Source: Gammaproteobacteria bacterium
GTDB taxonomy: Bacteria > Pseudomonadota > Gammaproteobacteria > Eutrophobiales > Eutrophobiaceae
Assembly: GCA_026710545.1 (NCBI GenBank)
Contig: JAPOQU010000090.1
Location: 1 to 64,000 of the forward strand
Reading direction: 5' to 3'
DNA: 64,000 nt
Shown here: positions 1 through 64,000 of the stretch, one piece after another
How positions within the stretch are numbered: position 1 is the stretch's first letter
Layout: each line of letters starts with the position of its first letter
Made by a program: the position numbers and the translations under genes
Notes under the pieces: generated by a model
The model's input: only the letters and a program-made list of their open reading frames with translations
What the model was told of the DNA's origin: nothing
The model's database searches: none

Positions 1-134
1 GAACACTTTTCCGGTTATTTCCGGAATCGGTGTTCACGTTCCCGGAATCACCGTTCACAATCAACCGGAATCACTCTCAACGCATTGAACTTGTAACCCT
101 TTGGTAGGCTCTCTCCTTTTTGGAGGAACCTACC

Positions 135-1674
135 ATGCCAGGCAAGAGGACAACAATGCGTAAACTACGAGACGTACTCCGACTCCGGCACGCTGCCGGT
201 CTGTCCATCCGCGATATCAGCCGCAGCACCAAGCTGAGTGTCGGCGGGATCCAGAAGCTGCTGAGCCGGGCCGAGGGCCTGCAACTGAGCTGGCCGCTCC
301 CCACCGACCTGGATGACACCCGGCTGGCCCAGTTGTTTTATCCCGGCGCCGATCCCGGCAGCCGCACACGCCACCAGGTTCCGGACTGGCCGGCGGTGCA
401 CCAGGAACTGAAACGTCCCCACGTTACGAAACGGCTGCTGTGGGAGGAATATACCCAGCATTACCCGAACCGGTGTTACAGTTATTCCCAGTTCTGTGAC
501 CGTTACCGGCACTGGCGCGGCCAACAACGGCGCACCCTGCGGCAATCCCACCAGGCCGGGGAGAAGTGCTTTGTGGATTACAGCGGGTCCACCGTGCCGG
601 TGATGGATGCAGAGACCGGTGAGGTGCGCCAGGCCCAGCTCTTTGTCGCGGTGCTGGGCGCCTCCAACTACACCTTTGCCGAGGCGACCTGGACCCAGTC
701 ACTGCCCGACTGGCTGGGCAGTCACAGCCGGGCGCTGGCCTTCTTCGGCGGCTGTCCCGCCCTCATCGTCCCCGACAACCTGCGCAGCGGGGTGAGTGCC
801 GCCTGCCGTTACGACCCGGACCTCAATCCCAGCTACCAGCAATGGGCCGAGCACTACCAGGTAGCGGTCCTGCCGGCCCGCCCTTACAAACCCCGGGATA
901 AAGCCAAGGCCGAAGTGGCCGTACTGGTGGTGCAACGCTGGATTCTGGCTCGCTTGCGCCACCACCGATTGTTCTCCCTGCACGAGGTGAACCGTTGTAT
1001 TGCCGGGTTGCTCGAAGACCTCAACAACCGGCCCTTCAAGCAATTACCCGGCAGCCGCCGGTCCGCCTTCGAGACGCTCGACAAACCGGCATTAAAATCC
1101 TTACCCCGGCAACCCTACCGCTACATCGCCATCAAACCGGTGACCGTCCACATTGACTACCATGTCCAATACCAGACCCATTATTACTCCGTGCCGCACC
1201 AGTACGTGGGCGAGCGGCTGGACCTGCACGCCGGCGAGACGCTGGTCGAACTCTACTACCGGCAACAACGCATCGCCACCCACCCGCGCTGGGACCGGCC
1301 CGGGTTCACCACCAACCCGGCTCACATGCCCGCACGCCACCGGGCACAACACCAGTGGTCACCCGAGCGCCTGCTGCGCTGGGCCAGGGACATAGGACCG
1401 GACGTGGATAACTGGGTGAGCCGGCAACTCGAGCGCCGCGCCCATCCGGAACAGGCGTACCGCGTGCCTGGGCCTGTTGAACCTCAGCAAACGCTACCCC
1501 GCCAACCGCCTCAATGGCGCCTGTCGCCTCGCCAACCAGGCCGGACTGGCCCGGCTTAAACAGGTCAAACACATCCTGGAGAACAACCGGGACCAATGCC
1601 CCGACTCGCCCGATACGACCACCGAACTGCCCCAGGACCACGAGAACATCCGGGGCCGGCATCACTTCCACTGA
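135..1674 (+). pseudogene. istA: istA, IS21 transposase, frameshifted near its 3' end
   Basis: IstA is the DDE transposase of IS21 elements. The start is ATG 135, not the upstream TTG in the track, because GGAGG sits just before it. An N-terminal helix-turn-helix ('RDISRSTKLSVGGIQKLL') is followed by the rve core ('AGEKCFVDYSG', 'PDNLRSGV', 'KPRDKAKAEVAV') with the expected acidic residues. Near 1465 the frame changes. The normal IstA ending ('LNLSKRYPANRLNGACR' to 'KQVKHILENN') continues in another frame to 1674, as if 2 bases had been lost. The track frame therefore ends in a non-homologous tail at 1559. Either the gene is damaged or the sequence has an error here; the catalytic core is intact in both cases. 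Confidence 0.8.
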
Positions 1675-1685
1675 AGGAGAGAACC

Positions 1686-2444
1686 ATGACCACAACGACG
1701 ACCCTTGCACGCCTGCATGACCTGCGCCTGTCCGGCATGGCCCAGGCCCTCACACAACAACAGGAACAAAGCAGTACCTATGAAGCCCTGCCGTTCCTGG
1801 AACGGCTCGGCTTATTGGTCGAGCAGGAATGCCTGGCGCGCGAACAGCGTAAACGGGACCGCCTCATCCGGCAGGCCCGCTTCAAACTCCGCGCCACCGT
1901 CCAGGACATCGATTACCAGCACCCGCGCAACCTGAAACCTGAGCAGATTGCCCACCTGGCCCAGGGAGACTGGTTGCACCGGGCACAAAACCTGCTCATT
2001 ACCGGCCCTTGCGGGAGTGGCAAAACCTTCCTGGCCTGTGCCCTGGGGCACAATGCCTGCCTGCACGGTTACACAACCCGCTATTACCGCCTGTCGCGCC
2101 TCTTGCTCGCATTCACCCAGGCCAAGGCCGACGGCAGCTATCACAAACTCCTGACCCAGACCGCCAAAACCCGGTTACTGCTCATCGATGATTGGGGGCT
2201 GAGCGCACTCACCACGGCCCAGCGACATGATCTGATGGAGATCATGGATGACCGCCATGGGGCCGCCTCCACCGTGATGGTCAGCCAGTTACCGGTAGAC
2301 CAATGGTATGTCACGGTCGGCGATAACACCCTGGCCGATGCCCTCCTGGACCGGTTGATACACAATGCGCACCGGCTGTCTTTGAAGGGAGAATCCATAC
2401 GAAAAAAGATGGCAACGTTGACAGAACGTGAACACTTGAGTTAA
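1686..2444 (+). CDS. istB: IstB, IS21 transposition helper ATPase
   Basis: IstB is an AAA+ ATPase of the DnaC/DnaA clade that assembles on target DNA and activates IstA. The protein has about 252 residues, which is full family length. It has a Walker A motif ('TGPCGSGKTFLA'), a Walker B motif ('RLLLIDDWG') and the usual C-terminal 'LADALLDRLIHNAHRLSLKGES'. The start at ATG 1686 is preceded by 'gaaggagagaacc', a strong ribosome-binding site. The ORF-track start at 1596 lies inside the true istA reading region and is rejected. It follows istA by about 11 bases, so the two would be co-transcribed. Confidence 0.93.
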   Translation: MTTTTTLARLHDLRLSGMAQALTQQQEQSSTYEALPFLERLGLLVEQECLAREQRKRDRLIRQARFKLRATVQDIDYQHPRNLKPEQIAHLAQGDWLHRAQNLLITGPCGSGKTFLACALGHNACLHGYTTRYYRLSRLLLAFTQAKADGSYHKLLTQTAKTRLLLIDDWGLSALTTAQRHDLMEIMDDRHGAASTVMVSQLPVDQWYVTVGDNTLADALLDRLIHNAHRLSLKGESIRKKMATLTEREHLS

Positions 2445-2472
2445 AAACCTGTAAACAGGATGTGTTGAGAAA

Positions 2473-3240
2473 TCAGGTGTTCACATTCCTCCGGAATCGG
2501 TGTTCATCTTCACCGGAATACGCAAATCCCAGGCACGCATCCGAGATAACTAACCGGACCCCCTGCAGCCCCCGTTCTTTAAGCTGTTTGAGGAACGCCA
2601 GCCAGCCTGCTTTATCCTCCTTGTGGCCTTCCACCACCCCCAGGATACGCCGGTAACCGTCCTGGCCTACGCCCACGGCTGCCAGGACCGAGACATTCTT
2701 CACCTCACCGCCCCAGCTCCGTTTCAGCACGATGCCGTCCAGGTACACATAGGGATACCGTCCGGTGATGGGTTGAGTGCGCCAGCGCTCAATGTGTTTG
2801 TACACCTTCTGGTTCAGCTTGGACACCGTGCCGGAAGACACCCGCGTCCCCCACAGCGCTTCCGTGATGTCCTCCACCCGCCGTACGGAGACGCCGGCCA
2901 GGTACATCTGCACAATCGCTTCCTCAATGGAGATATCACGGCGCCGGTAACGCTCGATGATGGCCGTGTCAAACGTCTGTTGACGCAGCTTCGGCATCTT
3001 CAACTCCACCTCCCCGGCCTGGGTGTGCAGTTTGCGTTTGTAGTGGCCGGCCCGGGTGTCGATCCGGTCCGGGGAATGTTCATAACGCTGTGCGTTGCAC
3101 AGCTCGTCCGCTTCCGCATCCAGCATCGCGTTCAGAGTCTCTTCGACCGTGCCTCTGACTATCTCGTTGAGATGGCCGCGCATCTCGCTCTCATCGATAC
3201 GGATAACTTTACTCAAAGGTTTTGTGCTATCGTCTTTCAT
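2473..3240 (-). pseudogene. IS256-family transposase, C-terminally truncated
   Basis: This is a mutator-type DDE transposase starting at ATG 3240 behind an AGAGGA ribosome-binding site. It shows the family pattern 'MRGHLNEIVRGTVEETLNAML', 'RRDISIEEAIVQMYLAGVSVR' and 'YVYLDGIVLKRSWGGEV'. Homology stops after 'LVISDACLG' (about residue 238 of the usual ~400). The rest of the frame ('YSGEDEHRFRRNVNT') is translated from the end of the IS21 element. The last catalytic Glu is therefore missing and the protein cannot be active. The lost 3' part should lie to the left of the window if IS21 insertion caused the break. Confidence 0.88.
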
Positions 3241-3280
3241 GGTGGTCCTCTTTGGTCTGTGCTGTTATTTGGCGATTACA

Positions 3281-3304
3281 GTTTATACAGACCGGGACCA
3301 CCCC
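3281..3304 (-). repeat. Terminal inverted repeat of the IS256-family element
   Basis: On the minus strand this reads 'ggggtggtcccggtctgtat', about 40-65 bases upstream of the transposase start. This matches the style of IS256-family ends. The partner repeat is not in the window. Confidence 0.6.
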
Positions 3305-3656
3305 TTCAAAAAAATGTGCGAAGAAAATCTTACGCTATCCTCACTCCACCACGCCAGCGCTCTGAATCGGGAATGACTTGTTTATGCTGTTGGCTGAGGC
3401 TGGACCAGCGGCTGCTGTCCGGCTCGCCAGTAAGGTGTGGACATAGAGGGCGTCCACACGCAACTCTAAGCCAGCGCCATCTGCTGCAATAACCGTGAGT
3501 TTACTCTGAGCCCAGGAGACAACAAGATTTGGATAACTATGCTGAGGCCAGCGATGGCAATGCCGACAAATAGAAACTACCATAATAGGACACATTAGTG
3601 TCAGAGCAAGCCATGGCTTGTGGAAAGTTTACTTGTGTGTCCTGCATTTTTTGCTG
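3305..3656. other. Intergenic stretch without a supported gene
   Basis: Only short shadow ORFs occur between the IS256 end and the AlbA_2 gene. The minus-strand ORF 3341-3595 has no recognisable family pattern and no clear ribosome-binding site. Confidence 0.5.
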
Positions 3657-5660
3657 CTACTGACGGCGATTGCCTTGCCCCTTGTTCCGGCCGGATGTAT
3701 TCTTCCATTTGTCTAGGTATTCCTTGAACTTCTGTTCTTCCGGAAATAGTTCGATGGCGCGCTCATAGGCGGTTGTTACCTCATGTGCGGGATGTTTAAG
3801 CCAGTGTTTGACTTTGCCCAGATCACTCCAGGCCCAGGCCCGCCGCACACGATCGGCATCCATCCGAACCGCGCGTTCCAATAACTCTTTTGCTTCCCGT
3901 AACAGACGTCGGTTCGAATTCCAACGGCGACTATTTTTCATTTCCTGCGCCAGTTTGAGCTTCGTCTGAGCGAATTCGTGTAACGCACGCACATCGTTCA
4001 GCACGGCATCGCCAGCGCGTTCGAAGTAGCGGTGTGCTTTTTCCTCGTTGTCGAGCCGTCGAGCGAGAATGGCCGCATCCACGGCATCTGCGCTCGCCAG
4101 GTACATAGGCTGGCGATCCAGCAATTTTTTCGCTTCATCTTTGCGTCCGGCATCCAATAAGACGTCTATCAGGACATTGGAAACAAAATGATGAAAGTGG
4201 TCGGGAGCCTGTTCCTTAAATTTAGAGAATGCCATTTTCGCATCCTCAAGTTGGCCAGTTGCGCCAAGCAATCGAATGTATTCCGATGCGAGCGAAGGAG
4301 AAGCAGGAAGAGATTTCCACGCATTTTCGATCCGTCTGAAGGCGTCCGCATCATTACCCAGCGCCTTGAGATGGGCTGCATCTCTCATGGCAGAGATGGC
4401 GATGTATTCCGGGTGTGCCGAAAGCGTTACCCTGAAGTAACTTCTCCCCTCGTCAAAGTCAAACGAGGGGGTTTGCGAGCCGTTTTCGCTCATTGCCCGG
4501 TAAATTCTGGGCAACCCCGTGCCTCGGCCTTCAGCAAGACGCAGTTCCTTCAGGAATTCGCCTATGCGCCTGTTCCTAGCCGGAACAGGCGGTACTGATG
4601 GAACCGGCATAAGATGTTCAAGCTCTATACCCGGGACCGGTCCCGGATAACTGATGATTTCGATGCGGTCGGGATATAAATAGACCTTGACGGGCTCCTG
4701 TGACGTCTCGTAGCTCTTATGATAAACGGCGTTGACAAGCGCTTCGCGCAGGGCCGGTACGGGATAGCTTACCCACCCCTTTACCCGAAAAGAATATTCC
4801 TGTTTTTCCAGGTGTGGGCTGGAAATGGTCTCCAGAAAAGTCAATGCATTTTTTAATTGCTCGTGAATACCGCCGCGAAATATTTTTTCCTCTATCACGT
4901 TTCCTGACGCATCGTCCGCAAATTGAACGACTTCGATACGCGTGCCGGGGAACCAGATATCCGGATCTTCGCTGAACAGGAGCAGACCGATGTTCCTGGG
5001 GACATCATGGCCATTCGCGGATGAAGTAATACGCAGTTTCCGATAAGTCTCTCTCGTGTTCTCGTCTTCCAGCAGACCGCTACGGATATCGTTGAGAAAC
5101 TCCCTGACCCTGCTTTCCCGCAAATCATCTGTTGTCGCTTGAAGCGCTCTCCGGTCGTCAAAAGGAACTTTGGCGGTGAGTTGCATCAAGTCATTAAGGA
5201 CGTTCTTTTTTGCGGCGTCCACTGTTTCGGAGCCAATGCGCACAAAGTATTTTTTCTCCCCTCCCTTTTTAGCTTCCGGCGCCCTATGGGGCCGCGTATC
5301 ACTCCCCGGCGCTCGGATAACCAGAATATGCTTCCCTGACACAACTTCCGGCGACATCACCGGCTTAAATACGGGGTCAATACGATTTGAATTGCCTCCG
5401 ACCCATTTCTGGATGTGATCTATTTTCTCTGGAGATATTCCCTTGGGAGGAAGAACTGCGCGGCCTTCGCGCTCCTCAACGCCAATGATAATATATCCGC
5501 CGTTAAGGTTCTGCAGATCATTGGCAAAAGCACATATCGTTTTCAGAACCTGAAAACCTGTCGTTTCATCACCCCAACCTGCCTTGAATTCGATACGGGA
5601 AGACTCTACGCCCTGACAGTTAAGAAGGTCTTCTATATTGATTGGAAGAATAAGACTCAT
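3657..5660 (-). CDS. AlbA_2 (Schlafen-like) and GHKL-type ATP-binding protein with C-terminal TPR-like region
   Basis: 667 residues. The N-terminus is a Schlafen-type AlbA_2 domain ('ESSRIEFKAGWGDETTGFQVLKTICAFAND', then 'GGYIIIGVEE'). Next comes the ATP-binding-like region often fused to it ('VPALREALVNAVYHKSYE', 'DRIEIISYPGPVPG', 'EGRGTGLPRIYRAM'). The last ~250 residues are helical and TPR-like ('EKAHRYFERAGDAV', 'AYERAIELFPEEQ'). Proteins of this architecture are usually annotated as putative transcriptional regulators, and some belong to phage-defence islands. The neighbours are mobile or defence debris, which fits a defence role, but that is inference. No partner gene is adjacent. The terminal 'GRNKGQGNRRQ' tail is basic. 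Confidence 0.8.
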   Translation of the reverse strand: MSLILPINIEDLLNCQGVESSRIEFKAGWGDETTGFQVLKTICAFANDLQNLNGGYIIIGVEEREGRAVLPPKGISPEKIDHIQKWVGGNSNRIDPVFKPVMSPEVVSGKHILVIRAPGSDTRPHRAPEAKKGGEKKYFVRIGSETVDAAKKNVLNDLMQLTAKVPFDDRRALQATTDDLRESRVREFLNDIRSGLLEDENTRETYRKLRITSSANGHDVPRNIGLLLFSEDPDIWFPGTRIEVVQFADDASGNVIEEKIFRGGIHEQLKNALTFLETISSPHLEKQEYSFRVKGWVSYPVPALREALVNAVYHKSYETSQEPVKVYLYPDRIEIISYPGPVPGIELEHLMPVPSVPPVPARNRRIGEFLKELRLAEGRGTGLPRIYRAMSENGSQTPSFDFDEGRSYFRVTLSAHPEYIAISAMRDAAHLKALGNDADAFRRIENAWKSLPASPSLASEYIRLLGATGQLEDAKMAFSKFKEQAPDHFHHFVSNVLIDVLLDAGRKDEAKKLLDRQPMYLASADAVDAAILARRLDNEEKAHRYFERAGDAVLNDVRALHEFAQTKLKLAQEMKNSRRWNSNRRLLREAKELLERAVRMDADRVRRAWAWSDLGKVKHWLKHPAHEVTTAYERAIELFPEEQKFKEYLDKWKNTSGRNKGQGNRRQ

Positions 5661-5767
5661 TTCACCCGCAACTCGAAAGCGAGAACATTCACTTCTAACT
5701 TCTCATCCTGATATTGATATTGCATGGCACTCGATTATACCAATATACGCCAAGCGCTGGAAATCTG

Positions 5768-5900
5768 AAACCAAAGAGGAAGCGTCGTTCTGGCCGCAGC
5801 ACCCTGGTCCTCAAACAGGTCGCATATCCGCGTCAGCAATGGAGTTATGATTTTGTGTATGGCCGAACGGCGGAGGATGGCCGGACCCTGAAGTGTCTGG
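5768..5900 (+). pseudogene. IS3-family transposase (OrfB) fragment
   Basis: In the frame of ORF 5714-6079, about 44 residues ('VAYPRQQWSYDFVYGRTAEDGRTLKCL') match the conserved start of the rve core in IS3-family OrfB proteins. The flanking residues do not continue the family, so this is a remnant. It joins directly onto the broken DUF3800-like gene read on the other strand and probably caused its truncation. Confidence 0.75.
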
Positions 5901-6672
5901 GCTTGCCTGACCCGGATAAACAAGAAGAAAAACAGGGAAGCCAAACAGGGGTTTTATTTGCCTCTCTTTCTACCATTAAACTTCCAAGCAGCCGAGCTGC
6001 TGTTAGATTATTTGTGAACTCCGTTCTCAAACAACGACGCATTCCAGTTGCGAGCAGGTCGGCGACCTGTACTCCTTGATATGCCTTCGAATCAACGAAA
6101 TTGAGGTCTTCACGGATCAATTGTCCGATGTTTAGCGCCGGTGCCTCATGTCTGATATTAATTCCATAGACTGTCTTTAGGTAAGTCGGAGCTTCAGCAA
6201 CTGGATAGTTGTAACGCTGAAAAGCACTGTAATCAACACCCGGTAACATCAAGAGTGGCTCCCCCAGTGAAATGGTCTGTAATAACGCTGGCGTTGGTAT
6301 CTCGAACGCTCTCTCGTACTCAGTTCTGGTAGAGTTTTACTGATCAATTCTCCAACGAAACTTTCCGAGCGACTTAGGAAATCGGTGTGCAAAGTAGAGA
6401 ATGCCACACCTCACAATTAGTAAAATTAGTCTTACTTGACAGAGCAATTGTACGTAAAGCTGTGGCGAAAGACCTATGACTTGGTTGGAGAGTTTCTCAA
6501 CCGCTCGACGGCCGCCTTCATTGTGTATTACATCTTTGTGCTCGGCGATTCTTGCGGATTGACTTTCTCGGTGTATCATGACATCGGCAACGCGGTTCTG
6601 GCCCACATCGGTTGCTATAAGAGTAATAAGCCTCTTAGTCGTAAACCCAGATCGATCACGTGATTGTTTCAT
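5845..6672 (-). pseudogene. Broken DUF3800-like gene
   Basis: A single minus-strand frame runs from 6672 to 5845 with one in-frame TAA at 6337-6339. Reading through it joins 'SLGKFRWRIDQ' to 'NSTRTEYERAFEIPTPALL'. Downstream, 'LNFVDSKAYQGVQVADLLATGMRRCLR' is the characteristic C-terminal part of DUF3800 (RNase H-fold-like) proteins. The last ~25 residues are antisense of the IS3 fragment, so the original C-terminus is lost. DUF3800 proteins are frequent in defence islands and prophages. The assignment is good for the C-terminal part. The N-terminal half, from 'MKQSRDRSGFTTKRL', is less certain and lacks the usual 'DESG' start. Confidence 0.6.
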
Positions 6673-6674
6673 AG

Positions 6675-6839
6675 TATGGTGTCTTCTGTATCAAGACCAA
6701 AAACATGACCGGGTGGCTATTCGGCAATGAGCAGGACCGGCAATGGACACAGAAAATCTACCGCCGGTCATACCGATTTCAGAATCCCCTGCGGCAGAAT
6801 GTCAAGCATGTCAGGGCGCTGGGCGGACATAACGCTTGA
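6675..6839 (+). pseudogene. NERD-domain protein fragment
   Basis: This fragment is missing from the ORF track as a gene. One plus-strand frame after a stop at 6672-6674 reads 'YGVFCIKTKNMTGWLFGNEQ' then 'WTQKIYRRSYRFQNPLRQN' and 'VKHVRALGGH', ending at TGA 6837-6839. This is the core of the nuclease-related domain, including the Lys of the E-x-K-like motif and the conserved 'FQNPLRQN'. The N-terminal third and everything after 'VRAL' are absent. It lies in a different frame from the gene that follows. Confidence 0.75.
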
Positions 6840-6894
6840 ATTCACCCCTGAGGGGAAATCCATAGATGAACATAAATTTGACAAGGAAACGCGC

Positions 6895-7722
6895 ATGAAA
6901 CCAATTATCTTGGATAAAAACTACCTTCAAGGTACATCTCAGGCCAAGTTTCAAGAATTATCTGAACAATTCCAGTTTATAATGCCGGATGTTTTATTCT
7001 ACGAGCTAATTAAGGGTCATGAACCTGCTCGTTCAAGATGTTTTAGAAAGTTCTATCAGAAATCTAATCAAATTCTAGTACCATCCGTTCCGGAACTATT
7101 GAGGAAGGAGTTGGGCACGCACAAGTCGGCAGGTTTGCCTTCCGAGTATCTCCTGCCAGAAGAAAGTTGGCAGTTTAACCCAGAACTTCTTGAGGGGACA
7201 TATATTCTCACGGATGATCAAAAGGTGGAAATCCGTGAAATAGATGCAGAACTAGATAGAGAAGCGAATAGGCTTATGGATTTCACTGACTTCGAGACTT
7301 TGTTTCCAGACTTACGTACAGGAACAATAGAAGAACGGGAAAAATATAAGTCTGAATGCAAGCAATCTATCGCCGACAATATAGAGGAACTGAGTAATTC
7401 TCTATCCAAGAAGTTTGAGCCACCTTATGGCGCCACAATGCCGCCCAAGAACATTTTGAACAAGTCTTGGACGTTAATGAGGTGGTTTCAGATTCGACTG
7501 CTTTTTTCATTGGATATCTATGATCGTTATGGCGCTGTTGATTTCTCCAAATGGACCCAAAAACAAAAAGAAAAGCTAAAAGAAGAAAAGATAAAACACG
7601 ATGTATTAGACATGTGGTACATGATTTTAGGTGTCCTTCAGCGATCATTCGCGACGAAGGAAAATAAGCTTATAAAGTTATACAATTTACTATGCCCGGA
7701 TGGCATGTTATTGACAGAATGA
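6895..7722 (+). CDS. Hypothetical protein with PIN-like features
   Basis: The likely start is ATG 6895, preceded by 'aaggaaa', giving 275 residues. The track start at 6727 would read through the NERD remnant region and is rejected. The protein begins 'MKPIILDKNYLQGTS', followed by 'FIMPDVLFYELIKGHE' and, near the end, 'KHDVLDMWYMILGVLQRSFAT'. An early Asp in a beta-strand, a mid Glu and late Asp residues are how PIN-like nuclease domains look, so a toxin or RNase role is possible but unproven. A charged helical stretch occupies the middle ('EIREIDAELDREANRLMD'). I do not recognise a named family. Confidence 0.6.
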   Translation: MKPIILDKNYLQGTSQAKFQELSEQFQFIMPDVLFYELIKGHEPARSRCFRKFYQKSNQILVPSVPELLRKELGTHKSAGLPSEYLLPEESWQFNPELLEGTYILTDDQKVEIREIDAELDREANRLMDFTDFETLFPDLRTGTIEEREKYKSECKQSIADNIEELSNSLSKKFEPPYGATMPPKNILNKSWTLMRWFQIRLLFSLDIYDRYGAVDFSKWTQKQKEKLKEEKIKHDVLDMWYMILGVLQRSFATKENKLIKLYNLLCPDGMLLTE

Positions 7723-7873
7723 AGTGGAAATTCCCATGCCAAGCTATCGGTTCTTAAGCCAGTCAACCTATTCAAACCATTGCTTTCAGCGCCCGGTTCG
7801 GTTAAATCGTTGAATTGCTATGGCCTTGGGATAGCTTTCAATTTGTTTCATGATCGTGGCGTCTCTAGGGTAT

Positions 7874-9889
7874 TCACAAATTATCATTGTTTCCGCATAC
7901 CCACGGTTCTCGTGCCAGAGCCTCGCCCCATTGTTGGATTTCGCCTTCTTCTACCGCCGTGATATTTTTTTCAATGACGATATCCCACCTGCGTCTCAAT
8001 GCCATGTAGCCATCCTTGTATTGAGAGACTTCCTCGCTCCGAGTTTGTTCCCATTCGGCTGCCAGTGCCAAGATGAGCGGCTCGTTGTTCGGGTCTGGCA
8101 CCAATATGTTACGCAACCCGTTGGGTACAAAAGTTGGAAAGTTAAGTGCTGTTCCGGCGCGGTGGCACGCCGTCAGCAGTCGCCCAGAGGTGCTGTTCAG
8201 CCATAGGCACCATGCTTTTGCGGTCTGATAGGAGATTCCCTGTACCGGTTTCCAGCGCATTCCGAGAACAGGTGTTTCAGTTGCCAGTGCCGCCACCCTG
8301 GCCGTTTGTGTATTTTGTCCTGCGGAGATTAACAGGTGGCTTTTTACCTTATCCCATTTTTTTATTTGTTGTTGTACGTAGTTCGCTCTTTCGGATTTCT
8401 CTTTCCCGCGCCCGGCTTTTATAACGAAGTGTGAATCAAATCGCCCCTCTAGGTGTCTCTGCTCGTTTCCTGCCTTGCTGTTGATGATCCACATATCCCC
8501 TTTTTCATCTTTTTTGGGCTTTACCAGCGCACCGTCTCCTGGCGCGTGTAACGTTACCCCGTTGATTTTATCGATGGCTTTGATACCGGACCATTGTTTG
8601 ATGCGCTGTACTGCCTTATCTAGGGCTGGACTGCGCCAGCCTGCCGCGCTCCAGTCGCCGTTGTGCATTCGGCGGGCGCTCACGAGTATTTTGTGTCCCC
8701 AAGGAATCATTTCTCCACGTGAGATCGTTTCGACGACTTCTTCGGCCTCGCCCCGATTACGTGGTTGCCGATCCAGGCTGATAAACTTCGTCGGCTTGTC
8801 TTCACCCCGACTTTTTCGGGTGCCAATGATCAGTGATTCATTAATACCGACACTGCCGGTCTGGCTCATGTGCAGGTTGCCGACTTCGTGCGAGGTTACT
8901 ATCCATCGAATATGCAGTTCTTTGCCTAGTATTCGTCGTTCGGTCAGTCCGCTCGGGCTAAGTAAAGCAACGGTCGGGATGATTGTGGCCAGTATACCGT
9001 CTTCTTGGTCGATTGCCTTCAGGCCGAGCGCGACCCACAGCGGACGTGCCGTTGTCTTGTCTGTGATACCCCGCATTCCGGGGTTGGTTCTTTCAAGCAA
9101 TGTTTGTATTCCGTCGATACGTTCTCGCAGTGCATTCTGTTCGGTTTCATCAAACTTTTCTCCCAGTTTGTCTCTGGTCACGAAAGGCGGGTTCATCAAA
9201 GCGACCCGGCGCCCCTTCAAGGACTCGATGATATCTGACAGGTCATCACGTTCGACGGGCTTGTTTCCGGTCAAGGCCATGCTTTCAGCCTTACCGCGTG
9301 CTTCGTGATGGAGCGGCATCTCTCGTTGTCCCGTCCTGTCGGCAACATCAAAACTGCCCACGATCCGGCTGTCGGTCAGCAGCTCAAGGCTACCGACCGC
9401 GACGCGGCTTTTGTCTTCAAGATATCCGTAATCAAGCGTTTCTAGATTCACATTTCTGTAGCGTACGACCGCGTCACCCAGTGTCAGTTGCGCCCCTGCA
9501 AGCTGTAGGGATACCCGGTTGATATCCAGTCCCATTAACATTTTCTCGACGCCATATCTATGCAGCGCTTGCACTTGCTTAGGCGTTGCGCCTGCTCGCC
9601 TTGCTTTCATCTTCGCCGCGGCCAAGTATGCTGTTAATAATGTCGCACTCCCGCATGTGGGGTCGAAAACGTCGGCGCGTGACCAGGTATCTTTCCGGTC
9701 CCAGTGCGCTTCGTCCAAGGCTTCAATGGCTAGTCCGGCCAGTAAAACTGCCGCGTGCGGCCGGGTAAAGTAGGCTCCGTCCGCTGCCTGGTCGCCCATT
9801 ACTTTGTTGAACAACTCGCCGGCGTGGTCCATTTCCATCTGTGCGTAAGTCTCGCCGATTTCCTGAGCGTCCGTTATGATCTTGCGCAC
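7874..9889 (-). CDS. N6-adenine DNA methyltransferase, probably N-terminally truncated
   Basis: This is an amino-methyltransferase of the HsdM/Eco57I-like type. It has 'VFDPTCGSATLL' (motif I, AdoMet binding) near residue 75 and 'VALMNPPF' (motif IV, NPPF catalytic motif) near residue 230. The C-terminal half could form the target-recognition region. The start is GTG 9889. The open frame extends only ~9 codons further upstream before a stop, and the protein begins directly with the helix preceding motif I ('MDHAGELFNKVMGDQAADGAYFTRP'). Relatives normally carry a long N-terminal helical region, so a deletion is likely. No restriction subunit or specificity gene is adjacent. It may be an orphan or the wreck of a modification or defence system. 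Confidence 0.75.
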   Translation of the reverse strand: MRKIITDAQEIGETYAQMEMDHAGELFNKVMGDQAADGAYFTRPHAAVLLAGLAIEALDEAHWDRKDTWSRADVFDPTCGSATLLTAYLAAAKMKARRAGATPKQVQALHRYGVEKMLMGLDINRVSLQLAGAQLTLGDAVVRYRNVNLETLDYGYLEDKSRVAVGSLELLTDSRIVGSFDVADRTGQREMPLHHEARGKAESMALTGNKPVERDDLSDIIESLKGRRVALMNPPFVTRDKLGEKFDETEQNALRERIDGIQTLLERTNPGMRGITDKTTARPLWVALGLKAIDQEDGILATIIPTVALLSPSGLTERRILGKELHIRWIVTSHEVGNLHMSQTGSVGINESLIIGTRKSRGEDKPTKFISLDRQPRNRGEAEEVVETISRGEMIPWGHKILVSARRMHNGDWSAAGWRSPALDKAVQRIKQWSGIKAIDKINGVTLHAPGDGALVKPKKDEKGDMWIINSKAGNEQRHLEGRFDSHFVIKAGRGKEKSERANYVQQQIKKWDKVKSHLLISAGQNTQTARVAALATETPVLGMRWKPVQGISYQTAKAWCLWLNSTSGRLLTACHRAGTALNFPTFVPNGLRNILVPDPNNEPLILALAAEWEQTRSEEVSQYKDGYMALRRRWDIVIEKNITAVEEGEIQQWGEALAREPWVCGNNDNL

Positions 9890-10156
9890 AGCCTCGTTCA
9901 GCCCCGCGGGTTTCTAACTATACTTGTAAAGCATTGTTTATGCTAACTTATTAAGGAATGTTAAATAATATATCCCACGCTGGTTCCCACAATTAAATTG
10001 GGTATATACGAGGTTTGAGGCAAGTTAATGAAAAAGAGCTTAAAAGTTGATATGGCTATTGACCATGGTAGTTGATTGCTCATGAGAATTTAGATGCATA
10101 GAAAAGGAATACATTATTGCTACACATCTGTTTCATATGACTTTCCCCGAATAACT

Positions 10157-12766
10157 TTAAAACTCTACACCAAGCCTCACATACCAGAAGCCACCGTTAA
10201 AGCCAAACGGTGATGTAAGCGAAGGTATAACACCTAAGTACTGGAAAACTGGGTCTTGTTCGTCATCTGGATCATTGTCAAAGACATTTTCACCTCCTAC
10301 GGATAACTTAAACCGTTCTTGAAAAGTTAGTGTTGCTTCGATATCCACTATGATCTCGGATCCATAAGTAGAGGTATCGGACGCATCACCTGGACTAAAA
10401 ATTCCTCCTGTGGTTTTCCATTCACCATAACGATTCACGCGTATGTAACCATCAAATATTCTGTCTGTCTGATAATTAAAAGTAACTATTGTTCTATGCT
10501 CGGGAACTTGATTTTCCAAATCAAACACTCTTGAAGTGTTGATCGTTCCAGTCGCAACATTACTGACCTCTTGCTCATTAAAATTGTGCCTTATATCAAA
10601 GGTCAATACACCAGGACCTATCTCAAAGTCGCTAGTTAATGCGAAATCAATGCCGGTAACATTGGAGTCAAAACCATTGACAAAGAATCCGGCAAGACTG
10701 CCACTGAGCAAATTAGCATTAGGTATGCCTGCTGTTGTTAAGGCTGCAACTTCTGCAGCACCAAGCGTGAAATTTCGTAGTGCGAGCCTATCTTCAATCT
10801 CAATATCATAGTAATCAATTGTGATGTTCGTATTTTCAAACGGTGTAAATATGGCACCTACTGTAAAACTAATAGACTCCTCTGGAATTAAAGGCGCAGC
10901 TCCTAATGTTCTAGCGACAGGATGATCAACTGGATACGTACCATTTGGTATAAGATTACCCGCTGTATCAGCGCTAGTAGTGATATTAAGGGTATTAACT
11001 TGTCCCGGTGTGGGTGCACGGAAACCTGTATTGACAGTAGCACGCAAAGAAATATTATCGTTTACTGCGAAACGGCCTGCTACTTTCCAATCGAATGTAT
11101 CTCCAACCTTACTTATGTCCTCGTATCGAATCGCGCCCCCTAATGAGAACCGCTCAGTAACATCAGCTTCCAAATCGAGGTAAGCAGCATAGTGCTCACT
11201 ATCGAAAGTACCGGCTGACTCAGTTGGAAAACCCTGAAAGCCATCGGACCCAACACCAAAGATTGCTGCAGTCGGACCAGCTACTATTGAAGCTTGGTCG
11301 CCGGCACCAACAGTATAAGTTTCTTCTCGATATTCAAACCCAAATGCAATGTTTAGTGGCGATGCCAAGCTGGTAACGGTGACAGTTTTTATAAAATCAG
11401 CGTTAATACCGATCTCTTCTTGAGTTAATGTCCCAGGTGTAAATTCAGTTGGTGACAATGCACCTAAACTCGGATTAATAGTTTCAGAAAAAAAACGATA
11501 TACAACTTCACTTTCCTGAAAACGACCAGTGAGGTCCCATTTAAAATCCCAATCTTCTATTTGGCCACGTAGTCCCGTTACATATGATTGATCTGTTATA
11601 TCGGTTCCGAAGTTGGGATTGTAACCTCCAGGAAACATGGTATGAATGGGGTTAAGTAGTACGAATCCACTAGGACTTGTGGGATCTGCAGTTAAATAAT
11701 CTGTTGGGTTTAATCCACTTGCCATGATGTCATTAACCAATGCCATGGGTGCTGGGTCTGGCAAGAAATCACCGTCAGTATCCATTTGTAGAGTAGATCG
11801 AGCAGTAAACATCTCCGTTGGCGGCAATACTGGACCTCTATAAAAAAAATCGGATATGGTATCGCTGGTGGTATAACCAACATTAGCAAAAAATTCTATG
11901 TTGTCAGTAAGATCATAGGCACCATTAAAAAATAACTTGTATGTTTCTATATCGGGATCTCCCCAACGCTGGCCCTTACCGTTTAGAGGTACTAGATCGA
12001 CCCCTACTGCGTTTGCTACTTGTGTTGCATCAGGTCGCGCAATACCACGATCTGTTTTATCCGCCGATGAATATTCAAAGGTCCCGTTCAAAAACCCACG
12101 GCCACCCAAACTAATACCGCCATTGGCATCAATAATATATCGTGTACCATCTCCTTCATAATATTCTCCACTTTGCGCAGATACAGAAAATCCTTGATCA
12201 GCATCTTTTAAAATCACGTTCATAACACCTGCTATGGCATCGGATCCATACTGTGCGGATGCACCATCGCGTAAAATCTCAATTCGCTTAATTGCTGCTG
12301 CAGGTAGAGATGCAAAATCAACAGCATGTGCACCCTGATTCACCGTTCCAAGCGGTGCAATTTGTAAGTTTACCAAGGGCGAACGGTGTCGCCGCGTTTC
12401 ATTAACCAGGACCAATGTATGATCAGGCGATAAATTACGGATGGTTACCGGTCGGATAAAAGCCGTGCCATCAGCGATTGGATAACGTTGAGTATTAATT
12501 GACGGTACAATTTTTGTGATTCCATCCGTCAAATCGAACGTTGCTTGGTCGTCGATAGCCGCACCAGTAAGAACGTCAATCGGCGAAAGCGTTTCGATGT
12601 ACGATTGCCCTTCCCTCCTCGTCCCTGTTACGACAACTTCTTCAAGGGCATTAGCTCCTTCAACACCATTGGCATTTTGAGACATTGATATCGAGGGTAT
12701 TATTGCGAGTGATGCAGCAATAACCGCTTTTAGCGCCTTAGCCATAAAATGTGCAATATTTTTCAT
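10157..12766 (-). CDS. TonB-dependent outer-membrane receptor
   Basis: The start is ATG 12766, chosen because GGAGA lies 8 bases upstream; the track start at 12838 has no ribosome-binding site. A signal peptide ('AKALKAVIAASLAIIPSISMSQ') precedes a plug domain with 'LEEVVVTGTRREGQ' and the plug signature 'IKRIEILRDGASAQYGSDAIAGVMNVILK'. A beta-barrel of about 22 strands follows. It ends in 'GGFWYVRLGVEF', with the C-terminal aromatic residue used for BAM recognition. It is read with the GntR gene just upstream and diverges from the catabolic operon. Receptors of this kind import bulky or scarce compounds across the outer membrane, so it plausibly supplies the substrate of that operon. The ligand cannot be read from the sequence. 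Confidence 0.92.
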   Translation of the reverse strand: MKNIAHFMAKALKAVIAASLAIIPSISMSQNANGVEGANALEEVVVTGTRREGQSYIETLSPIDVLTGAAIDDQATFDLTDGITKIVPSINTQRYPIADGTAFIRPVTIRNLSPDHTLVLVNETRRHRSPLVNLQIAPLGTVNQGAHAVDFASLPAAAIKRIEILRDGASAQYGSDAIAGVMNVILKDADQGFSVSAQSGEYYEGDGTRYIIDANGGISLGGRGFLNGTFEYSSADKTDRGIARPDATQVANAVGVDLVPLNGKGQRWGDPDIETYKLFFNGAYDLTDNIEFFANVGYTTSDTISDFFYRGPVLPPTEMFTARSTLQMDTDGDFLPDPAPMALVNDIMASGLNPTDYLTADPTSPSGFVLLNPIHTMFPGGYNPNFGTDITDQSYVTGLRGQIEDWDFKWDLTGRFQESEVVYRFFSETINPSLGALSPTEFTPGTLTQEEIGINADFIKTVTVTSLASPLNIAFGFEYREETYTVGAGDQASIVAGPTAAIFGVGSDGFQGFPTESAGTFDSEHYAAYLDLEADVTERFSLGGAIRYEDISKVGDTFDWKVAGRFAVNDNISLRATVNTGFRAPTPGQVNTLNITTSADTAGNLIPNGTYPVDHPVARTLGAAPLIPEESISFTVGAIFTPFENTNITIDYYDIEIEDRLALRNFTLGAAEVAALTTAGIPNANLLSGSLAGFFVNGFDSNVTGIDFALTSDFEIGPGVLTFDIRHNFNEQEVSNVATGTINTSRVFDLENQVPEHRTIVTFNYQTDRIFDGYIRVNRYGEWKTTGGIFSPGDASDTSTYGSEIIVDIEATLTFQERFKLSVGGENVFDNDPDDEQDPVFQYLGVIPSLTSPFGFNGGFWYVRLGVEF

Positions 12767-12844
12767 TGGCATCTCCAGTCTTTCATAGGTAATTTCAATA
12801 GCTGAATCAGTTTGTTTGTGATTTTGCTGGCTGCTCATGCTGGA

Positions 12845-13342
12845 TCACATAGAGATTTCATTAGTACTTCCGGCATATCGTGTAATCGCGCCATAGCGGG
12901 TTCGGCTCTCAATCATGCTAAGAGGTCGGCGTGCACGAATGGAATTGATACGCTCTAGTTCCTCGCGAACAAGTGCAGTTATCTGCTCATGGTTTAGTCC
13001 AAGTTCGCAGCCAAGTTGAAGAGTTTGCCGTACTTGCTGCTTTACCCGATCCCAATTAGCAGAGGAAGTAGGGGATTGCGATGCTGTTACATACGTGCCG
13101 TCCCCGACACGGGTTTCCAAAAAACCCTCTTTATTTAATGCGTTATAGACACGCTGCACAGTATTGCGATTTAATTTTAGCGATTCCGCAAGATCTCGCA
13201 TTGTCGGCAACTGCTGCTCTGGCTTTAAGGCACCAATCCGAATCATATGAATGATCTGGTCTTTCAGGACTATCCAGACAGGACCCTGCCAATCAGGGGG
13301 TAACGTAATGTTATGTGCCCCTATGAATGAATTATTGTTCAT
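12845..13342 (-). CDS. GntR-family transcriptional regulator, YtrA-like
   Basis: 165 residues. An N-terminal winged helix ('VLKDQIIHMIRIGALKPEQQLPTMRDLAESLKLNRNTVQRVYNALNKEGFLETRVGDGTYV') is the canonical GntR pattern. The C-terminal part is only ~75 helical residues with no aminotransferase or UTRA domain, as in the YtrA subfamily. It is first in the minus-strand unit, 78 bases ahead of the TonB receptor start. It reads from a promoter that overlaps the oppositely directed promoter of the catabolic operon, so it is the likely local regulator of both transcripts. The effector is unknown. Confidence 0.88.
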   Translation of the reverse strand: MNNNSFIGAHNITLPPDWQGPVWIVLKDQIIHMIRIGALKPEQQLPTMRDLAESLKLNRNTVQRVYNALNKEGFLETRVGDGTYVTASQSPTSSANWDRVKQQVRQTLQLGCELGLNHEQITALVREELERINSIRARRPLSMIESRTRYGAITRYAGSTNEISM

Positions 13343-13365
13343 CTCTCACCTTATTCTTTTGGATT

Positions 13366-13401
13366 ATTGACATTCTAATTGATCATAAATAATATGTCAA
13401 T
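13366..13401. promoter_or_regulatory. Overlapping divergent promoters inside an inverted repeat
   Basis: The arms 'attgacat' (13366-13373) and 'atgtcaat' (13394-13401) form an inverted repeat. On the minus strand, TTGACA, 17 bases and TAGAAT give a near-consensus sigma-70 promoter about 25 bases ahead of gntR. On the plus strand, TTGACA, 17 bases and TAATAT give another for the catabolic operon, with a leader of about 170 bases. Each arm contains the -35 box of one promoter. A dimeric repressor bound here would shut both, which makes this the likely GntR operator. Confidence 0.65.
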
Positions 13402-13572
13402 TATAATTCCTGATATTTTACTGTAGGACCTTATATGATGCCCTATATAACAAGAATAATGAGTATTTACAATAATATATAAATTAAGTTTATCCTAATA
13501 TCAACCATATTTGCTTGTAATATTTTCTTATGATACGATATATTGTCACTAATAATTAGGTCAATATGAATA

Positions 13573-14952
13573 ATGCAGGATAAAAAGTTAACAGCCTTTG
13601 AACCATTAAAAGACAATAATGAGGTGCCACTTAGAGACTTGGTGAACCACATCTGGCTTGACTTCCAGCAGATGGGAAGCTTCATCGCTGATCCACTTGT
13701 TGTCACTGGCGGAGAAGGTATGCGCGTACGTACCGATGACGGGCGTGAATTCATAGACGCAATTGGCGGTGCTATTGTGTCATCCTTAGGCTATGGAAAT
13801 AGGGCTGTACGGACCGCAATGCATGCTGCTATAGATAGACAAGATTTTTGGCCTGTTTTGCACGCTACTACACCATCAGCGCTACTCATTGCGAAAAGAC
13901 TAGCTGAGTTATTACCGGGCAATCTTGATTGTGCGTTTCTCTTAACAGGTGGATCAGAGTCGACTGAGACTGCGATGAAAATGGCGCGTCAATACCATCG
14001 TCTTAATGGGCAATCAACACGCTACAAAGTTTTATCGCGTTATTGGTCATATCACGGCGCGACACTCAATGCATTAGCGGCATCTGGTGTCGGTGATAGA
14101 CGTAAATTCGAACCATTACCAAACGGTTTCATTCATGTAAACCCACCCTATTGCTACCGCTGTCCGTGGGGCAAAAAACCAGAAAGTTGTAACCTCGAAT
14201 GCTCAACGGCGTTTAAGGATGTGATCAGATACGAAGGCGAAGAAACCATTTCCGCCATCATTGTCGATCCAGTGATGGCAGCGGCGGGTGTGCTAGTGCC
14301 ACCTAAAAACTATTATCGTATTTTACGAGAGCTATGCGACCAGCACGGGATATTGCTGATATTTGACGAGGTACTAACGGGATTTGGACGTCTCGGTACA
14401 CTCTTTGCGTGTGATTATTATGGTGTGGTACCAGATTTGATCTGTCTTGGAAAAGGCATTACCTCTGGCTATGCCCCTTTCGCAGCCGTCGTCGCTGGTG
14501 CTCATATTACGAAAAAATTTATTGGTGATGATGCAAGAACTTTCCTTCACGGCCATACCTATGGTGGTCATCCATTAGGCTGTGAAACTGCGTTAGCGGT
14601 GATTGATGAATTATTGTCTCGCGATCTGATTGCTCAGGCAGCTACCAACGGTGAATACTTGCGTGGCAGACTTTTAGAAATAGCCAAACGTCATCCAGAG
14701 ATAGGCGATATCCGAGGAATTGGAATGATATGGGGGATCGAGTTTGTACAGGATAAAAAAACACGCAAGCATTTCCCTTCCAAGAAAGCACGAGCAATCG
14801 AAATTCGCCAGCAAGCACACAAACTTGGTTTACTCACTCGGGGTTCAGCACATGTTATTATTATTGCGCCTGCTCTTACCGCGTCGTTCGACGAACTGGA
14901 TGAGATCATCGATATTCTTGATCAGGCAATCACAGTCAGCGCAAATCATTAA
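13573..14952 (+). CDS. Class III PLP-dependent aminotransferase
   Basis: 459 residues, full length for class III (omega-amino acid) aminotransferases. It has the 'ILLIFDEVLTGFGRLG' motif with the PLP-pyridine Asp (D265). The Schiff-base Lys is in 'LICLGKGITSGY' (K294). The phosphate-binding 'LTGGSESTETAMKMAR' and 'HGHTYGGHPLGCETAL' are also present. A Cys-containing loop ('PPYCYRCPWGKKPESCNLEC') is seen in a subset that includes taurine/beta-alanine-pyruvate type enzymes. It would move a terminal or beta-amino group to an acceptor such as pyruvate. As first gene of the operon it suggests that the growth substrate, or an intermediate, carries an amino group. The exact substrate is not readable. 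Confidence 0.9.
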   Translation: MQDKKLTAFEPLKDNNEVPLRDLVNHIWLDFQQMGSFIADPLVVTGGEGMRVRTDDGREFIDAIGGAIVSSLGYGNRAVRTAMHAAIDRQDFWPVLHATTPSALLIAKRLAELLPGNLDCAFLLTGGSESTETAMKMARQYHRLNGQSTRYKVLSRYWSYHGATLNALAASGVGDRRKFEPLPNGFIHVNPPYCYRCPWGKKPESCNLECSTAFKDVIRYEGEETISAIIVDPVMAAAGVLVPPKNYYRILRELCDQHGILLIFDEVLTGFGRLGTLFACDYYGVVPDLICLGKGITSGYAPFAAVVAGAHITKKFIGDDARTFLHGHTYGGHPLGCETALAVIDELLSRDLIAQAATNGEYLRGRLLEIAKRHPEIGDIRGIGMIWGIEFVQDKKTRKHFPSKKARAIEIRQQAHKLGLLTRGSAHVIIIAPALTASFDELDEIIDILDQAITVSANH

Positions 14953-14967
14953 ATCTAAAGGCGGATC

Positions 14968-15330
14968 ATGAACGCACCGACTCATATTGAAATTACAGCA
15001 AATGATGATCAACAATTATCTGCATCATGCTGTGTAAAATGTGGGGTGATAGCCTGCCCTCCTCGCCTCGCACATTGCGATAAACCAATTTCTCGACAAT
15101 ATATTTCGCCGCTTGGGACTGTCGAGGCATGCACACTTATCCGGATTGCACCAAAGGCGTTCAAAACACCTTACCTAGTTGGCTATGTACGCCTAGACGC
15201 CGGTCCACGGATCGTTTGCAAATTTGCGACTGATCGTTCATACGGAGAGGCAATTGGGTCTCGAGTAAGAATTTGTCCTAATACAAACGATGGTAAAAAT
15301 CAGATATTGATTGGTCGATGGTTAAATTGA
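14968..15330 (+). CDS. DUF35 OB-fold/zinc-ribbon thiolase partner
   Basis: 120 residues. A small zinc ribbon is suggested by 'CCVKCGVIACPPRLAHC'. An OB-fold follows ('GTVEACTLIRIAPKAFKTPYLVGYVRLDAGPRIVCKF'). DUF35 proteins bind SCP-x-type thiolases and acyl-CoA, as in the ChsH2/Ltp2 aldolase pair and archaeal HMG-CoA synthesis complexes. It lies 15 bases after the aminotransferase and 11 bases before the thiolase, so a complex with the latter is expected. The Cys pattern is slightly irregular compared with C-x2-C-x(n)-C-x2-C, so metal binding is likely rather than certain. Confidence 0.82.
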   Translation: MNAPTHIEITANDDQQLSASCCVKCGVIACPPRLAHCDKPISRQYISPLGTVEACTLIRIAPKAFKTPYLVGYVRLDAGPRIVCKFATDRSYGEAIGSRVRICPNTNDGKNQILIGRWLN

Positions 15331-15341
15331 GGTAAATTGTA

Positions 15342-16505
15342 GTGGAACGAATTGCGATTATTGGTGTAGGTAGCGTTGAATATGGAGATCACAGGACTGT
15401 GCCGTGTCGCACACTTGGTGCGCAAGCTGTCATCCGAGCCTTGGAAGATGCCAAGATTTCTTGGGATCGTATTGACTGTGCTTATGTCGGATATGGTATT
15501 ACTGGTTTGTTGGATGGGCAAGAAGGTATGATCGGCCAACTCGCATTGCGGGAAGTTGGTATCACGGGCATTCCTATCACTAGAGTAGAAAACGCATGTT
15601 CCAGTTCTTCTTGTGCCGTGCGTGAATCTGCTATAGCAATTCGCGCCGGAGAGTCTGAGATTGCACTGGCTTTTGGTGTAGAGAAAATGTTGGGTTATTC
15701 AACCGAGGATGCCATGCGTGCACTTGCCGGAGACGGTGATGTGCCACTTGAGAGCAATATCGGGCTAACGTTTCCTGGTGTATTCGCCATCGCGGCACAG
15801 ACACACATGCGAGAATTTGGTACGCCACGAGAGGCTCTGGCTGCCGTAGCCGAAAAAGCGCATGCTAATGCATCACTCAATCCACATGCCCATCTACGTA
15901 ACCCAATCACTCGTGACGAGGCATTAAATGGGCGGATTGTTGCCGACCCCCTCACAATTTACGATTGTTGCCCTATTAGCGATGGAGCATCCGCTGTAGT
16001 TCTCGCAAGTGAACGGATCGCGAAAAGCCACCCTGGTCCGGTTGTCTGGCTAGATGCCTGCGTACTAGCCACCGGTACATATGACTCGATTAGCATGACG
16101 AGTTTTGAAGCTACACGACGTGCATCGCAGCAAGCATATGAATGTGCAGGCATCGGACCCAATGATATTGACATTGCAGAAGTACATGACTGTTTTACCA
16201 TTGCTGAAATTATGCACACTGAGGATTTGGGATTTTTTGAAAAAGGGGACGGTGGATTTGCAACTCTTCGAGGAGATACTCAAATTAACGGGAAAAAACC
16301 TATTAATGCAAGCGGTGGGCTAAAGGCAAAGGGCCACCCGGTAGGGGCTACAGGTGCGGGTCAGCTTGTCGAAGTCACGAAACAGCTACGTCGCGAGGCA
16401 GGTGAACGTCAGGTAGAAGGCGCCAAAACGGCGTTGACCCATTGCATGGGCGGTTTCTTCGCTCAAGACTGCGGCTCGATAGTGATTAATGTGGTAAGTC
16501 GATGA
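15342..16505 (+). CDS. SCP-x-type thiolase
   Basis: 387 residues starting at GTG 15342. The nucleophilic Cys lies in 'VENACSSSSCAVRESAIAI'. The His regions are 'IAEVHDCFTIAEIMHTEDLG' and 'GGLKAKGHPVGATG', and the second Cys is in 'THCMGGFFAQDCGS'. All catalytic elements of a true thiolase are kept, unlike some retro-aldolase relatives. The reaction would be cleavage of a 3-oxoacyl-CoA with CoA, or the reverse Claisen condensation. Its DUF35 partner precedes it. In this operon it probably handles the chain after or before the mutase step. Confidence 0.88.
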   Translation: MERIAIIGVGSVEYGDHRTVPCRTLGAQAVIRALEDAKISWDRIDCAYVGYGITGLLDGQEGMIGQLALREVGITGIPITRVENACSSSSCAVRESAIAIRAGESEIALAFGVEKMLGYSTEDAMRALAGDGDVPLESNIGLTFPGVFAIAAQTHMREFGTPREALAAVAEKAHANASLNPHAHLRNPITRDEALNGRIVADPLTIYDCCPISDGASAVVLASERIAKSHPGPVVWLDACVLATGTYDSISMTSFEATRRASQQAYECAGIGPNDIDIAEVHDCFTIAEIMHTEDLGFFEKGDGGFATLRGDTQINGKKPINASGGLKAKGHPVGATGAGQLVEVTKQLRREAGERQVEGAKTALTHCMGGFFAQDCGSIVINVVSR

Positions 16506-16546
16506 AGCACTGCGATCACTATAACTGATCAAACGAGGCGTCTACT

Positions 16547-16969
16547 GTGCAATCCAGGAACAATCAAATCCGTGTTCTTTTGTGTAACCCAGGTCTGGAT
16601 GGCCATGATCGCGGTGTAAAAGTCGTTGCCCGTGGGTTGCGAGATCATGGCATGGAAGTTATCTATTTGCCGTTACGTTCTAGTATTGAGGAAGTCGTTT
16701 CAGCGGCCCTCCAGGAAGATGTAGATGTTATAGGGATTAGTAATCTTTCAGCCACGCTCGTTCATGTCTGCCAGCGGTTGCATAGGCTATTGAATGAAGC
16801 AGGTGCCAATGATGTGCTTATAGTTGCCGGAGGAACGGTCATCGCCAGTGACTATAATGAGCTTTCAGCTATCGGGATTAGCGGTGTATTTGGTCCTGGC
16901 AGTGATCTGTCCGAAATCATTGACTATATCGAGCAAAATATACGTCAGAAATCTGTGACAGAAAAATGA
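16547..16969 (+). CDS. Acyl-CoA mutase, B12-binding small subunit (HcmB/IcmB-like)
   Basis: 140 residues, starting at GTG 16547. The cobalamin-binding signature DxHxxG is present in 'GLDGHDRGVKVVARGLRDHG', with His as lower axial ligand. 'ISNLSATLVH' and 'LIVAGGTVI' follow as expected for the B12 Rossmann fold. The length matches the separate small subunits of isobutyryl-CoA and 2-hydroxyisobutyryl-CoA mutases rather than the fused methylmalonyl-CoA mutase. It overlaps the GTPase gene by 4 bases. Confidence 0.93.
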   Translation: MQSRNNQIRVLLCNPGLDGHDRGVKVVARGLRDHGMEVIYLPLRSSIEEVVSAALQEDVDVIGISNLSATLVHVCQRLHRLLNEAGANDVLIVAGGTVIASDYNELSAIGISGVFGPGSDLSEIIDYIEQNIRQKSVTEK

Positions 16970-17856
16970 TTAACAGCAATCTCGCAATCGCACGACGTAT
17001 CTCAGCGCTTGAGCGTGGGGAGTTATTATCGACAGAGGTTAACAATACTCACAATGCATCATATGTAGTTGGCATTTCGGGGCCACCAGGTGTTGGTAAA
17101 AGTGTTTTAGTTGGTGAATTGGCACTCTTGGTTGCACGCACCGGTCATCGGGTAGCGGTACTCGCAGTGGATCCATCAAGCCCAATAACCGGCGGTGCGG
17201 TATTAGCAGATCGTGTACGGATGCCACTGGATTTTGAAGGTTTGGATGTGTTTATTCGCTCCTTGGCCAGCCGAGGTGCATTAGGGGGGCTGTCTCAAAT
17301 TGTTGCAAGTGCTGTGCATATTCTAAGCGACGAAGGTTACTCGATTATATTTATAGAAACCGTGGGTGTTGGTCAGAATGAAACTGAGATTATGGATATC
17401 GCGAACACAGTGATTCTAGTTCAGACACCCGGTGCTGGAGATGAGGCCCAGGGTTTAAAGGCCGGTATACTTGAAATCGCTGATATTTTTGTGGTCAACA
17501 AAATGGATCACCCGAATGCTGAATTTACACTCTGTACAATCCGTGACATTGCCAATAACTCAGCGCGTGAAGGGTGGCAACCAACTGTGATTCCAACTGT
17601 TGCATTAAAGAGTGAAGGTATCGAGAAGTTATGGGAATCAATCCAAGCACATAAAAAATGGTCTGATAGTGTTGGCGCAACAAAACGCCAACGCGCGCGA
17701 CGTATTGAAATGCAATTGATGTGGTCGCTCTGGTGCACCTTGCGTACGCGCCTGCCACTAACAGAGATTGCTTTGAACGTTGCGGACGGATCACTTTCAT
17801 TTAATCAGGCGATAAAACGCCTTGAAAATTCCATCGTAGAAATGGAGCGCATGTAG
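16966..17856 (+). CDS. MeaB/ArgK-type G3E GTPase chaperone of the mutase
   Basis: 296 residues with the G3E GTPase signatures. These are the P-loop 'GISGPPGVGKS', 'AVDPSSPITGGAVLADRVRM', switch region 'FIETVGVGQNETEIM' and base-specificity 'VVNKMD'. MeaB proteins load and protect the B12 cofactor of acyl-CoA mutases. The gene sits between the small and large mutase subunits, overlapping the first by 4 bases and the second by 1 base, so the three are clearly translated as a unit. This tight packing supports a dedicated chaperone for this mutase. Confidence 0.93.
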   Translation: MINSNLAIARRISALERGELLSTEVNNTHNASYVVGISGPPGVGKSVLVGELALLVARTGHRVAVLAVDPSSPITGGAVLADRVRMPLDFEGLDVFIRSLASRGALGGLSQIVASAVHILSDEGYSIIFIETVGVGQNETEIMDIANTVILVQTPGAGDEAQGLKAGILEIADIFVVNKMDHPNAEFTLCTIRDIANNSAREGWQPTVIPTVALKSEGIEKLWESIQAHKKWSDSVGATKRQRARRIEMQLMWSLWCTLRTRLPLTEIALNVADGSLSFNQAIKRLENSIVEMERM

Positions 17857-19508
17857 TGGACGAACAAATTATATCAGCGTGGCGGAAAAAGAGAACCGAA
17901 AAAGAGTTAAGCCGAATACCGGAGACTAAAAAAAAGTTCAAAACGGCGTCGGGGATTGAGGTCAAGGATGTTTACACATCCCTGGATGTGACACCTGAAA
18001 CCCATGAAACTCTCCCTGGGCTTTATCCACTGACTCGCGGTATACGGGCGTCGATGTATAGAAATCGCCCATTCACAATGCGCCAAGTCGTTGGTCTAGG
18101 TACGGCTAAACATGCCAATGAACGTCACCGTTTTGTCCTATCCCAAGGACAAACGGGGCTTTCAAATGATTTCGATCTGCCAACGCTGACCGGTTACGAT
18201 TCAGATGATGATAAAGCCAGAGGTGAAGTGGGCCGTATTGGAGTCGCTATCGATAGCATTCATGACATGCGCGACTTGATGTCAGAAATCCCTCTTGATA
18301 GCGTCTCGACATCAATGACAATCAACCACCCTGCTCCTGTATTGCTTGCAATGTACCTGGCAGTGGCTGAAGAGCAAAATGTCCCTTGGGGCCGGCTGAA
18401 CGGTACTGTTCAAAATGACGCCTTTAAGGAATTTTTTGCACAAAAAACCTTTGCTATTGGGCCCTCACCGTCCTTCCGCTTGGCTTGCGATGTCATCGAG
18501 TTTTGTTCACATCATGCGCCAAAGTGGAACCCGATTAGTCTCTGTGGGTATCAGACCCGTGATTGTGGGGGCACTGCAGATCAAGAGTTGGGCCTCACGT
18601 TTGCTGCGGCAAAGGCCTATATAGACGAAACCCTAAAGCGTGGTGTGGACATCGATGATTTCGCACCCCGGTTGTCCTTTCTGATGTATGTACATATGGA
18701 TGTTCTGGAAGAAGTAGCGAAGTTTCGCGCAGCTCGCCGCATGTGGGCAAGGTTACTGCGCGAGGAGTATGGTGCCAAAAACGAAGATTCATGGCGTTTA
18801 CGCGTCCACGTGCAAACGGGTGCCGCCCTGCTAACAGCACAACAGCCAGAGAATAATATCGCACGCGGTGCTTTGCAGTGTTTTGCTGCCGCACTTGGCG
18901 GTATCCAGTCAATGGCCATATCGACTTACGATGAAGCCTACTCGATACCATCGGAAAAGGCACAGCGACTGGCGTTACGTACACAACAAATAGTTGCATT
19001 AGAGTCAGGTGTGACTTACACACCAGATCCCTTGGCCGGCAGCTACTATGTCGAGGCGCTTACCAACGAAATTGAGAGTCGAGCCCAAGGTTGGATTGAT
19101 GAAGTTGAGAAACGAGGCGGTATGCTGGCGGTAACTGAATCCGGTTGGATTGAAATGCTACTGGCAGAGCAAGCTTATCACATTCAATGCGAGATCGAAT
19201 CTGGTGAGCGACCTGTCGTCGGTGTAAATATTCATGAGGGTGGTGACAACGACGCAATCAATGATGATCTATTCCGTGTTGATCCCCAAGTGGAGAAACA
19301 ACAGCTAAATCGACTTGATTCGTCCAGGAGACAACGAGATTCCGTGCGCGCCGCAGAAGCAATGACGTTTGTCAAAGACAGTCTTGAAGGCACAACAAAT
19401 GTAATGACGTCAATTCTTGAGGCTGTCAAAGCGAGTGTCTCTGTTGGTGAAATATTTAGTGTGATGCGGTCTGTGTGGGGCACTTATAAGCCACCTGGAA
19501 TTTTTTGA
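17856..19508 (+). CDS. Acyl-CoA mutase large subunit, 2-hydroxyisobutyryl-CoA mutase-like
   Basis: 550 residues, starting at GTG 17856 and lacking a B12 domain, as in two-subunit mutases. Aligned by eye to methylmalonyl-CoA mutase, the substrate-pocket position Y89 (F in isobutyryl-, I in 2-hydroxyisobutyryl-CoA mutase) is Val78 in 'RPFTMRQVVGLG'. The R207 position is Gln196 ('FFAQKTF'), as in isobutyryl-type enzymes. Asp105 in 'GLSNDFDLPT' falls where 2-hydroxyisobutyryl-CoA mutase has its hydroxyl-binding Asp117. The general-acid His244 ('GYH') is replaced by Gln233 ('CGYQTRDCGG'), which is unusual. The substrate is thus probably a small branched 2-hydroxyacyl-CoA or 3-hydroxyacyl-CoA. Residue numbers of relatives are from memory. 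Confidence 0.88.
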   Translation: MDEQIISAWRKKRTEKELSRIPETKKKFKTASGIEVKDVYTSLDVTPETHETLPGLYPLTRGIRASMYRNRPFTMRQVVGLGTAKHANERHRFVLSQGQTGLSNDFDLPTLTGYDSDDDKARGEVGRIGVAIDSIHDMRDLMSEIPLDSVSTSMTINHPAPVLLAMYLAVAEEQNVPWGRLNGTVQNDAFKEFFAQKTFAIGPSPSFRLACDVIEFCSHHAPKWNPISLCGYQTRDCGGTADQELGLTFAAAKAYIDETLKRGVDIDDFAPRLSFLMYVHMDVLEEVAKFRAARRMWARLLREEYGAKNEDSWRLRVHVQTGAALLTAQQPENNIARGALQCFAAALGGIQSMAISTYDEAYSIPSEKAQRLALRTQQIVALESGVTYTPDPLAGSYYVEALTNEIESRAQGWIDEVEKRGGMLAVTESGWIEMLLAEQAYHIQCEIESGERPVVGVNIHEGGDNDAINDDLFRVDPQVEKQQLNRLDSSRRQRDSVRAAEAMTFVKDSLEGTTNVMTSILEAVKASVSVGEIFSVMRSVWGTYKPPGIF

Positions 19509-19539
19509 TAAAAAAACGTGTCATTCGAGCCAATCAATT

Positions 19540-19989
19540 ATGAAAACAAAAAACAAAGATAAGAATAACATTGTGATCCGAGCATACACTTCGAACGATC
19601 TTGATGCATGTCAAAGAATCGCCGGTCAGTCTACTGATTATGCCCACGCGCTTGATGAGAATGCCGATGCAATTCTTGTTGCGGAACATGGAAAAGATAT
19701 TATCGGCTTCGGATTTATACAAATCTGGGATTGGAATCAGACAGCCTGGCTCGGTGAGTTAATTGTAGACAAAGAATGGCGCAACGCAGGCGTCGGCGGA
19801 CGCCTGCTCAGCCACTTGGAAGACGAAGCCCGTAATCGTGGGTGTCGGGTTACCATGGATCACCCACCTTCAGACCATCCTGTGATTACATTTTATCTCA
19901 CAAACGGTTATCGAATTTGTGGTTATAACGACAATTTTTACCCTGGGGAACAAGGCAGTACTGCACTGTTCCTTTGCAAAGATCTTTGA
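19540..19989 (+). CDS. GNAT-family N-acetyltransferase
   Basis: 149 residues. The acetyl-CoA binding motif A is 'LGELIVDKEWRNAGVGGRLLSHLEDEARNRG' (R/Q-x-x-G-x-G/A type), followed by 'FYLTNGYRICGYNDNFY'. It most likely acetylates a small amine or a protein N-terminus or side chain. Its place between the mutase and the acyl-CoA synthetase, 32 and 40 bases away, makes it part of the operon. It may detoxify or regulate, for instance by acetylating the synthetase, but nothing in the sequence identifies the acceptor. Confidence 0.82.
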   Translation: MKTKNKDKNNIVIRAYTSNDLDACQRIAGQSTDYAHALDENADAILVAEHGKDIIGFGFIQIWDWNQTAWLGELIVDKEWRNAGVGGRLLSHLEDEARNRGCRVTMDHPPSDHPVITFYLTNGYRICGYNDNFYPGEQGSTALFLCKDL

Positions 19990-20028
19990 CGTTAGTTCAA
20001 AACCGTCAATCAAGAGAGATTATTTAAA

Positions 20029-21663
20029 TTGCAATTTCAGTTTGACAATATTGCTGATCGAACATTATCGCGATTGCTGGATCACCAGACGAAAAAGCGA
20101 CCGGATGCACCTTTTTTTCAATTTTGTGATAACGGTTGGCTAACATTCTCACAAATGGAGGCATTGAGCGCATGCATAGCCGGTGGCTTGTATGAACTTG
20201 GTCTAAGTAAGGGTCACAAACTTGCAATAGTCACACCCAATTGTGCAGAATTCGTTCCAATTTGGTTTGCTGCAGCGCGTCTGGGTGCGATCGAAGTCCC
20301 AATGGATTGCAATTTAAAAGGAAGGATGCTGCTTTATGTATTACGTGATTGTACAGCATCGATCCTTGTTGTACATGCCGATTGTCTTGGTTCAGTTGTG
20401 GATGCTCTTGCCGACAATCACGCATTTAAACATGTGATTGTTATTGGCGAGCCCTATGACGATGCAATTGCGAGAAAAATAGTTACTGAACGTGTTGTCT
20501 CATACAACGAGTTAGCACACGCTCCAGCAAAACGACCCAACATTGATCTAGTACAACCCAGTGATCCCATCGCGATTCTGTACACCTCAGGAACCACCGG
20601 ACCAGCCAAGGGTGTGGTCATGCCCCACCATCAGTTTTATGTATTTGTTGAAACTTTTGCAGACCATATGGGACTGACCTCTGACGACAGCTATTTTACA
20701 CCGCTACCGTTGTTTCATGGTGATGCCCAATTATTCGGCGTGTATTATCCTCTTGTCTATGGCACCCGCGGTACTGTCTACGATCGATTCAGTGCTTCCC
20801 GTTTTTTTGATCAGGTTCGGTTATGTCAAGCAACCGCGACTAATCTCCTTGGTGCAATGGCACATATTGTATGGAAACAACCCAGAAGAGCCGACGACAA
20901 TGATAACAGTGTACGTGTCTGCCAAGCGCTACCGATGATCCCGTTCAAGGAGGAATTCGAAGAGCGGTTCGGATTTAAACTTGTGACAGGATATGGTCAG
21001 ACGGAAACCAATTTTGTTACTTATGATACTGTCGACAACCAACGACTGAATTCATGCGGAAAAGTTACCGAAGGCTTCGAGTTGGCCGTTGTGGATTCAG
21101 ATGATAATTTTCTCCCACCAGGTGAGATTGGTGAAATTGTAATTCGAGCAAATATTCCATGGAGCACATCTCTTGGGTATTTCGGTAAAGACGACAAGTC
21201 CATAGAAGCAAACAGAAACCAATGGTTCCATACCGGTGACGCAGGCTGGCTCGATAAGGATGGATGGCTGTATTTTGCCAATCGGATAAAGGACGTGATC
21301 CGTCGCCGCGGCAAAAACATTTCGGCCTATGAAATCGAGACGACAATCAATGCGCATCCTGCAGTTCTGGAAAGTGCCGCCGTAGCAGTACCTTCTGAAC
21401 TTAGCGAAGACGAGATTAAGGTAGTGGTATCGCTACGCCCAAATCACTCTCTCAGTCCCATGGACTTATTGACTTATTGCGAGATGTATATGCCTCAGTA
21501 CATGTTACCCCGCTACGTGGAATTTCGATCAAGACTGCTTCCTCGTACGCCATCGGAAAAGATCGCTAAAGAATGCTTACGTGATGAAGGTATTACCCTT
21601 GAATTGTGGGATAGCGAATCACCTGAGTTGGAATCTGGCACCACATTTAGGCAAACAAAATGA
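20029..21663 (+). CDS. AMP-forming acyl-CoA synthetase
   Basis: 544 residues from TTG 20029. It has the ANL-superfamily motifs: the P-loop 'ILYTSGTTGPAKGVV', 'GYGQTETNF', 'WFHTGDAGWLDKDGWLYFANRIKDVIRRRGKNIS' and a C-terminal catalytic Lys region ('PRTPSEKIAKECL'). It activates a carboxylic acid to its CoA thioester with ATP. In the 2-hydroxyisobutyrate pathway of other bacteria a ligase of this family sits with the mutase genes, so the same role is plausible. It overlaps the next gene by 4 bases. Confidence 0.92.
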   Translation: MQFQFDNIADRTLSRLLDHQTKKRPDAPFFQFCDNGWLTFSQMEALSACIAGGLYELGLSKGHKLAIVTPNCAEFVPIWFAAARLGAIEVPMDCNLKGRMLLYVLRDCTASILVVHADCLGSVVDALADNHAFKHVIVIGEPYDDAIARKIVTERVVSYNELAHAPAKRPNIDLVQPSDPIAILYTSGTTGPAKGVVMPHHQFYVFVETFADHMGLTSDDSYFTPLPLFHGDAQLFGVYYPLVYGTRGTVYDRFSASRFFDQVRLCQATATNLLGAMAHIVWKQPRRADDNDNSVRVCQALPMIPFKEEFEERFGFKLVTGYGQTETNFVTYDTVDNQRLNSCGKVTEGFELAVVDSDDNFLPPGEIGEIVIRANIPWSTSLGYFGKDDKSIEANRNQWFHTGDAGWLDKDGWLYFANRIKDVIRRRGKNISAYEIETTINAHPAVLESAAVAVPSELSEDEIKVVVSLRPNHSLSPMDLLTYCEMYMPQYMLPRYVEFRSRLLPRTPSEKIAKECLRDEGITLELWDSESPELESGTTFRQTK

Positions 21664-23399
21664 GTAAATCTAATCTCAAGCCCACTTTTTTAGATCGACC
21701 ACAAACTGCCGCTCACCTCATAATCAAAAGCCTTCATCGGCGAGGATTACGTCGTATTTATGGCCTGACCGGTGGCCATATCAAACCACTCTGGGACGAA
21801 GCACATATCGCCGGCATTGATATTATTTCGGTCAGACATGAAGCCGCAGCCGTACACATGGCTCAGGCACATGCAGATTTGACCGGCGAGTTGGCGATTG
21901 CAACAGTAACTACCGGTCCTGGATTCACCAATGCATTTTCAGGTATTGTTACCGCAGATATCGCGCGCTCACCTGTCCTGATTTTGGTTGGCCGACCACC
22001 CACACCTCAACTCGGAATGCGATCATTAGAGGATCTTGATCATGTTTCGATTTCTCGTCCAATCACGCGCTATGCAAATACAATTGACAAATCGTATCAC
22101 GTACTGTGGAAACTCGATGATGCTATCGCCGCAGCGTTAGGCCTAGATGGTCGACAAGGTGCAGCAATGCTGGATATTCCTATTGATATCTTACGTACTG
22201 TAGTTCCAAAGAATTTTCAAGACTCTCGATTATTAGATCCGCGGCCTTGTCAACATTATCTTCCGGATCCAACACATGTCGAAGATGCTGCTGAAATTCT
22301 CCGTCAAAGCCAACGGCCTCTTGTAATTAGCGGCCGAGGCGCGTTTGGGGCAGGTAATGAGCTACGACGCTTTCTTCAAGAAAGCGGCGCCATGTATCTC
22401 GACACCAAATCGAGTCGCGGTCTAATCTCCATTGCTCATGAAAACTATATGTCCGCTGTCCGTGCGCGCGCCATGGCCGAATGTGATCTTATAGTAACTC
22501 TTGGGGCACAATTGGATTTTGAACTGGGGTATGGATCAACAGCATTGTTTGCGGCGAAACCAAAATTAGTACGTGTTGGACGGTCCAGCGACGAACTCCA
22601 CGAGACAAGACGAGCAGACGTGGCAATACGGGGTGAAATCGCACAGTGCCTCAAAGCGCTGATGACAGTAGGTGTACGATCCAAGTCATTGGATAAAGAT
22701 TGGTTCTCCACTTTACGGGTGGTTAACAATGAAAAACAAAATGCACTCGCTGAGAAATGTGCAATACAACCAACTGTCAATGGGCGCCTTCACCCGCTAC
22801 GTCTTTTGAGTGTCGTAAATCAGTTCATTGATGAGAACACAATCGTGATAGTGGATGGCGGTGATATATTTTCTTTCGCCCGTGTTGCTTTGAAAACGCC
22901 GTGTTATATGGATACGGGACCTTTCGGTTGTCTCGGTGTTGGCGTCCCATTTGCTGTGGCTGCTGCATCACTTTTTCCTGAGCGCCGTGTACTGGCTGTT
23001 ATCGGAGATGGTGCCTTTGGTTTTAATGCCATGGAATTGGAGACGGCCGCACGTATTGGTGCCAAGGCTGTATTCGTAATAGTTAACAACGGTGCCTGGA
23101 ACATTGAACGTTGCGATCAGATTTTCAATTTTGGCGGTCGTATTGTTGGTACTGAAATACCAGGTTGTCGTTATGATCAACTGGCTCAGAGCCTAGGAGC
23201 TCACGGTGAGCATGTTGAAACGATCGAAGAACTACCGGGGGCACTTGAACGAGCAATAGAAAATGGTCCTTCGGTTGTTGATGTTGCCGTGACACGCGAT
23301 GCCATCTCTCCGGACTTTAAAAGTGGATTAGCCGAACTGCCTGAGTATCAAGCACTCCGTACCTGGAATGACGCTGAAGAGATGAAATTGAAGAATTAG
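21660..23399 (+). CDS. ThDP-dependent enzyme, 2-hydroxyacyl-CoA lyase-like
   Basis: 579 residues with the three-domain acetolactate-synthase fold. The catalytic Glu61 is in 'SVRHEAAAVHMAQA'. The ThDP/Mg motif runs from GDG (449-451) to NN (476-477): 'VIGDGAFGFNAMELETA' to 'VIVNNGAWN'. The stretches 'VDGGDIFSFARVAL', 'GPFGCLGVGVPFAVAAA' and 'NNGAWNIERCDQ' resemble bacterial 2-hydroxyacyl-CoA lyases, which split 2-hydroxyacyl-CoA into formyl-CoA and an aldehyde or ketone. Oxalyl-CoA decarboxylase and sulfoacetaldehyde acetyltransferase are alternatives. Being co-transcribed with a 2-hydroxyisobutyryl-CoA-type mutase makes the lyase the best guess: acetone plus formyl-CoA would be the products from 2-hydroxyisobutyryl-CoA. 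Confidence 0.82.
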   Translation: MSKSNLKPTFLDRPQTAAHLIIKSLHRRGLRRIYGLTGGHIKPLWDEAHIAGIDIISVRHEAAAVHMAQAHADLTGELAIATVTTGPGFTNAFSGIVTADIARSPVLILVGRPPTPQLGMRSLEDLDHVSISRPITRYANTIDKSYHVLWKLDDAIAAALGLDGRQGAAMLDIPIDILRTVVPKNFQDSRLLDPRPCQHYLPDPTHVEDAAEILRQSQRPLVISGRGAFGAGNELRRFLQESGAMYLDTKSSRGLISIAHENYMSAVRARAMAECDLIVTLGAQLDFELGYGSTALFAAKPKLVRVGRSSDELHETRRADVAIRGEIAQCLKALMTVGVRSKSLDKDWFSTLRVVNNEKQNALAEKCAIQPTVNGRLHPLRLLSVVNQFIDENTIVIVDGGDIFSFARVALKTPCYMDTGPFGCLGVGVPFAVAAASLFPERRVLAVIGDGAFGFNAMELETAARIGAKAVFVIVNNGAWNIERCDQIFNFGGRIVGTEIPGCRYDQLAQSLGAHGEHVETIEELPGALERAIENGPSVVDVAVTRDAISPDFKSGLAELPEYQALRTWNDAEEMKLKN

Positions 23400-23406
23400 C
23401 GTCAAC

Positions 23407-24435
23407 ATGATCCGAACACGTGGAATATTTCCCTATGTAGTTGCCTTTGTCGTGATTGCAATCGTCACTGAATTCTTGATCATCAGATCAGTAGTGACGG
23501 AACCTCGGGATAAATTTATTCTCGCTCATGGCATGCCAGCCACACACATTTTCGAACCGGCCTCACAAATATTCATGGCATCGCTCAAGGCTCTAGATGG
23601 GCCACAGGCTGAATATCACCCCAGTGGAACATTGGGTGATTGGGTATTAATCTTTGAGCAGGTTGCGCTAGGCGCCATCCCTATGTCTCTGACTTTTAGC
23701 GCATCAGATATCGATCCGCGACTGAACCTCGCCTACCTGGCTTATATTGTCGTTGATTGGGAATCGGCCTATCAACTTTTCGGCCCAGAAGGAATGTTGA
23801 TTGATATTTATGATGGTATTCTTGCAGATAACGGCGTAGTTATGCTGGGAATAATACCATCTGGTTTTGCAAGTATCGCCACGCGTAAAGGCGTTAATTC
23901 GGTTCCGGTCAATTTTCCTTCTGATGGCAAGGGCCTCAAGATTCGTGTCCCCAACGTACCAATAGCAGTTCAGCGATTTGAAACATGGGGATTCTCTCCT
24001 TTACCGATATCCTACTCCGAACTCCACATTGCTCTGCAGTTGGGCTCTGTCGATGCGCGCTCATTCGCGCCACCGGCTGAAATCCTTCAAATGAAGGATG
24101 TCATAGGTTCGTATATCCTAACCCGGGATTATTTTGAGTTTGCCTTTTGGACTGCCAATCGAAAATGGTGGGATGGACTCGACGAACAGGACCGGCAACG
24201 TATACAGACGGCTGTGAATGACTCCGTGGCCTGGTCTTGGGAAAATGCCAAAAAAATAGAGCTGAGGCAGCTACAAGAAATAAAAGCAGCTGGCATTACT
24301 GTCGTTGAATTGACAGATGACCAATTGGATACAGCAAAGTCGCTGTTAATGGAAAGTGAATGGAATTGGGTTGAGAAAAAAGTTGGATCTGACTTGCTAA
24401 ACTCAGTGCGAGCTGCGATAAAGCGAATTGATTAA
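23407..24435 (+). CDS. TRAP transporter substrate-binding protein (DctP family)
   Basis: 342 residues. The N-terminal hydrophobic segment ('VVAFVVIAIVTEFLIIRSVV') is a signal peptide or anchor. A typical P-type TRAP receptor follows, including 'GKGLKIRVPNVPIAVQRFETWGFSPLPISYSELHIALQLGSVDAR'. The Arg in 'KIRVPN' is the residue that normally salt-bridges the ligand carboxylate. The cargo is therefore expected to be an organic acid or amino acid with a carboxylate. It begins 7 bases after the ThDP enzyme and overlaps dctQ. Confidence 0.9.
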   Translation: MIRTRGIFPYVVAFVVIAIVTEFLIIRSVVTEPRDKFILAHGMPATHIFEPASQIFMASLKALDGPQAEYHPSGTLGDWVLIFEQVALGAIPMSLTFSASDIDPRLNLAYLAYIVVDWESAYQLFGPEGMLIDIYDGILADNGVVMLGIIPSGFASIATRKGVNSVPVNFPSDGKGLKIRVPNVPIAVQRFETWGFSPLPISYSELHIALQLGSVDARSFAPPAEILQMKDVIGSYILTRDYFEFAFWTANRKWWDGLDEQDRQRIQTAVNDSVAWSWENAKKIELRQLQEIKAAGITVVELTDDQLDTAKSLLMESEWNWVEKKVGSDLLNSVRAAIKRID

Positions 24436-24940
24436 TCAACAGACTCAACCTTTTCATAGTACACCGACATACGTGTCAGTATTTGGACTCATCCTTAACG
24501 TAATCATAACGTCAGGAATGGTTCTGTTAACCAGCGTTATGGTAATTCAAATTGTGCTACGACATGCATTTGATAGTGCTTTTATCGGTATTGAGGAATT
24601 AGCAACGCTGTTTGCGGTATGGGTATATTTTCCTGCCGCTGCCTACGCCAGTTGGACGGGTCAACATATTAAAGTCGGTTTTGTCGATGAATTTTTTCAC
24701 CGTAAATCGACTGTAAGATTGATTCGTATTGTGATAGAAATTCTGAGCACTTGCTGTGCACTTGTATATGCTTATTTTGCAACTTCCTATACACATAAAA
24801 TTTGGTACTCGCTCGGCCATGTAAGTCCTTACTTTGAATTACCGAAAACTGCCTGGACCATGAGTATGGTGATCGGGCTTTTTGCTATCGCATGCGCCCA
24901 TACTTGGCGTGTTATCACTTTTAGTCGAGGGGGGATGTAA
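24428..24940 (+). CDS. TRAP transporter small permease (DctQ family)
   Basis: 170 residues with four predicted membrane helices and the DctQ pattern 'VMVIQIVLRHAFDSAFIGIEELATLFAVWVYFPAAAYASWTGQHIKVGFVDEFF'. Translation probably starts at TTG 24428 inside the end of dctP, an 8-base overlap. It forms the membrane complex with DctM. Weak start codons recur in this operon. Confidence 0.88.
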   Translation: MINQQTQPFHSTPTYVSVFGLILNVIITSGMVLLTSVMVIQIVLRHAFDSAFIGIEELATLFAVWVYFPAAAYASWTGQHIKVGFVDEFFHRKSTVRLIRIVIEILSTCCALVYAYFATSYTHKIWYSLGHVSPYFELPKTAWTMSMVIGLFAIACAHTWRVITFSRGGM

Positions 24941-24981
24941 TCGCCGCCGCCACATCAATTGTACTCATCATTGTCCTGCTA

Positions 24982-26235
24982 ATGCTGGAGATGCCAGTTG
25001 CTTTCGCTTTCGGACTTGGTGCTATTACGCTGGCGCTTATCAGTGGTCAAGATCTTACGTACCTTGCACCATATGCGTTTTCGCAAGTGAATGTATTTGC
25101 CCTATTGGCATTACCTCTTTTTACGGCGACCGGTGTCCTTATGCAAAGCAGTGGCATCGCGAATCGTCTAATAAACTTTTTCGATCTTGCTGTTGGCCGA
25201 ACACGCGGCGGACTAGGAGCAGTTACTATTGTTGTTTCAGCCTTTTTCGGTGCCATTGCAGGAAGTGGTAGCTCTGCAATAGCAGCAATTGGTTCGATCA
25301 TGATTCCAAAACTTGTTGCACGCGGTTATGATCGTGGCGAAGCTGTTGCATTAGTCGGTTGTTCTTCAATTTTATCATTACTCATTCCGCCAAGCATACC
25401 TATGATCGTCTTCTCTATAACCGCAGGTATTTCAATAAGTGCGGTTTTTCTTTCCACAATCGTACCAGGTTTATTACTGATGTGTATTTATATTGTGCTC
25501 AACGCAATACTCGCAAAGCGCAATGTCAAAATTCAACAAGTTGTCACACTTTGCGAATCATTGGAATCGCCACGTCACACAATGACTGATGCATTCCCTG
25601 CTTTACTCCTTCCTGTCATTGTTTTAGGTGGTATATATTCTGGTTCCTTCACACCAACAGAGGCAGCAGCAATCGCTGTAATTTACACTCTATTTGCTGG
25701 ATTTCTAACCAAACCTGATTTTAGTGTCAATATAGCTGCCAATAGCATCTCAAAAGGCGCACTTGCAGCAGGATCTATCATTATCATCTTGTTTTTCATG
25801 GCAGTGATGAATCGAGCAATGATCCTCGATCAGGTTCCTCAATCTATCGCAACAGCACTTATAGGCGTTAGTGAGAATCGGTTCCTCATCCTAGCTGTTA
25901 CGAATATTTTACTCATTGTAATAGGTATGCTTGTCGATGATGTGTCCGGCAGTGTCATCGTAGCTGTTGTTCTCGCACCTGTTATGAGCGAACTTGGAGT
26001 ACACCCAGTTCATTTTGCCGCCATAGTAAGTGTAAATTTAGGTTTAGGTAACCTAACACCGCCTTGCGCGCCGCTATTGTATATGGCAGGCCAAAGTGGT
26101 GAGTGTCAATTTCGGCACTACGTACGCCCTACACTCCGCTTACTATTATTTGGTCATGTTCCTGTTGTTGTGTTGGTTACGTATATCCCCCAATTAGCTC
26201 TAACACTACCGAGGATTCTCTTGGGAATATCTTAG
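24982..26235 (+). CDS. TRAP transporter large permease (DctM family)
   Basis: At least 417 residues, about 12 membrane helices. Family signatures include 'MPVAFAFGLGAITLALISGQDL', 'GAIAGSGSSAIAAIGSIMIPKLVARGYDRGEAVALVGCSSILSLLIPPSIPMIVFS' and 'NLGLGNLTPPCAPLLYMA'. ATG 24982 cuts into the first helix. The open frame continues upstream ('TSIVLIIVLLMLEMPVAF') without ATG, GTG or TTG, so the real start may be a rare ATT or ATC codon near 24940-24960. It is the last gene of the operon. Confidence 0.88.
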   Translation: MLEMPVAFAFGLGAITLALISGQDLTYLAPYAFSQVNVFALLALPLFTATGVLMQSSGIANRLINFFDLAVGRTRGGLGAVTIVVSAFFGAIAGSGSSAIAAIGSIMIPKLVARGYDRGEAVALVGCSSILSLLIPPSIPMIVFSITAGISISAVFLSTIVPGLLLMCIYIVLNAILAKRNVKIQQVVTLCESLESPRHTMTDAFPALLLPVIVLGGIYSGSFTPTEAAAIAVIYTLFAGFLTKPDFSVNIAANSISKGALAAGSIIIILFFMAVMNRAMILDQVPQSIATALIGVSENRFLILAVTNILLIVIGMLVDDVSGSVIVAVVLAPVMSELGVHPVHFAAIVSVNLGLGNLTPPCAPLLYMAGQSGECQFRHYVRPTLRLLLFGHVPVVVLVTYIPQLALTLPRILLGIS

Positions 26236-26614
26236 GTGCGTCTAATTGTAAAAATTTACGAGATATCGTGGCTGCTTTGGTTCAATTCAAAATTGAACCG
26301 CCCCGGATTTGCCGGAGACACCATTTCTTGAGGGGATGCAGTAATGAACAGACACAACGGGGTACAAAGGCGGACTGCGACACGCGCAGCAGCCTGGACA
26401 GCCTGCAGTGGTCGCTGTTTTTCAGTGTCCTGATCGGCGAGACCCCGGCAGTGGTGATTTATGACACAGACGGGAAAGAGGAACGGTTTGAATGCCGGAT
26501 AAAGACCGCCTGCCGGAAGGCCGGGGTGCTTTTTGAAGTTTTCAGACAGGTCTGTTTCAGTGAATGCTGCGTATATACATCTGGGCAGGGTCCATTAAAA
26601 TTAATCTCCCGACC
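26236..26614. other. Junction region with possible gene debris
   Basis: Base composition shifts here from the AT-rich operon to more GC-rich DNA. A frame at about 26385-26570 reads 'LQWSLFFSVLIGETPAVVIYDTDGKEERFECRIKTACRK', which looks protein-like but has no start or ribosome-binding site. It may be the tail of a lost gene. I see no clear terminator after dctM. Confidence 0.35.
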
Positions 26615-27292
26615 ATGAGTTTCTCAAACATGTTCCGTGTCCACGACATCATGGCCAAACTCTCCCACCGGAGACCCGTCTTCCATTCCGAGGCGGATTT
26701 CCAGCACGCGTTCGCCTGGTTAGTGCATAGGGAAATGACCGACTACCAAGTACGGCTGGAGTTCAGACCGGACCCGCACGAGCGTGTCTATCTTGATATG
26801 TGGATCAAAAATATCAATCTCGCAATCGAACTGAAATACAAAACACGGGACGCCACATTAACTTACGAAGGAGAACGCTACTGTTTGCTTCGTCAGGGCG
26901 CCCATGACCTCGGCCGGTATGACTTTCTCAAGGACGTACAGCGGCTTGAAAATCTGCAACTGCAGGGAGTTGCCGGATCCGGGCTTGCAATCTTCCTGAC
27001 CAACGAGCACCTTTACTGGAACCCGCCAGGAAAACCCGGCCAAGTGGACAGGGCTTTCCATATACACGATGGACGGCATATCCACGGGGATCTGAGATGG
27101 TCTCCCCAAGCCGGTCCAGGAACGACCCGCAGCCGGGAACACCCTATCAACCTGATAGGGACATACGACCTCGAATGGCATGATTATGGCGAAAAAGAGG
27201 CGCTGCAGCCGCTCGTCTCAGGCAGGCGATTGGCAAACACACGATTTCGCTATCTGGCCGTCGAAGTAAGCAACCTCCCTGACACGATATGA
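26615..27292 (+). CDS. Hypothetical protein with PD-(D/E)XK-like core
   Basis: 225 residues from ATG 26615 ('MSFSNMFRVHDIMAKLSHRRPVFHSEADFQHAFAWLVHREM'). A restriction-endonuclease-like pattern is visible: Glu in 'FHSEADFQ', then 'ERVYLDMWIKNINLAIELKYKTR', i.e. D-x(n)-E-x-K. A DNA- or RNA-cleaving role is possible and would suit the defence-like context, but no named system is evident. The ribosome-binding site is weak. ATG 26630 is an alternative start. Confidence 0.6.
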   Translation: MSFSNMFRVHDIMAKLSHRRPVFHSEADFQHAFAWLVHREMTDYQVRLEFRPDPHERVYLDMWIKNINLAIELKYKTRDATLTYEGERYCLLRQGAHDLGRYDFLKDVQRLENLQLQGVAGSGLAIFLTNEHLYWNPPGKPGQVDRAFHIHDGRHIHGDLRWSPQAGPGTTRSREHPINLIGTYDLEWHDYGEKEALQPLVSGRRLANTRFRYLAVEVSNLPDTI

Positions 27293-27509
27293 CAAACGAA
27301 CGAATGGCCGCTCCTTGAGTTGTCTTCAGAGGCTCATTTAGCAAGCCCGCCTTGCAGCCGAACGCAGGCAAACCAGGACCCCGCAGGGAATCATGACTTG
27401 GATTGCTGTGGCACTGACCGCTGCGGCTGTCTATTATTCTTTGGAGAATTAAAGCTGGATACCGCGAGCAGTATAAGTGAACTCGTGCTGGCCTGTCCGT
27501 ATCTTACTG

Positions 27510-30500
27510 CTAGGTAAAATTATATGTGTTGGCTGATGCGATGGAACTAGCACGTAAATGAAACCAAGTCTCTGCTGGAAAAACGCTATCAAATGGCTCA
27601 ATAAGAGGTAGTAACTCTTGTAAAAGGTCATCCTCGGAGTTAGATAAACGAGTTGCAATAACTGTAAGCCCATTTTCAAGCCAATCAAACCAGGCATGCT
27701 GTGTTTCAAAGGCGCCAGATGTTCGCAACATTATCAGAAGGATTGTCAAGAGTTCGTCTTTGCTGATGGCTGGTGTAATATTGATTAGTTGATTTAAAAC
27801 ATGGTCAGCCAACGCAGTATCTCGGCTTGTTGCTGCGACGATGGCGACCAACTGCAGGCACATAAGTATCTCCTTCTCATCTCCACCCTCAATATCTCCT
27901 GCTAATTTCTTCACAGATTCCCGAGCGTTCTCCAGTTCCGTTGTGCCCAAGACATAGAATTGAGAATAAACTACAAGCGTTTCCAAAAAATGCTTTACAT
28001 TATCAGTCAACGCCTTTTCAAGTATTTGTGATAGTTCTTGTGGTAATGGTTCGGACAAGGGTTGATGGCCTAAAATATTTTCAGACGTGCTCACTATGGA
28101 ACTTATTCCTTCTTTCCGGTATTGCCCCAAAATATGATTCAAATTTTCTAGCCCTGACAACTGTCGACGCTCTTTTTCATGACGTGATTTGAGAGCAATG
28201 AGTCGGCCAAATATTTCATCGCGCACAGCTTGTGATGAACCAGGTAAAATAGGCGCATTTTCTTTCCAAGCATTAACGAATTCTGCATAAAATCCATCCA
28301 AAAACATGCATTCCTGAGTCCATTTCTGAAAGCCGTCAATATCTCCGGTTCCCCCAGACTCCGCCATGGTTCGTACAACCAAGCCAGTTTGCATCCATAC
28401 CCCTATCCGTTTCCAGTAGCCCGGATACTTATGCCCATTTTCTAGCAGGTGAACCCGGTTGAGTATAAAGTTCGCTGTAACCTGAAGTAGCCTGTACAGG
28501 TTAGTGCCATTCTGTTGCCCGAAGTCTTTGTCCAGTAGTTGAGTAACGGCCTCCTCTGCAAACCCACGAAAGCGCGGATCATCCTGTCGGTACAGAGCAA
28601 TGTCCAAGGCACCCAGTAACGAAAACGGATTACTTTTTGCATGGCAGACACTGAGCGCGCTCCAAAGAGTGTCATTGTCGATCTCGCACACCCATTGCCC
28701 GGGGGACAACTCGTCCGACAGTGTCCCTAAACAGCAGATATCAAGCCCGCCCGCAAGGTCTCTGCTCAGAAGCTTCTTGCGATATGGGATCAGCACTTTC
28801 TTGAAATAGATTTCAGGGGCCTGTGCGTCTGGGGCCGGGCCAACGAATCGCTCAAAATAGGCAATGGATTGTGGGACAACATCCTCAGCATTGAAATTAA
28901 GACCACGGCTTATTTTTTGGACTAGGCGGGATTGAAGAGCAGTAACGCCATTACCCGCTTCTTTGAATATGCTGGATAATTCCTGATTGTTTGCTGTGCG
29001 AAACTCAATATCTTTTAGAATATCTCGACAATCCATCGACGTGGGGCCTAGCCGGTCAATGATATTATCCAAGACAGCAAGCCTTGTTTCTGGGTCGGGC
29101 GAGAGCAACGTCAACTCTGGAACAGTCACCTGTTGAAAGTGTTCTTCATCTTTGTTATGAGTCCATTTCACGAAGATGGTGCGGTCCTCAGCAATGCCTA
29201 CAGAGACCAACTTCCCGGTTTCGTCTTGAAGGGGTATTTCTTTATTTGTTGCAAAAACGTCTTTGGCAGCTTTAAATAAAGCATTGCCCTCCAATTGTAT
29301 ATCGGATCCAATTGTCAGAAGATAATCTAACTTAAAACCGCATCGTTCAGCAAAATCGGGAATCGAGGTCATCAGCAGATTGCGTTCAACCTCTGGCAAT
29401 TGCTCAAGAAACAAGCTTCCATAACCCTGCTGCATGTCATGGTCAAGCTTTGAAATAGCTTCCTGTCCTAATGTCAGCGCCATCTTAATTATATCCGCGT
29501 TAGCGGCGCGCAGTGGCTGCAGTACGTAACGTTCCAGCCATTCAGTATAATGAGCACGTCGCTCTACTGTTATTTCTGTCAGTGGACCGATTAAACGCAC
29601 CAGATAAAGAGCGATAGTATCGCGAACTGAATTGCTGAGACCATCCGCCGCATAGTGTTTACGATTTAAAACAGACATCATCAGTAAATAGCGCCATACC
29701 CAGCCGGAACCCGTAGCAGCCTGTTCTGGACTCAATTCCAAATCTTGCCATAAACGGGGAATTACATGTCCGTGGGAAATTTGTGTTTGTTGGGACAATG
29801 CCTGTGCTTCTGCGGCGGTTGCAAGATAGGACGCATTGAATCTCTCATGGGCCTGCCTAATGAGGCGCAATTCCACACCTTCCCTCAGTTGACCGTTATC
29901 CACTGATGAACCCTTCAGCCAATGGATTAATTCCTCGGGATCAAGGGGTATAAAAGTAAACCCGCCGTGTCTGAGTATATGTCGGAAGCCCCAGTGCTCA
30001 GCAACACTGATATGTTTTCGTTTAAGCAAGTAACGCAACACGTCCAGCATACAGACAATGGGAACCGTTTTCCCGGAGGGGCGAGTCAGGGCTGGGAATT
30101 TGTTATAGAATCGGTCATCAAAACATAGTGCATCGTACGCGTCATTGCCCGCCGACAAATGCCTTATAGATTCAAGTTGTGTGTCATTATTGCGGGCCTG
30201 CTCAAGTAGGCCACCAGAGCGAGGTAGAAACGATGCAGAGCCGGAAGCCACTGCGTCACGTAAAATACGCCGAATATCTTCAATTTTATTGATGAGTTGC
30301 TCGCCGGTATCACCGGCCTCAAGCAATTCGTACTGTTCTTCCAGCACGTCCGGATGAACTTGAATATCCAGACCTGCAGTGCTGATTAGTTGTAACATAT
30401 CAACATCTTGCAGGTAGGATAGAGCGCTTCGGTCTATGTAGAAGGTTTTGTTAAGAACTGAGGGTGGGAGGTTTGTACGCTCAGTCTGTCCCATTCTGTT

Positions 30501-33500
30501 AAAGTGATGCATTGCGCGATCATAATCATTTGTATCTATTTTCCCTTCTTTATGGAGCAAAACGCAGAGATCTGCTATCGTGATAATTAAATCATCATGC
30601 AAACTTGTGTCTGCGCGCTGTTCCATTAGCGAACCCGCTTTATAGATTGGTAGAACACAAACGACCTTACCTCTGGCATCCCTGGCCAATTGTAAAAGTA
30701 CAGCCAGTTCAGGCCCGACTTCACTTGTAATATTTGGAGATGGTTTGGACTGAAGTTCGGCGACACACAGTTGACTTCGATTCAAGAGTTTTTGCACCTG
30801 TTTGGCTGCTTCAATACGGGAAGGCTGATGAAAACGCGCTTGTCCCTTTTCTTGAAACAACATCTCCATGACATTGGGTGAAAACTTGACATGGTGAAAC
30901 GTTTTCAGTGCGGTTTCCAACAGGTTCAGCTTGGCAAGGACCATAATGGAAGTGATATCTAGTCCGATTATCCAATTGTCATGCAGTTCAACCGGTGTGC
31001 GAGCGCAAGCAATCAGCGGCAAAACTATTTTGCGCTGAATATCCGATGTTAGGCTATTCTGAGTAGAGACTTGAAAGATGAGCCGCGCCAATGACATGTT
31101 GAATTTGTTGACCGCTACACTGGTCGGCAACTCTCCACTAGACCATTTTTTCTCTATCTCATCCAGGTGAACTTGGCGTTCTGGTATCAAATCAGTGACA
31201 AATTCCTTTATGTCTACTCGCCGCAGTGGACCGTGATCGTCTGAGGAATGCTCAGCAGCCCGATTGAGCCAGTCCGGATTGGCTTCATTCTCGTGCCCAA
31301 GTTGGAAATGCAGCCAATATGCAGATGCCAGGACATGCGGGTCATTGTGTGCTTTTTTTGCTGCCAGCTCTGCTAGTTCCAAAGCGCGTTGCGGTGTTTT
31401 ATCTAGTTGGCCGGCAAGTGTCGCCAGGCTCATTAAAAATTCGGGTTCCGATATATCTCGTTGCGCCCACGCCCGTTCGATGATTGTCACGATGTGCTCC
31501 CAATCACCGGAGCAGATCGCGATATTGATGTCGATATTGTGATCAGCCTGCAAGCCTCTGGTGTTCAGGAGTGTATCGTTGACTTGTTTTGCCTCATGAT
31601 ACTGGCCAACATGAAACAATGTGAATGCCTTTATTTCCTTCAAGTCATCGCTTTGCTCCACGATGTCGTTATTACACTTTATAAACTCAAGAGTCGCCTC
31701 ATGGTCGAAAGAAGATTGGTCACCCAAACACCAGATAACATTAAGCGCATTGTCCTCGTTTCGGACGCGCTCAAACAGGTCACAAGCATATGGCAGTAGT
31801 GCTGAACGGTCACCCAATCCTTTTATATAGGAAACCAGACTTTGTAAGGCGGGAAGACTTTTTTCCTCACGGTAAAGCTTTTCAAGATCCTGACGAGTGT
31901 CTTTTCCTTCACGTCGACTGATGATTGCGAACAGGTACCTTGAATGAATTTCACCGATTTCGACAGTATGCTTTTCGACCAGCGCACGCGCCTTCTCACT
32001 CTGATTGCCTTCTACCAGTGCTGCGACCTGCATGGCCACCAAAAAAGGCACCGGCATTATCTTTCTCAAGCGAGTTTGATGCTGTTCAAGATAGATGACC
32101 CTATCACTTGGCGTCATTACTTGTTCATTTATAAGACATTCCGCGTTAAGTTCAGGGTCGGCGAGTCCTCCGCATTCTTTTCTTTGTTCCAGATATTGTT
32201 TTAACGGCTTGTTGTCGTATGGGATATTGAAGACATGGGCAAAGTCAATGACATCAACTGCTATTGAATTTCCCGTTTCCACGAGTTGACGAATTTCTTT
32301 GCGAGCCGCATTCAGTTTCGCCCTGTTTGGGATCATTAACCGAAGCCATAGCTTCCAATTACTGATGAACTTTGTGAACTGCTCATCATCTTGAACTACG
32401 GGATGCTGATTGAAGTATTCAAAGCACTCCGTAGCGCGCGTATGAAATGTCTCCTTATCTGCCCCCTGACCAGGGGTAATGCCTGTATAGAGCGGCAGAC
32501 CTTCCAGTACCATCCCACGAAAACCATCAGGTAGTAGCATTGCTGCATTAATTTGTCCTTCAATCAAGGCAAGTGCGGGCATTTTCGGCCAATGTTTATC
32601 AAGGGTAACAAGCCGCGTGGATGCGTCCTCCCATTTTCCTAGTTTGGCCATAATCTTGGCCCAATTGAACCATCCAATAGGTGTAAAAAAATCGGGGGCA
32701 TCTTGTTTCTCTTGTTGTTTGAACCAGTTTAGTGCTTTGCTTTCACCTTTTAATCGGGCCAGCAAGGAAAAGAGGGTGGCTCTGGAATCGGGGTCATCTT
32801 GATCACGAAGAATACGAAGTGCCTTATTGTTGTCGTCGACGGCCTCTGCGATCAGGGCATCGACGATGGCCAAGTTTATATCGGGATAAGCCTTATGTGC
32901 TCTAGTCAACACTCCTCGGATATCCTTTGCCAAATCGAGGGTTTCTTCATCAATGGCGCATAACCGGGCGGTCCAATAGTCGATCTTAACTTTAAGGGAA
33001 TCAGATATTGTGGAAAGATTATTGTTATTGCTACTTACGCGCTGTCGCAATGTCTGAATATCTTCTATCGTCTTCCTATGGCTAAACACCCGGAACGAGA
33101 GAATGTTAGATAATGCTTGTTCCATATTGCCATCAAGAATTTGTTGAACATGTGGGTCTGGTGCAAGTTGTCGGCTGATTTGGACACCAATCATCCCGAC
33201 AACATCACCTCCGAGTGTGTAGGCGAGCAGGATATTGACCGCCCGCTCAAGGTTTTCAAGATCAGCATTGGCTGCCCTAGCTGCGAGATCGGTATAGTCT
33301 AAAATATCGGTGTTTACATTGAATTCAATCTTTCCTTGACATGCTATGTTGATGCTGTCTTGCGAATAACTACCTTGTTTTCGCGTCAAATTGTAAAATA
33401 CAATCTTGGAGTATTTTCTATGCAGATTATGTTGTATGACCTTTACTAAGGTAGACTTTATTTTCCTTATCGTCTTATCAGACGTTACCTGGATAGCTAC

Positions 33501-33725
33501 TTTGGCCTCGTCGTCTGCAAGGTCTATCCCTGGGAAGTTTTTTTTCTCATCTATATTTAGATTTCTCAGGCTCCTGAAGCCATATAGCACTTTAAAGAGG
33601 TCACAAAAGACATCTTCACATATTGAATTGATGTCAAAGTGCCCTGCTTTTACCGACATTTCTACTTCAGAGGTTAATACAGCCAATTCCCGCCGAAAAT
33701 AATTGATTAATATCTGCTGGTTCAC
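27510..33725 (-). CDS. Giant SMEK-like / TPR / PIN-domain protein (2071 aa)
   Basis: The N-terminal ~180 residues resemble the SMEK-type domain ('NFPGIDLADDEAKVAIQVTSDKTIRKIKSTLVKVI', 'YSKIVFYNLTRKQ'), which is found at the front of putative defence proteins. Residues ~200-1050 are helical, TPR-like repeats ('ALELAELAAKKAHNDPHVLASAYWLHFQLG'). Near residues 1095-1330 a PIN-like domain is suggested by 'KTFYIDRSALSYLQDVDMLQ', 'VHPDVLEEQYELL', 'DAYDALCFDDRFYNK' and 'VPIVCMLDVLRYLLKR'. The C-terminal ~700 residues are also helical and unrecognised. A sensor-scaffold-nuclease layout would suit a single-gene defence or abortive-infection system. That role is inference. The gene stands alone, and nothing essential appears truncated. 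Confidence 0.7.
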   Translation of the reverse strand: MNQQILINYFRRELAVLTSEVEMSVKAGHFDINSICEDVFCDLFKVLYGFRSLRNLNIDEKKNFPGIDLADDEAKVAIQVTSDKTIRKIKSTLVKVIQHNLHRKYSKIVFYNLTRKQGSYSQDSINIACQGKIEFNVNTDILDYTDLAARAANADLENLERAVNILLAYTLGGDVVGMIGVQISRQLAPDPHVQQILDGNMEQALSNILSFRVFSHRKTIEDIQTLRQRVSSNNNNLSTISDSLKVKIDYWTARLCAIDEETLDLAKDIRGVLTRAHKAYPDINLAIVDALIAEAVDDNNKALRILRDQDDPDSRATLFSLLARLKGESKALNWFKQQEKQDAPDFFTPIGWFNWAKIMAKLGKWEDASTRLVTLDKHWPKMPALALIEGQINAAMLLPDGFRGMVLEGLPLYTGITPGQGADKETFHTRATECFEYFNQHPVVQDDEQFTKFISNWKLWLRLMIPNRAKLNAARKEIRQLVETGNSIAVDVIDFAHVFNIPYDNKPLKQYLEQRKECGGLADPELNAECLINEQVMTPSDRVIYLEQHQTRLRKIMPVPFLVAMQVAALVEGNQSEKARALVEKHTVEIGEIHSRYLFAIISRREGKDTRQDLEKLYREEKSLPALQSLVSYIKGLGDRSALLPYACDLFERVRNEDNALNVIWCLGDQSSFDHEATLEFIKCNNDIVEQSDDLKEIKAFTLFHVGQYHEAKQVNDTLLNTRGLQADHNIDINIAICSGDWEHIVTIIERAWAQRDISEPEFLMSLATLAGQLDKTPQRALELAELAAKKAHNDPHVLASAYWLHFQLGHENEANPDWLNRAAEHSSDDHGPLRRVDIKEFVTDLIPERQVHLDEIEKKWSSGELPTSVAVNKFNMSLARLIFQVSTQNSLTSDIQRKIVLPLIACARTPVELHDNWIIGLDITSIMVLAKLNLLETALKTFHHVKFSPNVMEMLFQEKGQARFHQPSRIEAAKQVQKLLNRSQLCVAELQSKPSPNITSEVGPELAVLLQLARDARGKVVCVLPIYKAGSLMEQRADTSLHDDLIITIADLCVLLHKEGKIDTNDYDRAMHHFNRMGQTERTNLPPSVLNKTFYIDRSALSYLQDVDMLQLISTAGLDIQVHPDVLEEQYELLEAGDTGEQLINKIEDIRRILRDAVASGSASFLPRSGGLLEQARNNDTQLESIRHLSAGNDAYDALCFDDRFYNKFPALTRPSGKTVPIVCMLDVLRYLLKRKHISVAEHWGFRHILRHGGFTFIPLDPEELIHWLKGSSVDNGQLREGVELRLIRQAHERFNASYLATAAEAQALSQQTQISHGHVIPRLWQDLELSPEQAATGSGWVWRYLLMMSVLNRKHYAADGLSNSVRDTIALYLVRLIGPLTEITVERRAHYTEWLERYVLQPLRAANADIIKMALTLGQEAISKLDHDMQQGYGSLFLEQLPEVERNLLMTSIPDFAERCGFKLDYLLTIGSDIQLEGNALFKAAKDVFATNKEIPLQDETGKLVSVGIAEDRTIFVKWTHNKDEEHFQQVTVPELTLLSPDPETRLAVLDNIIDRLGPTSMDCRDILKDIEFRTANNQELSSIFKEAGNGVTALQSRLVQKISRGLNFNAEDVVPQSIAYFERFVGPAPDAQAPEIYFKKVLIPYRKKLLSRDLAGGLDICCLGTLSDELSPGQWVCEIDNDTLWSALSVCHAKSNPFSLLGALDIALYRQDDPRFRGFAEEAVTQLLDKDFGQQNGTNLYRLLQVTANFILNRVHLLENGHKYPGYWKRIGVWMQTGLVVRTMAESGGTGDIDGFQKWTQECMFLDGFYAEFVNAWKENAPILPGSSQAVRDEIFGRLIALKSRHEKERRQLSGLENLNHILGQYRKEGISSIVSTSENILGHQPLSEPLPQELSQILEKALTDNVKHFLETLVVYSQFYVLGTTELENARESVKKLAGDIEGGDEKEILMCLQLVAIVAATSRDTALADHVLNQLINITPAISKDELLTILLIMLRTSGAFETQHAWFDWLENGLTVIATRLSNSEDDLLQELLPLIEPFDSVFPAETWFHLRASSIASANTYNFT

Positions 33726-34107
33726 TTTACTAACCTATTAATTAATACAATCGTCAGATTCGATATGGAAAAGAGGGCCCCCAAATAATCAAAACCTGTA
33801 TTCACAGCAATTAATCTTGTCAATCTGCAATGGTGCTCTTGTTATTGTGGCGGATGATTAGTTGAGGTTTAATCCATCAGTCCTGTTATTTTGGGAAGGC
33901 GTCAGAACGCTGCAGGTGCATCAGAATTTTAAGCTTTTCCAGGTAGGATGTCATGCTTATCTTCGGAACACGTCGGATGTTGAAACTGAAAAACAACACC
34001 TGCCGCAGGCTGTCCAGGCTGCTGCACTTGACAGTTCAGGTCTATGTGGTTTAATCGTGTTTCGCAATTTATTTTAATTCAAACCATGCAAGGAGGCGTT
34101 AAGGACA
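33726..34107. other. Intergenic stretch without a supported gene
   Basis: AT-rich upstream region of the giant gene, followed by a stretch (33862-34077) open in one frame but without protein character or ribosome-binding site. It ends in a good ribosome-binding site ('aaggaggcg') for the small gene at 34108. Confidence 0.45.
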
Positions 34108-34338
34108 ATGACCGTAGACCCCGAATTATCCCGAGAACTCATCACCCTTCTTTCCAACCGCGATAAGCCGGCATCCGTCAACAAGGTGATTGACCTCATC
34201 CTGTCCGTCTGTCCCGACAGGGATGCGGAGGATTTGGTATTTCATGTTTAGTGTGTCGATGACGCCGGGGGAGTTGTCCCCCATGAGGAAACCGGCCTGC
34301 CGACCACGATTATCAAGGCGGACTGGCTCGCTGTGTGA
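34108..34338 (+). pseudogene. Small hypothetical gene interrupted by an in-frame TAG
   Basis: Not in the ORF track. ATG 34108 follows 'aaggaggcgttaagga'. The frame reads 'MTVDPELSRELITLLSNRDK', 'PASVNKVIDLILSVCPDRDAEDLVFHV', TAG at 34249-34251, then continues in the same frame as 'CVDDAGGVVPHEETGLPTTIIKADWLAV' to TGA at 34336-34338. The second half reads like real protein, so a Tyr codon has probably become amber. Either a 47-residue peptide is made or a ~75-residue protein has been lost. Function unknown. Confidence 0.5.
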
Positions 34339-34383
34339 TATATCAAATACAGTTGAATAATAAATTTTCTGATTGAAGGCATC

Positions 34384-34926
34384 ATGATGAGTCCTGAAAA
34401 AATCATCCAATCGTTACTGGAAGAGTTCAAAAAACTGGAGCAGACCGAAATAAAACAAACACAATGGAGCCGCGCGGTCCTGACTGCGTTGTGTCGCGTT
34501 GGACGACAATTGGGCTGCTCTGTCTGGGCGTCGTCACAGTTTGTTAATAGGGAGGACAAGGACGGTGGCGAATGGTTATATGACGTTACCTGGCTTAAGT
34601 ACAAAGGTGACTTTCTGAAATTATCGCCGATGGTTGCGGAATGTGAATGGGGCAATATTGGCGCTATTAAAGATGATTTTGAAAAGCTCATCCTTGCGCG
34701 TGCCGCGGTTCGGGTGATGGTGTTCGACGGGATGTACTGTAAGAATGGCGCAGAAGGTATCGTAAACAAGTTCTGCGATTGGGTCGGCGCATACGAAAGC
34801 AGTCAAAAACGGGATACTTACCTGTTGATAGGATATGAGAGAGATGAAAAATACAACTGGTGGTTCCGGTATTTCAACATCCTTGTAGATGACCCTAGTC
34901 AACAGCCCATACTTACAAGGTTATAG
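34384..34926 (+). CDS. Hypothetical protein, 180 aa
   Basis: Starts at ATG 34384 or 34387 with 'gaagg' upstream. Sequence character is that of a real, soluble, aromatic-rich protein ('QTQWSRAVLTALCRVGRQLGCSVWASSQFVNRED', 'DGGEWLYDVTWLKYKGDF', 'LPPMVAECEWG'-like core, 'LLIGYERDEKYNWWFRYFNI'). I do not recognise the family. A Glu/Asp-rich central region with 'ECEWG' could suggest a nuclease-like fold, but this is weak. It follows the broken small gene by 45 bases and may have formed an operon with it. Confidence 0.6.
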   Translation: MMSPEKIIQSLLEEFKKLEQTEIKQTQWSRAVLTALCRVGRQLGCSVWASSQFVNREDKDGGEWLYDVTWLKYKGDFLKLSPMVAECEWGNIGAIKDDFEKLILARAAVRVMVFDGMYCKNGAEGIVNKFCDWVGAYESSQKRDTYLLIGYERDEKYNWWFRYFNILVDDPSQQPILTRL

Positions 34927-34967
34927 TACCTGCTCGGACAAAATTTAAGCGTTACTCCACTTGGCTG

Positions 34968-35903
34968 CTATATTGGCGATGCGTAATTGATATGCGGATG
35001 TCTTCCTCGTTTTTTTGCAATGCATATCTTTTCAATTACGTCTTTGCGCCAGCACATTCCAAGAGCCGCTCCTTCCTCCTCAGGTCCTATCCTGCCGCTA
35101 TAACAGCCAACAAATTCTATAGCTTTAGAACCAAGAAAAACGTCATCTCGCTCCCAAAATCCTGGATCATCTGGACCCAACCTGCTGTAGGGATCAACGG
35201 TATCCCAAGTACCAAAGTATGAAGCGAAAACCGGTGAACCTGACATTCCTTCCCGGGTTTGAGAATCCAGAAAAAAAGCCGGTAATTTAATCCCACCACT
35301 AAGTCCTCCGAACTGCCGAGGTTTCCCGCCAATTGTAATGTCGTAGTGTGGTTCAGAAGCGATGTAGCCAGATTTCCATAACGGTAGGCCGAACCCTACA
35401 CTAATGGATCGTGGAAACCCAACGATGAACACAGTGCCCCCTGGCTCGACAGGAATACGAGCGCCACTAATACGATTTACCGCATTATGCATAAATTCTG
35501 GGCAAGAAGCGGGTCGCTGCAAGGGTAAGGCAATTACATCACAACGCGAGCTGAGCTCAGGGTGTTCTAACCAGAGGGGTTCATCGTTTTGATAAATGGA
35601 GACATCAAAAGGTACTATTCCAAAAGATCCTTCAGGGGAATCTTCAATGTCATATGAGGATAGTTTGGCTACTAAACGGGTTGGAAAACGCCCGTTCAAA
35701 AGTGGCCTGTTCTCCAAGAAGTGCTTGCCGCTGACGTTGTGCCAATTCGTAATGAGAAACCACTCATCATTAATTTCAAAGAAAAAGGCGCTTCCTGTCG
35801 CTATCATTCCTTGCTCATCATACATTTGCAGTTCGAACGGACACTGGGAATAAGTACTTCGAACTCCTTTTTCAGGCATTTTCGATTTCTCCGCACATAA
35901 CAT
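34968..35903 (-). CDS. Trypsin-like serine protease domain protein
   Basis: 311 residues. The chymotrypsin-fold triad is visible: His in 'FLITNWHNVSGKHF', Asp in 'SSRCDVIALPL' and Ser in 'REGMSGSPVFASY'. There is no signal peptide, so it should be cytoplasmic. Such trypsin-like modules are common in conflict systems as effectors or processors and also occur as stand-alone proteins in genomic islands. The start is either ATG 35903 or ATG 35879 ('MPEKGVRSTYSQCPFELQMYD'). No obvious partner is adjacent. Confidence 0.82.
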   Translation of the reverse strand: MLCAEKSKMPEKGVRSTYSQCPFELQMYDEQGMIATGSAFFFEINDEWFLITNWHNVSGKHFLENRPLLNGRFPTRLVAKLSSYDIEDSPEGSFGIVPFDVSIYQNDEPLWLEHPELSSRCDVIALPLQRPASCPEFMHNAVNRISGARIPVEPGGTVFIVGFPRSISVGFGLPLWKSGYIASEPHYDITIGGKPRQFGGLSGGIKLPAFFLDSQTREGMSGSPVFASYFGTWDTVDPYSRLGPDDPGFWERDDVFLGSKAIEFVGCYSGRIGPEEEGAALGMCWRKDVIEKICIAKKRGRHPHINYASPI

Positions 35904-36228
35904 ACTCAGGGCTAGTTGGCGTATACGTAAATCATTATGATTGACATTGTCCCACGTGATGACAGCGTCTTACGGAATCCGCAGTTAGGTCGCGCCAATG
36001 TCGATGTACGTCATCAAATCAGTTCCTTAAACTCCTGCCATAGGTCGGCTGTGACCGGCAGCCTGGATGAAGACAGAATCACCAGGTACTCATCCGCACT
36101 TTTTTCTGGACAGCAGTCGGGTGCGAATGCGTTTGGCGCTGCTTTCCAATTTTGTACTACGAGCAGTTTACGGGGATAACACCAATTTGAATTGCTGGGC
36201 ACCGAATGGACCAGATGCTGATAGCGGA
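35904..36228. other. Intergenic stretch without a supported gene
   Basis: It lies between two minus-strand genes. Only short overlapping ORFs without family patterns occur. Confidence 0.45.
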
Positions 36229-37014
36229 TCAGGCGAACCCCGATTTTGTTGTTGGCCCCTTATTTTTATTTATATTTTTTGCAAGTGCCATTAATTTTTT
36301 ACTCTCTTCATCAAGAACTTCTGCGAGTAGTTTCTCCATAAGTTCATAAGCATTAAGTACATCATCAGCAGACACAGTATTACCGCTGTGGCTTCCAGCA
36401 TTTCCCAGCCATTTTACTGCCATAAATAATTCTTGAATGCCATGATACTTTTTTGGGAGCGAGTTAATGCGTTCATGTAGGCTCAAGTAACTTCGCTTCC
36501 TTTTTTGGATTCGATATTTTTTTATCTTAATATGGTTCAGAAGATTTTCGAGAGCCATACGAATATGATTCGCTGAGGAAGGGCGGTCACAGAAAAATAA
36601 CGAAAATGAATTGTCCAATTCATCTGTAACCTCGTCAGGTAAATTTTTTTGGTAGTCGAATATTTTAAGATGTGGGGAAAAATACTTTGGGTAATACCGA
36701 TCCTCATAGTCGTTGTATGACATTCCCTTATCATCGAAACTCACACATTGATGTGGGGACCCGACTCCTGAGCTTGATACAATCTCTTTGCAAGCCGGAT
36801 TATTGCATTCCAACAAACAGGAATATACATATTCAATCCATTCAGGATACCAATCAACATCAGATCTAAGAGCTCTTGTGGAGGCTCTAGTTTGTTCGTG
36901 GTGAAATGTGCCTGGCTTGATTTTCAGTAACCCCTTTCCGCAGGTTGGGCAATTCCATTTTGTTAATCCTTTCCCTCGAAAGGATAACTTAAATTTTTTT
37001 CTATCTATTCTCAT
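36229..37014 (-). CDS. DUF4145-domain protein with N-terminal zinc ribbon
   Basis: 261 residues. An N-terminal 'WNCPTCGKGLLKI' and later 'CLLECNNPACKEIV' supply two Cys pairs for a zinc ribbon. The C-terminal half is the DUF4145 helical domain ('FFCDRPSSANHIRMALENLLNHIKIKKY' and 'MAVKWLGNAGSHSG'). That domain is HEPN-like and recurs in restriction and abortive-infection loci. No RNase R-x4-6-H motif can be read with certainty. The gene is AT-rich and isolated. The IS21 debris starts about 130 bases beyond its start codon. Confidence 0.8.
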   Translation of the reverse strand: MRIDRKKFKLSFRGKGLTKWNCPTCGKGLLKIKPGTFHHEQTRASTRALRSDVDWYPEWIEYVYSCLLECNNPACKEIVSSSGVGSPHQCVSFDDKGMSYNDYEDRYYPKYFSPHLKIFDYQKNLPDEVTDELDNSFSLFFCDRPSSANHIRMALENLLNHIKIKKYRIQKRKRSYLSLHERINSLPKKYHGIQELFMAVKWLGNAGSHSGNTVSADDVLNAYELMEKLLAEVLDEESKKLMALAKNINKNKGPTTKSGFA

Positions 37015-37143
37015 GACGTTATTAAGTAATAGGTATTTTAAGCAGATCGTTACTTGATCACATCAGAGCTAAGCAGCCTGCTCCAGTTGTTACCGATATT
37101 CATCCAGGGTGAGATACGCAACATGATGATAGCCAGTGTGCGT

Positions 37144-37213
37144 ATTTCACGGCAAAGCTGTCACTGATTATACGGCAAAGCTGCCACCCATTTCACGGCA
37201 AAGCTGCCACCCC
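37144..37213. repeat. Three tandem ~20-bp repeats, end of an IS21-family remnant
   Basis: The unit 'ttcacggcaaagctgycac' occurs three times in a row with small changes. Repeated terminal modules like this mark the ends of IS21-family elements. It lies outside an istB C-terminal remnant read towards it, so it is probably the right end of that element. The rest of the element is lost. Confidence 0.6.
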
Positions 37214-37354
37214 CAGCGAGGTAGATAGCTGGCGCGTTTGACGTGGATAACCACGGGTATCCTGTGTCCTTTTTTCGATTGAAAGGAGAAGACGCAGATG
37301 CCGGTGTCAATACCGGTTGAAAATTCGCCACTTCCATATAAAAGCACAGAAGCA

Positions 37355-37610
37355 TTACTCGCCCCCTGCAGCTGACCGTTGTCGTGGTCTGCCGGGTTTA
37401 CGCATGGGATTCTCCGCGCGCTGCACGGCATTGCCTTTGAGGCTGTCAGGCACCAGGTTGGCATGTACCCTGAGCCGGTAGGAAGCCCTTTGACCTCGAT
37501 GGTGATGGCACGGTGCAGCAATCGGTCCAGCAGTGCTACGGCGACGACGAGCTTGTCCTGGTTCCGGAGCTCGCGGTCTCGTCATTGGAGATGTATTCCA
37601 CCGCATTGCA
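37355..37610 (-). pseudogene. istB C-terminal remnant
   Basis: Minus-strand reading gives 'KLVVAVALLDRLLHRAITIEVKG', then, after a frame change, 'SYRLRVHANLVPDSLKGNA' and 'RKPGRPRQRSAAGGE'. These are the C-terminal hallmarks of an IS21 IstB of another subgroup than the copy at 1.7 kb. The upstream part is missing and the frame is broken, so it is dead. The nearby end of an inverted-repeat element (37666) may have removed the rest. Confidence 0.7.
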
Positions 37611-37665
37611 GATGCTGCCGGCGCTCTTCAACTTGGAGGCGAAGTTGACGATGGCCTGGGGCCGC

Positions 37666-37724
37666 GTCAACAGGAAATTAAAATGTCCACTTTTCAGGAT
37701 TCTTAAATGTCCCGTGGTGGATAA
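37666..37724. repeat. Left arm of ~58-bp inverted repeat bounding a 3-kb segment
   Basis: It begins 'gtcaacaggaaattaaaatg' and contains 'tgtccacttttcaggattct'. It matches, in inverse orientation and with only a few changes, 40640-40697. It looks like the end of an IS21-type transposon. The segment it bounds has no transposase. Confidence 0.8.
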
Positions 37725-38333
37725 ATAAATGGCTGTCTCAGTCATTATGTGTATCAGTTCGTTTCAGCTAACTGTTCCGGTTTCATTACCGGCGCCTGTC
37801 CCAACAACCCGGCCTGCTGGGCGTGCGCCAGGGGCGGCCTGACGTGGATATCGCTGTGTTCCGGTGGGTCGGTCACGGCCGGTTACTCATGCGGGATAAG
37901 TTCTGACCGGTGCCCATGGGCACCGATGGTCGGTTCGGCGGCGCGGCGCATGGATATTGCCATGACATCGCAGCCGATTGCCGCGGGTAGCGGGCGGTTT
38001 GTGCGGGTCTGCTGAAGCATCGGATTCCGGGTGGGTGTATCCGGTTCCGGCTGGAGTATCGGTATCGTTGGACTGTTTGTGTGCTAGCTCGCGGTTATCG
38101 GTGCCCATGGGCACCGGGTGGTGTGCGGCAGGGTCCGGGGGGTGGCGATGGACGGCGGAATGGTACCTGTTGTCAAGGGGGTGTTGCTGTCGTGGCCATG
38201 GCGGTAATTGGTGTTGCGGTTTTTGGGGTCTATCTCTCGGTCTTTGTGTCACACAAAGCCTATCTTGCCTCTTACTATATGAACTAATATAGGAGGATAT
38301 TTTTATTCGGTATACATTATTTTAGAACATGTT
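37725..38333. other. Region with two identical 18-bp palindromes; no firm gene
   Basis: The palindrome 'cggtgcccatgggcaccg' occurs at 37908-37925 and 38099-38116. One frame ends with a membrane-helix-like peptide ('VAVVAMAVIGVAVFGVYLSVFV' before 38287), but without a convincing start. The other ORFs here are low-complexity shadows of GC-rich DNA. Confidence 0.5.
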
Positions 38334-38804
38334 TCAGTGCAGTGAAACAGGGGTGTTGATGTCGGGTGGGCTGATGATGGAGTTCATAATCAGTTCGTGT
38401 TGTTGATGGTTGTCCAGGCGGGTCTGCCGGTTCATTGCATGGCAGAATGTGTCGGGGCTGATGGTGTCAGTATCGATGAAGTAGCCGGTGAGGATGACGC
38501 TGTCCTTAAGGTGGAGGATGAGCCGGTGGCTGTCATGGGTCTGCTCATAGAGGGTGTTGAACGCTAAGGGGATGGAGTCGACCTGTGTGCGTGGACTATG
38601 TCCGGTGATGAGGGTGTTGTTCAGACTATGGACAAATTCAGTGGCCCTGAGATGATTGCCGAAGACGGCGTTGGTTTCATACCAGGTGTCGCCTACCTGA
38701 AGAGACAGGCGGTATCTGTCTGGTTGTTGCTTGTTGCCGGCGTCGATACCGAAATGGAACGGTATGTCACCGGTCTCCGGGGGTGAGTCGGTGTTATCGG
38801 GCAT
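38334..38804 (-). CDS. Hypothetical protein, 156 aa, downstream of radC
   Basis: Starts 'MPDNTDSPPETGDIPFHFGID', 39 bases after radC ends and in the same direction, so likely co-transcribed. The sequence is soluble and polar ('LSLQVGDTWYETNAVFGNHLRATEFVHSLNNTLITGH', 'LILHLKDSVILTGYFIDTDTI') with a regular beta-rich feel. I do not recognise the family. It may be a passenger of the inverted-repeat-bounded segment. Confidence 0.55.
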   Translation of the reverse strand: MPDNTDSPPETGDIPFHFGIDAGNKQQPDRYRLSLQVGDTWYETNAVFGNHLRATEFVHSLNNTLITGHSPRTQVDSIPLAFNTLYEQTHDSHRLILHLKDSVILTGYFIDTDTISPDTFCHAMNRQTRLDNHQQHELIMNSIISPPDINTPVSLH

Positions 38805-38843
38805 GATGCCTCTGGTGTGAATGGGTGTGTTGAGGACGACGGC

Positions 38844-39515
38844 TTACATCAAGCCCCGTTCGGCCATGGACGTCACCGTCTTGTCCCCGACCACGAGGTG
38901 GTCCAGCACGCGCACGTCCACCAGCGCCAGGGCCTGGGTCAGTTTCAGAGTAATCTGCCGGTCGGCCTGGCTCGGCTCGGCAATGCCGGAAGGGTGGTTG
39001 TGCGAGAAGATGATGGCCGCGGCGTTCAGTTGCAGGCAGCGCTTGACCACCTCGCGCGGGTACACGCTGGCGCCGTCAATGGTGCCGGTGAACAGAATCT
39101 CGTTGCTGATGATGCGGTGGCGGTTGTCCAGGAACAGACAGGCGAACACCTCGTGCTCGAAGCGGCTCAGCCAGGCCCTGACGTAGTGCTTGGTCTTGTC
39201 CGGGTTGCTCAGCACCGGGCGGGCGCGCAGTTCCGCCTCCAGATAGCGCCGGGAAAGCTCCAGGGCCGCTTCGAGTCGCCCTGTTAATGTCTTGCTGAGG
39301 GTCGTGTCCCGGACGTTGTCCAAGAGGCCTCTGATGCCCTGGTATTGGCACAGATGCTCGCGTATCTTGTCGAAGGACCGGGGCGATGCGAAGATACTGA
39401 TAAGTTCGGCATCGCTCAAGCTGTGGGGACCGGCGTGTCTCAGTTTGTCCATCAGTGAGCGCTCGCCGCGCCCGCGCTGTGGACAGGTTGCAGGTTGGAA
39501 CAGGGGATATTGCAT
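38844..39515 (-). CDS. radC: RadC-family JAB-domain protein
   Basis: 223 residues, normal length. An N-terminal helix-hairpin-helix-like region ('LSDAELISIFASP') precedes the JAB/MPN metalloprotease-fold domain. The full metal signature is present: 'NEILFTGTIDGASVYPREVVK', 'AAIIFSHNHPSGIAEPSQADRQIT'. RadC-type proteins have no settled role and are frequent cargo of mobile islands, where they may affect integration or restriction. It is the main recognisable gene inside the 37.67-40.70 kb inverted-repeat-bounded segment. Confidence 0.93.
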   Translation of the reverse strand: MQYPLFQPATCPQRGRGERSLMDKLRHAGPHSLSDAELISIFASPRSFDKIREHLCQYQGIRGLLDNVRDTTLSKTLTGRLEAALELSRRYLEAELRARPVLSNPDKTKHYVRAWLSRFEHEVFACLFLDNRHRIISNEILFTGTIDGASVYPREVVKRCLQLNAAAIIFSHNHPSGIAEPSQADRQITLKLTQALALVDVRVLDHLVVGDKTVTSMAERGLM

Positions 39516-39966
39516 GGGAGTCTCTACTGTGGTTCAGTGACACCGGTGGTCACGGGCCTCTGCAAGGCGTAGCGACCGCCGGATGGATGAAATGGACTGT
39601 GTTGGCGTGTAATTTATTCATCAGGGAAAAATCACACACACAGCCGGACACTATGCTTTGCGGTGATGAGCGAAACTACAGACCCTCAGGCGTTTTCCGC
39701 AACACCCACTCCACGCCGGTGTTCTGGATGGGACATGACCTGTCAGGCTGTCGGGTGAACCTGGACCGGACGCGGCTCGCCGGTGCGGGGATTGAGGGTT
39801 CGTGCCGGGAGGTCATGCGCGTCGTCACCGTGTGCTCCGAGCATCGGGATGGGATTGATGCGTTGTTGCTTGGGACATTCCTGAACGGCGGGCAGATCCG
39901 GTTACGGGGCGGGGTGTTTGATGACAATCAACTTGGCCGGTCGGACAAAGTAATTGACGTTAGACA
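39516..39966. other. Upstream region of radC without a supported gene
   Basis: ORF 39455-40030 on the plus strand is a shadow of GC-rich DNA with no family pattern. Its 3' part merges into the integrase remnant in another frame. Confidence 0.4.
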
Positions 39967-40392
39967 GTGGGGATCACTTACGCCAAATTGGGTACGAACT
40001 GGGGTACGACACGGGCGAAGCTCACGGTAAGACGGACGGAAACGGGGAAAGGTCTCGCAAAATTGACGGACGAACACGGAATGTACCTCTGGATGCCACC
40101 GGGAGGGGCGAAGTCTTTAATACAGCGGCACAACATCCGGGGGCTGCGGACGGACAACGCCGCCGGCCACTACCCGGGAACAGGTTTGGCGGCGGCTCGG
40201 CCCGTCGCATTCGAGCGATGGAACATCGCCAGGGCCGGGGGCGATCCGTGCCGGGACGATGGGGCGGCAAACGCGGATAGGCGGCGGCAAGGCGGCGGGC
40301 GACGGCTTGCGGGAACTCGACGGCGAGCCGGGGCGTGCCGGCCTGCCGGGGCTGTGATTGCTGCATTACCGCCCGGAGGGCGGAAGCGATAG
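39967..40392 (+). pseudogene. Tyrosine-integrase N-terminal remnant (DUF4102-type arm-binding domain)
   Basis: The translation contains 'LTDEHGMYLWMPPGGAKS' and 'GHYPGTGLAAARPVAFE', then 'IARAGGDP'. These parallel the intact integrase at 42.1 kb ('GETLYLFVTKTGAKSWVQR' to 'VAEGGDPLAEKRKAK'). After about residue 105 the sequence becomes Arg/Gly-rich and non-homologous, so the catalytic domain is gone. This marks an older island integration event in the same area. Confidence 0.65.
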
Positions 40393-41025
40393 CGACAGTG
40401 ACCCGCATGGGCGGAGACCGCTCGCGGGCTCCGGTCGGCGCAGCCGACTAGGGCGCGGGCCGTCAGGCATCGCCAATGAACCCGGGCAAACGCCGCAAGG
40501 CTATGCTCCGATGCGCTTCACCGGCAGGCTGCCGCTTTGATGGAATCCGGAAGCCGAGAACGGCAGGTCTCGGCCGCATCAACCGGCGCCAGCGACAGCG
40601 TCCGACTGATACCCATGATAACGGAGACTGCCATGTCTATATCCACCAGGGGACATATTAGAATCCTGAAAAGTGGACATTTTAATTTCCTGTTGACATC
40701 CGAGACAATCTAACCCAAACATCGACTTCCATCGTGGCCCGGGGATAGCAATGAGAGGCAAGCTTATAGGTCGAGGCATCCGTATAATTGTCATCCTGAT
40801 TGCCAGACGGGTTTGATTTATGAACGAAGTTGATATTTTGTGTATTGCGCAATTTTGATGTTCAGTAAAAGAACTCCGCGGAGCGAGGATGCGTCCGGCG
40901 ATGGCTGGAATACTGTGAGAAGCGAAGTGCATTGTACGACCTGATCCCGAAATCTGTCCCTGACTTTGAAGGGGTAGTGATATAGTACAGTCAGTATTCT
41001 CGTAAAGCTGCACTGGGAGAACGAA
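40393..41025. other. Debris and right flank of the 3-kb segment; hicBA promoter region
   Basis: GC-rich shadows occur up to about 40620, then the right inverted repeat, then AT-richer DNA leading to hicB. No supported gene is present. Confidence 0.45.
40640..40697. repeat. Right arm of ~58-bp inverted repeat
   Basis: Contains 'agaatcctgaaaagtggaca' and ends 'tttaatttcctgttgac'. This is the reverse complement of 37666-37724 with a few substitutions and one indel. No target-site duplication is visible outside the two arms. Confidence 0.8.
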
Positions 41026-41247
41026 ATGACAAGACAACTGACGGCAATCATCGAACGTGAAGATAATGGTTTTGTTGCGCTCTGTCCCGAGGTGGACGTT
41101 GCAAGCCAGGGGGCAACGGTGGATGAAGCACGCAATAATCTCAAGGAAGCTCTGGAGCTCTTCTTCGAATACGCGTCAACAGAGGAAATCCAGAAACGAC
41201 TACATGATGAAGTATATGTAACACACGTTGAGATTGCGGTTGGTTAA
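41026..41247 (+). CDS. hicB: HicB-family antitoxin
   Basis: 73 residues with the HicB partial RNase H-like fold ('LTAIIEREDNGFVALCPEVDVASQGATVDEARNNLKEALELFFEYA'). It lacks a clear C-terminal DNA-binding domain, which is common in short HicBs. GGGAG precedes ATG 41026. The order is hicB then hicA, the reverse of the Escherichia coli arrangement but frequent elsewhere. It neutralises the HicA mRNA interferase encoded by the overlapping gene. Confidence 0.9.
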   Translation: MTRQLTAIIEREDNGFVALCPEVDVASQGATVDEARNNLKEALELFFEYASTEEIQKRLHDEVYVTHVEIAVG

Positions 41248-41461
41248 ACTCAAGGTTCTGTCAGGCAAAGAGGTATGCCGGATACTCGCCAGCCAGGGTT
41301 TTGTCAAGGTCAGGAGGCGAAGCAGCCATGTGGTAATGCAAAAAAACACACCGGGCGGTAGTACGGTGACGGTACCTGTACCGGATCACAAAGAATTACG
41401 TACTGGAACACTGATGTCGATTATCCGACAATCAGAGTTACCTCGCTCTTTGTTCGAGTAA
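41228..41461 (+). CDS. hicA: HicA-family mRNA interferase toxin
   Basis: About 73-77 residues of the dsRBD-like HicA fold. It has 'LSGKEVCRILASQGFVKVRRRSSHVVMQKN', with the catalytic His in 'SSHVVM', and 'VPVPDHKELRTGTLMSIIRQSEL'. The gene overlaps hicB by about 20 bases. All in-frame starts are TTG: 41228 and 41240 are both possible, the latter giving 'MVKLKVLSGKEV'. HicA cleaves mRNA independently of translation. Confidence 0.9.
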   Translation: MRLRLVKLKVLSGKEVCRILASQGFVKVRRRSSHVVMQKNTPGGSTVTVPVPDHKELRTGTLMSIIRQSELPRSLFE

Positions 41462-41682
41462 AACAGAAACTTCATGAGAATGGATTGGCAGTAAAAGATC
41501 GTCATAGTATTCGGATTAATGACGCCCGCTGAATACACTGAGAACGTTTATGGGCTTGATTTGAGACTTATTAGCAGGCGAATTAACAAAGAAATGCTAG
41601 TGCACAGAGTACTATCCCTATACCGAATAATGCGAAAGAAACATAGACTGACTATTTTGTATATTTAAGACTATCGTGGTAA

Positions 41683-41790
41683 CTAGCGCTTGTCGTTGCT
41701 GCCGCGCTCCTGGCGCCAGGCCAGCCAGTTGAGCAACAGCATGAAGGCCATGGCGACGATGCTGGCTATCAGCAATGTCATATTCATCAT
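41683..41790 (-). CDS. Tiny single-helix membrane protein (pair member 2, copy A)
   Basis: Too short for the ORF track: 35 residues starting 'MMNMTLLIASIVAMAFMLLL' and ending 'NWLAWRQERGSNDKR'. One hydrophobic helix is followed by a basic tail. Its ATG overlaps the stop of the preceding gene by one base, with a ribosome-binding site 'ggagag' inside that gene. A second pair of the same design lies at 61.05-61.33 kb, which supports it being real. Function unknown. Confidence 0.6.
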   Translation of the reverse strand: MMNMTLLIASIVAMAFMLLLNWLAWRQERGSNDKR

Positions 41791-41957
41791 TATCTCTCCA
41801 GGTTATCGACCACAAAACCAAGGAGACCCACCAGAATTACGGTGATTCCTGTCAGTGTGTCCCCGCCTTCAAAAAACGCATTTAACACCCCGGCTGCAAC
41901 AAGAATGATCCCCAGCCGGAGCGTGTCTTCCTGTACCGAGTCCAGATTGAATCTCAT
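41790..41957 (-). CDS. Small membrane protein (pair member 1, copy A)
   Basis: 55 residues from ATG 41957 ('MRFNLDSVQEDTLRLGIILVAAGVLNAFFEGGDTLTGITVILVGLLGFVVDNLER'). It has two hydrophobic segments and a short acidic linker, preceded by 'ggaagagg'. The track start at 42053 is rejected because the upstream part lacks protein character. It is translationally coupled to the 35-residue gene. The pair is repeated at 61 kb with the same layout ('LRQVGVVVTATGLVTGVFNADQGPLSLGITLGGLALIWAASLEN'). Confidence 0.6.
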   Translation of the reverse strand: MRFNLDSVQEDTLRLGIILVAAGVLNAFFEGGDTLTGITVILVGLLGFVVDNLER

Positions 41958-42126
41958 CCTCTTCCAGAGTAGAACATGCGCTGTCGTGCATGAAACGGGG
42001 TCCAGCCTTGCCAAACCCCATTCCATGAGCGTGAGGGTGCTGTAGCAACACACCTGCGGGTTAGTAAACTAACTTCCTGAAAGATATATCTCATTGTCTC
42101 CATTCCGGGTACGTCGCCATGTTTCT

Positions 42127-43302
42127 TCATCTGTGAAGCTGCACAACGTTAGCCCTGTGCCCGGTCAAGTAGTCCGCCCATTGGCTCATCAAGGCACGCC
42201 GACGCTCAAACAGATCGCTACGGAAATAAGCGCCCTCGGTTCCCTTCACCACGTGCGCCAGCGCGGCTTCCGCTATCTCTCTCGGCTTGCCCGTATCAGC
42301 GCACCAGTCCCGGAAGCTGGAACGGAAGCCGTGCACGGTAGCCCGGTCAGCCAGGCCGTTGTCTCTCAGGAGTTTGGTTAGCGTCATATTGCTCATCGGT
42401 TTACCGGGTCGCCAAACCGAGGGAAAAACAAGACCCGATTTATCGTCCAGCATCCGGCCCTGTTCCAGGACGGCCAGCGCCGCATCGGACAACGGTACGC
42501 GGTGAGCCCGGGTCATTTTCATGCGGTCGGCAGGGATAGTCCACGTCCTGGTTTCAACATCAACCTCATCCCACGTGGCGCCCAGGATTTCCCCGGTCCT
42601 GGCCGCGGTCAATATAAGAAAACGCAGCGCCAGTTTTGCAGGCAGTGACGCCCCTGACGCCGCTATGGTGTCCAGCGCCCCGGCAACGTCCTTATAATGC
42701 AACGCCCGTAAATGTTCCTTGATGGCCCGCTGTTTCGGCAACGCCCCGTCAATCATCTCGCCTGCCGGGTTGTTTTCGATAAAGCCATGGGCTTGCGCCC
42801 ACCTGAATACAGCCCGCATCTTCTGCCGCAACCGGCGCGCGGTTTCCGCCCGTTTGCTCCACAAGGGGGTCAGTATGCGCAATACGTCTTCACGGCCTAT
42901 CCTGTCTATCGGTTCGGAGCCGATAACCGGGATGGCGTATTTCTCCATTATCTGCATCCAGTTCTTTGCATGCTTGTCGTTGCGCCAGCGGGGTTTCAGC
43001 GCCGCATAAGTCTTGACGGCCCCTTCTCGGAAGGTCGGCATTTTAGCCTTGCGTTTCTCGGCCAGCGGATCGCCGCCTTCCGCCACAAGCACCCGGTTAA
43101 CGAGCGCTCGTTGACGTGCTTTCGATAAAGAGATCAGTTTGAAGCTGCCAAGGCCGATATCCCGGCGCTTGCCGTGTATCGTTATCCGTTGGACCCAGGA
43201 CTTGGCCCCGGTTTTGGTGACAAAGAGGTACAGCGTTTCCCCAGCCCGGTAGTGGCCTGGCTCCCTGATTGCCTTTAGTTCGTTGTGTGTGTGTTGCTTC
43301 AT
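42127..43302 (-). CDS. Tyrosine-family island integrase
   Basis: The start is ATG 43302 ('MKQHTHNELKAIREPGHYR'), giving 391 residues. An N-terminal DUF4102 arm-binding domain and a SAM-like core-binding domain precede the catalytic domain. Catalytic residues: Arg in 'LILTAARTGEILGATW', 'TVHGFRSSFRDWCAD' (H-x-x-R) and the nucleophilic Tyr in 'GAYFRSDLFERRRALM'. It lies 160 bases from the 3' end of tRNA-Lys and is read away from it. This is the usual position of a P4-type integrase at a tRNA-located island, and the island extends to lower coordinates. Confidence 0.95.
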   Translation of the reverse strand: MKQHTHNELKAIREPGHYRAGETLYLFVTKTGAKSWVQRITIHGKRRDIGLGSFKLISLSKARQRALVNRVLVAEGGDPLAEKRKAKMPTFREGAVKTYAALKPRWRNDKHAKNWMQIMEKYAIPVIGSEPIDRIGREDVLRILTPLWSKRAETARRLRQKMRAVFRWAQAHGFIENNPAGEMIDGALPKQRAIKEHLRALHYKDVAGALDTIAASGASLPAKLALRFLILTAARTGEILGATWDEVDVETRTWTIPADRMKMTRAHRVPLSDAALAVLEQGRMLDDKSGLVFPSVWRPGKPMSNMTLTKLLRDNGLADRATVHGFRSSFRDWCADTGKPREIAEAALAHVVKGTEGAYFRSDLFERRRALMSQWADYLTGHRANVVQLHR

Positions 43303-43464
43303 GTTTTTGTTCCTGTGCTTGCTCCTTTCCCACGCGGTTTCCCACGCGATATATCGGTATATATGGGAATTGAAAGAACCTTTTAACACCTATTATAGCA
43401 AAAAAACCTATATAAATCAATAGGGATAGAGAACAATAGGGAAATTGTAGGATCAGAAAGAAAA

Positions 43465-43537
43465 TGGGCCGTCAGGGATTCGAACCCTGGACCTTGGGAT
43501 TAAGAGTCCCCTGCTCTACCAGCTAAGCTAACGGCCC
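43465..43537 (-). tRNA. tRNA-Lys (CTT)
   Basis: A 73-base cloverleaf with acceptor GGGCCGT/ACGGCCC, D-loop 'agcttagctggtagagca', anticodon loop CTCTTAA (anticodon CTT) and T-arm 'ggttcgaatcc'. CCA is not encoded; 'tttt' follows the discriminator. This is the probable attachment site of the adjacent integrase, because island insertion typically rebuilds a tRNA 3' end. Confidence 0.96.
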
Positions 43538-43554
43538 AATTGAATAATTAAATC

Positions 43555-43631
43555 TGGGGTGAGTGATGGGATTTGAACCCACGACCACCGGAACCACAAT
43601 CCGGCGCTCTACCAGCTGAGCTACACTCACC
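43555..43631 (-). tRNA. tRNA-His (GTG)
   Basis: Cloverleaf with the extra 5' G(-1) opposite C73 that marks tRNA-His, acceptor GTGAGTG/CACTCAC, anticodon loop TTGTGGT (GTG), and an encoded CCA. Confidence 0.97.
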
Positions 43632-43690
43632 ATACCTGTGCCGGTCCCCGGCTTACTGCCTGCCGGGGCAGGCAGAGACCACACGATAAT

Positions 43691-43767
43691 TGGCGCGCCC
43701 GAGAGGACTCGAACCTCTAACCCTCGGCTTAGAAGGCCGATGCTCTATCCGGTTGAGCTACGAGCGC
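43691..43767 (-). tRNA. tRNA-Arg (TCT)
   Basis: Acceptor GCGCTCG/CGGGCGC, anticodon loop CTTCTAA (TCT), T-loop 'ggttcgagtcc', encoded CCA. A G-rich spacer separates it from tRNA-His. Confidence 0.97.
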
Positions 43768-43795
43768 AACTCTTCGTCAGTAAAATATATAAAAT

Positions 43796-43872
43796 TGGTC
43801 GGGGCAGAGGGATTTGAACCCCCGACCCTCTGCTCCCAAAGCAGATGCGCTACCAGACTGCGCCATGCCCCG
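43796..43872 (-). tRNA. tRNA-Pro (TGG)
   Basis: Acceptor CGGGGCA/TGCCCCG, anticodon loop CTTTGGG (TGG), T-loop 'ggttcaaatcc', encoded CCA. It is first in the array, transcribed towards Arg, His and Lys. Confidence 0.97.
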
Positions 43873-43951
43873 AGCCTCATCCGGGAGATGCGTAATGATA
43901 CGTCCTGACCGGATACACGTCAATTGATTGCGGTCAACTACCATGATTTAT

Positions 43952-43977
43952 GGGGTCAAAGCAATTGCTCTGACCCC
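43952..43977. terminator. Hairpin between cysS and the tRNA array
   Basis: 'ggggtca' pairs with 'tgacccc' and an inner 'agcaattgct' is itself palindromic, giving a strong 26-base hairpin just after the cysS stop. There is no long T-run, so it may be a processing or bidirectional stop signal. Confidence 0.5.
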
Positions 43978-43990
43978 CGTTATCGGAAAA

Positions 43991-45373
43991 TTACTTCCGG
44001 CGCCAGGTGGTGCCGCCCGGGCCGTCTTCCAGGACAATGCCCTGTTCAGATAATTGCTCACGCACCCGGTCTGCTTCCGCGTAGTTCTTGTCCGCTTTTG
44101 CCTGTGCCCGTTGTTCGATCAGGCGGGTAATCTCTGCCGGGGTGATGTCGCTATTGTCGGCTGCGGCATGCAGGAATTCGGAGGGCGCCATCTGCATGAT
44201 GCCCAGTACGTCGCCAAGCTGAATCAAGGTCCTGGCAAGACACGCGGCCTCCGCTGTTGACTTGTCGTCCAGGCGGTTAATCTCACCGGCCAGCTCATGC
44301 ATTACAGTGACCGCGGCGCGGGTGTTGAAATCATCATCCATGACCTGTTCAAAGCGCTGCCCGTAGTCAGGCGATATCTCCCCCTCCCCGGGGTCGATAT
44401 CACGGATGGAGTTATACAGCCGGGTCAGGCCGGCCCTGGCCTCGTCCAGGTGGGTATCCGAATAGTTCAACGGGCTGCGGTAATGGCTGGAGAGAATGAA
44501 AAAACGGATCACCTCGGGCAGGTAACGGGCCATAACCTCCCTGATCGTGAAAAAATTACCCAGGGACTTGGACATCTTCTCATCGTCAACCCGTACGAAA
44601 CCGTTGTGTATCCACGTGTGTACGAAGGTCTTGCTGCCGGATCCGCAACTCTGGGCAATTTCATTTTCATGGTGCGGAAACTGCAGGTCCTGGCCGCCGC
44701 CGTGTATGTCGAAATCGGGACCCAGGCAATGGGTCGACATGGCGGAACATTCGATATGCCAGCCGGGCCGTCCCCTGCCCCAGGGCGACTCCCAGGCGGG
44801 CTCGCCGGGTTTTTCCATCTTCCACAATACGAAATCAACCGGGTCCGTCTTGGCATCCTGCACGTCCACGCGGATACCGGCGCGCAATTCATCGATGTTC
44901 TTGCCGGACAGCTTGCCGTAATCTGCGAAGGCGCTGACGTCGTAAAACACGTCGCCATTCTCCGCCTGGTAGGCATAACCATTGTCAAGCAGACGGCTGA
45001 TCATGGCAATGATCTGTTCGATATGGTCCGTTGCCCTGGGTTCCTGGTCGGGGGTGAGCACGTTGAGTGCGGCAAAGTCCTCGTTCATCGCCTCTATAAA
45101 GCGCCCGGTCAACTCGTTGAAGGGTTCGCCGTTTTCCAGTGAGCGGTTGATGATCTTGTCGTCAATATCGGTGATGTTGCGTATGTAGTCCACCTCGTAG
45201 CCGCGAAAGCGGAAATACCGCACGATCATGTCGAACACCAGGATCATGCGCGCATGGCCGATGTGGCAGTAATCGTAAACCGTGATGCCGCAGACATACA
45301 TGCGCACCCTGCCCGGTTCGATCGGCTGGAATTTTTCCTTTTGTCGCGTTAATGAGTTATATATAGTCAGCAT
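43991..45373 (-). CDS. cysS: Cysteinyl-tRNA synthetase
   Basis: 460 residues, normal length for this class I synthetase, which charges tRNA-Cys. The HIGH motif is in '[12 protein letters not shown]' and KMSKS in '[12 protein letters not shown]'. Zinc-binding residues are seen in 'YVCGITVYD', 'HIECSAM' and '[18 protein letters not shown]'. It diverges from lpxH with a 56-base gap, as in many gammaproteobacteria where genes of the lpxH/ppi/cysS neighbourhood cluster. Confidence 0.98.
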
Positions 45374-45429
45374 TGAGAGACGGACTGTTGCTGAAATAAA
45401 ACGGGCATGGTATCAAAAGAACGCGATTG

Positions 45430-46173
45430 ATGGACACGTTATTTGTCTCCGACCTGCACTTGTCGACCGAACGGCCCGGCAAGATCGAGTTATTCAGGCA
45501 ATTGTTCGACGGTCCGGCGCGCACCGCGCGCGCCGTGTATATCCTGGGCGACCTGTTCGAGAACTTCTGGGTCGGCAACGACGAGCGTCCCCCGCCCGCC
45601 GCAGAGGTGATCGACGTCTTGCGGGACTGCTGCCGGCACAACCCGGAGGTGTACCTCGTGCGCGGCAACCGCGACCTGATGCTGGACCGGGGATTCTGTA
45701 CGCTGACGGGATGCAGGCTGCTGGGTGATGAGGACGTAATCCATATCGACGGTCAGCCGGCACTGATCATGCACGGCGACCTGCTCTGCACCCGGGACAG
45801 AAAGTACCAGTTGTACCGCAAGTTCATGGAAACCCCGTTCATCCGCCGCTTGTACCTGGGCCTGCCCTACCGGTTGCGGGTCTGCCTATCACGCGGACTC
45901 CGGCCGCTGCTGAAAAAGTCTGCCGCTGCTAAACCGCCGGAGATAATCGACGCCGACCAGGCTGCCGTGGAGGCATACATGACCGGGCACGGCGCCGGCG
46001 AACTGATACACGGCCATACCCACAGGCCGGGCATTCATCAGTTTGAGTTGAACGGGCAACCGGCGCGCCGCATCGTGCTGGGCGACTGGTACGAAGAGGA
46101 TTCCGTGCTGGTCTGCCGGAACGGCGAACGGAAACTCCTGCGCGTGCAGGAGTACATCAAGTCAGCGGGTTAA
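45430..46173 (+). CDS. lpxH: UDP-2,3-diacylglucosamine diphosphatase
   Basis: 247 residues from ATG 45430. This is a calcineurin-like Mn-dependent phosphoesterase with all metal motifs: 'FVSDLHLS', 'ILGDLFENFW', 'VRGNRDLML', 'LIMHGDLLCTRD' and 'LIHGHTHRPG'. It hydrolyses UDP-2,3-diacylglucosamine to lipid X on the inner face of the membrane in lipid A synthesis. It ends just before a perfect 30-bp inverted repeat. Confidence 0.97.
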   Translation: MDTLFVSDLHLSTERPGKIELFRQLFDGPARTARAVYILGDLFENFWVGNDERPPPAAEVIDVLRDCCRHNPEVYLVRGNRDLMLDRGFCTLTGCRLLGDEDVIHIDGQPALIMHGDLLCTRDRKYQLYRKFMETPFIRRLYLGLPYRLRVCLSRGLRPLLKKSAAAKPPEIIDADQAAVEAYMTGHGAGELIHGHTHRPGIHQFELNGQPARRIVLGDWYEEDSVLVCRNGERKLLRVQEYIKSAG

Positions 46174-46180
46174 AGAGATT

Positions 46181-46256
46181 TATCCGCAGATGACGCAGAT
46201 TACCGCAGATTTACTTTTTACATTATATCTGCGGTAATCTGCGTCATCTGCGGATA
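46181..46256. repeat. Perfect 30-bp inverted repeat between convergent lpxH and ampE
   Basis: The arms (46181-46210 and 46227-46256) are built from repeated 'cgcagat' words ('tatccgcagatgacgcagat'...). A 16-base T-rich loop separates them. The location suits a bidirectional terminator. The same sequence family occurs at 51873, 52903 and 53084. Confidence 0.85.
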
Positions 46257-46258
46257 TT

Positions 46259-47164
46259 TCAACTGATCCAGCCGGCTATGGTCATCAGGCCCAGCACGAT
46301 CAGCCATACGATCAAGGTACGGTTGATCAGGGCCAGGGTCTCCCCGATGCGTGCGATTAACACTTCCTTGTCCGCGCCGGTATCCTGCTTCGTGTCCGCC
46401 TCCTCCTCGGCCTCCGTGTCCTCCTCCCCTGCGGGGGCAAAATGCAGGGCGCCAAAGCCGGAAACGGCGATCACTTCCCGGCTTATATCCAGGGTGTTGC
46501 CGGATACCGTGCGCCAGCTTTCCAGGGCGCTTACAAGACTGCCGCCCAGGGCGAATCCCAGCGCCTGCAGGCGGGCTGACGGCCACATCAAGATATTGTG
46601 CAGGTCCCTTATCGCGCCGGCATAGCCGCTATCGGTCTTTTCATACCTGTGCGCCAGGTTCAGCACCAGGCAATACATCAGGGCGCCCACCGCGCCAAGC
46701 AGCACGAACCAGAACACGACGGCGAACAGGTACTCATGGGCGCGCAACATGATTGAGCTTATCACCCGGTCCGGGTCCGTCCCGTCCGCGCCGGCGTCCC
46801 CGTACAGTATCTGGTCCAGGATTTCACGGCAGGCGCTGTCATCATTACTGCTCAGCGCATCCGTGTACCTGCTCACCAGCGAATTGAGCGCCGGACCGAA
46901 GCTGTAAATCAGTACCAGCAAGGACAGTACAAAACCCAGCAGGAAATGTACCTCACCCGCCAGGTAAACCAGGACACCCAGCAACAGCAGCGGGATAGAC
47001 AGGGTGAGCAGAACGCCGGCGGCGCCGTTCCAGAAACCGGCCCCCGACAACCTGGATTCCAGCCAGTTCGCGTAATGCTCAAACCAGGCCAGGTTCCGGT
47101 ACCTGTCAAAGTCGCCCAGGCGCATCTCCACACCAAGCGCTATCAATACCATTATCAGGTTCAT
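46259..47164 (-). CDS. ampE: AmpE-like inner-membrane protein
   Basis: 301 residues with about four membrane helices ('GVLLTLSIPLLLLGVLVYL', 'FLLGFVLSLLVLIYSFG', 'YLFAVVFWFVLLGAVGALMYCLVLNLAHRYE', C-terminal 'TLIVWLIVLGLMTIAGWI'). The 'VVFWFVLLGAVGALMYRL'-type motif is shared by AmpE/CobD relatives. An acidic Glu/Asp-rich loop near residues 245-265 is longer than usual. AmpE accompanies AmpD in cell-wall recycling. The gene follows ampD by 34 bases and ends in the 30-bp inverted repeat. Confidence 0.88.
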   Translation of the reverse strand: MNLIMVLIALGVEMRLGDFDRYRNLAWFEHYANWLESRLSGAGFWNGAAGVLLTLSIPLLLLGVLVYLAGEVHFLLGFVLSLLVLIYSFGPALNSLVSRYTDALSSNDDSACREILDQILYGDAGADGTDPDRVISSIMLRAHEYLFAVVFWFVLLGAVGALMYCLVLNLAHRYEKTDSGYAGAIRDLHNILMWPSARLQALGFALGGSLVSALESWRTVSGNTLDISREVIAVSGFGALHFAPAGEEDTEAEEEADTKQDTGADKEVLIARIGETLALINRTLIVWLIVLGLMTIAGWIS

Positions 47165-47198
47165 GGGAAAATGATAATGTATTTACCGGCGAAATACA

Positions 47199-47759
47199 TC
47201 AGGCTTCCCCAAGTAACGAATATAAGCTGCTCCAGTCAAACGCCGGGCCCGGGTCGGTTTTACGCTCCGGGGCGATATGGCAGTGACCCCTGATATTTGC
47301 GCCCGCCAGGGAAGGCCAGGCCTGTTGCAACTCCGTTATGACCTGCGCCAGCGCTTCATACTGGACAGTTTCATAGTCCACGTCATCGGTCCCTTCCAGT
47401 TCGATACCGATGGAAAAATCATTACAGTTCTCCCTGCCGTTGAATGCCGATCGGCCCGCGTGCCAGGCGCGCTTGTGAAACGGCACGAATTGCATGATAT
47501 CCCCGGTACGGTCGATCAACAGGTGCGCTGACACCTTCAGGCCCCTGAGTTGTTCAAAATAAGGATGTGCGCCGGGGTCGAGCGTATTGCAGAACAACTG
47601 CTCGATACAGGGTGAACCGAAGTCCCCGGGAGGCAGGCTGATACCGTGTATGACAAGCAGGGATATGTCTGTCCCATCCGGCCTGTCATCATGATTCGGG
47701 GACGGTACACGCCGGGCATTTTCCAGCCATTGCGCGTTGGCATCGAGTTTTACCTTCAT
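47199..47759 (-). CDS. ampD: 1,6-anhydro-N-acetylmuramyl-L-alanine amidase AmpD
   Basis: 186 residues, typical of AmpD. Zinc ligands are His in 'LLVIHGISLP' and His/Asp in 'IRGHCHIAPERKTDPGPAFDW'. The family stretch 'SAHLLIDRTGDIMQFVPFHKRAWHAGRSAF' is present. It removes the peptide from anhydro-muropeptides in the cytoplasm. It is the first gene of the ampDE unit. Confidence 0.97.
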   Translation of the reverse strand: MKVKLDANAQWLENARRVPSPNHDDRPDGTDISLLVIHGISLPPGDFGSPCIEQLFCNTLDPGAHPYFEQLRGLKVSAHLLIDRTGDIMQFVPFHKRAWHAGRSAFNGRENCNDFSIGIELEGTDDVDYETVQYEALAQVITELQQAWPSLAGANIRGHCHIAPERKTDPGPAFDWSSLYSLLGEA

Positions 47760-47782
47760 ATTATTCAGTGTATCACCGGATC

Positions 47783-47806
47783 GGGGACAGATTTAAATCT
47801 GTCCCC
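47783..47806. repeat. 24-bp perfect palindrome upstream of ampD
   Basis: 'ggggacag', an AT core and 'ctgtcccc' form a perfect palindrome 24 bases ahead of the ampD start. It could form a hairpin or bind a dimeric regulator. A neighbouring stretch to 48084 holds no gene. Confidence 0.6.
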
Positions 47807-48084
47807 AGGTAGTCAAAGATCGAAGAATTTGACGGCGTATCACCGGGACCGGCGCCATCACGTTACAAGCCGGCCAGCGCGGTATTTTACTGGATTTCCA
47901 TCCTTAGGTCCGTAAACCGTACATCTCTGTGCCACTTCTTTACTTTCGCAGGAATGACGAATGGGCGGTGTGCCGGATTCCTGCCGCTACGGCAGCAGGG
48001 GGGCAAGCGGGACGGACATCGATTCGGTTTACTTAAATCTGCCGAGTTAAGTAAACTGTCAGGGTTACCATACCGGAATGCGAG

Positions 48085-48936
48085 ATGACGACGCGAGTCC
48101 TGCCTGCTGATATAGCCAGCACCGTACGGCGTGCCTTGAATGAAGACCTGGGGACGGGAGACCTCACGGCTAAACTGGTCCCGCAGGGTGCAACGAGTGC
48201 GGCGGCTGTGCTCTGCCGTGACAGTGCAATCCTGTGCGGGGTTGCCTGGTTTTCCGAAGTATTCAGGCAACTGGACGAGGGTGTCAGTATCAGCTGGCGC
48301 TGCGAGGACGGTGACGCCGTCAAACCCGGGCAGACCGTTTGCACCCTCTCGGGATCCACCCGGTCATTGCTCAGCGGCGAGCGGACCGCATTGAATTTTC
48401 TGCAGTTGTTATCGGGCACGGCAACCACCACCAGGGAGTACGTGACTGCCATAGCCCATACGGCAACCCGGTTACTGGACACGCGCAAAACCCTGCCCGG
48501 CCTGCGCTCGGCACAAAAATACGCGGTATTGTGCGGCGGCGGGACAAACCACCGCATGGGACTGTACGATGCAATGCTGATCAAGGAGAACCATATCAGG
48601 GCGAGCGGGTCCATCACCGGCGCGCTCAAGCAGGCTAAAACGACACACCGGTACATGGAAATCGAAGTGGAAAACGAGCAGGAACTCGAGGAAGCGCTCA
48701 CTGCCGGCGCTGACGCCGTACTGCTGGATAATTTTACCCTGGACCAGGTCAGGCGGGCAGTGCAACTCAATGACGGGAGGGCGCGCCTGGAAGTCTCGGG
48801 TGGCGTGGATTTTGCCGATCTTGCGGCCCTGGCCGCTACCGGGGTCGACTTCATCTCGGTGGGGGCGCTCACCAAGAACGTGCGCGCAATCGATTTTTCG
48901 ATGTTGCTGTCAGACCCGGACGCCGGCCCTGCATGA
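48085..48936 (+). CDS. nadC: Nicotinate-nucleotide pyrophosphorylase (carboxylating)
   Basis: 283 residues. Makes nicotinate mononucleotide from quinolinate and PRPP. Visible signatures are 'LNEDLGTGDLTAKLVP', 'GERTALNFLQLLSGTATTTREYV', 'LLDTRKTLPGLRSAQKYAVLCGGGTNHRMGLYDAMLIKENH' and 'LEVSGGVDFADLAALAATGVDFISVGALTKN'. The gene next to ampDE, but facing away, is a common gammaproteobacterial arrangement. It overlaps the histidine kinase by 4 bases. Confidence 0.98.
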   Translation: MTTRVLPADIASTVRRALNEDLGTGDLTAKLVPQGATSAAAVLCRDSAILCGVAWFSEVFRQLDEGVSISWRCEDGDAVKPGQTVCTLSGSTRSLLSGERTALNFLQLLSGTATTTREYVTAIAHTATRLLDTRKTLPGLRSAQKYAVLCGGGTNHRMGLYDAMLIKENHIRASGSITGALKQAKTTHRYMEIEVENEQELEEALTAGADAVLLDNFTLDQVRRAVQLNDGRARLEVSGGVDFADLAALAATGVDFISVGALTKNVRAIDFSMLLSDPDAGPA

Positions 48937-50288
48937 GTCTGCGTTTCCGCCTCAACCTGCTGCTTACACTGTTGTTTATCGCCGTCCTGTGCGCCGGCAG
49001 CAGTTACGCGATCATTTCCGCGCGCAAGACCGTCACCGAAGAAATTCAATCCGCAGCGCTGCTGACCTCCAACATGCTTGGCGCATCCATCTCCACGATA
49101 CAGGGTTCGGAAGACCAGGGCCTGTATGACCGGTTGTTATCCGAACTGAGCAAACTGGAAACGACCCGCCACCTGCAAATCCTGATCTCGCTTGACCTGG
49201 GTGTAGGCACCGCACTGCCGCTGCAACCTGCCCTGCCCCTTGATGCCGATGCGCCGGCCTGGTTCGTCAACCTGGTCAAACCGCCTGTCATGGAATTCAA
49301 GCGGGTATTTACCAGTACGGGAGGTACCGGCACGGAGATCATCATCCGCGCCGATCCTTCGGCGGAGATAGACGAAGCCTGGCTGGAGACGCGCAATTTT
49401 CTCCTGTTGCTGCTGTTGTTCACCGCGTTGGCCAACCTGTTGATTTATATCATCCTGGGCCGGGACCTGGCGCCCATCGAGGCCATCCTCACCGGGCTGG
49501 AGCGCATTGAAAAAGGCGATTACCGGCTGCAACTGCCGAAATTCACCTCCATTGAGTTCTCGCGCATTTCCGCACGCTTCAACCACCTGGCAGGGGTATT
49601 ACTGCAAAACAGGGAAGAAAACAGGCGCCTGACCCGGCGTTCACTGGAAATCCAGGAAGAAGAACGGCGCCGCTTGGCGCAGGAATTACACGATGAACTG
49701 GGCCAGTCCCTGAGCGCGATAAAGGCGATTGCCACGTCCATGGAACAACCCGGCGCGAAAAATGGCCGGCATGCCATCGAGAGTGCGGGGCTCATCAAGA
49801 CCACCGCCGATAACATGTACGGTGCGGCGCGGCGCATGATCCGCCAGTTGCGGCCCGCAGTACTGGATGAACTGGGACTGGTGCCGGCCGTGCAACAACA
49901 GGTGGACGAGTGGAACTCGGCCCACGCCGATACGTTTTGCCACCTGGATATCAAGGCGGACTGCTCCGCCGCGGCTGATGCCGTAAAGATCAATATCTAC
50001 CGCATCATCCAGGAGAGCCTGACCAATGTTGCCCGCCATTCATCGGCAAAAAATGTATACATATCCCTGGCAAGCTCAGAGGATAAAAGCAGCAGCCTGG
50101 AGCTGAAAATCGGTGACGACGGCCAGGGGTTTGACCCGGACAGGACGCGCAAGGGCATGGGTCTGCCGGGGATCCAGGAACGGGTGGACAGCATGGGAGG
50201 TGAGTTCCGGCTGGTCTCAGGCAGGAATAATGGTGTAAATATCACTATAATCCTGCCTTTAATACCTGATGAAACGGCGGATACCTGA
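48933..50288 (+). CDS. NarX/DegS-type sensor histidine kinase
   Basis: 451 residues. There are two membrane helices ('LNLLLTLLFIAVLCAGSSYAI' and 'FLLLLLLFTALANLLIYIILG') around a ~130-residue periplasmic domain. Then come HAMP ('RDLAPIEAILTGLERIEKGDYRLQLP'), a coiled coil, a HisKA_3 box with the phosphorylated His ('RRRLAQELHDELGQSLSAIKAIA') and a HATPase domain ('GLPGIQERVDSMGGEF'). The periplasmic domain is of no recognised type. It is followed by its response regulator after 47 bases and coupled to nadC by overlap. Confidence 0.94.
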   Translation: MSLRFRLNLLLTLLFIAVLCAGSSYAIISARKTVTEEIQSAALLTSNMLGASISTIQGSEDQGLYDRLLSELSKLETTRHLQILISLDLGVGTALPLQPALPLDADAPAWFVNLVKPPVMEFKRVFTSTGGTGTEIIIRADPSAEIDEAWLETRNFLLLLLLFTALANLLIYIILGRDLAPIEAILTGLERIEKGDYRLQLPKFTSIEFSRISARFNHLAGVLLQNREENRRLTRRSLEIQEEERRRLAQELHDELGQSLSAIKAIATSMEQPGAKNGRHAIESAGLIKTTADNMYGAARRMIRQLRPAVLDELGLVPAVQQQVDEWNSAHADTFCHLDIKADCSAAADAVKINIYRIIQESLTNVARHSSAKNVYISLASSEDKSSSLELKIGDDGQGFDPDRTRKGMGLPGIQERVDSMGGEFRLVSGRNNGVNITIILPLIPDETADT

Positions 50289-50335
50289 TACATTGCAGAT
50301 GTGTCGCCGCCGGCAACTGTTTAATCGAGTGAAGT

Positions 50336-50986
50336 ATGCAGAGCGTAAATAAAAAAATCAGGATTCTCCTGGTCGATGACCATGCCGTGGTACGCGCCGG
50401 CTATCAAATGCTGCTGGAGCAATCGGACAAGCTTGAAATAGTTGCCGAGGCATCCAGCGGCGAGCAGGCCAGCAAACTGTTTACCGACGTGGACCCGGAC
50501 ATAGTCGTCATGGACCTGTCATTGCCGGGTATCAGCGGGCTGGAGGCAATCAGGCGTATTATCCGCAAGGACCCGAATGCCAAAGTCCTGGTGTTCACCA
50601 TGCATGAAGACACGGTATTCGTGGACCAGGCCCTGCGCGCCGGCGCCCGGGGCTACCTCAGCAAGAGCAGCGCCCCGAAAACCCTGATCAAGGCCATTGA
50701 AGAGATCGCCCGGGGCGGGGTCTATATCGATGACCGGCTGGTACAACACCTGGCGTTCCAGAAGGCGCGCGATGAAATCGGGCCGTTTTCCAGCCTGTCC
50801 ACCAGGGAATTTGAAATATTCTGCCTGCTGGCGGAGGGTTTGAATACCAATGAGATTGCCGCCCGCCTGTCCATCGGCTACAAAACGGTGGCCAACTACA
50901 GCTCTCAGATAAAAAATAAGCTGCAGGTCAATACCACCGCCGAACTGGCCCGGTTGGCAATCCGCCACAACATCCTGCAGGCCTGA
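50336..50986 (+). CDS. NarL/FixJ-family response regulator
   Basis: 216 residues. Receiver domain with 'ILLVDDHAVVRAGY', phospho-acceptor Asp in 'DIVVMDLSLPGISG', switch Thr/Lys in 'VFTMHED' and 'GYLSKSSAPKTLI'. A LuxR-type helix-turn-helix follows ('LSTREFEIFCLLAEGLNTNEIAARLSIGYKTVANYSSQIKNKL'). Partner of the kinase just upstream. The regulon is not evident. Confidence 0.96.
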   Translation: MQSVNKKIRILLVDDHAVVRAGYQMLLEQSDKLEIVAEASSGEQASKLFTDVDPDIVVMDLSLPGISGLEAIRRIIRKDPNAKVLVFTMHEDTVFVDQALRAGARGYLSKSSAPKTLIKAIEEIARGGVYIDDRLVQHLAFQKARDEIGPFSSLSTREFEIFCLLAEGLNTNEIAARLSIGYKTVANYSSQIKNKLQVNTTAELARLAIRHNILQA

Positions 50987-51016
50987 TCTTGTGCCGGCAC
51001 GGACGTCCTTAAATTA

Positions 51017-51164
51017 ACATGGATGTACAGGATATACAGGATAATTCCGTGTGGGTGGCGCTAGCATGTTGTCTGCCTGGAATTAACGGCGGGAGTGCCG
51101 GAAAACCTGGTCGTAAACATCCGGTCCCCGTCCAATTTATCCTGTATATCCTGTACATCCATGT
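51017..51164. repeat. 26-bp inverted repeat between convergent genes
   Basis: 'acatggatgtacaggatata...' at 51017-51042 returns inverted at 51139-51164. It lies between the response regulator and fchA, which converge, with a ~96-base spacer. It differs in sequence from the 'ccgcagatgacgcagat' family but has the same word-repeat style. Confidence 0.8.
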
Positions 51165-51176
51165 AAATAAAGGTCT

Positions 51177-51800
51177 TTACAGCTTGCTCTTCACCAGTTC
51201 ATAGACCGTTTCCGTGGCGGCGCCGGCGCCGGACAGCACGAACTCGAGTTTCGCGCGCCTGTCGTTTACGAATTCCGCATCCCTGATCCCGCCTATGTTG
51301 ATATAAACGTTCAACGCCGCGCTGCGCAGTGCGGCATGGGCCGCCAGCACCGCGACGCCGGCGTCGCTGATCACGTTCAGATTGCCTTTTTCGGCTACCG
51401 GACGGCACAGTTCGATCACGTCCGCGCACAGTTGCGCACAGGCAAGCGGCACATCCGTAGCCTCTTTCAGGGCCGCCTGGATAGTCTGCGAGCGCCGGGC
51501 CTTTTCCTCTTCGGTCTCCCGGGCCATGCCGTAAGCCGCCATTACCTGGTCGAACACGTCAACGTCGGCCTGGATCATGCCGGTCAGCCGTTCGCGTAAC
51601 GCTTCGGATTGTTCCAGGAATCCCTGCATCTCCTCCTCGACCTCTTCGTATTTCTTTTTCCCGACGGTAAGATTGGCCACCATACTGACCAGCGCCGCGC
51701 CCATCGCCCCCATGATCGCCGCCGCGCTGCCGCCCCCGGGGGTGGACGCACTGGAGGCAAGCTGGTCGAGAAATGTCTGTAGTTGTTGTTCCTTGAACAT
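51177..51800 (-). CDS. fchA: Cyclodeaminase/methenyl-H4F cyclohydrolase (FchA family)
   Basis: 207 residues of the all-helical cyclodeaminase/cyclohydrolase family. 'SASTPGGGSAAAIMGAMGAALVSMVANLTVGKKKYEEVEEEM' is the signature region and 'DVDVFDQVMAAYGM' holds the conserved Asp. As FchA it interconverts methenyl- and formyl-tetrahydrofolate. The divergent neighbour encodes an MtdA-like dehydrogenase, the enzyme of the previous step, which favours this role over histidine-degradation cyclodeaminase. Confidence 0.9.
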   Translation of the reverse strand: MFKEQQLQTFLDQLASSASTPGGGSAAAIMGAMGAALVSMVANLTVGKKKYEEVEEEMQGFLEQSEALRERLTGMIQADVDVFDQVMAAYGMARETEEEKARRSQTIQAALKEATDVPLACAQLCADVIELCRPVAEKGNLNVISDAGVAVLAAHAALRSAALNVYINIGGIRDAEFVNDRRAKLEFVLSGAGAATETVYELVKSKL

Positions 51801-52041
51801 GGGTGTTACCTCTTTACAGGTTTCAGTGTTGTAATGTAAGATAATTTCAATGCGCCGGGGAGTATAACGGATTTATCCGCAGATGACGCAGATGTGCGCT
51901 GTTTAAGCTTTCCCGCTACTTCCCCTGACCTGTGTCACACTGAACCGGTATGGTTTCCGCACGGTTTCAATCAACGTAACGTACCAGGCGCTGCTGCTGC
52001 AACAATAGCGGACGACTTTCCAATACCCAGAGGAGAATGTA

Positions 52042-52899
52042 ATGAAAAAACTTCTGTTCCAGCTGGATACCGACCAGCATGCCGCCGTGTTCGATACGGT
52101 GGTCGGATATGACGGCGGGGCCGACCATGTGATCGGCCATGGCGGCTGCACGCCTGATAACGTGCGCGCCCTGGTAGACGGCGCCATCTTTACCCGCAGC
52201 CCGAAAGAAAAGAAAAATACCGCCTTGTTCATCGGCGGCAGCGACATGGTTGCCGGCGAAAAACTGCTGGATGCAGTGCAAAAGGTCTTTTTTGGCAATT
52301 TTCGCGTCTCCGTCATGATCGACAGCAACGGCAGCAACACCACGGCCGCTGCCGCGGCCGCCAAACTCATGAGCAGCGGGGGAGTAACCGGCAAGAAAGT
52401 GGTGATCCTGGGAGGGACAGGTCCGGTCGGCCAGCGCGCCGCGGTCATGCTGACCCGGGAAGGCGCCGATGTGGTGTTATGTTCCCGCGGCCAGGAACGC
52501 GCCCGGGCTGCCTGCGATGCGATCAAGGATCGTTTCGGCGTTGATATCACCCCCCTGGGCACCGCAACCAGTGAGGACCGCGCACGGGCCGTAGAGGATG
52601 CACAGATCGTCATCGCCACAGGCGCCGCAGGCGTGCAGTTGCTCGACCGGGCGGCGTGGGAGAACAACGCCGCTATCGAGATGCTTGCCGACGCCAACGC
52701 CACGCCGCCGTTAGGGATAGAAGGCGTCGACATGATGGACCGGGGCGAAGTCCGCAGCGGCAAGACCTGCTGGGGGGCAATCGGTTTCGGTACCCTGAAA
52801 CTCGCCCTGCACCGGGCCTGCATTGCAAAGCTGTTCGAAAGCAACGACCAGGTGTTCGACGCCGAGGAGATCTTCGCACTGGCCAAGACGATGTCATGA
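52042..52899 (+). CDS. mtdA: Methylene-tetrahydrofolate/H4MPT dehydrogenase, MtdA-like
   Basis: 285 residues. The family is recognised from 'KLLFQLDTDQHAAVFDTVVGYDGGADHV', 'VMIDSNGSNTTAAAAAAKLM', the Rossmann loop 'VVILGGTGPVGQRAAVML' and the ending 'HRACIAKLFESNDQVFDAEEIFALAK'. MtdA (NADP, methylene-H4F and -H4MPT) and MtdB (methylene-H4MPT) are close relatives. The fchA neighbour points to MtdA. No H4MPT genes are seen here. A good ribosome-binding site ('agaggagaatgta') precedes ATG 52042. Confidence 0.88.
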   Translation: MKKLLFQLDTDQHAAVFDTVVGYDGGADHVIGHGGCTPDNVRALVDGAIFTRSPKEKKNTALFIGGSDMVAGEKLLDAVQKVFFGNFRVSVMIDSNGSNTTAAAAAAKLMSSGGVTGKKVVILGGTGPVGQRAAVMLTREGADVVLCSRGQERARAACDAIKDRFGVDITPLGTATSEDRARAVEDAQIVIATGAAGVQLLDRAAWENNAAIEMLADANATPPLGIEGVDMMDRGEVRSGKTCWGAIGFGTLKLALHRACIAKLFESNDQVFDAEEIFALAKTMS

Positions 52900-52902
52900 T
52901 TT

Positions 52903-53137
52903 TTATCCGCAGATGACGCAGATTATCGCAGATGATTTATTCAATGCAAAAAACGGTGAGACTGATACCGCATTGGAGCAGGAATAGACGCTTGTTTTAA
53001 TTGCAACATACACAAAATACGGCAACTTCAGGATTTGCCATGTATGTTGAAAACCACTTCTTCCCTGCAACGAATTTTATTTTATCTGCGTTCATCTGCG
53101 TAATCTGCGGATGAATCACTGCGCTACCTGCGGATAC
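52903..53137. repeat. Opposed copies of the 'ccgcagatgacgcagat' repeat
   Basis: 'tatccgcagatgacgcagat' starts near 52905 and inverse copies lie at 53084-53137, with a ~150-base spacer holding no gene. A single related copy is at 51873-51893 in front of mtdA. These are variants of the perfect inverted repeat at 46181-46256. Confidence 0.75.
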
Positions 53138-53281
53138 TTCTATCCAGGGACGGGAAAAATTCCCGGTCTTTTATTCTTTTTTCCCGTATTCACTTGTAGA
53201 TCAAATAGCTACATTACACATCTTCGGATGTATGTAAGCACTTTAATCGTGATCTACTAAAACGCCGGGGATATTGATCCA

Positions 53282-55822
53282 ATGAACAGAACAGGCATCG
53301 CCGTATTTGCATCGTTAATCACCTGTTGTTCCCTGCCCTCTGCAAGCATCGGGCAGGAAGTCGTCGAAGAGTTGGTTGTTATCGGTGTCACTCCTTCCCG
53401 CGACGGGGTGGGGTTGCCGGAAGAAAAAATACCTTACCGGGTGCAATCCTCCAGTGCGGAGGATATCGAGCGCTCGCAGAGCCTGGACATTTCCGATTTT
53501 CTCCGGCACAACCTGGCCAGCGTCACCCACAACGATGCCCAGAACAACCCGTTGCAACCGGATATACAGTACCGCGGCTTTACCGCCTCTCCCCTGCTGG
53601 GCCTGTCGCAGGGCATGTCGGTTTACCAGAACGGCGTGCGCATCAACGAACCCCTGGGAGACACGGTGAACTGGGACATGTTGCCCGAATCGGCGATACA
53701 CAGCATTGACCTCATCGGCGGCGCCAACCCCCTGTTCGGTTTGAACACGGTGGGCGGCGCGTTATCGGTGAACATGAAGGACGGTTTCAACAGCGACGGT
53801 CACAGTGTGGAAGTCTACGGCGGTTCTTTTGAGCGTATCGTCACGTCCGCGGAAAGCGGCGGCAACAACGGCTCCCTGGGCTATTACGCAAACGTCAGTT
53901 ATTTCGATGAGGACGGCTGGCGCGACGAATCGCCGTCCGATGCGCTCAACCTCTACGGCAGCCTGAGCTGGCGCGGCGCCATGTCACGCCTGAACCTGAA
54001 TGTACAGCACGGCGACAGCAAACTGATCGGCAACGGCGCGATTCCCGAAGAACTGCTGGCCGATGACCGCGATGCCATCTTTACCGCCCCCGACATCACC
54101 GAGAACGACCTCATCATGGTCAGCCTGGACGGCAGCCACAACTTCAACGACAAGGTAAAGCTCAACGTCAACTTTTTCTACCGGGAAAACGACGGTTCCT
54201 CGTTCAACGGCGACGGCAGCGAATTCGGCATCGAGTTCGATGATGAAGGCATGTGGCTGCTGGTCGAGGGAGATGATGATGACGACGATGACGACGACAA
54301 TGGCCACGACGACGATGACGATGATAACGGCCACGACGACGATGATGACGATAACGGCAATGGCAATGGCGATGATGACAGCGGCAACGGCCATGATGAT
54401 GACGATGACGACAATGGCCATGACGACGATGACGGCAACGGCCATGACGACGATGATGGCGAAGAGCTGGGAGGCGTTGAAACATACGGCGACGGCGATC
54501 CTTCAGACCTTGACATCATTGCCATCAACAATACCAGCAGCCGCAGGCAGGAAAGCTACGGCACGGACATCCAGTTGACGTTCCTGAACGACCTGGTGGG
54601 CATGGAAAACCAGTTGATCATGGGATTCACCTATTACAAGGGGGAAAGCACGTTCCGCTCCGAAACGGAAATAGCCGGCCTCGACCCCGTGACCCGCAGC
54701 ACCGTGGGCCTGGGTACCGGCGTATTCGTTGAAGAGGCCAGGACCAACCTGGAAACAGAAACGGAGACGACCAGTTTCTACTTCATGAATGCCATGAGCC
54801 TGTCGGAACAGCTCACCCTGGTCGTGTCCGGGCGCCTGAACAACACCTTGATCGACCTCCAGGATCTCTCCGGAGAGCGCCCGGAACTGAACGGCGAACA
54901 CGACTTCTTCCGTTTCAACCCGGCGCTGGGTCTGACATTTCAACCTACCGACAATATGAATATCTACGGCAGTTACAGCGAATCGAACCGCGCACCGACG
55001 CCTATCGAACTTGCCTGCAACGACAGTGTCTATACCCGTGCGCAGGCGTTCGCGGACGACCCGGATGACGTGGAGTTCGAGTGCCGCCTGCCCAACGCAT
55101 TCCTGGCCGACCCACCCTTGAATGACGTCGTGAGCAAGAGTTTTGAAGCCGGCGTGCGCGGGGATATCGGGCTGGTGGATTACCACCTGGGTTTCTTCCA
55201 CACCACCAACCATGACGATATCCTGTTCCAGACCACCGGCAGGGCTACCGGCCTGTTCGCCAACGTGGACAAGACCCAGCACCTGGGTCTTGAGGGCGCG
55301 TTGAACGGCTCGACCGGAAACCTCAACTGGTTCCTGGCCTACACATACCTGGAAGCGACTTTTGAGGACGAGTTCACCGCGGTCGAGAACGAAAACCACC
55401 CGCTGGGAGATGATATCGAGGTGGAACAAGGGGATCGTATTCCGGGGCTGCCCGAACATACCCTGAAACTGGGCGCCGATTACCTGCTGTTGGAACGCCT
55501 CAATGTCGGTTTCGACGTGGCCTACACGTCGAAAAAAGAACTGCGCGGCAACGAGGGCAACGACAGGGATGACGAGGGTTTCCTGAACCCGGTTGGCGGT
55601 TACGCCGTTGTCAACCTGCGCGCCAATTACAAGGTGAATGACAACATCCAAATCTTCGGCCGGGTCACCAACCTGTTTGATGAGGACTACGAGAGCTTCG
55701 GACTGCTGGGCGAGGAACCCGATGAGGTGGCGGTCGAAGAGTTTGAAGACTACGAGAGCCCGCGTTTTCTCGGCCCCGGCGCACCCCGGGCCGGTTTTGT
55801 CGGTGTCAAGCTAAGTATATAG
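53282..55822 (+). CDS. TonB-dependent receptor with Asp/Asn/Gly/His-rich insert
   Basis: 846 residues. Signal peptide '[25 protein letters not shown]', a TonB-box-like 'EELVVIGVT', plug domain ('[31 protein letters not shown]') and barrel ending '[12 protein letters not shown]'. Between about residues 331 and 394 lies a run of units such as '[20 protein letters not shown]' and '[12 protein letters not shown]'. It falls in an extracellular loop or between barrel strands and would carry some 40 carboxylates plus His, suited to binding divalent or trivalent cations. A perfect terminator follows. The substrate is unknown; a metal or metallophore is the natural guess. Confidence 0.9.
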
Positions 55823-55843
55823 CGTATAACCTCTGCCGCATGA

Positions 55844-55872
55844 GGGACGGATCAAGATCCGTCCCTTTTTTT
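55844..55872 (+). terminator. Rho-independent terminator after the TonB receptor
   Basis: Stem 'gggacggatc' / 'gatccgtccc' with a 2-base loop, followed by seven T. It stands 22 bases after the receptor stop and ahead of folE. Confidence 0.95.
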
Positions 55873-55935
55873 GTCTCTGGAACTCGAAAACGGGTACACT
55901 TACGTCCCTTGTACAAAAACCGGGATGTATCGAAT

Positions 55936-56478
55936 ATGGAACAGGCCTACGCAGATATCATCAGAGCAATAGACGACCTTGAACGGACAGGATTGAAAGA
56001 CACACCAGGGCGCGCGGCGGAAGCCATGCGCTTCCTGACCCGCGGCTACAACCAGAACCTGGAAGAAATCATCAACAATGCGAGGTTTCCCACGGAACGG
56101 AGCGAAATGGTCGTCGTCCAGGATATCGAACTCTACTCGCTGTGCGAACACCACCTGCTGCCGTTTGTCGGCAAGTGCCACGTGGCTTATATCCCCAACA
56201 ACTTCGTCATCGGACTGTCCAAGATTGCCCGCATCGTCGATATGTATGCGCGCCGCCTGCAGAACCAGGAAAACCTTACCATGGACATCGCCCGGGCCAT
56301 GAACGCCGCGACAGACGTTGAAGACGTCGCGGTGATCATCGAATCCAAACACCTGTGCATGATGATGCGCGGGGTGGAAAAACAGAATTCCGTGATGAAA
56401 ACCTCGGCCATGCTGGGTATTTTCAGGTCCAACCCCAGCACGCGCGCCGAACTGTTCTCCCTGCTGAAATCAACCTGA
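55936..56478 (+). CDS. folE: GTP cyclohydrolase I
   Basis: 180 residues from ATG 55936; the track start at 55840 runs through the terminator and is rejected. Zinc ligands and catalytic region are seen in '[23 protein letters not shown]' and '[26 protein letters not shown]'. It makes dihydroneopterin triphosphate, the first step to folate. This fits the folate-linked C1 genes nearby. Confidence 0.97.
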
Positions 56479-56643
56479 ACCTTCAGGGTGAAACGCGGAT
56501 GGCGTCACATCAGGGCCTCAACGTAATTGGAACACGCATCCAACTTCACGGGATATACAGGGTTCACGTTGCCGGTTAGACCTTTTTAACGGAATCAGGT
56601 TTCTTCTCAACGATACATAGGACATATAGGCAAGTGTTCGGAC

Positions 56644-56758
56644 GATTGCAAGGGGGAATTTACCAGGTGTGGTAACAACGCATTATAATGACGATTATCG
56701 TCAACCAGGGCTTGATGGGTGAAGCCCGGAGTTATTTGCAATGCCTGATAGTGCTATA
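56644..56758. repeat. 115-bp direct repeat, copy 1 (promoter region plus start of the VOC gene)
   Basis: From 'attgcaagggggaatttacc' through 'atgcctgatagtgctata'. A second copy at 59937-60050 is nearly the same, including the start codon and first six codons of the VOC gene. The two copies bracket two VapBC modules and the MFS gene. Confidence 0.85.
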
Positions 56759-56914
56759 CAAATTGACGGCCTGGTACACATGGGCCTGAATGTCAGCGAC
56801 CCGGTCTCTGCTGCCCGCTGGTACTGCGACATCCTGGGCATGAAGGAAATCGTTACGGGATATGACTCACATCATGAGGCGGCCGTATTAAGGCGCGCCC
56901 ACCATTCCGGTTGA
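56741..56914 (+). pseudogene. Truncated VOC-fold (glyoxalase/bleomycin-resistance) protein
   Basis: Too short for the track: 57 residues. 'IDGLVHMGLNVSDPVSAARWYCDILGMKEIVTGYD' is the first beta-alpha-beta unit of a vicinal-oxygen-chelate protein, with the first metal-site His in 'LVHMGL'. Residues after 'EAAVLRRAHHSG' end at TGA, whereas the family needs ~120 or more. The rest has been lost, with unclear debris to 57090. Confidence 0.75.
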
Positions 56915-57100
56915 TCTTGAGCCTGTTTATTGAGCGCACGGGTTGCCGCGCAAATGCCGGATGCTGATACACTACAATATTTCAACTGGCAAAACGCCTG
57001 GCTTCGGTATCCCAGACTGACGATGTGGCCACAACTCCCGGCCTGCGCATTGCCGGGCAGCATCCGAACGTGTTTGTGAATTTGAAATGAACAAAGTGGA

Positions 57101-57156
57101 TTGACAAAAACGCCTCTATAGCCTATGCTATGGCCTATGCTATGGCCTATGCCATG
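57101..57156 (+). promoter_or_regulatory. vapBC-1 promoter with three 12-bp operator repeats
   Basis: TTGACA at 57101, 17 bases, then TATGCT at 57124. The unit 'gcctatgctatg' is repeated exactly twice and once with one change (57121-57156), covering the -10 box. It is likely the VapB/VapBC autorepression site. A ribosome-binding site 'aaggagg' follows. Confidence 0.7.
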
Positions 57157-57175
57157 ACAATAAAGGAGGAGCAAC

Positions 57176-57415
57176 ATGTTGCCTGAACGCTATGTCAGTT
57201 TATTCCGTAACGGCCGTAACCAGGCCTTGCGCATACCCCGGGAGTTTGAGTTGCCGGCCAGGAAAGCTATTATCCGCAAGGATGGTGACAAACTCATCAT
57301 AGAGCCTGTCAGGACTGACGGATTACTCACCTTGCTGGCTTCCCTGGAGAATATCGAGACTACCTTTCCGGAAATGGATGAAGCATTGCTGCCTCCCGAC
57401 CACGTGGAATTGTAA
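57176..57415 (+). CDS. vapB: VapB antitoxin (module 1)
   Basis: 79 residues with the SpoVT/AbrB swapped-hairpin pattern ('YVSLFRNGRNQALRIPREFELPARKAIIRKDGDKLIIEPV') and a C-terminal tail that would wrap the toxin ('LASLENIETTFPEMDEALLPP'). Strong ribosome-binding site. Followed at 2 bases by vapC. Confidence 0.92.
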   Translation: MLPERYVSLFRNGRNQALRIPREFELPARKAIIRKDGDKLIIEPVRTDGLLTLLASLENIETTFPEMDEALLPPDHVEL

Positions 57416-57417
57416 TC

Positions 57418-57834
57418 TTGAAGCCGGCTTATCTCCTGGATACCAATGTGCTGTCGGATTTGGTGCGCCGCCCCCATGGTGTCATCACAAAGCGAATTTC
57501 GCTGGAGGGCGAAGACAATGTCTGCACCAGTATCATTGTGGCATCCGAATTACGTTTCGGCGCCCGCAAGCGTGGTTCCGAACAGTTGACCCGGCAACTT
57601 GACCTGGTCCTCTCGGCCATACAAGTCATGCCGTTCGAGGCGCCTGCCGACCATCATTACGCAAAGATTCGCGTTTATCTCGAAGAACGGGGCACGCCCA
57701 TAGGCCCGAATGATATGCTCGTCGCAGCACAGGTCCTTGCGCTGGACTGCACACTGGTCACGAGGAATGTACGGGAGTTTTCCCGTGTGCCCGCATTGAA
57801 AGTCGATGACTGGTCAGGAACTTCCCCGCACTAA
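57418..57834 (+). CDS. vapC: VapC PIN-domain toxin (module 1)
   Basis: 138 residues from TTG 57418. PIN acidic residues: 'YLLDTNVLSDLV', 'IIVASELRFGARKRGSEQL', 'IGPNDMLVAAQVLALDCTLVTRNVREF'. It is an RNase that usually cuts tRNA or rRNA. Confidence 0.94.
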   Translation: MKPAYLLDTNVLSDLVRRPHGVITKRISLEGEDNVCTSIIVASELRFGARKRGSEQLTRQLDLVLSAIQVMPFEAPADHHYAKIRVYLEERGTPIGPNDMLVAAQVLALDCTLVTRNVREFSRVPALKVDDWSGTSPH

Positions 57835-57883
57835 TCGCCAAGCGCGCCATGACTTGTTGATTGATTATTCCCATGATATTATG

Positions 57884-57905
57884 TGGTATATGCTGTCATA
57901 TACCA
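57884..57905. promoter_or_regulatory. Operator palindrome of vapBC-2
   Basis: 'tggtatatg' and 'catatacca' around a 4-base centre, 16 bases before the vapB start. Its arms overlap the region where a -10 box would lie. It is a likely autoregulation site. Confidence 0.65.
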
Positions 57906-57920
57906 ATGTAGGAGAAGCTC

Positions 57921-58154
57921 ATGCACACTGCTAAAATTTTCAGGAACGGCCGCAGCCAGGCTGTCCGCATCCCCAAAGACTTCGCCTTTGAAGGCGTGAC
58001 TGAGCTTACTGTACAGAAACTAGGGCAGAAGCTGATCCTGGAACCGGTTCATAAATCCTGGCTGACGTTAAACGATGAAAGCGCGCCGGCCGGCGATGAC
58101 TTCCTCGCCGAACGTCCGGATATGTTCGCGATTGATGAAAGCCGGGTAACGTGA
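57921..58154 (+). CDS. vapB: VapB antitoxin (module 2)
   Basis: 77 residues: 'TAKIFRNGRSQAVRIPKDFAFEGVTELTVQKLGQKLILEPV', the same fold as module 1, with an acidic tail ('AGDDFLAERPDMFAIDE'). Preceded by 'aggagaagctc'. The stop codon abuts the vapC start. Confidence 0.93.
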   Translation: MHTAKIFRNGRSQAVRIPKDFAFEGVTELTVQKLGQKLILEPVHKSWLTLNDESAPAGDDFLAERPDMFAIDESRVT

Positions 58155-58571
58155 ATGATCTATATGCTTGATACGGACACTTGCAGCTACATCATGCGGC
58201 AGCACTCCCAGTCCGTCCTTGAAGCCCTGCAGGACAGGGCAAGCAGGGGTTATATCCTTTGTATGTCAGTAATTACCTGCCAGGAGTTGCGCTTTGGCGC
58301 CGAACGGGTTGGTTCTGAGAGTTACCATGATCGTATCGATAAGGTATGCGAACGACTTGATTACGTGGCGGATTGGACAACGGAGTGTGCGGATAAGTTT
58401 GCCGTTATACAGTCTGCGCTGCTGAACAAGGGCAACCCTATCGGCTTCACTGATGCGATGATTGCCTCACATGCCCTGGTAGTCGATGCTACGCTTGTGA
58501 CGAATAATCAAAGACATTTCTCCCAGGTAGAAGATCTCCGGCTGGAAAACTGGTTCAAGGAGGTCGTATGA
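58155..58571 (+). CDS. vapC: VapC PIN-domain toxin (module 2)
   Basis: 138 residues. Acidic site residues in 'YMLDTDTCSYIM', 'SVITCQELRFGAERVGS' and 'IGFTDAMIASHALVVDATLVTNNQRHF'. Intact, and belongs to the MvpT/VapC-type group with the short 'FTDAMIA' motif. Confidence 0.94.
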   Translation: MIYMLDTDTCSYIMRQHSQSVLEALQDRASRGYILCMSVITCQELRFGAERVGSESYHDRIDKVCERLDYVADWTTECADKFAVIQSALLNKGNPIGFTDAMIASHALVVDATLVTNNQRHFSQVEDLRLENWFKEVV

Positions 58572-58670
58572 AGGCGCCCCCGCTGATTTTAACCGCAGTC
58601 ATGGAGCTTTTCTGCCCTATCTGAAACTTCATGGTACCGCTGGCGCCCAGAGCGCGGGCCTTCGCCGTTT

Positions 58671-59906
58671 TCAGTCGAACTTCTCCGGGTGCGGACCGAG
58701 GGAGAAACTCAGGATTACGCTGAGGCCGAACAGTGAAGCACAGATGTAAAGCACTTCCGTGTAGTTGCCGAAATGATCATAACCCAGGCCGAGAATATAC
58801 GGGAACACCGATATGCCGATAAGGGACGCACAAAAAATATGGCCGTAGATCTTACCGTAGGCCAGGAGTCCGAAGTAGCGGCCGACCAGGATGGCCAGGG
58901 CGTCTGATTCTGCTCCCGAACTCAGGCCGATCAGGATACTGGCGGCGATAATCCAGTAGCCCGGCATACCCGTTGCCAGCAACAGGGTGCCGGCGACTGC
59001 ACTGATAAAAATGCCGGCAGTAACCCAGGGAACGTAAACCCTGTCGTAGATGTAGCCGGCCAGCAGGCGGCCGATGATCATCATGATGCCTATAATGGAT
59101 GCAGCCAGTATCGGCATGTTGGAATCCGGTTCAATAATCCTGACGATGGAAACCAGGTGCAGCGCCAGGGAGTAAATGGTACCGGTGCCCAGGGTTAATA
59201 TCCCGGTGATAATCCAGAACTGGGGCAGCCTGACAGCCTGCGCTGAACTGATACCGGTAACAATGGTGTCGCCTTCCGGCGCGTCGCTTACTTCACCGCC
59301 GTCAACTGCCAGTCCGCACTGTTCCGGCGTATCCCTGACTATCAGAGAGACAACCGGCACCCCTGCACACAGGACCAGCAAACCCAGCCCGATGTAGGCG
59401 GACCCCGCCCCGCCCTGGTCAACGAGGTATTGCGTAAACCCGGGGACGATTGTAAAACCAAGCCCCATGCCCGCGGTCGCGATCCCGACCACCAGGCCGC
59501 GGCGGCGGTCGAACCAGTACGACAATAACCGCATGTAGGCAAGGCTGTTCGCGCCGGCACAAAGGACTCCCATGAAAAAATAGAGGATATGAAACGTGGA
59601 GAGCGATGCGGCGAATGACAGCGCAAACAAGCTGAGGGCAAATCCCAGCATGGAGGGGATGAGCACTTTTTTCGGACCGATCCTGTCCACCAGTATTCCT
59701 ATGACCGGCGTGGTGAGGACGATGGCGGCAGTCAGCAGCGTCGCAGCAAGGGAAATTTCGGACCTGCTCCAGCCATAGGCTTCCGACAACGGCTGCATTA
59801 ATACGCCGATGGAATAAAACGCGATGGGCGCCGGACTTACCGCAAGACCAATGGTCGCGGCGAGGAGGATCCACCAGCCGTAAAATATCCTGTTGCTGCC
59901 GTTCAT
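58671..59906 (-). CDS. MFS transporter, monocarboxylate/OFA-like
   Basis: 411 residues from ATG 59906 ('MNGSNRIFYGWWILLAATIGLAVSPAPIAFYSIGVLMQPLSEAYGWSRSEISL'). Twelve helices and the loop motif 'GILVDRIGPKKVL' are of the major facilitator type. The 'YGWSR' start is typical of the OFA/monocarboxylate group. It probably exports or imports a small carboxylate. Its upstream region is part of the duplicated 115-bp segment, which suggests that it was once divergent from the VOC gene. Confidence 0.88.
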   Translation of the reverse strand: MNGSNRIFYGWWILLAATIGLAVSPAPIAFYSIGVLMQPLSEAYGWSRSEISLAATLLTAAIVLTTPVIGILVDRIGPKKVLIPSMLGFALSLFALSFAASLSTFHILYFFMGVLCAGANSLAYMRLLSYWFDRRRGLVVGIATAGMGLGFTIVPGFTQYLVDQGGAGSAYIGLGLLVLCAGVPVVSLIVRDTPEQCGLAVDGGEVSDAPEGDTIVTGISSAQAVRLPQFWIITGILTLGTGTIYSLALHLVSIVRIIEPDSNMPILAASIIGIMMIIGRLLAGYIYDRVYVPWVTAGIFISAVAGTLLLATGMPGYWIIAASILIGLSSGAESDALAILVGRYFGLLAYGKIYGHIFCASLIGISVFPYILGLGYDHFGNYTEVLYICASLFGLSVILSFSLGPHPEKFD

Positions 59907-59936
59907 AATCGATGCCTGATTCAAGAGACCCGCGCA

Positions 59937-60050
59937 ATTGCAAGGGGGAATTTACCAGGTGTGCTAACAACGTATTATAATAACAATTATCGTCAACCAG
60001 CGCGGGATTCGTTAAGCCCGGGATTATTTGCAATGCCTGATAGCGCCATA
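59937..60050. repeat. 115-bp direct repeat, copy 2
   Basis: Nearly identical to 56644-56758, with scattered substitutions. It ends within the first codons of the VOC gene ('atgcctgatagcgccata'), after which unrelated DNA leading to vapBC-3 begins. Confidence 0.85.
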
Positions 60051-60060
60051 TTATTGTGTT

Positions 60061-60100
60061 ACATTGTAATTCTAGATACAATGATATTTAAATACAATGT
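60061..60100. promoter_or_regulatory. Operator repeats of vapBC-3
   Basis: 'acattgta' (60061) and 'tacaatgt' (60093) are inverted, with an extra 'atacaatg' between. They lie just ahead of the AbrB-type antitoxin gene and probably bind it. Confidence 0.55.
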
Positions 60101-60115
60101 AATTGAGAAAGTCTA

Positions 60116-60358
60116 ATGATAAATTCGACGTTAACCGACAAGTGGCAAACCACCATCCCGGTCAAAGTCCGCAAGGCACTCAATCTTAAACCGCGGCAAC
60201 GGCTGGTCTATGAATTGGTTGATGGCGCTGTTCTGGTTAAGCCCCAGCCGGAAACTCTTAAGGACCTGTATGGTTTTCTTGCTGATGACCAGCCGCCTTT
60301 ATCCAAATCAGAGGAGCGGGACAAATCGCGCACGGCAAGGGCAAACAAATATAAATGA
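60116..60358 (+). CDS. AbrB-type antitoxin (module 3)
   Basis: 80 residues: 'STLTDKWQTTIPVKVRKALNLKPRQRLVYELVDGAVLVKP' is a typical AbrB/MazE-like DNA-binding hairpin, followed by a polar tail. It overlaps the toxin gene by 4 bases. It is a different antitoxin type from modules 1 and 2. Confidence 0.92.
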   Translation: MINSTLTDKWQTTIPVKVRKALNLKPRQRLVYELVDGAVLVKPQPETLKDLYGFLADDQPPLSKSEERDKSRTARANKYK

Positions 60359-60765
60359 TCAAGTATCTCCTGGACACGAATGTACTGATCCGCTTTTTGC
60401 GTGGCGATCATCCCACGCACTCACCCGCAACCCGAATACTGTTTGCAGATGCCTGTGATGGAAAATGCGCGCTGGTTCTGACCGAGGTAGCCGTTGCCGA
60501 GGCAGTGTGGGTGCTGCATTCCGTATACCACACGGAGCGCGAACAGATTGCGGCAGGGCTGCGCAAAGTGATACTCAGTGCCGGCGTTCGTTGTATGAAG
60601 CGTGATGAAATGCTTGATGCATTAAGTCGATTTGCCGCAACAAAATGTGACTTCCTGGATTGTTACCTGGCAGCTCTGGCCGCGACTTCCGGTAATCATG
60701 TGGCAACCTTTGATAAAGACTTCGACCGGTTTTCCGATATAAAACGATGGAAACCGACCTTGTGA
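60355..60765 (+). CDS. VapC-like PIN-domain toxin (module 3)
   Basis: 136 residues. PIN motifs 'YLLDTNVLIRFLRGDHPTH', 'LTEVAVAEAVWVLHSVYH', 'CDFLDCYLAALAATSGNHVATFDKDFDRF'. The acidic residues are all kept, so likely active. Confidence 0.93.
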   Translation: MIKYLLDTNVLIRFLRGDHPTHSPATRILFADACDGKCALVLTEVAVAEAVWVLHSVYHTEREQIAAGLRKVILSAGVRCMKRDEMLDALSRFAATKCDFLDCYLAALAATSGNHVATFDKDFDRFSDIKRWKPTL

Positions 60766-60846
60766 CAGCTGGTTGATACCCAGCAAGGCCGCGGCCTCCT
60801 TCTGCTTAAGTCCTTTTTTACGGATATATTCCTTGATTTCTATGAG
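60766..60846 (-). pseudogene. XRE helix-turn-helix fragment
   Basis: The minus strand reads 'EIKEYIRKKGLKQKEAAALLGINQ', the N-terminal part of the helix-turn-helix of a HigA-like antitoxin. Both ends are missing, and it abuts the end of the VapC-3 gene. It is the wreck of an earlier toxin-antitoxin locus. Confidence 0.65.
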
Positions 60847-61051
60847 TAATCAACCTTCAAAAAGGCAACAGCGTTTAGCAGCATTGTTACGCACAACATC
60901 CGGAAGAATCCGGGCATCTGATGCAATGCGGGTTCTTCAGGTTGAACCTCATATCAGTTCTCCAGGCTACCGGCCAGGATCAACGTTCCGGCGCGCATGG
61001 AATTGGACTTGGCCAGGCCAAACCCTGTTTCATACACGAGAGAGACAGGGT

Positions 61052-61153
61052 CTAGTCGGTGCGGTCGCGCCGGGCGAGGAACCGGGCCAACCAGAGCATG
61101 GCCAGGCCGCCCAGTACCGCCGCGAGCGCGGCAACAGCAAGGGCTGTATTCAT
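61052..61153 (-). CDS. Tiny single-helix membrane protein (pair member 2, copy B)
   Basis: 33 residues, 'MNTALAVAALAAVLGGLAML' then 'WLARFLARRDRTD', not in the track. Same plan as 41683-41790: one helix, Trp, basic tail. ATG 61153 starts one base after the upstream gene's stop. Confidence 0.55.
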   Translation of the reverse strand: MNTALAVAALAAVLGGLAMLWLARFLARRDRTD

Positions 61154-61154
61154 T

Positions 61155-61331
61155 TCAGTTCTCCAGGCTGGCGGCCCAGATCAAGGCCAAACCGCCCAAC
61201 GTAATCCCCAGGCTGAGTGGACCCTGGTCGGCGTTAAATACGCCAGTGACAAGGCCCGTGGCCGTCACGACAACGCCGACTTGTCGTAATGCCGCACTGA
61301 GGTGGTCAACATTTGGTTTCAGCTTTGCCAA
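61155..61331 (-). CDS. Small membrane protein (pair member 1, copy B)
   Basis: About 58 residues ('KLKPNVDHLSAALRQVGVVVTATGLVTGVFNADQGPLSLGITLGGLALIWAASLEN'), parallel to 41790-41957. Possible starts are TTG 61331 or GTG 61352; no ATG is in frame nearby. A degenerate copy of its 3' end ('AGTLILAGSLEN') follows at about 60962-61020, so this spot has undergone a small duplication. Confidence 0.5.
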   Translation of the reverse strand: MAKLKPNVDHLSAALRQVGVVVTATGLVTGVFNADQGPLSLGITLGGLALIWAASLEN

Positions 61332-61431
61332 AGTATAGCACGGCGCACTCACCGGGTTATCAGAAACAAGGCCGAATCCAGGATCTGGCCATGCCGCTAC
61401 AGCGTCCTGGTGTGTATGGGATTGAGATCGG

Positions 61432-62190
61432 CTAAGCCTGCACACCCTGCAGGACTGGGAACAAGGCAGGTGGCAGGCGTTCAGTCAGGAATTTTTCTGA
61501 TATGCCTAGTTCGGGATTTTTCGGGATAGCTTCCAGCACGTCTATATTATCCAGGTGGAAGGCGCGTTTTGCAGGGTCTTCACAGGATAAGCTCGCGGTG
61601 TATTCGATAAACCGATAGGCTTGTCTGCTTGCTCTCTCGTCATTTTTTTTGAATAGATCGGTCAGGTTGTGGTTCAATATTTTGACTGCCAGCCTGGTAC
61701 GCTTTACGTGGTGGTCGCCGGGATATCTTGTTCGTCTGTCAAGAATGCCGTAGGTGTTATAGATCCTGCTTGCAAGGCAATGTGCCGGGTGGAGGACGAG
61801 GACTGATTTTTCTGATGGAGGGGTGTTAATTTTGAGCGCTTCTTTCCTGATATGGTAGTTGTCAACACCAATCATTACTTCCAGAAAATCGACGTTGACA
61901 GGTCTGCCGTCTTCAAGTTTGAAGGTCAGTTTTGCGGTCATGGCTGTATGGGTGTCCATGTCCGGTATTTTAATGGTTCCTTTCCAGGCGTCATGTAAGG
62001 CAGTGGCGGCCTGTTTGTCACCAAGAAAATCTATATCGTTGCTGAAAAAGGGCGAATGTGTGGTCAGTGCTGCGTCCAGTTCTGAGTAGTATTCAGCCCA
62101 AACATTAAGGGCCTGGCCGCCGATCAGAATGGTATTGTCATCCTCGGGCAATGATTCGAGGACTTTTGTCAGGTCTTTTACCTGGAACAT
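61432..62190 (-). CDS. Nucleotidyltransferase-fold protein (AbiEii/MNT-like)
   Basis: 252 residues. 'TILIGGQALNVWAEYY' followed by 'FFSNDIDFLGDKQAA' and 'VNVDFLEVMIG' gives the G-G/S, D-x-D and third Asp of the Pol-beta-like nucleotidyltransferase fold. Related proteins act as toxins that add nucleotides to tRNA or target proteins. It starts directly at the stop of a 100-residue gene, a toxin-antitoxin-like arrangement. The C-terminal half is helical and not assigned. Confidence 0.72.
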   Translation of the reverse strand: MFQVKDLTKVLESLPEDDNTILIGGQALNVWAEYYSELDAALTTHSPFFSNDIDFLGDKQAATALHDAWKGTIKIPDMDTHTAMTAKLTFKLEDGRPVNVDFLEVMIGVDNYHIRKEALKINTPPSEKSVLVLHPAHCLASRIYNTYGILDRRTRYPGDHHVKRTRLAVKILNHNLTDLFKKNDERASRQAYRFIEYTASLSCEDPAKRAFHLDNIDVLEAIPKNPELGISEKFLTERLPPALFPVLQGVQA

Positions 62191-62493
62191 TTATTCGTAC
62201 CACATCGGTTCTCTTTCGTAGCTGTATTGCACGATCAAGTCACTGTTGATATGGACGCAATTTTCTTTCCTGAGTTGTTCCAGTGTTACGCGTCCTCTTG
62301 CCACGTCAGCCAGCATTTTTCGGCAGCTGGCCTCATCTTCTTTTTCGAGTTCAAGGCCGGAAACGAACTGGTACGTGGCGTCGTTGTCCGGTAGCGGGCA
62401 AGATATCCAGAGTTTCGTTTGGTTTGGTCCCGTTGCATCTCTGGACTGGTCATACTGCTTTGGTTTGGCCGGTGATGTAGACTTGTTTTCCAT
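62191..62493 (-). CDS. Small partner gene of the nucleotidyltransferase
   Basis: 100 residues. A polar N-terminus is followed by a compact domain ('YQFVSGLELEKEDEASCRKMLADVARGRVTLEQLRKENCVHIN'). The stop codon is immediately followed by the next ATG, so the two are translated together. Helical and acidic, as expected for an antitoxin, but I do not recognise the family. Confidence 0.6.
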   Translation of the reverse strand: MENKSTSPAKPKQYDQSRDATGPNQTKLWISCPLPDNDATYQFVSGLELEKEDEASCRKMLADVARGRVTLEQLRKENCVHINSDLIVQYSYEREPMWYE

Positions 62494-62619
62494 GTTTTCC
62501 AGTGTAGCACAGTGTCGTGTATTTTACAGGGGTTGGTGACTGCTGGACTCTGGTTCGTTTTGGTAAATGATGCGGTGTTCTTTATTTGTTTTGTGGGTTA
62601 TTTCCAGTTTATTATCTTC

Positions 62620-62825
62620 TGATGACATGGGCGCGCATACCGGCATAATCCACGAACAGCTTCTCACCGGCCCGGTGCACCTGACGCATGACCAGATCCA
62701 ACTTGCCGCGCCACGTCCGATACTGCTGGCAGAACCAGGTGTACTGTTAACCTTGCGGGTGAGTCTGGCGAGACTCATGCCATAACAACTGCAAGGTGAC
62801 GCCCGGGCGTTTCAACTCCCGATGA
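62620..62825 (-). pseudogene. istA internal fragment
   Basis: Minus-strand reading gives 'RELKRPGVTLQLLWHESRQT', a TAA where relatives have Tyr, then '[19 protein letters not shown]' and '[14 protein letters not shown]'. This is the region just before the first catalytic Asp of an IS21-family IstA. It is a third, distinct IS21 trace in the window. Confidence 0.75.
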
Positions 62826-63097
62826 AAGACGTTATTTTCTAAAAAAATGCAGCAATAAGAAAGAGTTATAAATAATATACGGGAATAATAGGGAACTGAT
62901 AAAAGGAGTGAACGGTGCCGGAAGGGGGAATAGAAATACACTAATAACCTATTGTTTTTGTTGACGCCGCCCTCCAGGCCAGGGGACATAAGGCATGGAA
63001 CCGATAAACCACATTTCCTCGCCGTTCACAAGGTCATGACACCAACCATATATGTCCCCAGAACTACTCTAACAGATTGCGCAACTGAAGAATGCCC

Positions 63098-63126
63098 TTG
63101 ACAATATATGCTCTGTAGAGCATATT
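63098..63126 (+). promoter_or_regulatory. Promoter with embedded operator palindrome (higBA-like)
   Basis: TTGACA at 63098, 17 bases, then CATATT. Between and across them lies 'atatgctct' / 'agagcatat' with a 2-base centre. This is typical of autoregulated toxin-antitoxin promoters. It precedes the truncated toxin gene. Confidence 0.65.
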
Positions 63127-63129
63127 TAG

Positions 63130-63270
63130 GAAAGGAAGGCCATCCTGCTCGTGACCGGTGATAAATCAGGCGTAAACGAACGACGTTTTTACGGACAGTT
63201 GATCAAGAGGGCGGACGCAAGGTTCAGCATGCATCTCGACCGGCTGAAAGATGAAAGGAGGACAAGATGA
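63130..63270 (+). pseudogene. HigB/RelE-like toxin, C-terminal remnant
   Basis: Missing from the track. The frame after a TAG at 63127 reads 'AILLVTGDKSGVNERRFYGQLIKRADARFSMHLDRLKDER'. This resembles the last ~40 residues of phage-Gp49-like HigB toxins. It overlaps the antitoxin start (ATGA). The N-terminal two thirds are deleted while the promoter is kept. Confidence 0.7.
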
Positions 63271-63611
63271 CGACACTCACCAAAAGACTGGACAAACTCC
63301 CGCCGGCGCGCCGGAAGAAAGTGGAGGAACGCGCCAGGGAGTTGGTTGCCGAGGAAATGTCCCTGCAAGACCTGCGCAAGGCGCGTAAGCAGACGCAGGT
63401 ACGCGTTGCAAAGGAACTCGGGATCAATCAGGAGAACGTATCCCGTATCGAAAAGCGTAGCGACCTGCTGCTCTCAACCCTCAGCGGTTACGTCGAGGCG
63501 ATGGGCGGAAAGTTAAGTCTGGTAGCAGAGTTTCCGGACCGGCCACCGGTGGCGCTCACCGGGATTGCTACGCTTGAGGAGGAGAAGCCGGCGACCAAGA
63601 CGCGTATTTAG
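63267..63611 (+). CDS. XRE-family antitoxin (HigA-like)
   Basis: 114 residues with a central helix-turn-helix ('LQDLRKARKQTQVRVAKELGINQENVSRIEKRSDLLLSTLSGYVEAMGGKLSLVAEFP'). This matches the antitoxins that follow Gp49-type HigB toxins. A ribosome-binding site 'aaaggagga' lies in the toxin end. It is now an orphan that could still repress its promoter. Confidence 0.9.
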   Translation: MTTLTKRLDKLPPARRKKVEERARELVAEEMSLQDLRKARKQTQVRVAKELGINQENVSRIEKRSDLLLSTLSGYVEAMGGKLSLVAEFPDRPPVALTGIATLEEEKPATKTRI

Positions 63612-63866
63612 GGGTCAGGTCGCAGATTGCCCGGATCAGTCAAAAACATGACGAAAATTATTGAAAACGGGATAATCTCAAAGGTTCCTTAAGTTTGATA
63701 GGGACTGTAAATTTTTCTGTTTAAGGACACCACGGCGCAGAAGCTATCGGGGCCCGCAGGGATGATACCCTGCAATACTGGGGTTGGTTTTCAGGGGCGT
63801 GCAATAGTGCATGAATATTTAATAAAATTACTTGCATTATAAGCTGAAACAGCGTACCATGTGTCC
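63612..63866. other. Upstream region of the AbiEi-like gene
   Basis: No gene is supported here. 'ttgcattataagctg' near 63832 includes a possible -10 box for the next gene. Confidence 0.4.
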
Positions 63867-64000
63867 ATGAGTGCCGTAGACAAACTGAAACGACATCTCC
63901 GCCCGGGGCAGGTCTACCGCCGCGCCGATCTCCTGCCGTGGTCAAACGCCGTGGACCGGCACCTGAAGCAGCTTGTTGAGGAGGGAACTCTGACTAAGCT
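63867..64000 (+). CDS. AbiEi/DUF6088-like antitoxin or regulator, partial at window end
   Basis: ATG 63867 opens 'MSAVDKLKRHLRPGQVYRRADLLPWSNAVDRHLKQLVEEGTLTKL', running off the window. This is the winged-helix start of AbiEi-type antitoxins and DUF6088 proteins, which pair with AbiEii nucleotidyltransferase toxins. The partner gene should lie just beyond position 64000. Confidence 0.75.
   Translation, partial: MSAVDKLKRHLRPGQVYRRADLLPWSNAVDRHLKQLVEEGTLTK

Follow-up and report, generated by a model that had tools for sequence, protein, structure and literature searches.

A TonB-dependent receptor with a poly-aspartate loop belongs to a family that co-occurs with XoxF in Gammaproteobacteria and is a candidate lanthanide receptor

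In the Gammaproteobacteria sampled, the presence of one family of TonB-dependent receptors matches that of XoxF, the lanthanide-dependent methanol dehydrogenase, in almost every genome. Every member examined has an acidic outer loop, and in a single genus this loop carries a poly-Asp extension. The member described here lies in a 64,000-nucleotide stretch of DNA (the window) from a bacterium that, going by the names of related records, appears to be marine. The receptor is likely to be a lanthanide receptor, and the tract may act as a metal-collecting antenna, although we hold this second point at somewhat under an even chance. The reading that joins both, in which the receptor serves XoxF, the tract is a polyanionic antenna, and a kinase and regulator of the MxaY type control expression, is one we lean toward slightly. 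These observations bear on how bacteria gather lanthanides, of which seawater contains ∼1e-11 M (PMC11996626). The family offers a possible sequence marker of lanthanide use in uncultured marine bacteria, the regulator pair and a palindrome form a candidate regulator and operator, and a gene-encoded poly-Asp peptide on the cell surface may be of interest for rare-earth recovery.

The receptor gene (window 53282–55822, + strand) encodes a protein of 846 residues with a plug and a 22-strand barrel. Both Pfam domains are well above their cut-offs (TonB_dep_Rec_b-barrel PF00593, 153.2 bits, cut-off of 27; Plug PF07715, 49.4 bits, cut-off of 23.9). An AlphaFold2 model from 74 family sequences has a mean pLDDT of 83, a pTM of 0.83, and 22 barrel strands, an earlier model from 26 sequences has an identical layout, and the best Foldseek matches are all plug-closed 22-strand TonB-dependent receptors. 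In the model, a tract rich in Asp, Asn, Gly, and His sits between strand 7 (residues 292–319) and strand 8 (residues 413–434), in the fourth long loop. Residues 331–397 have pLDDT values below 50, and the tract is predicted to be disordered. Sidedness rests on strand order. In the usual topology of these receptors, odd-to-even strand connections are outside and short turns are inside, which puts the tract in extracellular loop 4 of the model and hence not on the periplasmic side. The surface exposure proposed in the initial annotation is consistent with this prediction. Two anchors conserved across the family frame the loop: FNGDGSEF (residues 308–315; window 54203–54226, + strand) directly precedes it, with N309, G310, and D311 invariant among the 74 sequences, and AINN (residues 414–417; 54521–54532, + strand), with N417 invariant, marks its re-entry into the barrel.

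The tract itself spans residues 330–393 (window 54269–54460, + strand), so the insert that had been claimed is real and lies two bases from where it was first placed. Its 64 residues comprise 38 Asp, 12 Gly, 8 Asn, 5 His, and 1 Ser, with no Glu, Lys, or Arg. The units are, in order, D9NGH, D6NGH, D6NGNGNG, D3SGNGH, D6NGH, D4GNGH, and D4G; the unit D4-6-N-G-H given earlier was thus roughly right, with Asp runs that actually range from three to nine. At the DNA level, Tandem Repeats Finder (TRF) reports a 27-nucleotide period with 6.5 imperfect copies and a score of 162. Shuffling the receptor 2,000 times gave at most 21 Asp per 64 residues versus the 38 observed, and the runner-up among long ORFs of the window has 12. 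The tract resembles lanmodulin, a near neighbor of one family member in Methylobacterium nodulans, in its Asp-rich set of potential lanthanide ligands. Unlike lanmodulin, it neither forms a folded domain nor has the spacing of EF-hands; a search of the tract for the EF-hand or lanmodulin-type loop D-x-D-x-D-G-x5-E found none, as there is no Glu and the grammar is one of Asp runs and NGH.

Across six genomes of the genus, the tract is 64 (window), 66, 47, 77, 89, and 22 residues long through gain and loss of repeats, as had been anticipated from the repetitive DNA. It is kept in four other genomes besides that of the window, in each case at one site and with the same Asp/NGH grammar, and the sixth genome (G004) has a 22-residue acidic version with no His. 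The insert is accordingly not missing from close homologs. Five identical units in genome G005 indicate recent duplication. The five tract bearers form a single clade with G004 as sister, implying that the repeat grew inside this genus. Assembly often goes wrong at simple repeats, and several of the genomes carry a metagenome-assembly label, but an in-frame tract at one site in five separate genomes, between conserved flanks, makes a sequencing, assembly, or frame artifact extremely improbable and, exact copy number aside, refutes it in kind.

The tract is dispensable for the function of the receptor, given that G004 has only 22 residues without His and that all other family members lack the repeat. 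This same observation favors a different reading, in which the receptor takes up lanthanides or something else and the tract is a tolerated linker, expanded by slippage, that binds Ca2+ and Mg2+ nonspecifically or shields against phages or toxins but has no role in uptake. A length that no two genomes of the genus share, the identical units in G005, and the predicted disorder in the model are all as expected of such a linker. Against it, the position and grammar of the tract are constant in five genomes. Codon usage also bears on the question: the tracts of the genus hold 228 Asp codons (100 GAT and 128 GAC) and no Glu codon, and because third positions mix T and C freely yet never yield Glu, the sequences suggest that Asp itself is kept. 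The codons are not independent, however, because repeats such as those in G005 are homogenized, which weakens the argument. A further point against the linker is the acidity of the loop throughout the family. In 88 family sequences from which loop 4 could be excised, its net charge is always −5 or lower (range −5 to −75; median −20), and the median acidic fraction is 0.26 in the loop versus 0.14 in whole proteins. Outside the genus, loop 4 is present without the repeat and usually contains a pair of Cys together with motifs like EEDDLEELGLDDDDVC or EDQNGN. We consider the linker a real possibility, albeit one that we would on the whole bet against.

One indication of substrate is the distribution of the family relative to XoxF. 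In an even sample of 184 genomes across the Gammaproteobacteria, the receptor is present in 18, XoxF, queried with the copy of the window's own genome, in 18, and both in 17 (Fisher P = 8e-22, with genomes counted as independent and no formal correction for phylogeny). Although related genomes are not independent of one another, the agreement extends over many families: 15 have the receptor, 15 have XoxF, and 14 are common to both. The one genome with the receptor only (G180) encodes a divergent DYD dehydrogenase and, directly after the receptor (62 nucleotides downstream), a LanPepSY-like protein; just one genome (G102) has XoxF without the receptor. No link to XoxF was seen for a siderophore-receptor family used as a control in these genomes (XoxF in 3 of 16 carriers versus 15 of 168 others; P = 0.19).

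The window's own genome fits the pattern. Its XoxF is encoded on contig C60 (39772–41751, − strand), has the motif TPHDEWDYDGINEM of the DYD type, and matches best in the PDB to the lanthanide-dependent XoxF 6DAM (E = 8.7e-217). There is also a second DYD-type PQQ dehydrogenase. The contig differs from that of the receptor and the two genes are thus not adjacent.

Neighborhoods of relatives likewise point to lanthanides. In 9 of 80 contigs, as well as in three genomes of the window organism's own family, the receptor adjoins a gene for a small secreted-type protein with a double PepSY architecture. These neighbors match PDB 9VY3 and seven sister entries (E = 1.5e-54), which, on the basis of the PDB title, we take to be lanthanide-binding LanPepSY. 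LanPepSY is described as a periplasmic protein of 19 kDa that contains two PepSY domains (PMC12482762). In M. nodulans, a relative with 33% identity is two genes from a lanmodulin-like protein (6MI5, E = 5e-38), and in three relatives XoxF itself adjoins the receptor. A DxD motif in PQQ dehydrogenases marks lanthanide dependence, and relatives in Variovorax and Sphingobium are near PQQ dehydrogenases that have it (lanthanide type, DFD). Together, the co-occurrence with XoxF and the LanPepSY, lanmodulin, XoxF, and lanthanide-type dehydrogenase neighbors make lanthanide the best-read substrate, and lanthanide, one of the metals first suggested for the tract, is well supported for the receptor family. 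Some features count against the lanthanide and antenna reading: most members of the family lack the repeat, a search of the window's genome and its genus found no LanPepSY, and XoxF is not adjacent in the window organism. In about 12 relatives among the 80 contigs, a glycerophosphodiester phosphodiesterase gene is downstream of and convergent with the receptor.

Co-occurrence with XoxF would also be expected of a receptor that serves some other import requirement of XoxF bearers, for example that for PQQ, which XoxF and related dehydrogenases use as cofactor. A PqqU-like role is in line with the top fold match in the PDB, which is PqqU with PQQ (TM score of 0.85 on target, 16% identity), with the co-occurrence of the receptor and PQQ dehydrogenases, and with a relative in Burkholderia multivorans that is divergent from a PQQ dehydrogenase gene and near pqqABCDE. 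However, although PqqU/YncD is the nearest solved fold, the receptor scores 79.4 bits with the PqqU model NF041535, for which the curated cut-off is 1,200, and its loop is strongly acidic while PQQ is anionic. The own genome encodes pqqE (563 bits, cut-off of 381), which makes synthesis of PQQ by the organism itself probable. Among genomes with any methanol- or ethanol-type PQQ dehydrogenase, XoxF is present in 17 of the 18 that have the receptor and in 1 of the 14 that lack it, and LanPepSY and lanmodulin neighbors indicate a metal. PQQ import is therefore a distant prospect, less probable than uptake of some other metal.

That other alternative, in which the receptor takes a different metal or chelate (iron-siderophore, Cu, Zn, Ni, Co, or cobalamin) and the His of the NGH units aid binding of a softer metal, is itself unlikely. 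It draws on the five His in the tract, on a general similarity to models of siderophore and B12 receptors, and on a plasmid of Ideonella dechloratans (L223). There, a relative is beside a kinase-regulator pair and a few kb from copper genes of the MbnP/MbnM type and a second TonB receptor; given these copper or methanobactin-type surroundings, some relatives may use another substrate. Conversely, the models score far below their cut-offs (TonB-dependent siderophore receptor TIGR01783, 116.5 bits versus 223.5; vitamin B12 receptor BtuB TIGR01779, 71.8 bits versus 599.7), the siderophore-receptor control does not track XoxF, and His residues are outnumbered by the 38 Asp. The heme receptor subfamily was also below its cut-off. 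No cobalamin or other riboswitch was found in an Rfam search of the window, in which the sole matches are four tRNAs; their genes form a cluster (43465–43872, − strand). Zinc receptors of the ZnuD type, which are TonB-dependent and have a His/Asp-rich extracellular loop, are similar in concept, in that such a loop would bind metal. They differ from the case here in the excess of Asp over His and in the XoxF and lanthanide context, and no signs of a zinc regulon were seen in the neighborhood of the receptor.

Because lanthanide TonB-dependent receptors are known, the receptor would be of an already known kind. LanA, LutH, and TonB_Ln are, by their published descriptions rather than by sequence, comparable in being TonB-dependent and tied to XoxF. 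LanA is mainly gammaproteobacterial (PMC12482762), and TonB_Ln of Methylobacterium aquaticum 22A is an experimentally supported lanthanide receptor encoded upstream of the two-component system mxcQE (PMC9260416, PMC9301485). The latter arrangement resembles the kinase-regulator neighbors that are frequent in this family. What sets the receptor apart is its Asp-repeat loop, which the available descriptions of these three systems do not mention, and a literature search on aspartate-rich loops of TonB receptors found no precedent for a poly-Asp antenna.

Genes around the receptor in the window suggest how it may be controlled. A sensor histidine kinase with a LapD/MoxY periplasmic domain (48933–50288, + strand; PF16448, 33.1 bits, cut-off of 25), in which HisKA_3 and HATPase_c are likewise above their cut-offs, is followed by its partner, a response regulator identified as LuxR-type by domain search (50336–50986, + strand). 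The pair is next to nadC (48085–48936) and 3–4 kb before the receptor, and homologous pairs directly adjoin the receptor in about ten relatives. The same LapD/MoxY domain is found in MxaY (PMC6115532), the lanthanide-switch kinase of Methylomicrobium buryatense (PMC5018670); residue 147 is Asp in the window kinase versus Glu in MxaY (PMC5018670), with the positions not aligned. The kinase and regulator probably control C1 and lanthanide genes. As the initial annotation had noted, the receptor is near fchA, encoding methenyltetrahydrofolate cyclohydrolase (51177–51800, − strand; NF045657, 339 bits, cut-off of 275), and an mtdA-like gene for a methylene-tetrahydromethanopterin/tetrahydrofolate dehydrogenase, assigned by its Mpt_N domain (52042–52899, + strand; PF09176). 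The former passes its NCBIfam cut-off, and mtdA, mostly with fchA, is also near the receptor in nine relatives. The next gene after the receptor is folE, encoding GTP cyclohydrolase I (55936–56478, + strand; domain and family profiles). The receptor is probably transcribed apart from it because a strong hairpin with a T run, resembling an intrinsic terminator, lies between them right after the receptor (55842–55867, + strand).

An alignment of upstream regions from six members of the genus has one well-kept block, the palindrome GGGAAAAATTCCC followed by a T-rich stretch, with one member reading AGGAAAAATTCCC instead. In the window the palindrome is about 120 nucleotides upstream of the receptor start (53152–53164). 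Its core, GGGAA-N3-TTCCC, is upstream of 14 of 99 nonredundant receptors versus 0.04 expected from flanks, and with the discovery genus left out it is at 9 of 96 loci versus 0.04 expected, or 21 of 96 versus 1.5 when one mismatch is allowed. The sole exact background copy in 1.15 Mb is before the kinase gene of one relative's locus (L101). A plain terminator of mtdA is a less likely explanation because GGGAA and TTCCC with a three-nucleotide spacer recur before distant receptors and that kinase gene. A natural reading of this pattern is that GGGAA-N3-TTCCC is a candidate operator of the LuxR-type regulator.

These elements allow a mechanism to be proposed. Like LanA, LutH, and TonB_Ln, the receptor would supply the XoxF-type methanol dehydrogenase by bringing Ln3+, either free or complexed with a ligand, into the periplasm. 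Loop 4, acidic family-wide, would have been drawn out in the genus to a disordered Asp brush of 47–89 residues, in which clustered short carboxylates may bind hard cations weakly and in number. In seawater these would be mostly Ca2+ and Mg2+, to be displaced by Ln3+, so that the tract could raise the local concentration of Ln3+ at the opening of the receptor before handing it to the plug. Expression would probably be governed by the MxaY-type kinase and LuxR-type regulator, perhaps via GGGAA-N3-TTCCC. Because a tract in seawater would start out loaded with Ca2+ and Mg2+, charge density or the receptor proper would have to provide the selectivity. This also counts against an antenna: there is no defined site in a disordered poly-Asp chain, and Ca2+ is at ∼10 mM in seawater versus ∼1e-11 M for lanthanides (PMC11996626). 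The full account, in which a length-tuned disordered poly-Asp antenna gathers seawater rare earths for XoxF under the MxaY-type system and the palindromic operator, is put forward tentatively, as less likely than not.

Several other features were observed. On contig C102 of the window's own genome (G000), near position 103251 (L120:1500–1750), a separate reading frame has a run of at least 11 Asp followed by a long DGDGDG repeat, possibly part of a calcium-binding surface protein. A dispersed repeat, ATCCGCAGATGACGCAGAT, has five intergenic copies in both orientations in the surroundings of the receptor cluster versus 0.03 expected (window 46182–46200, 46237–46255, 51875–51893, 52905–52923, and 53094–53112) and may be a REP-like element. 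Downstream of the receptor, a 12-bp tandem repeat (57116–57156) precedes a small MazE-like antitoxin gene (57176–57418; PF04014), and the short ORF that follows may encode its toxin.
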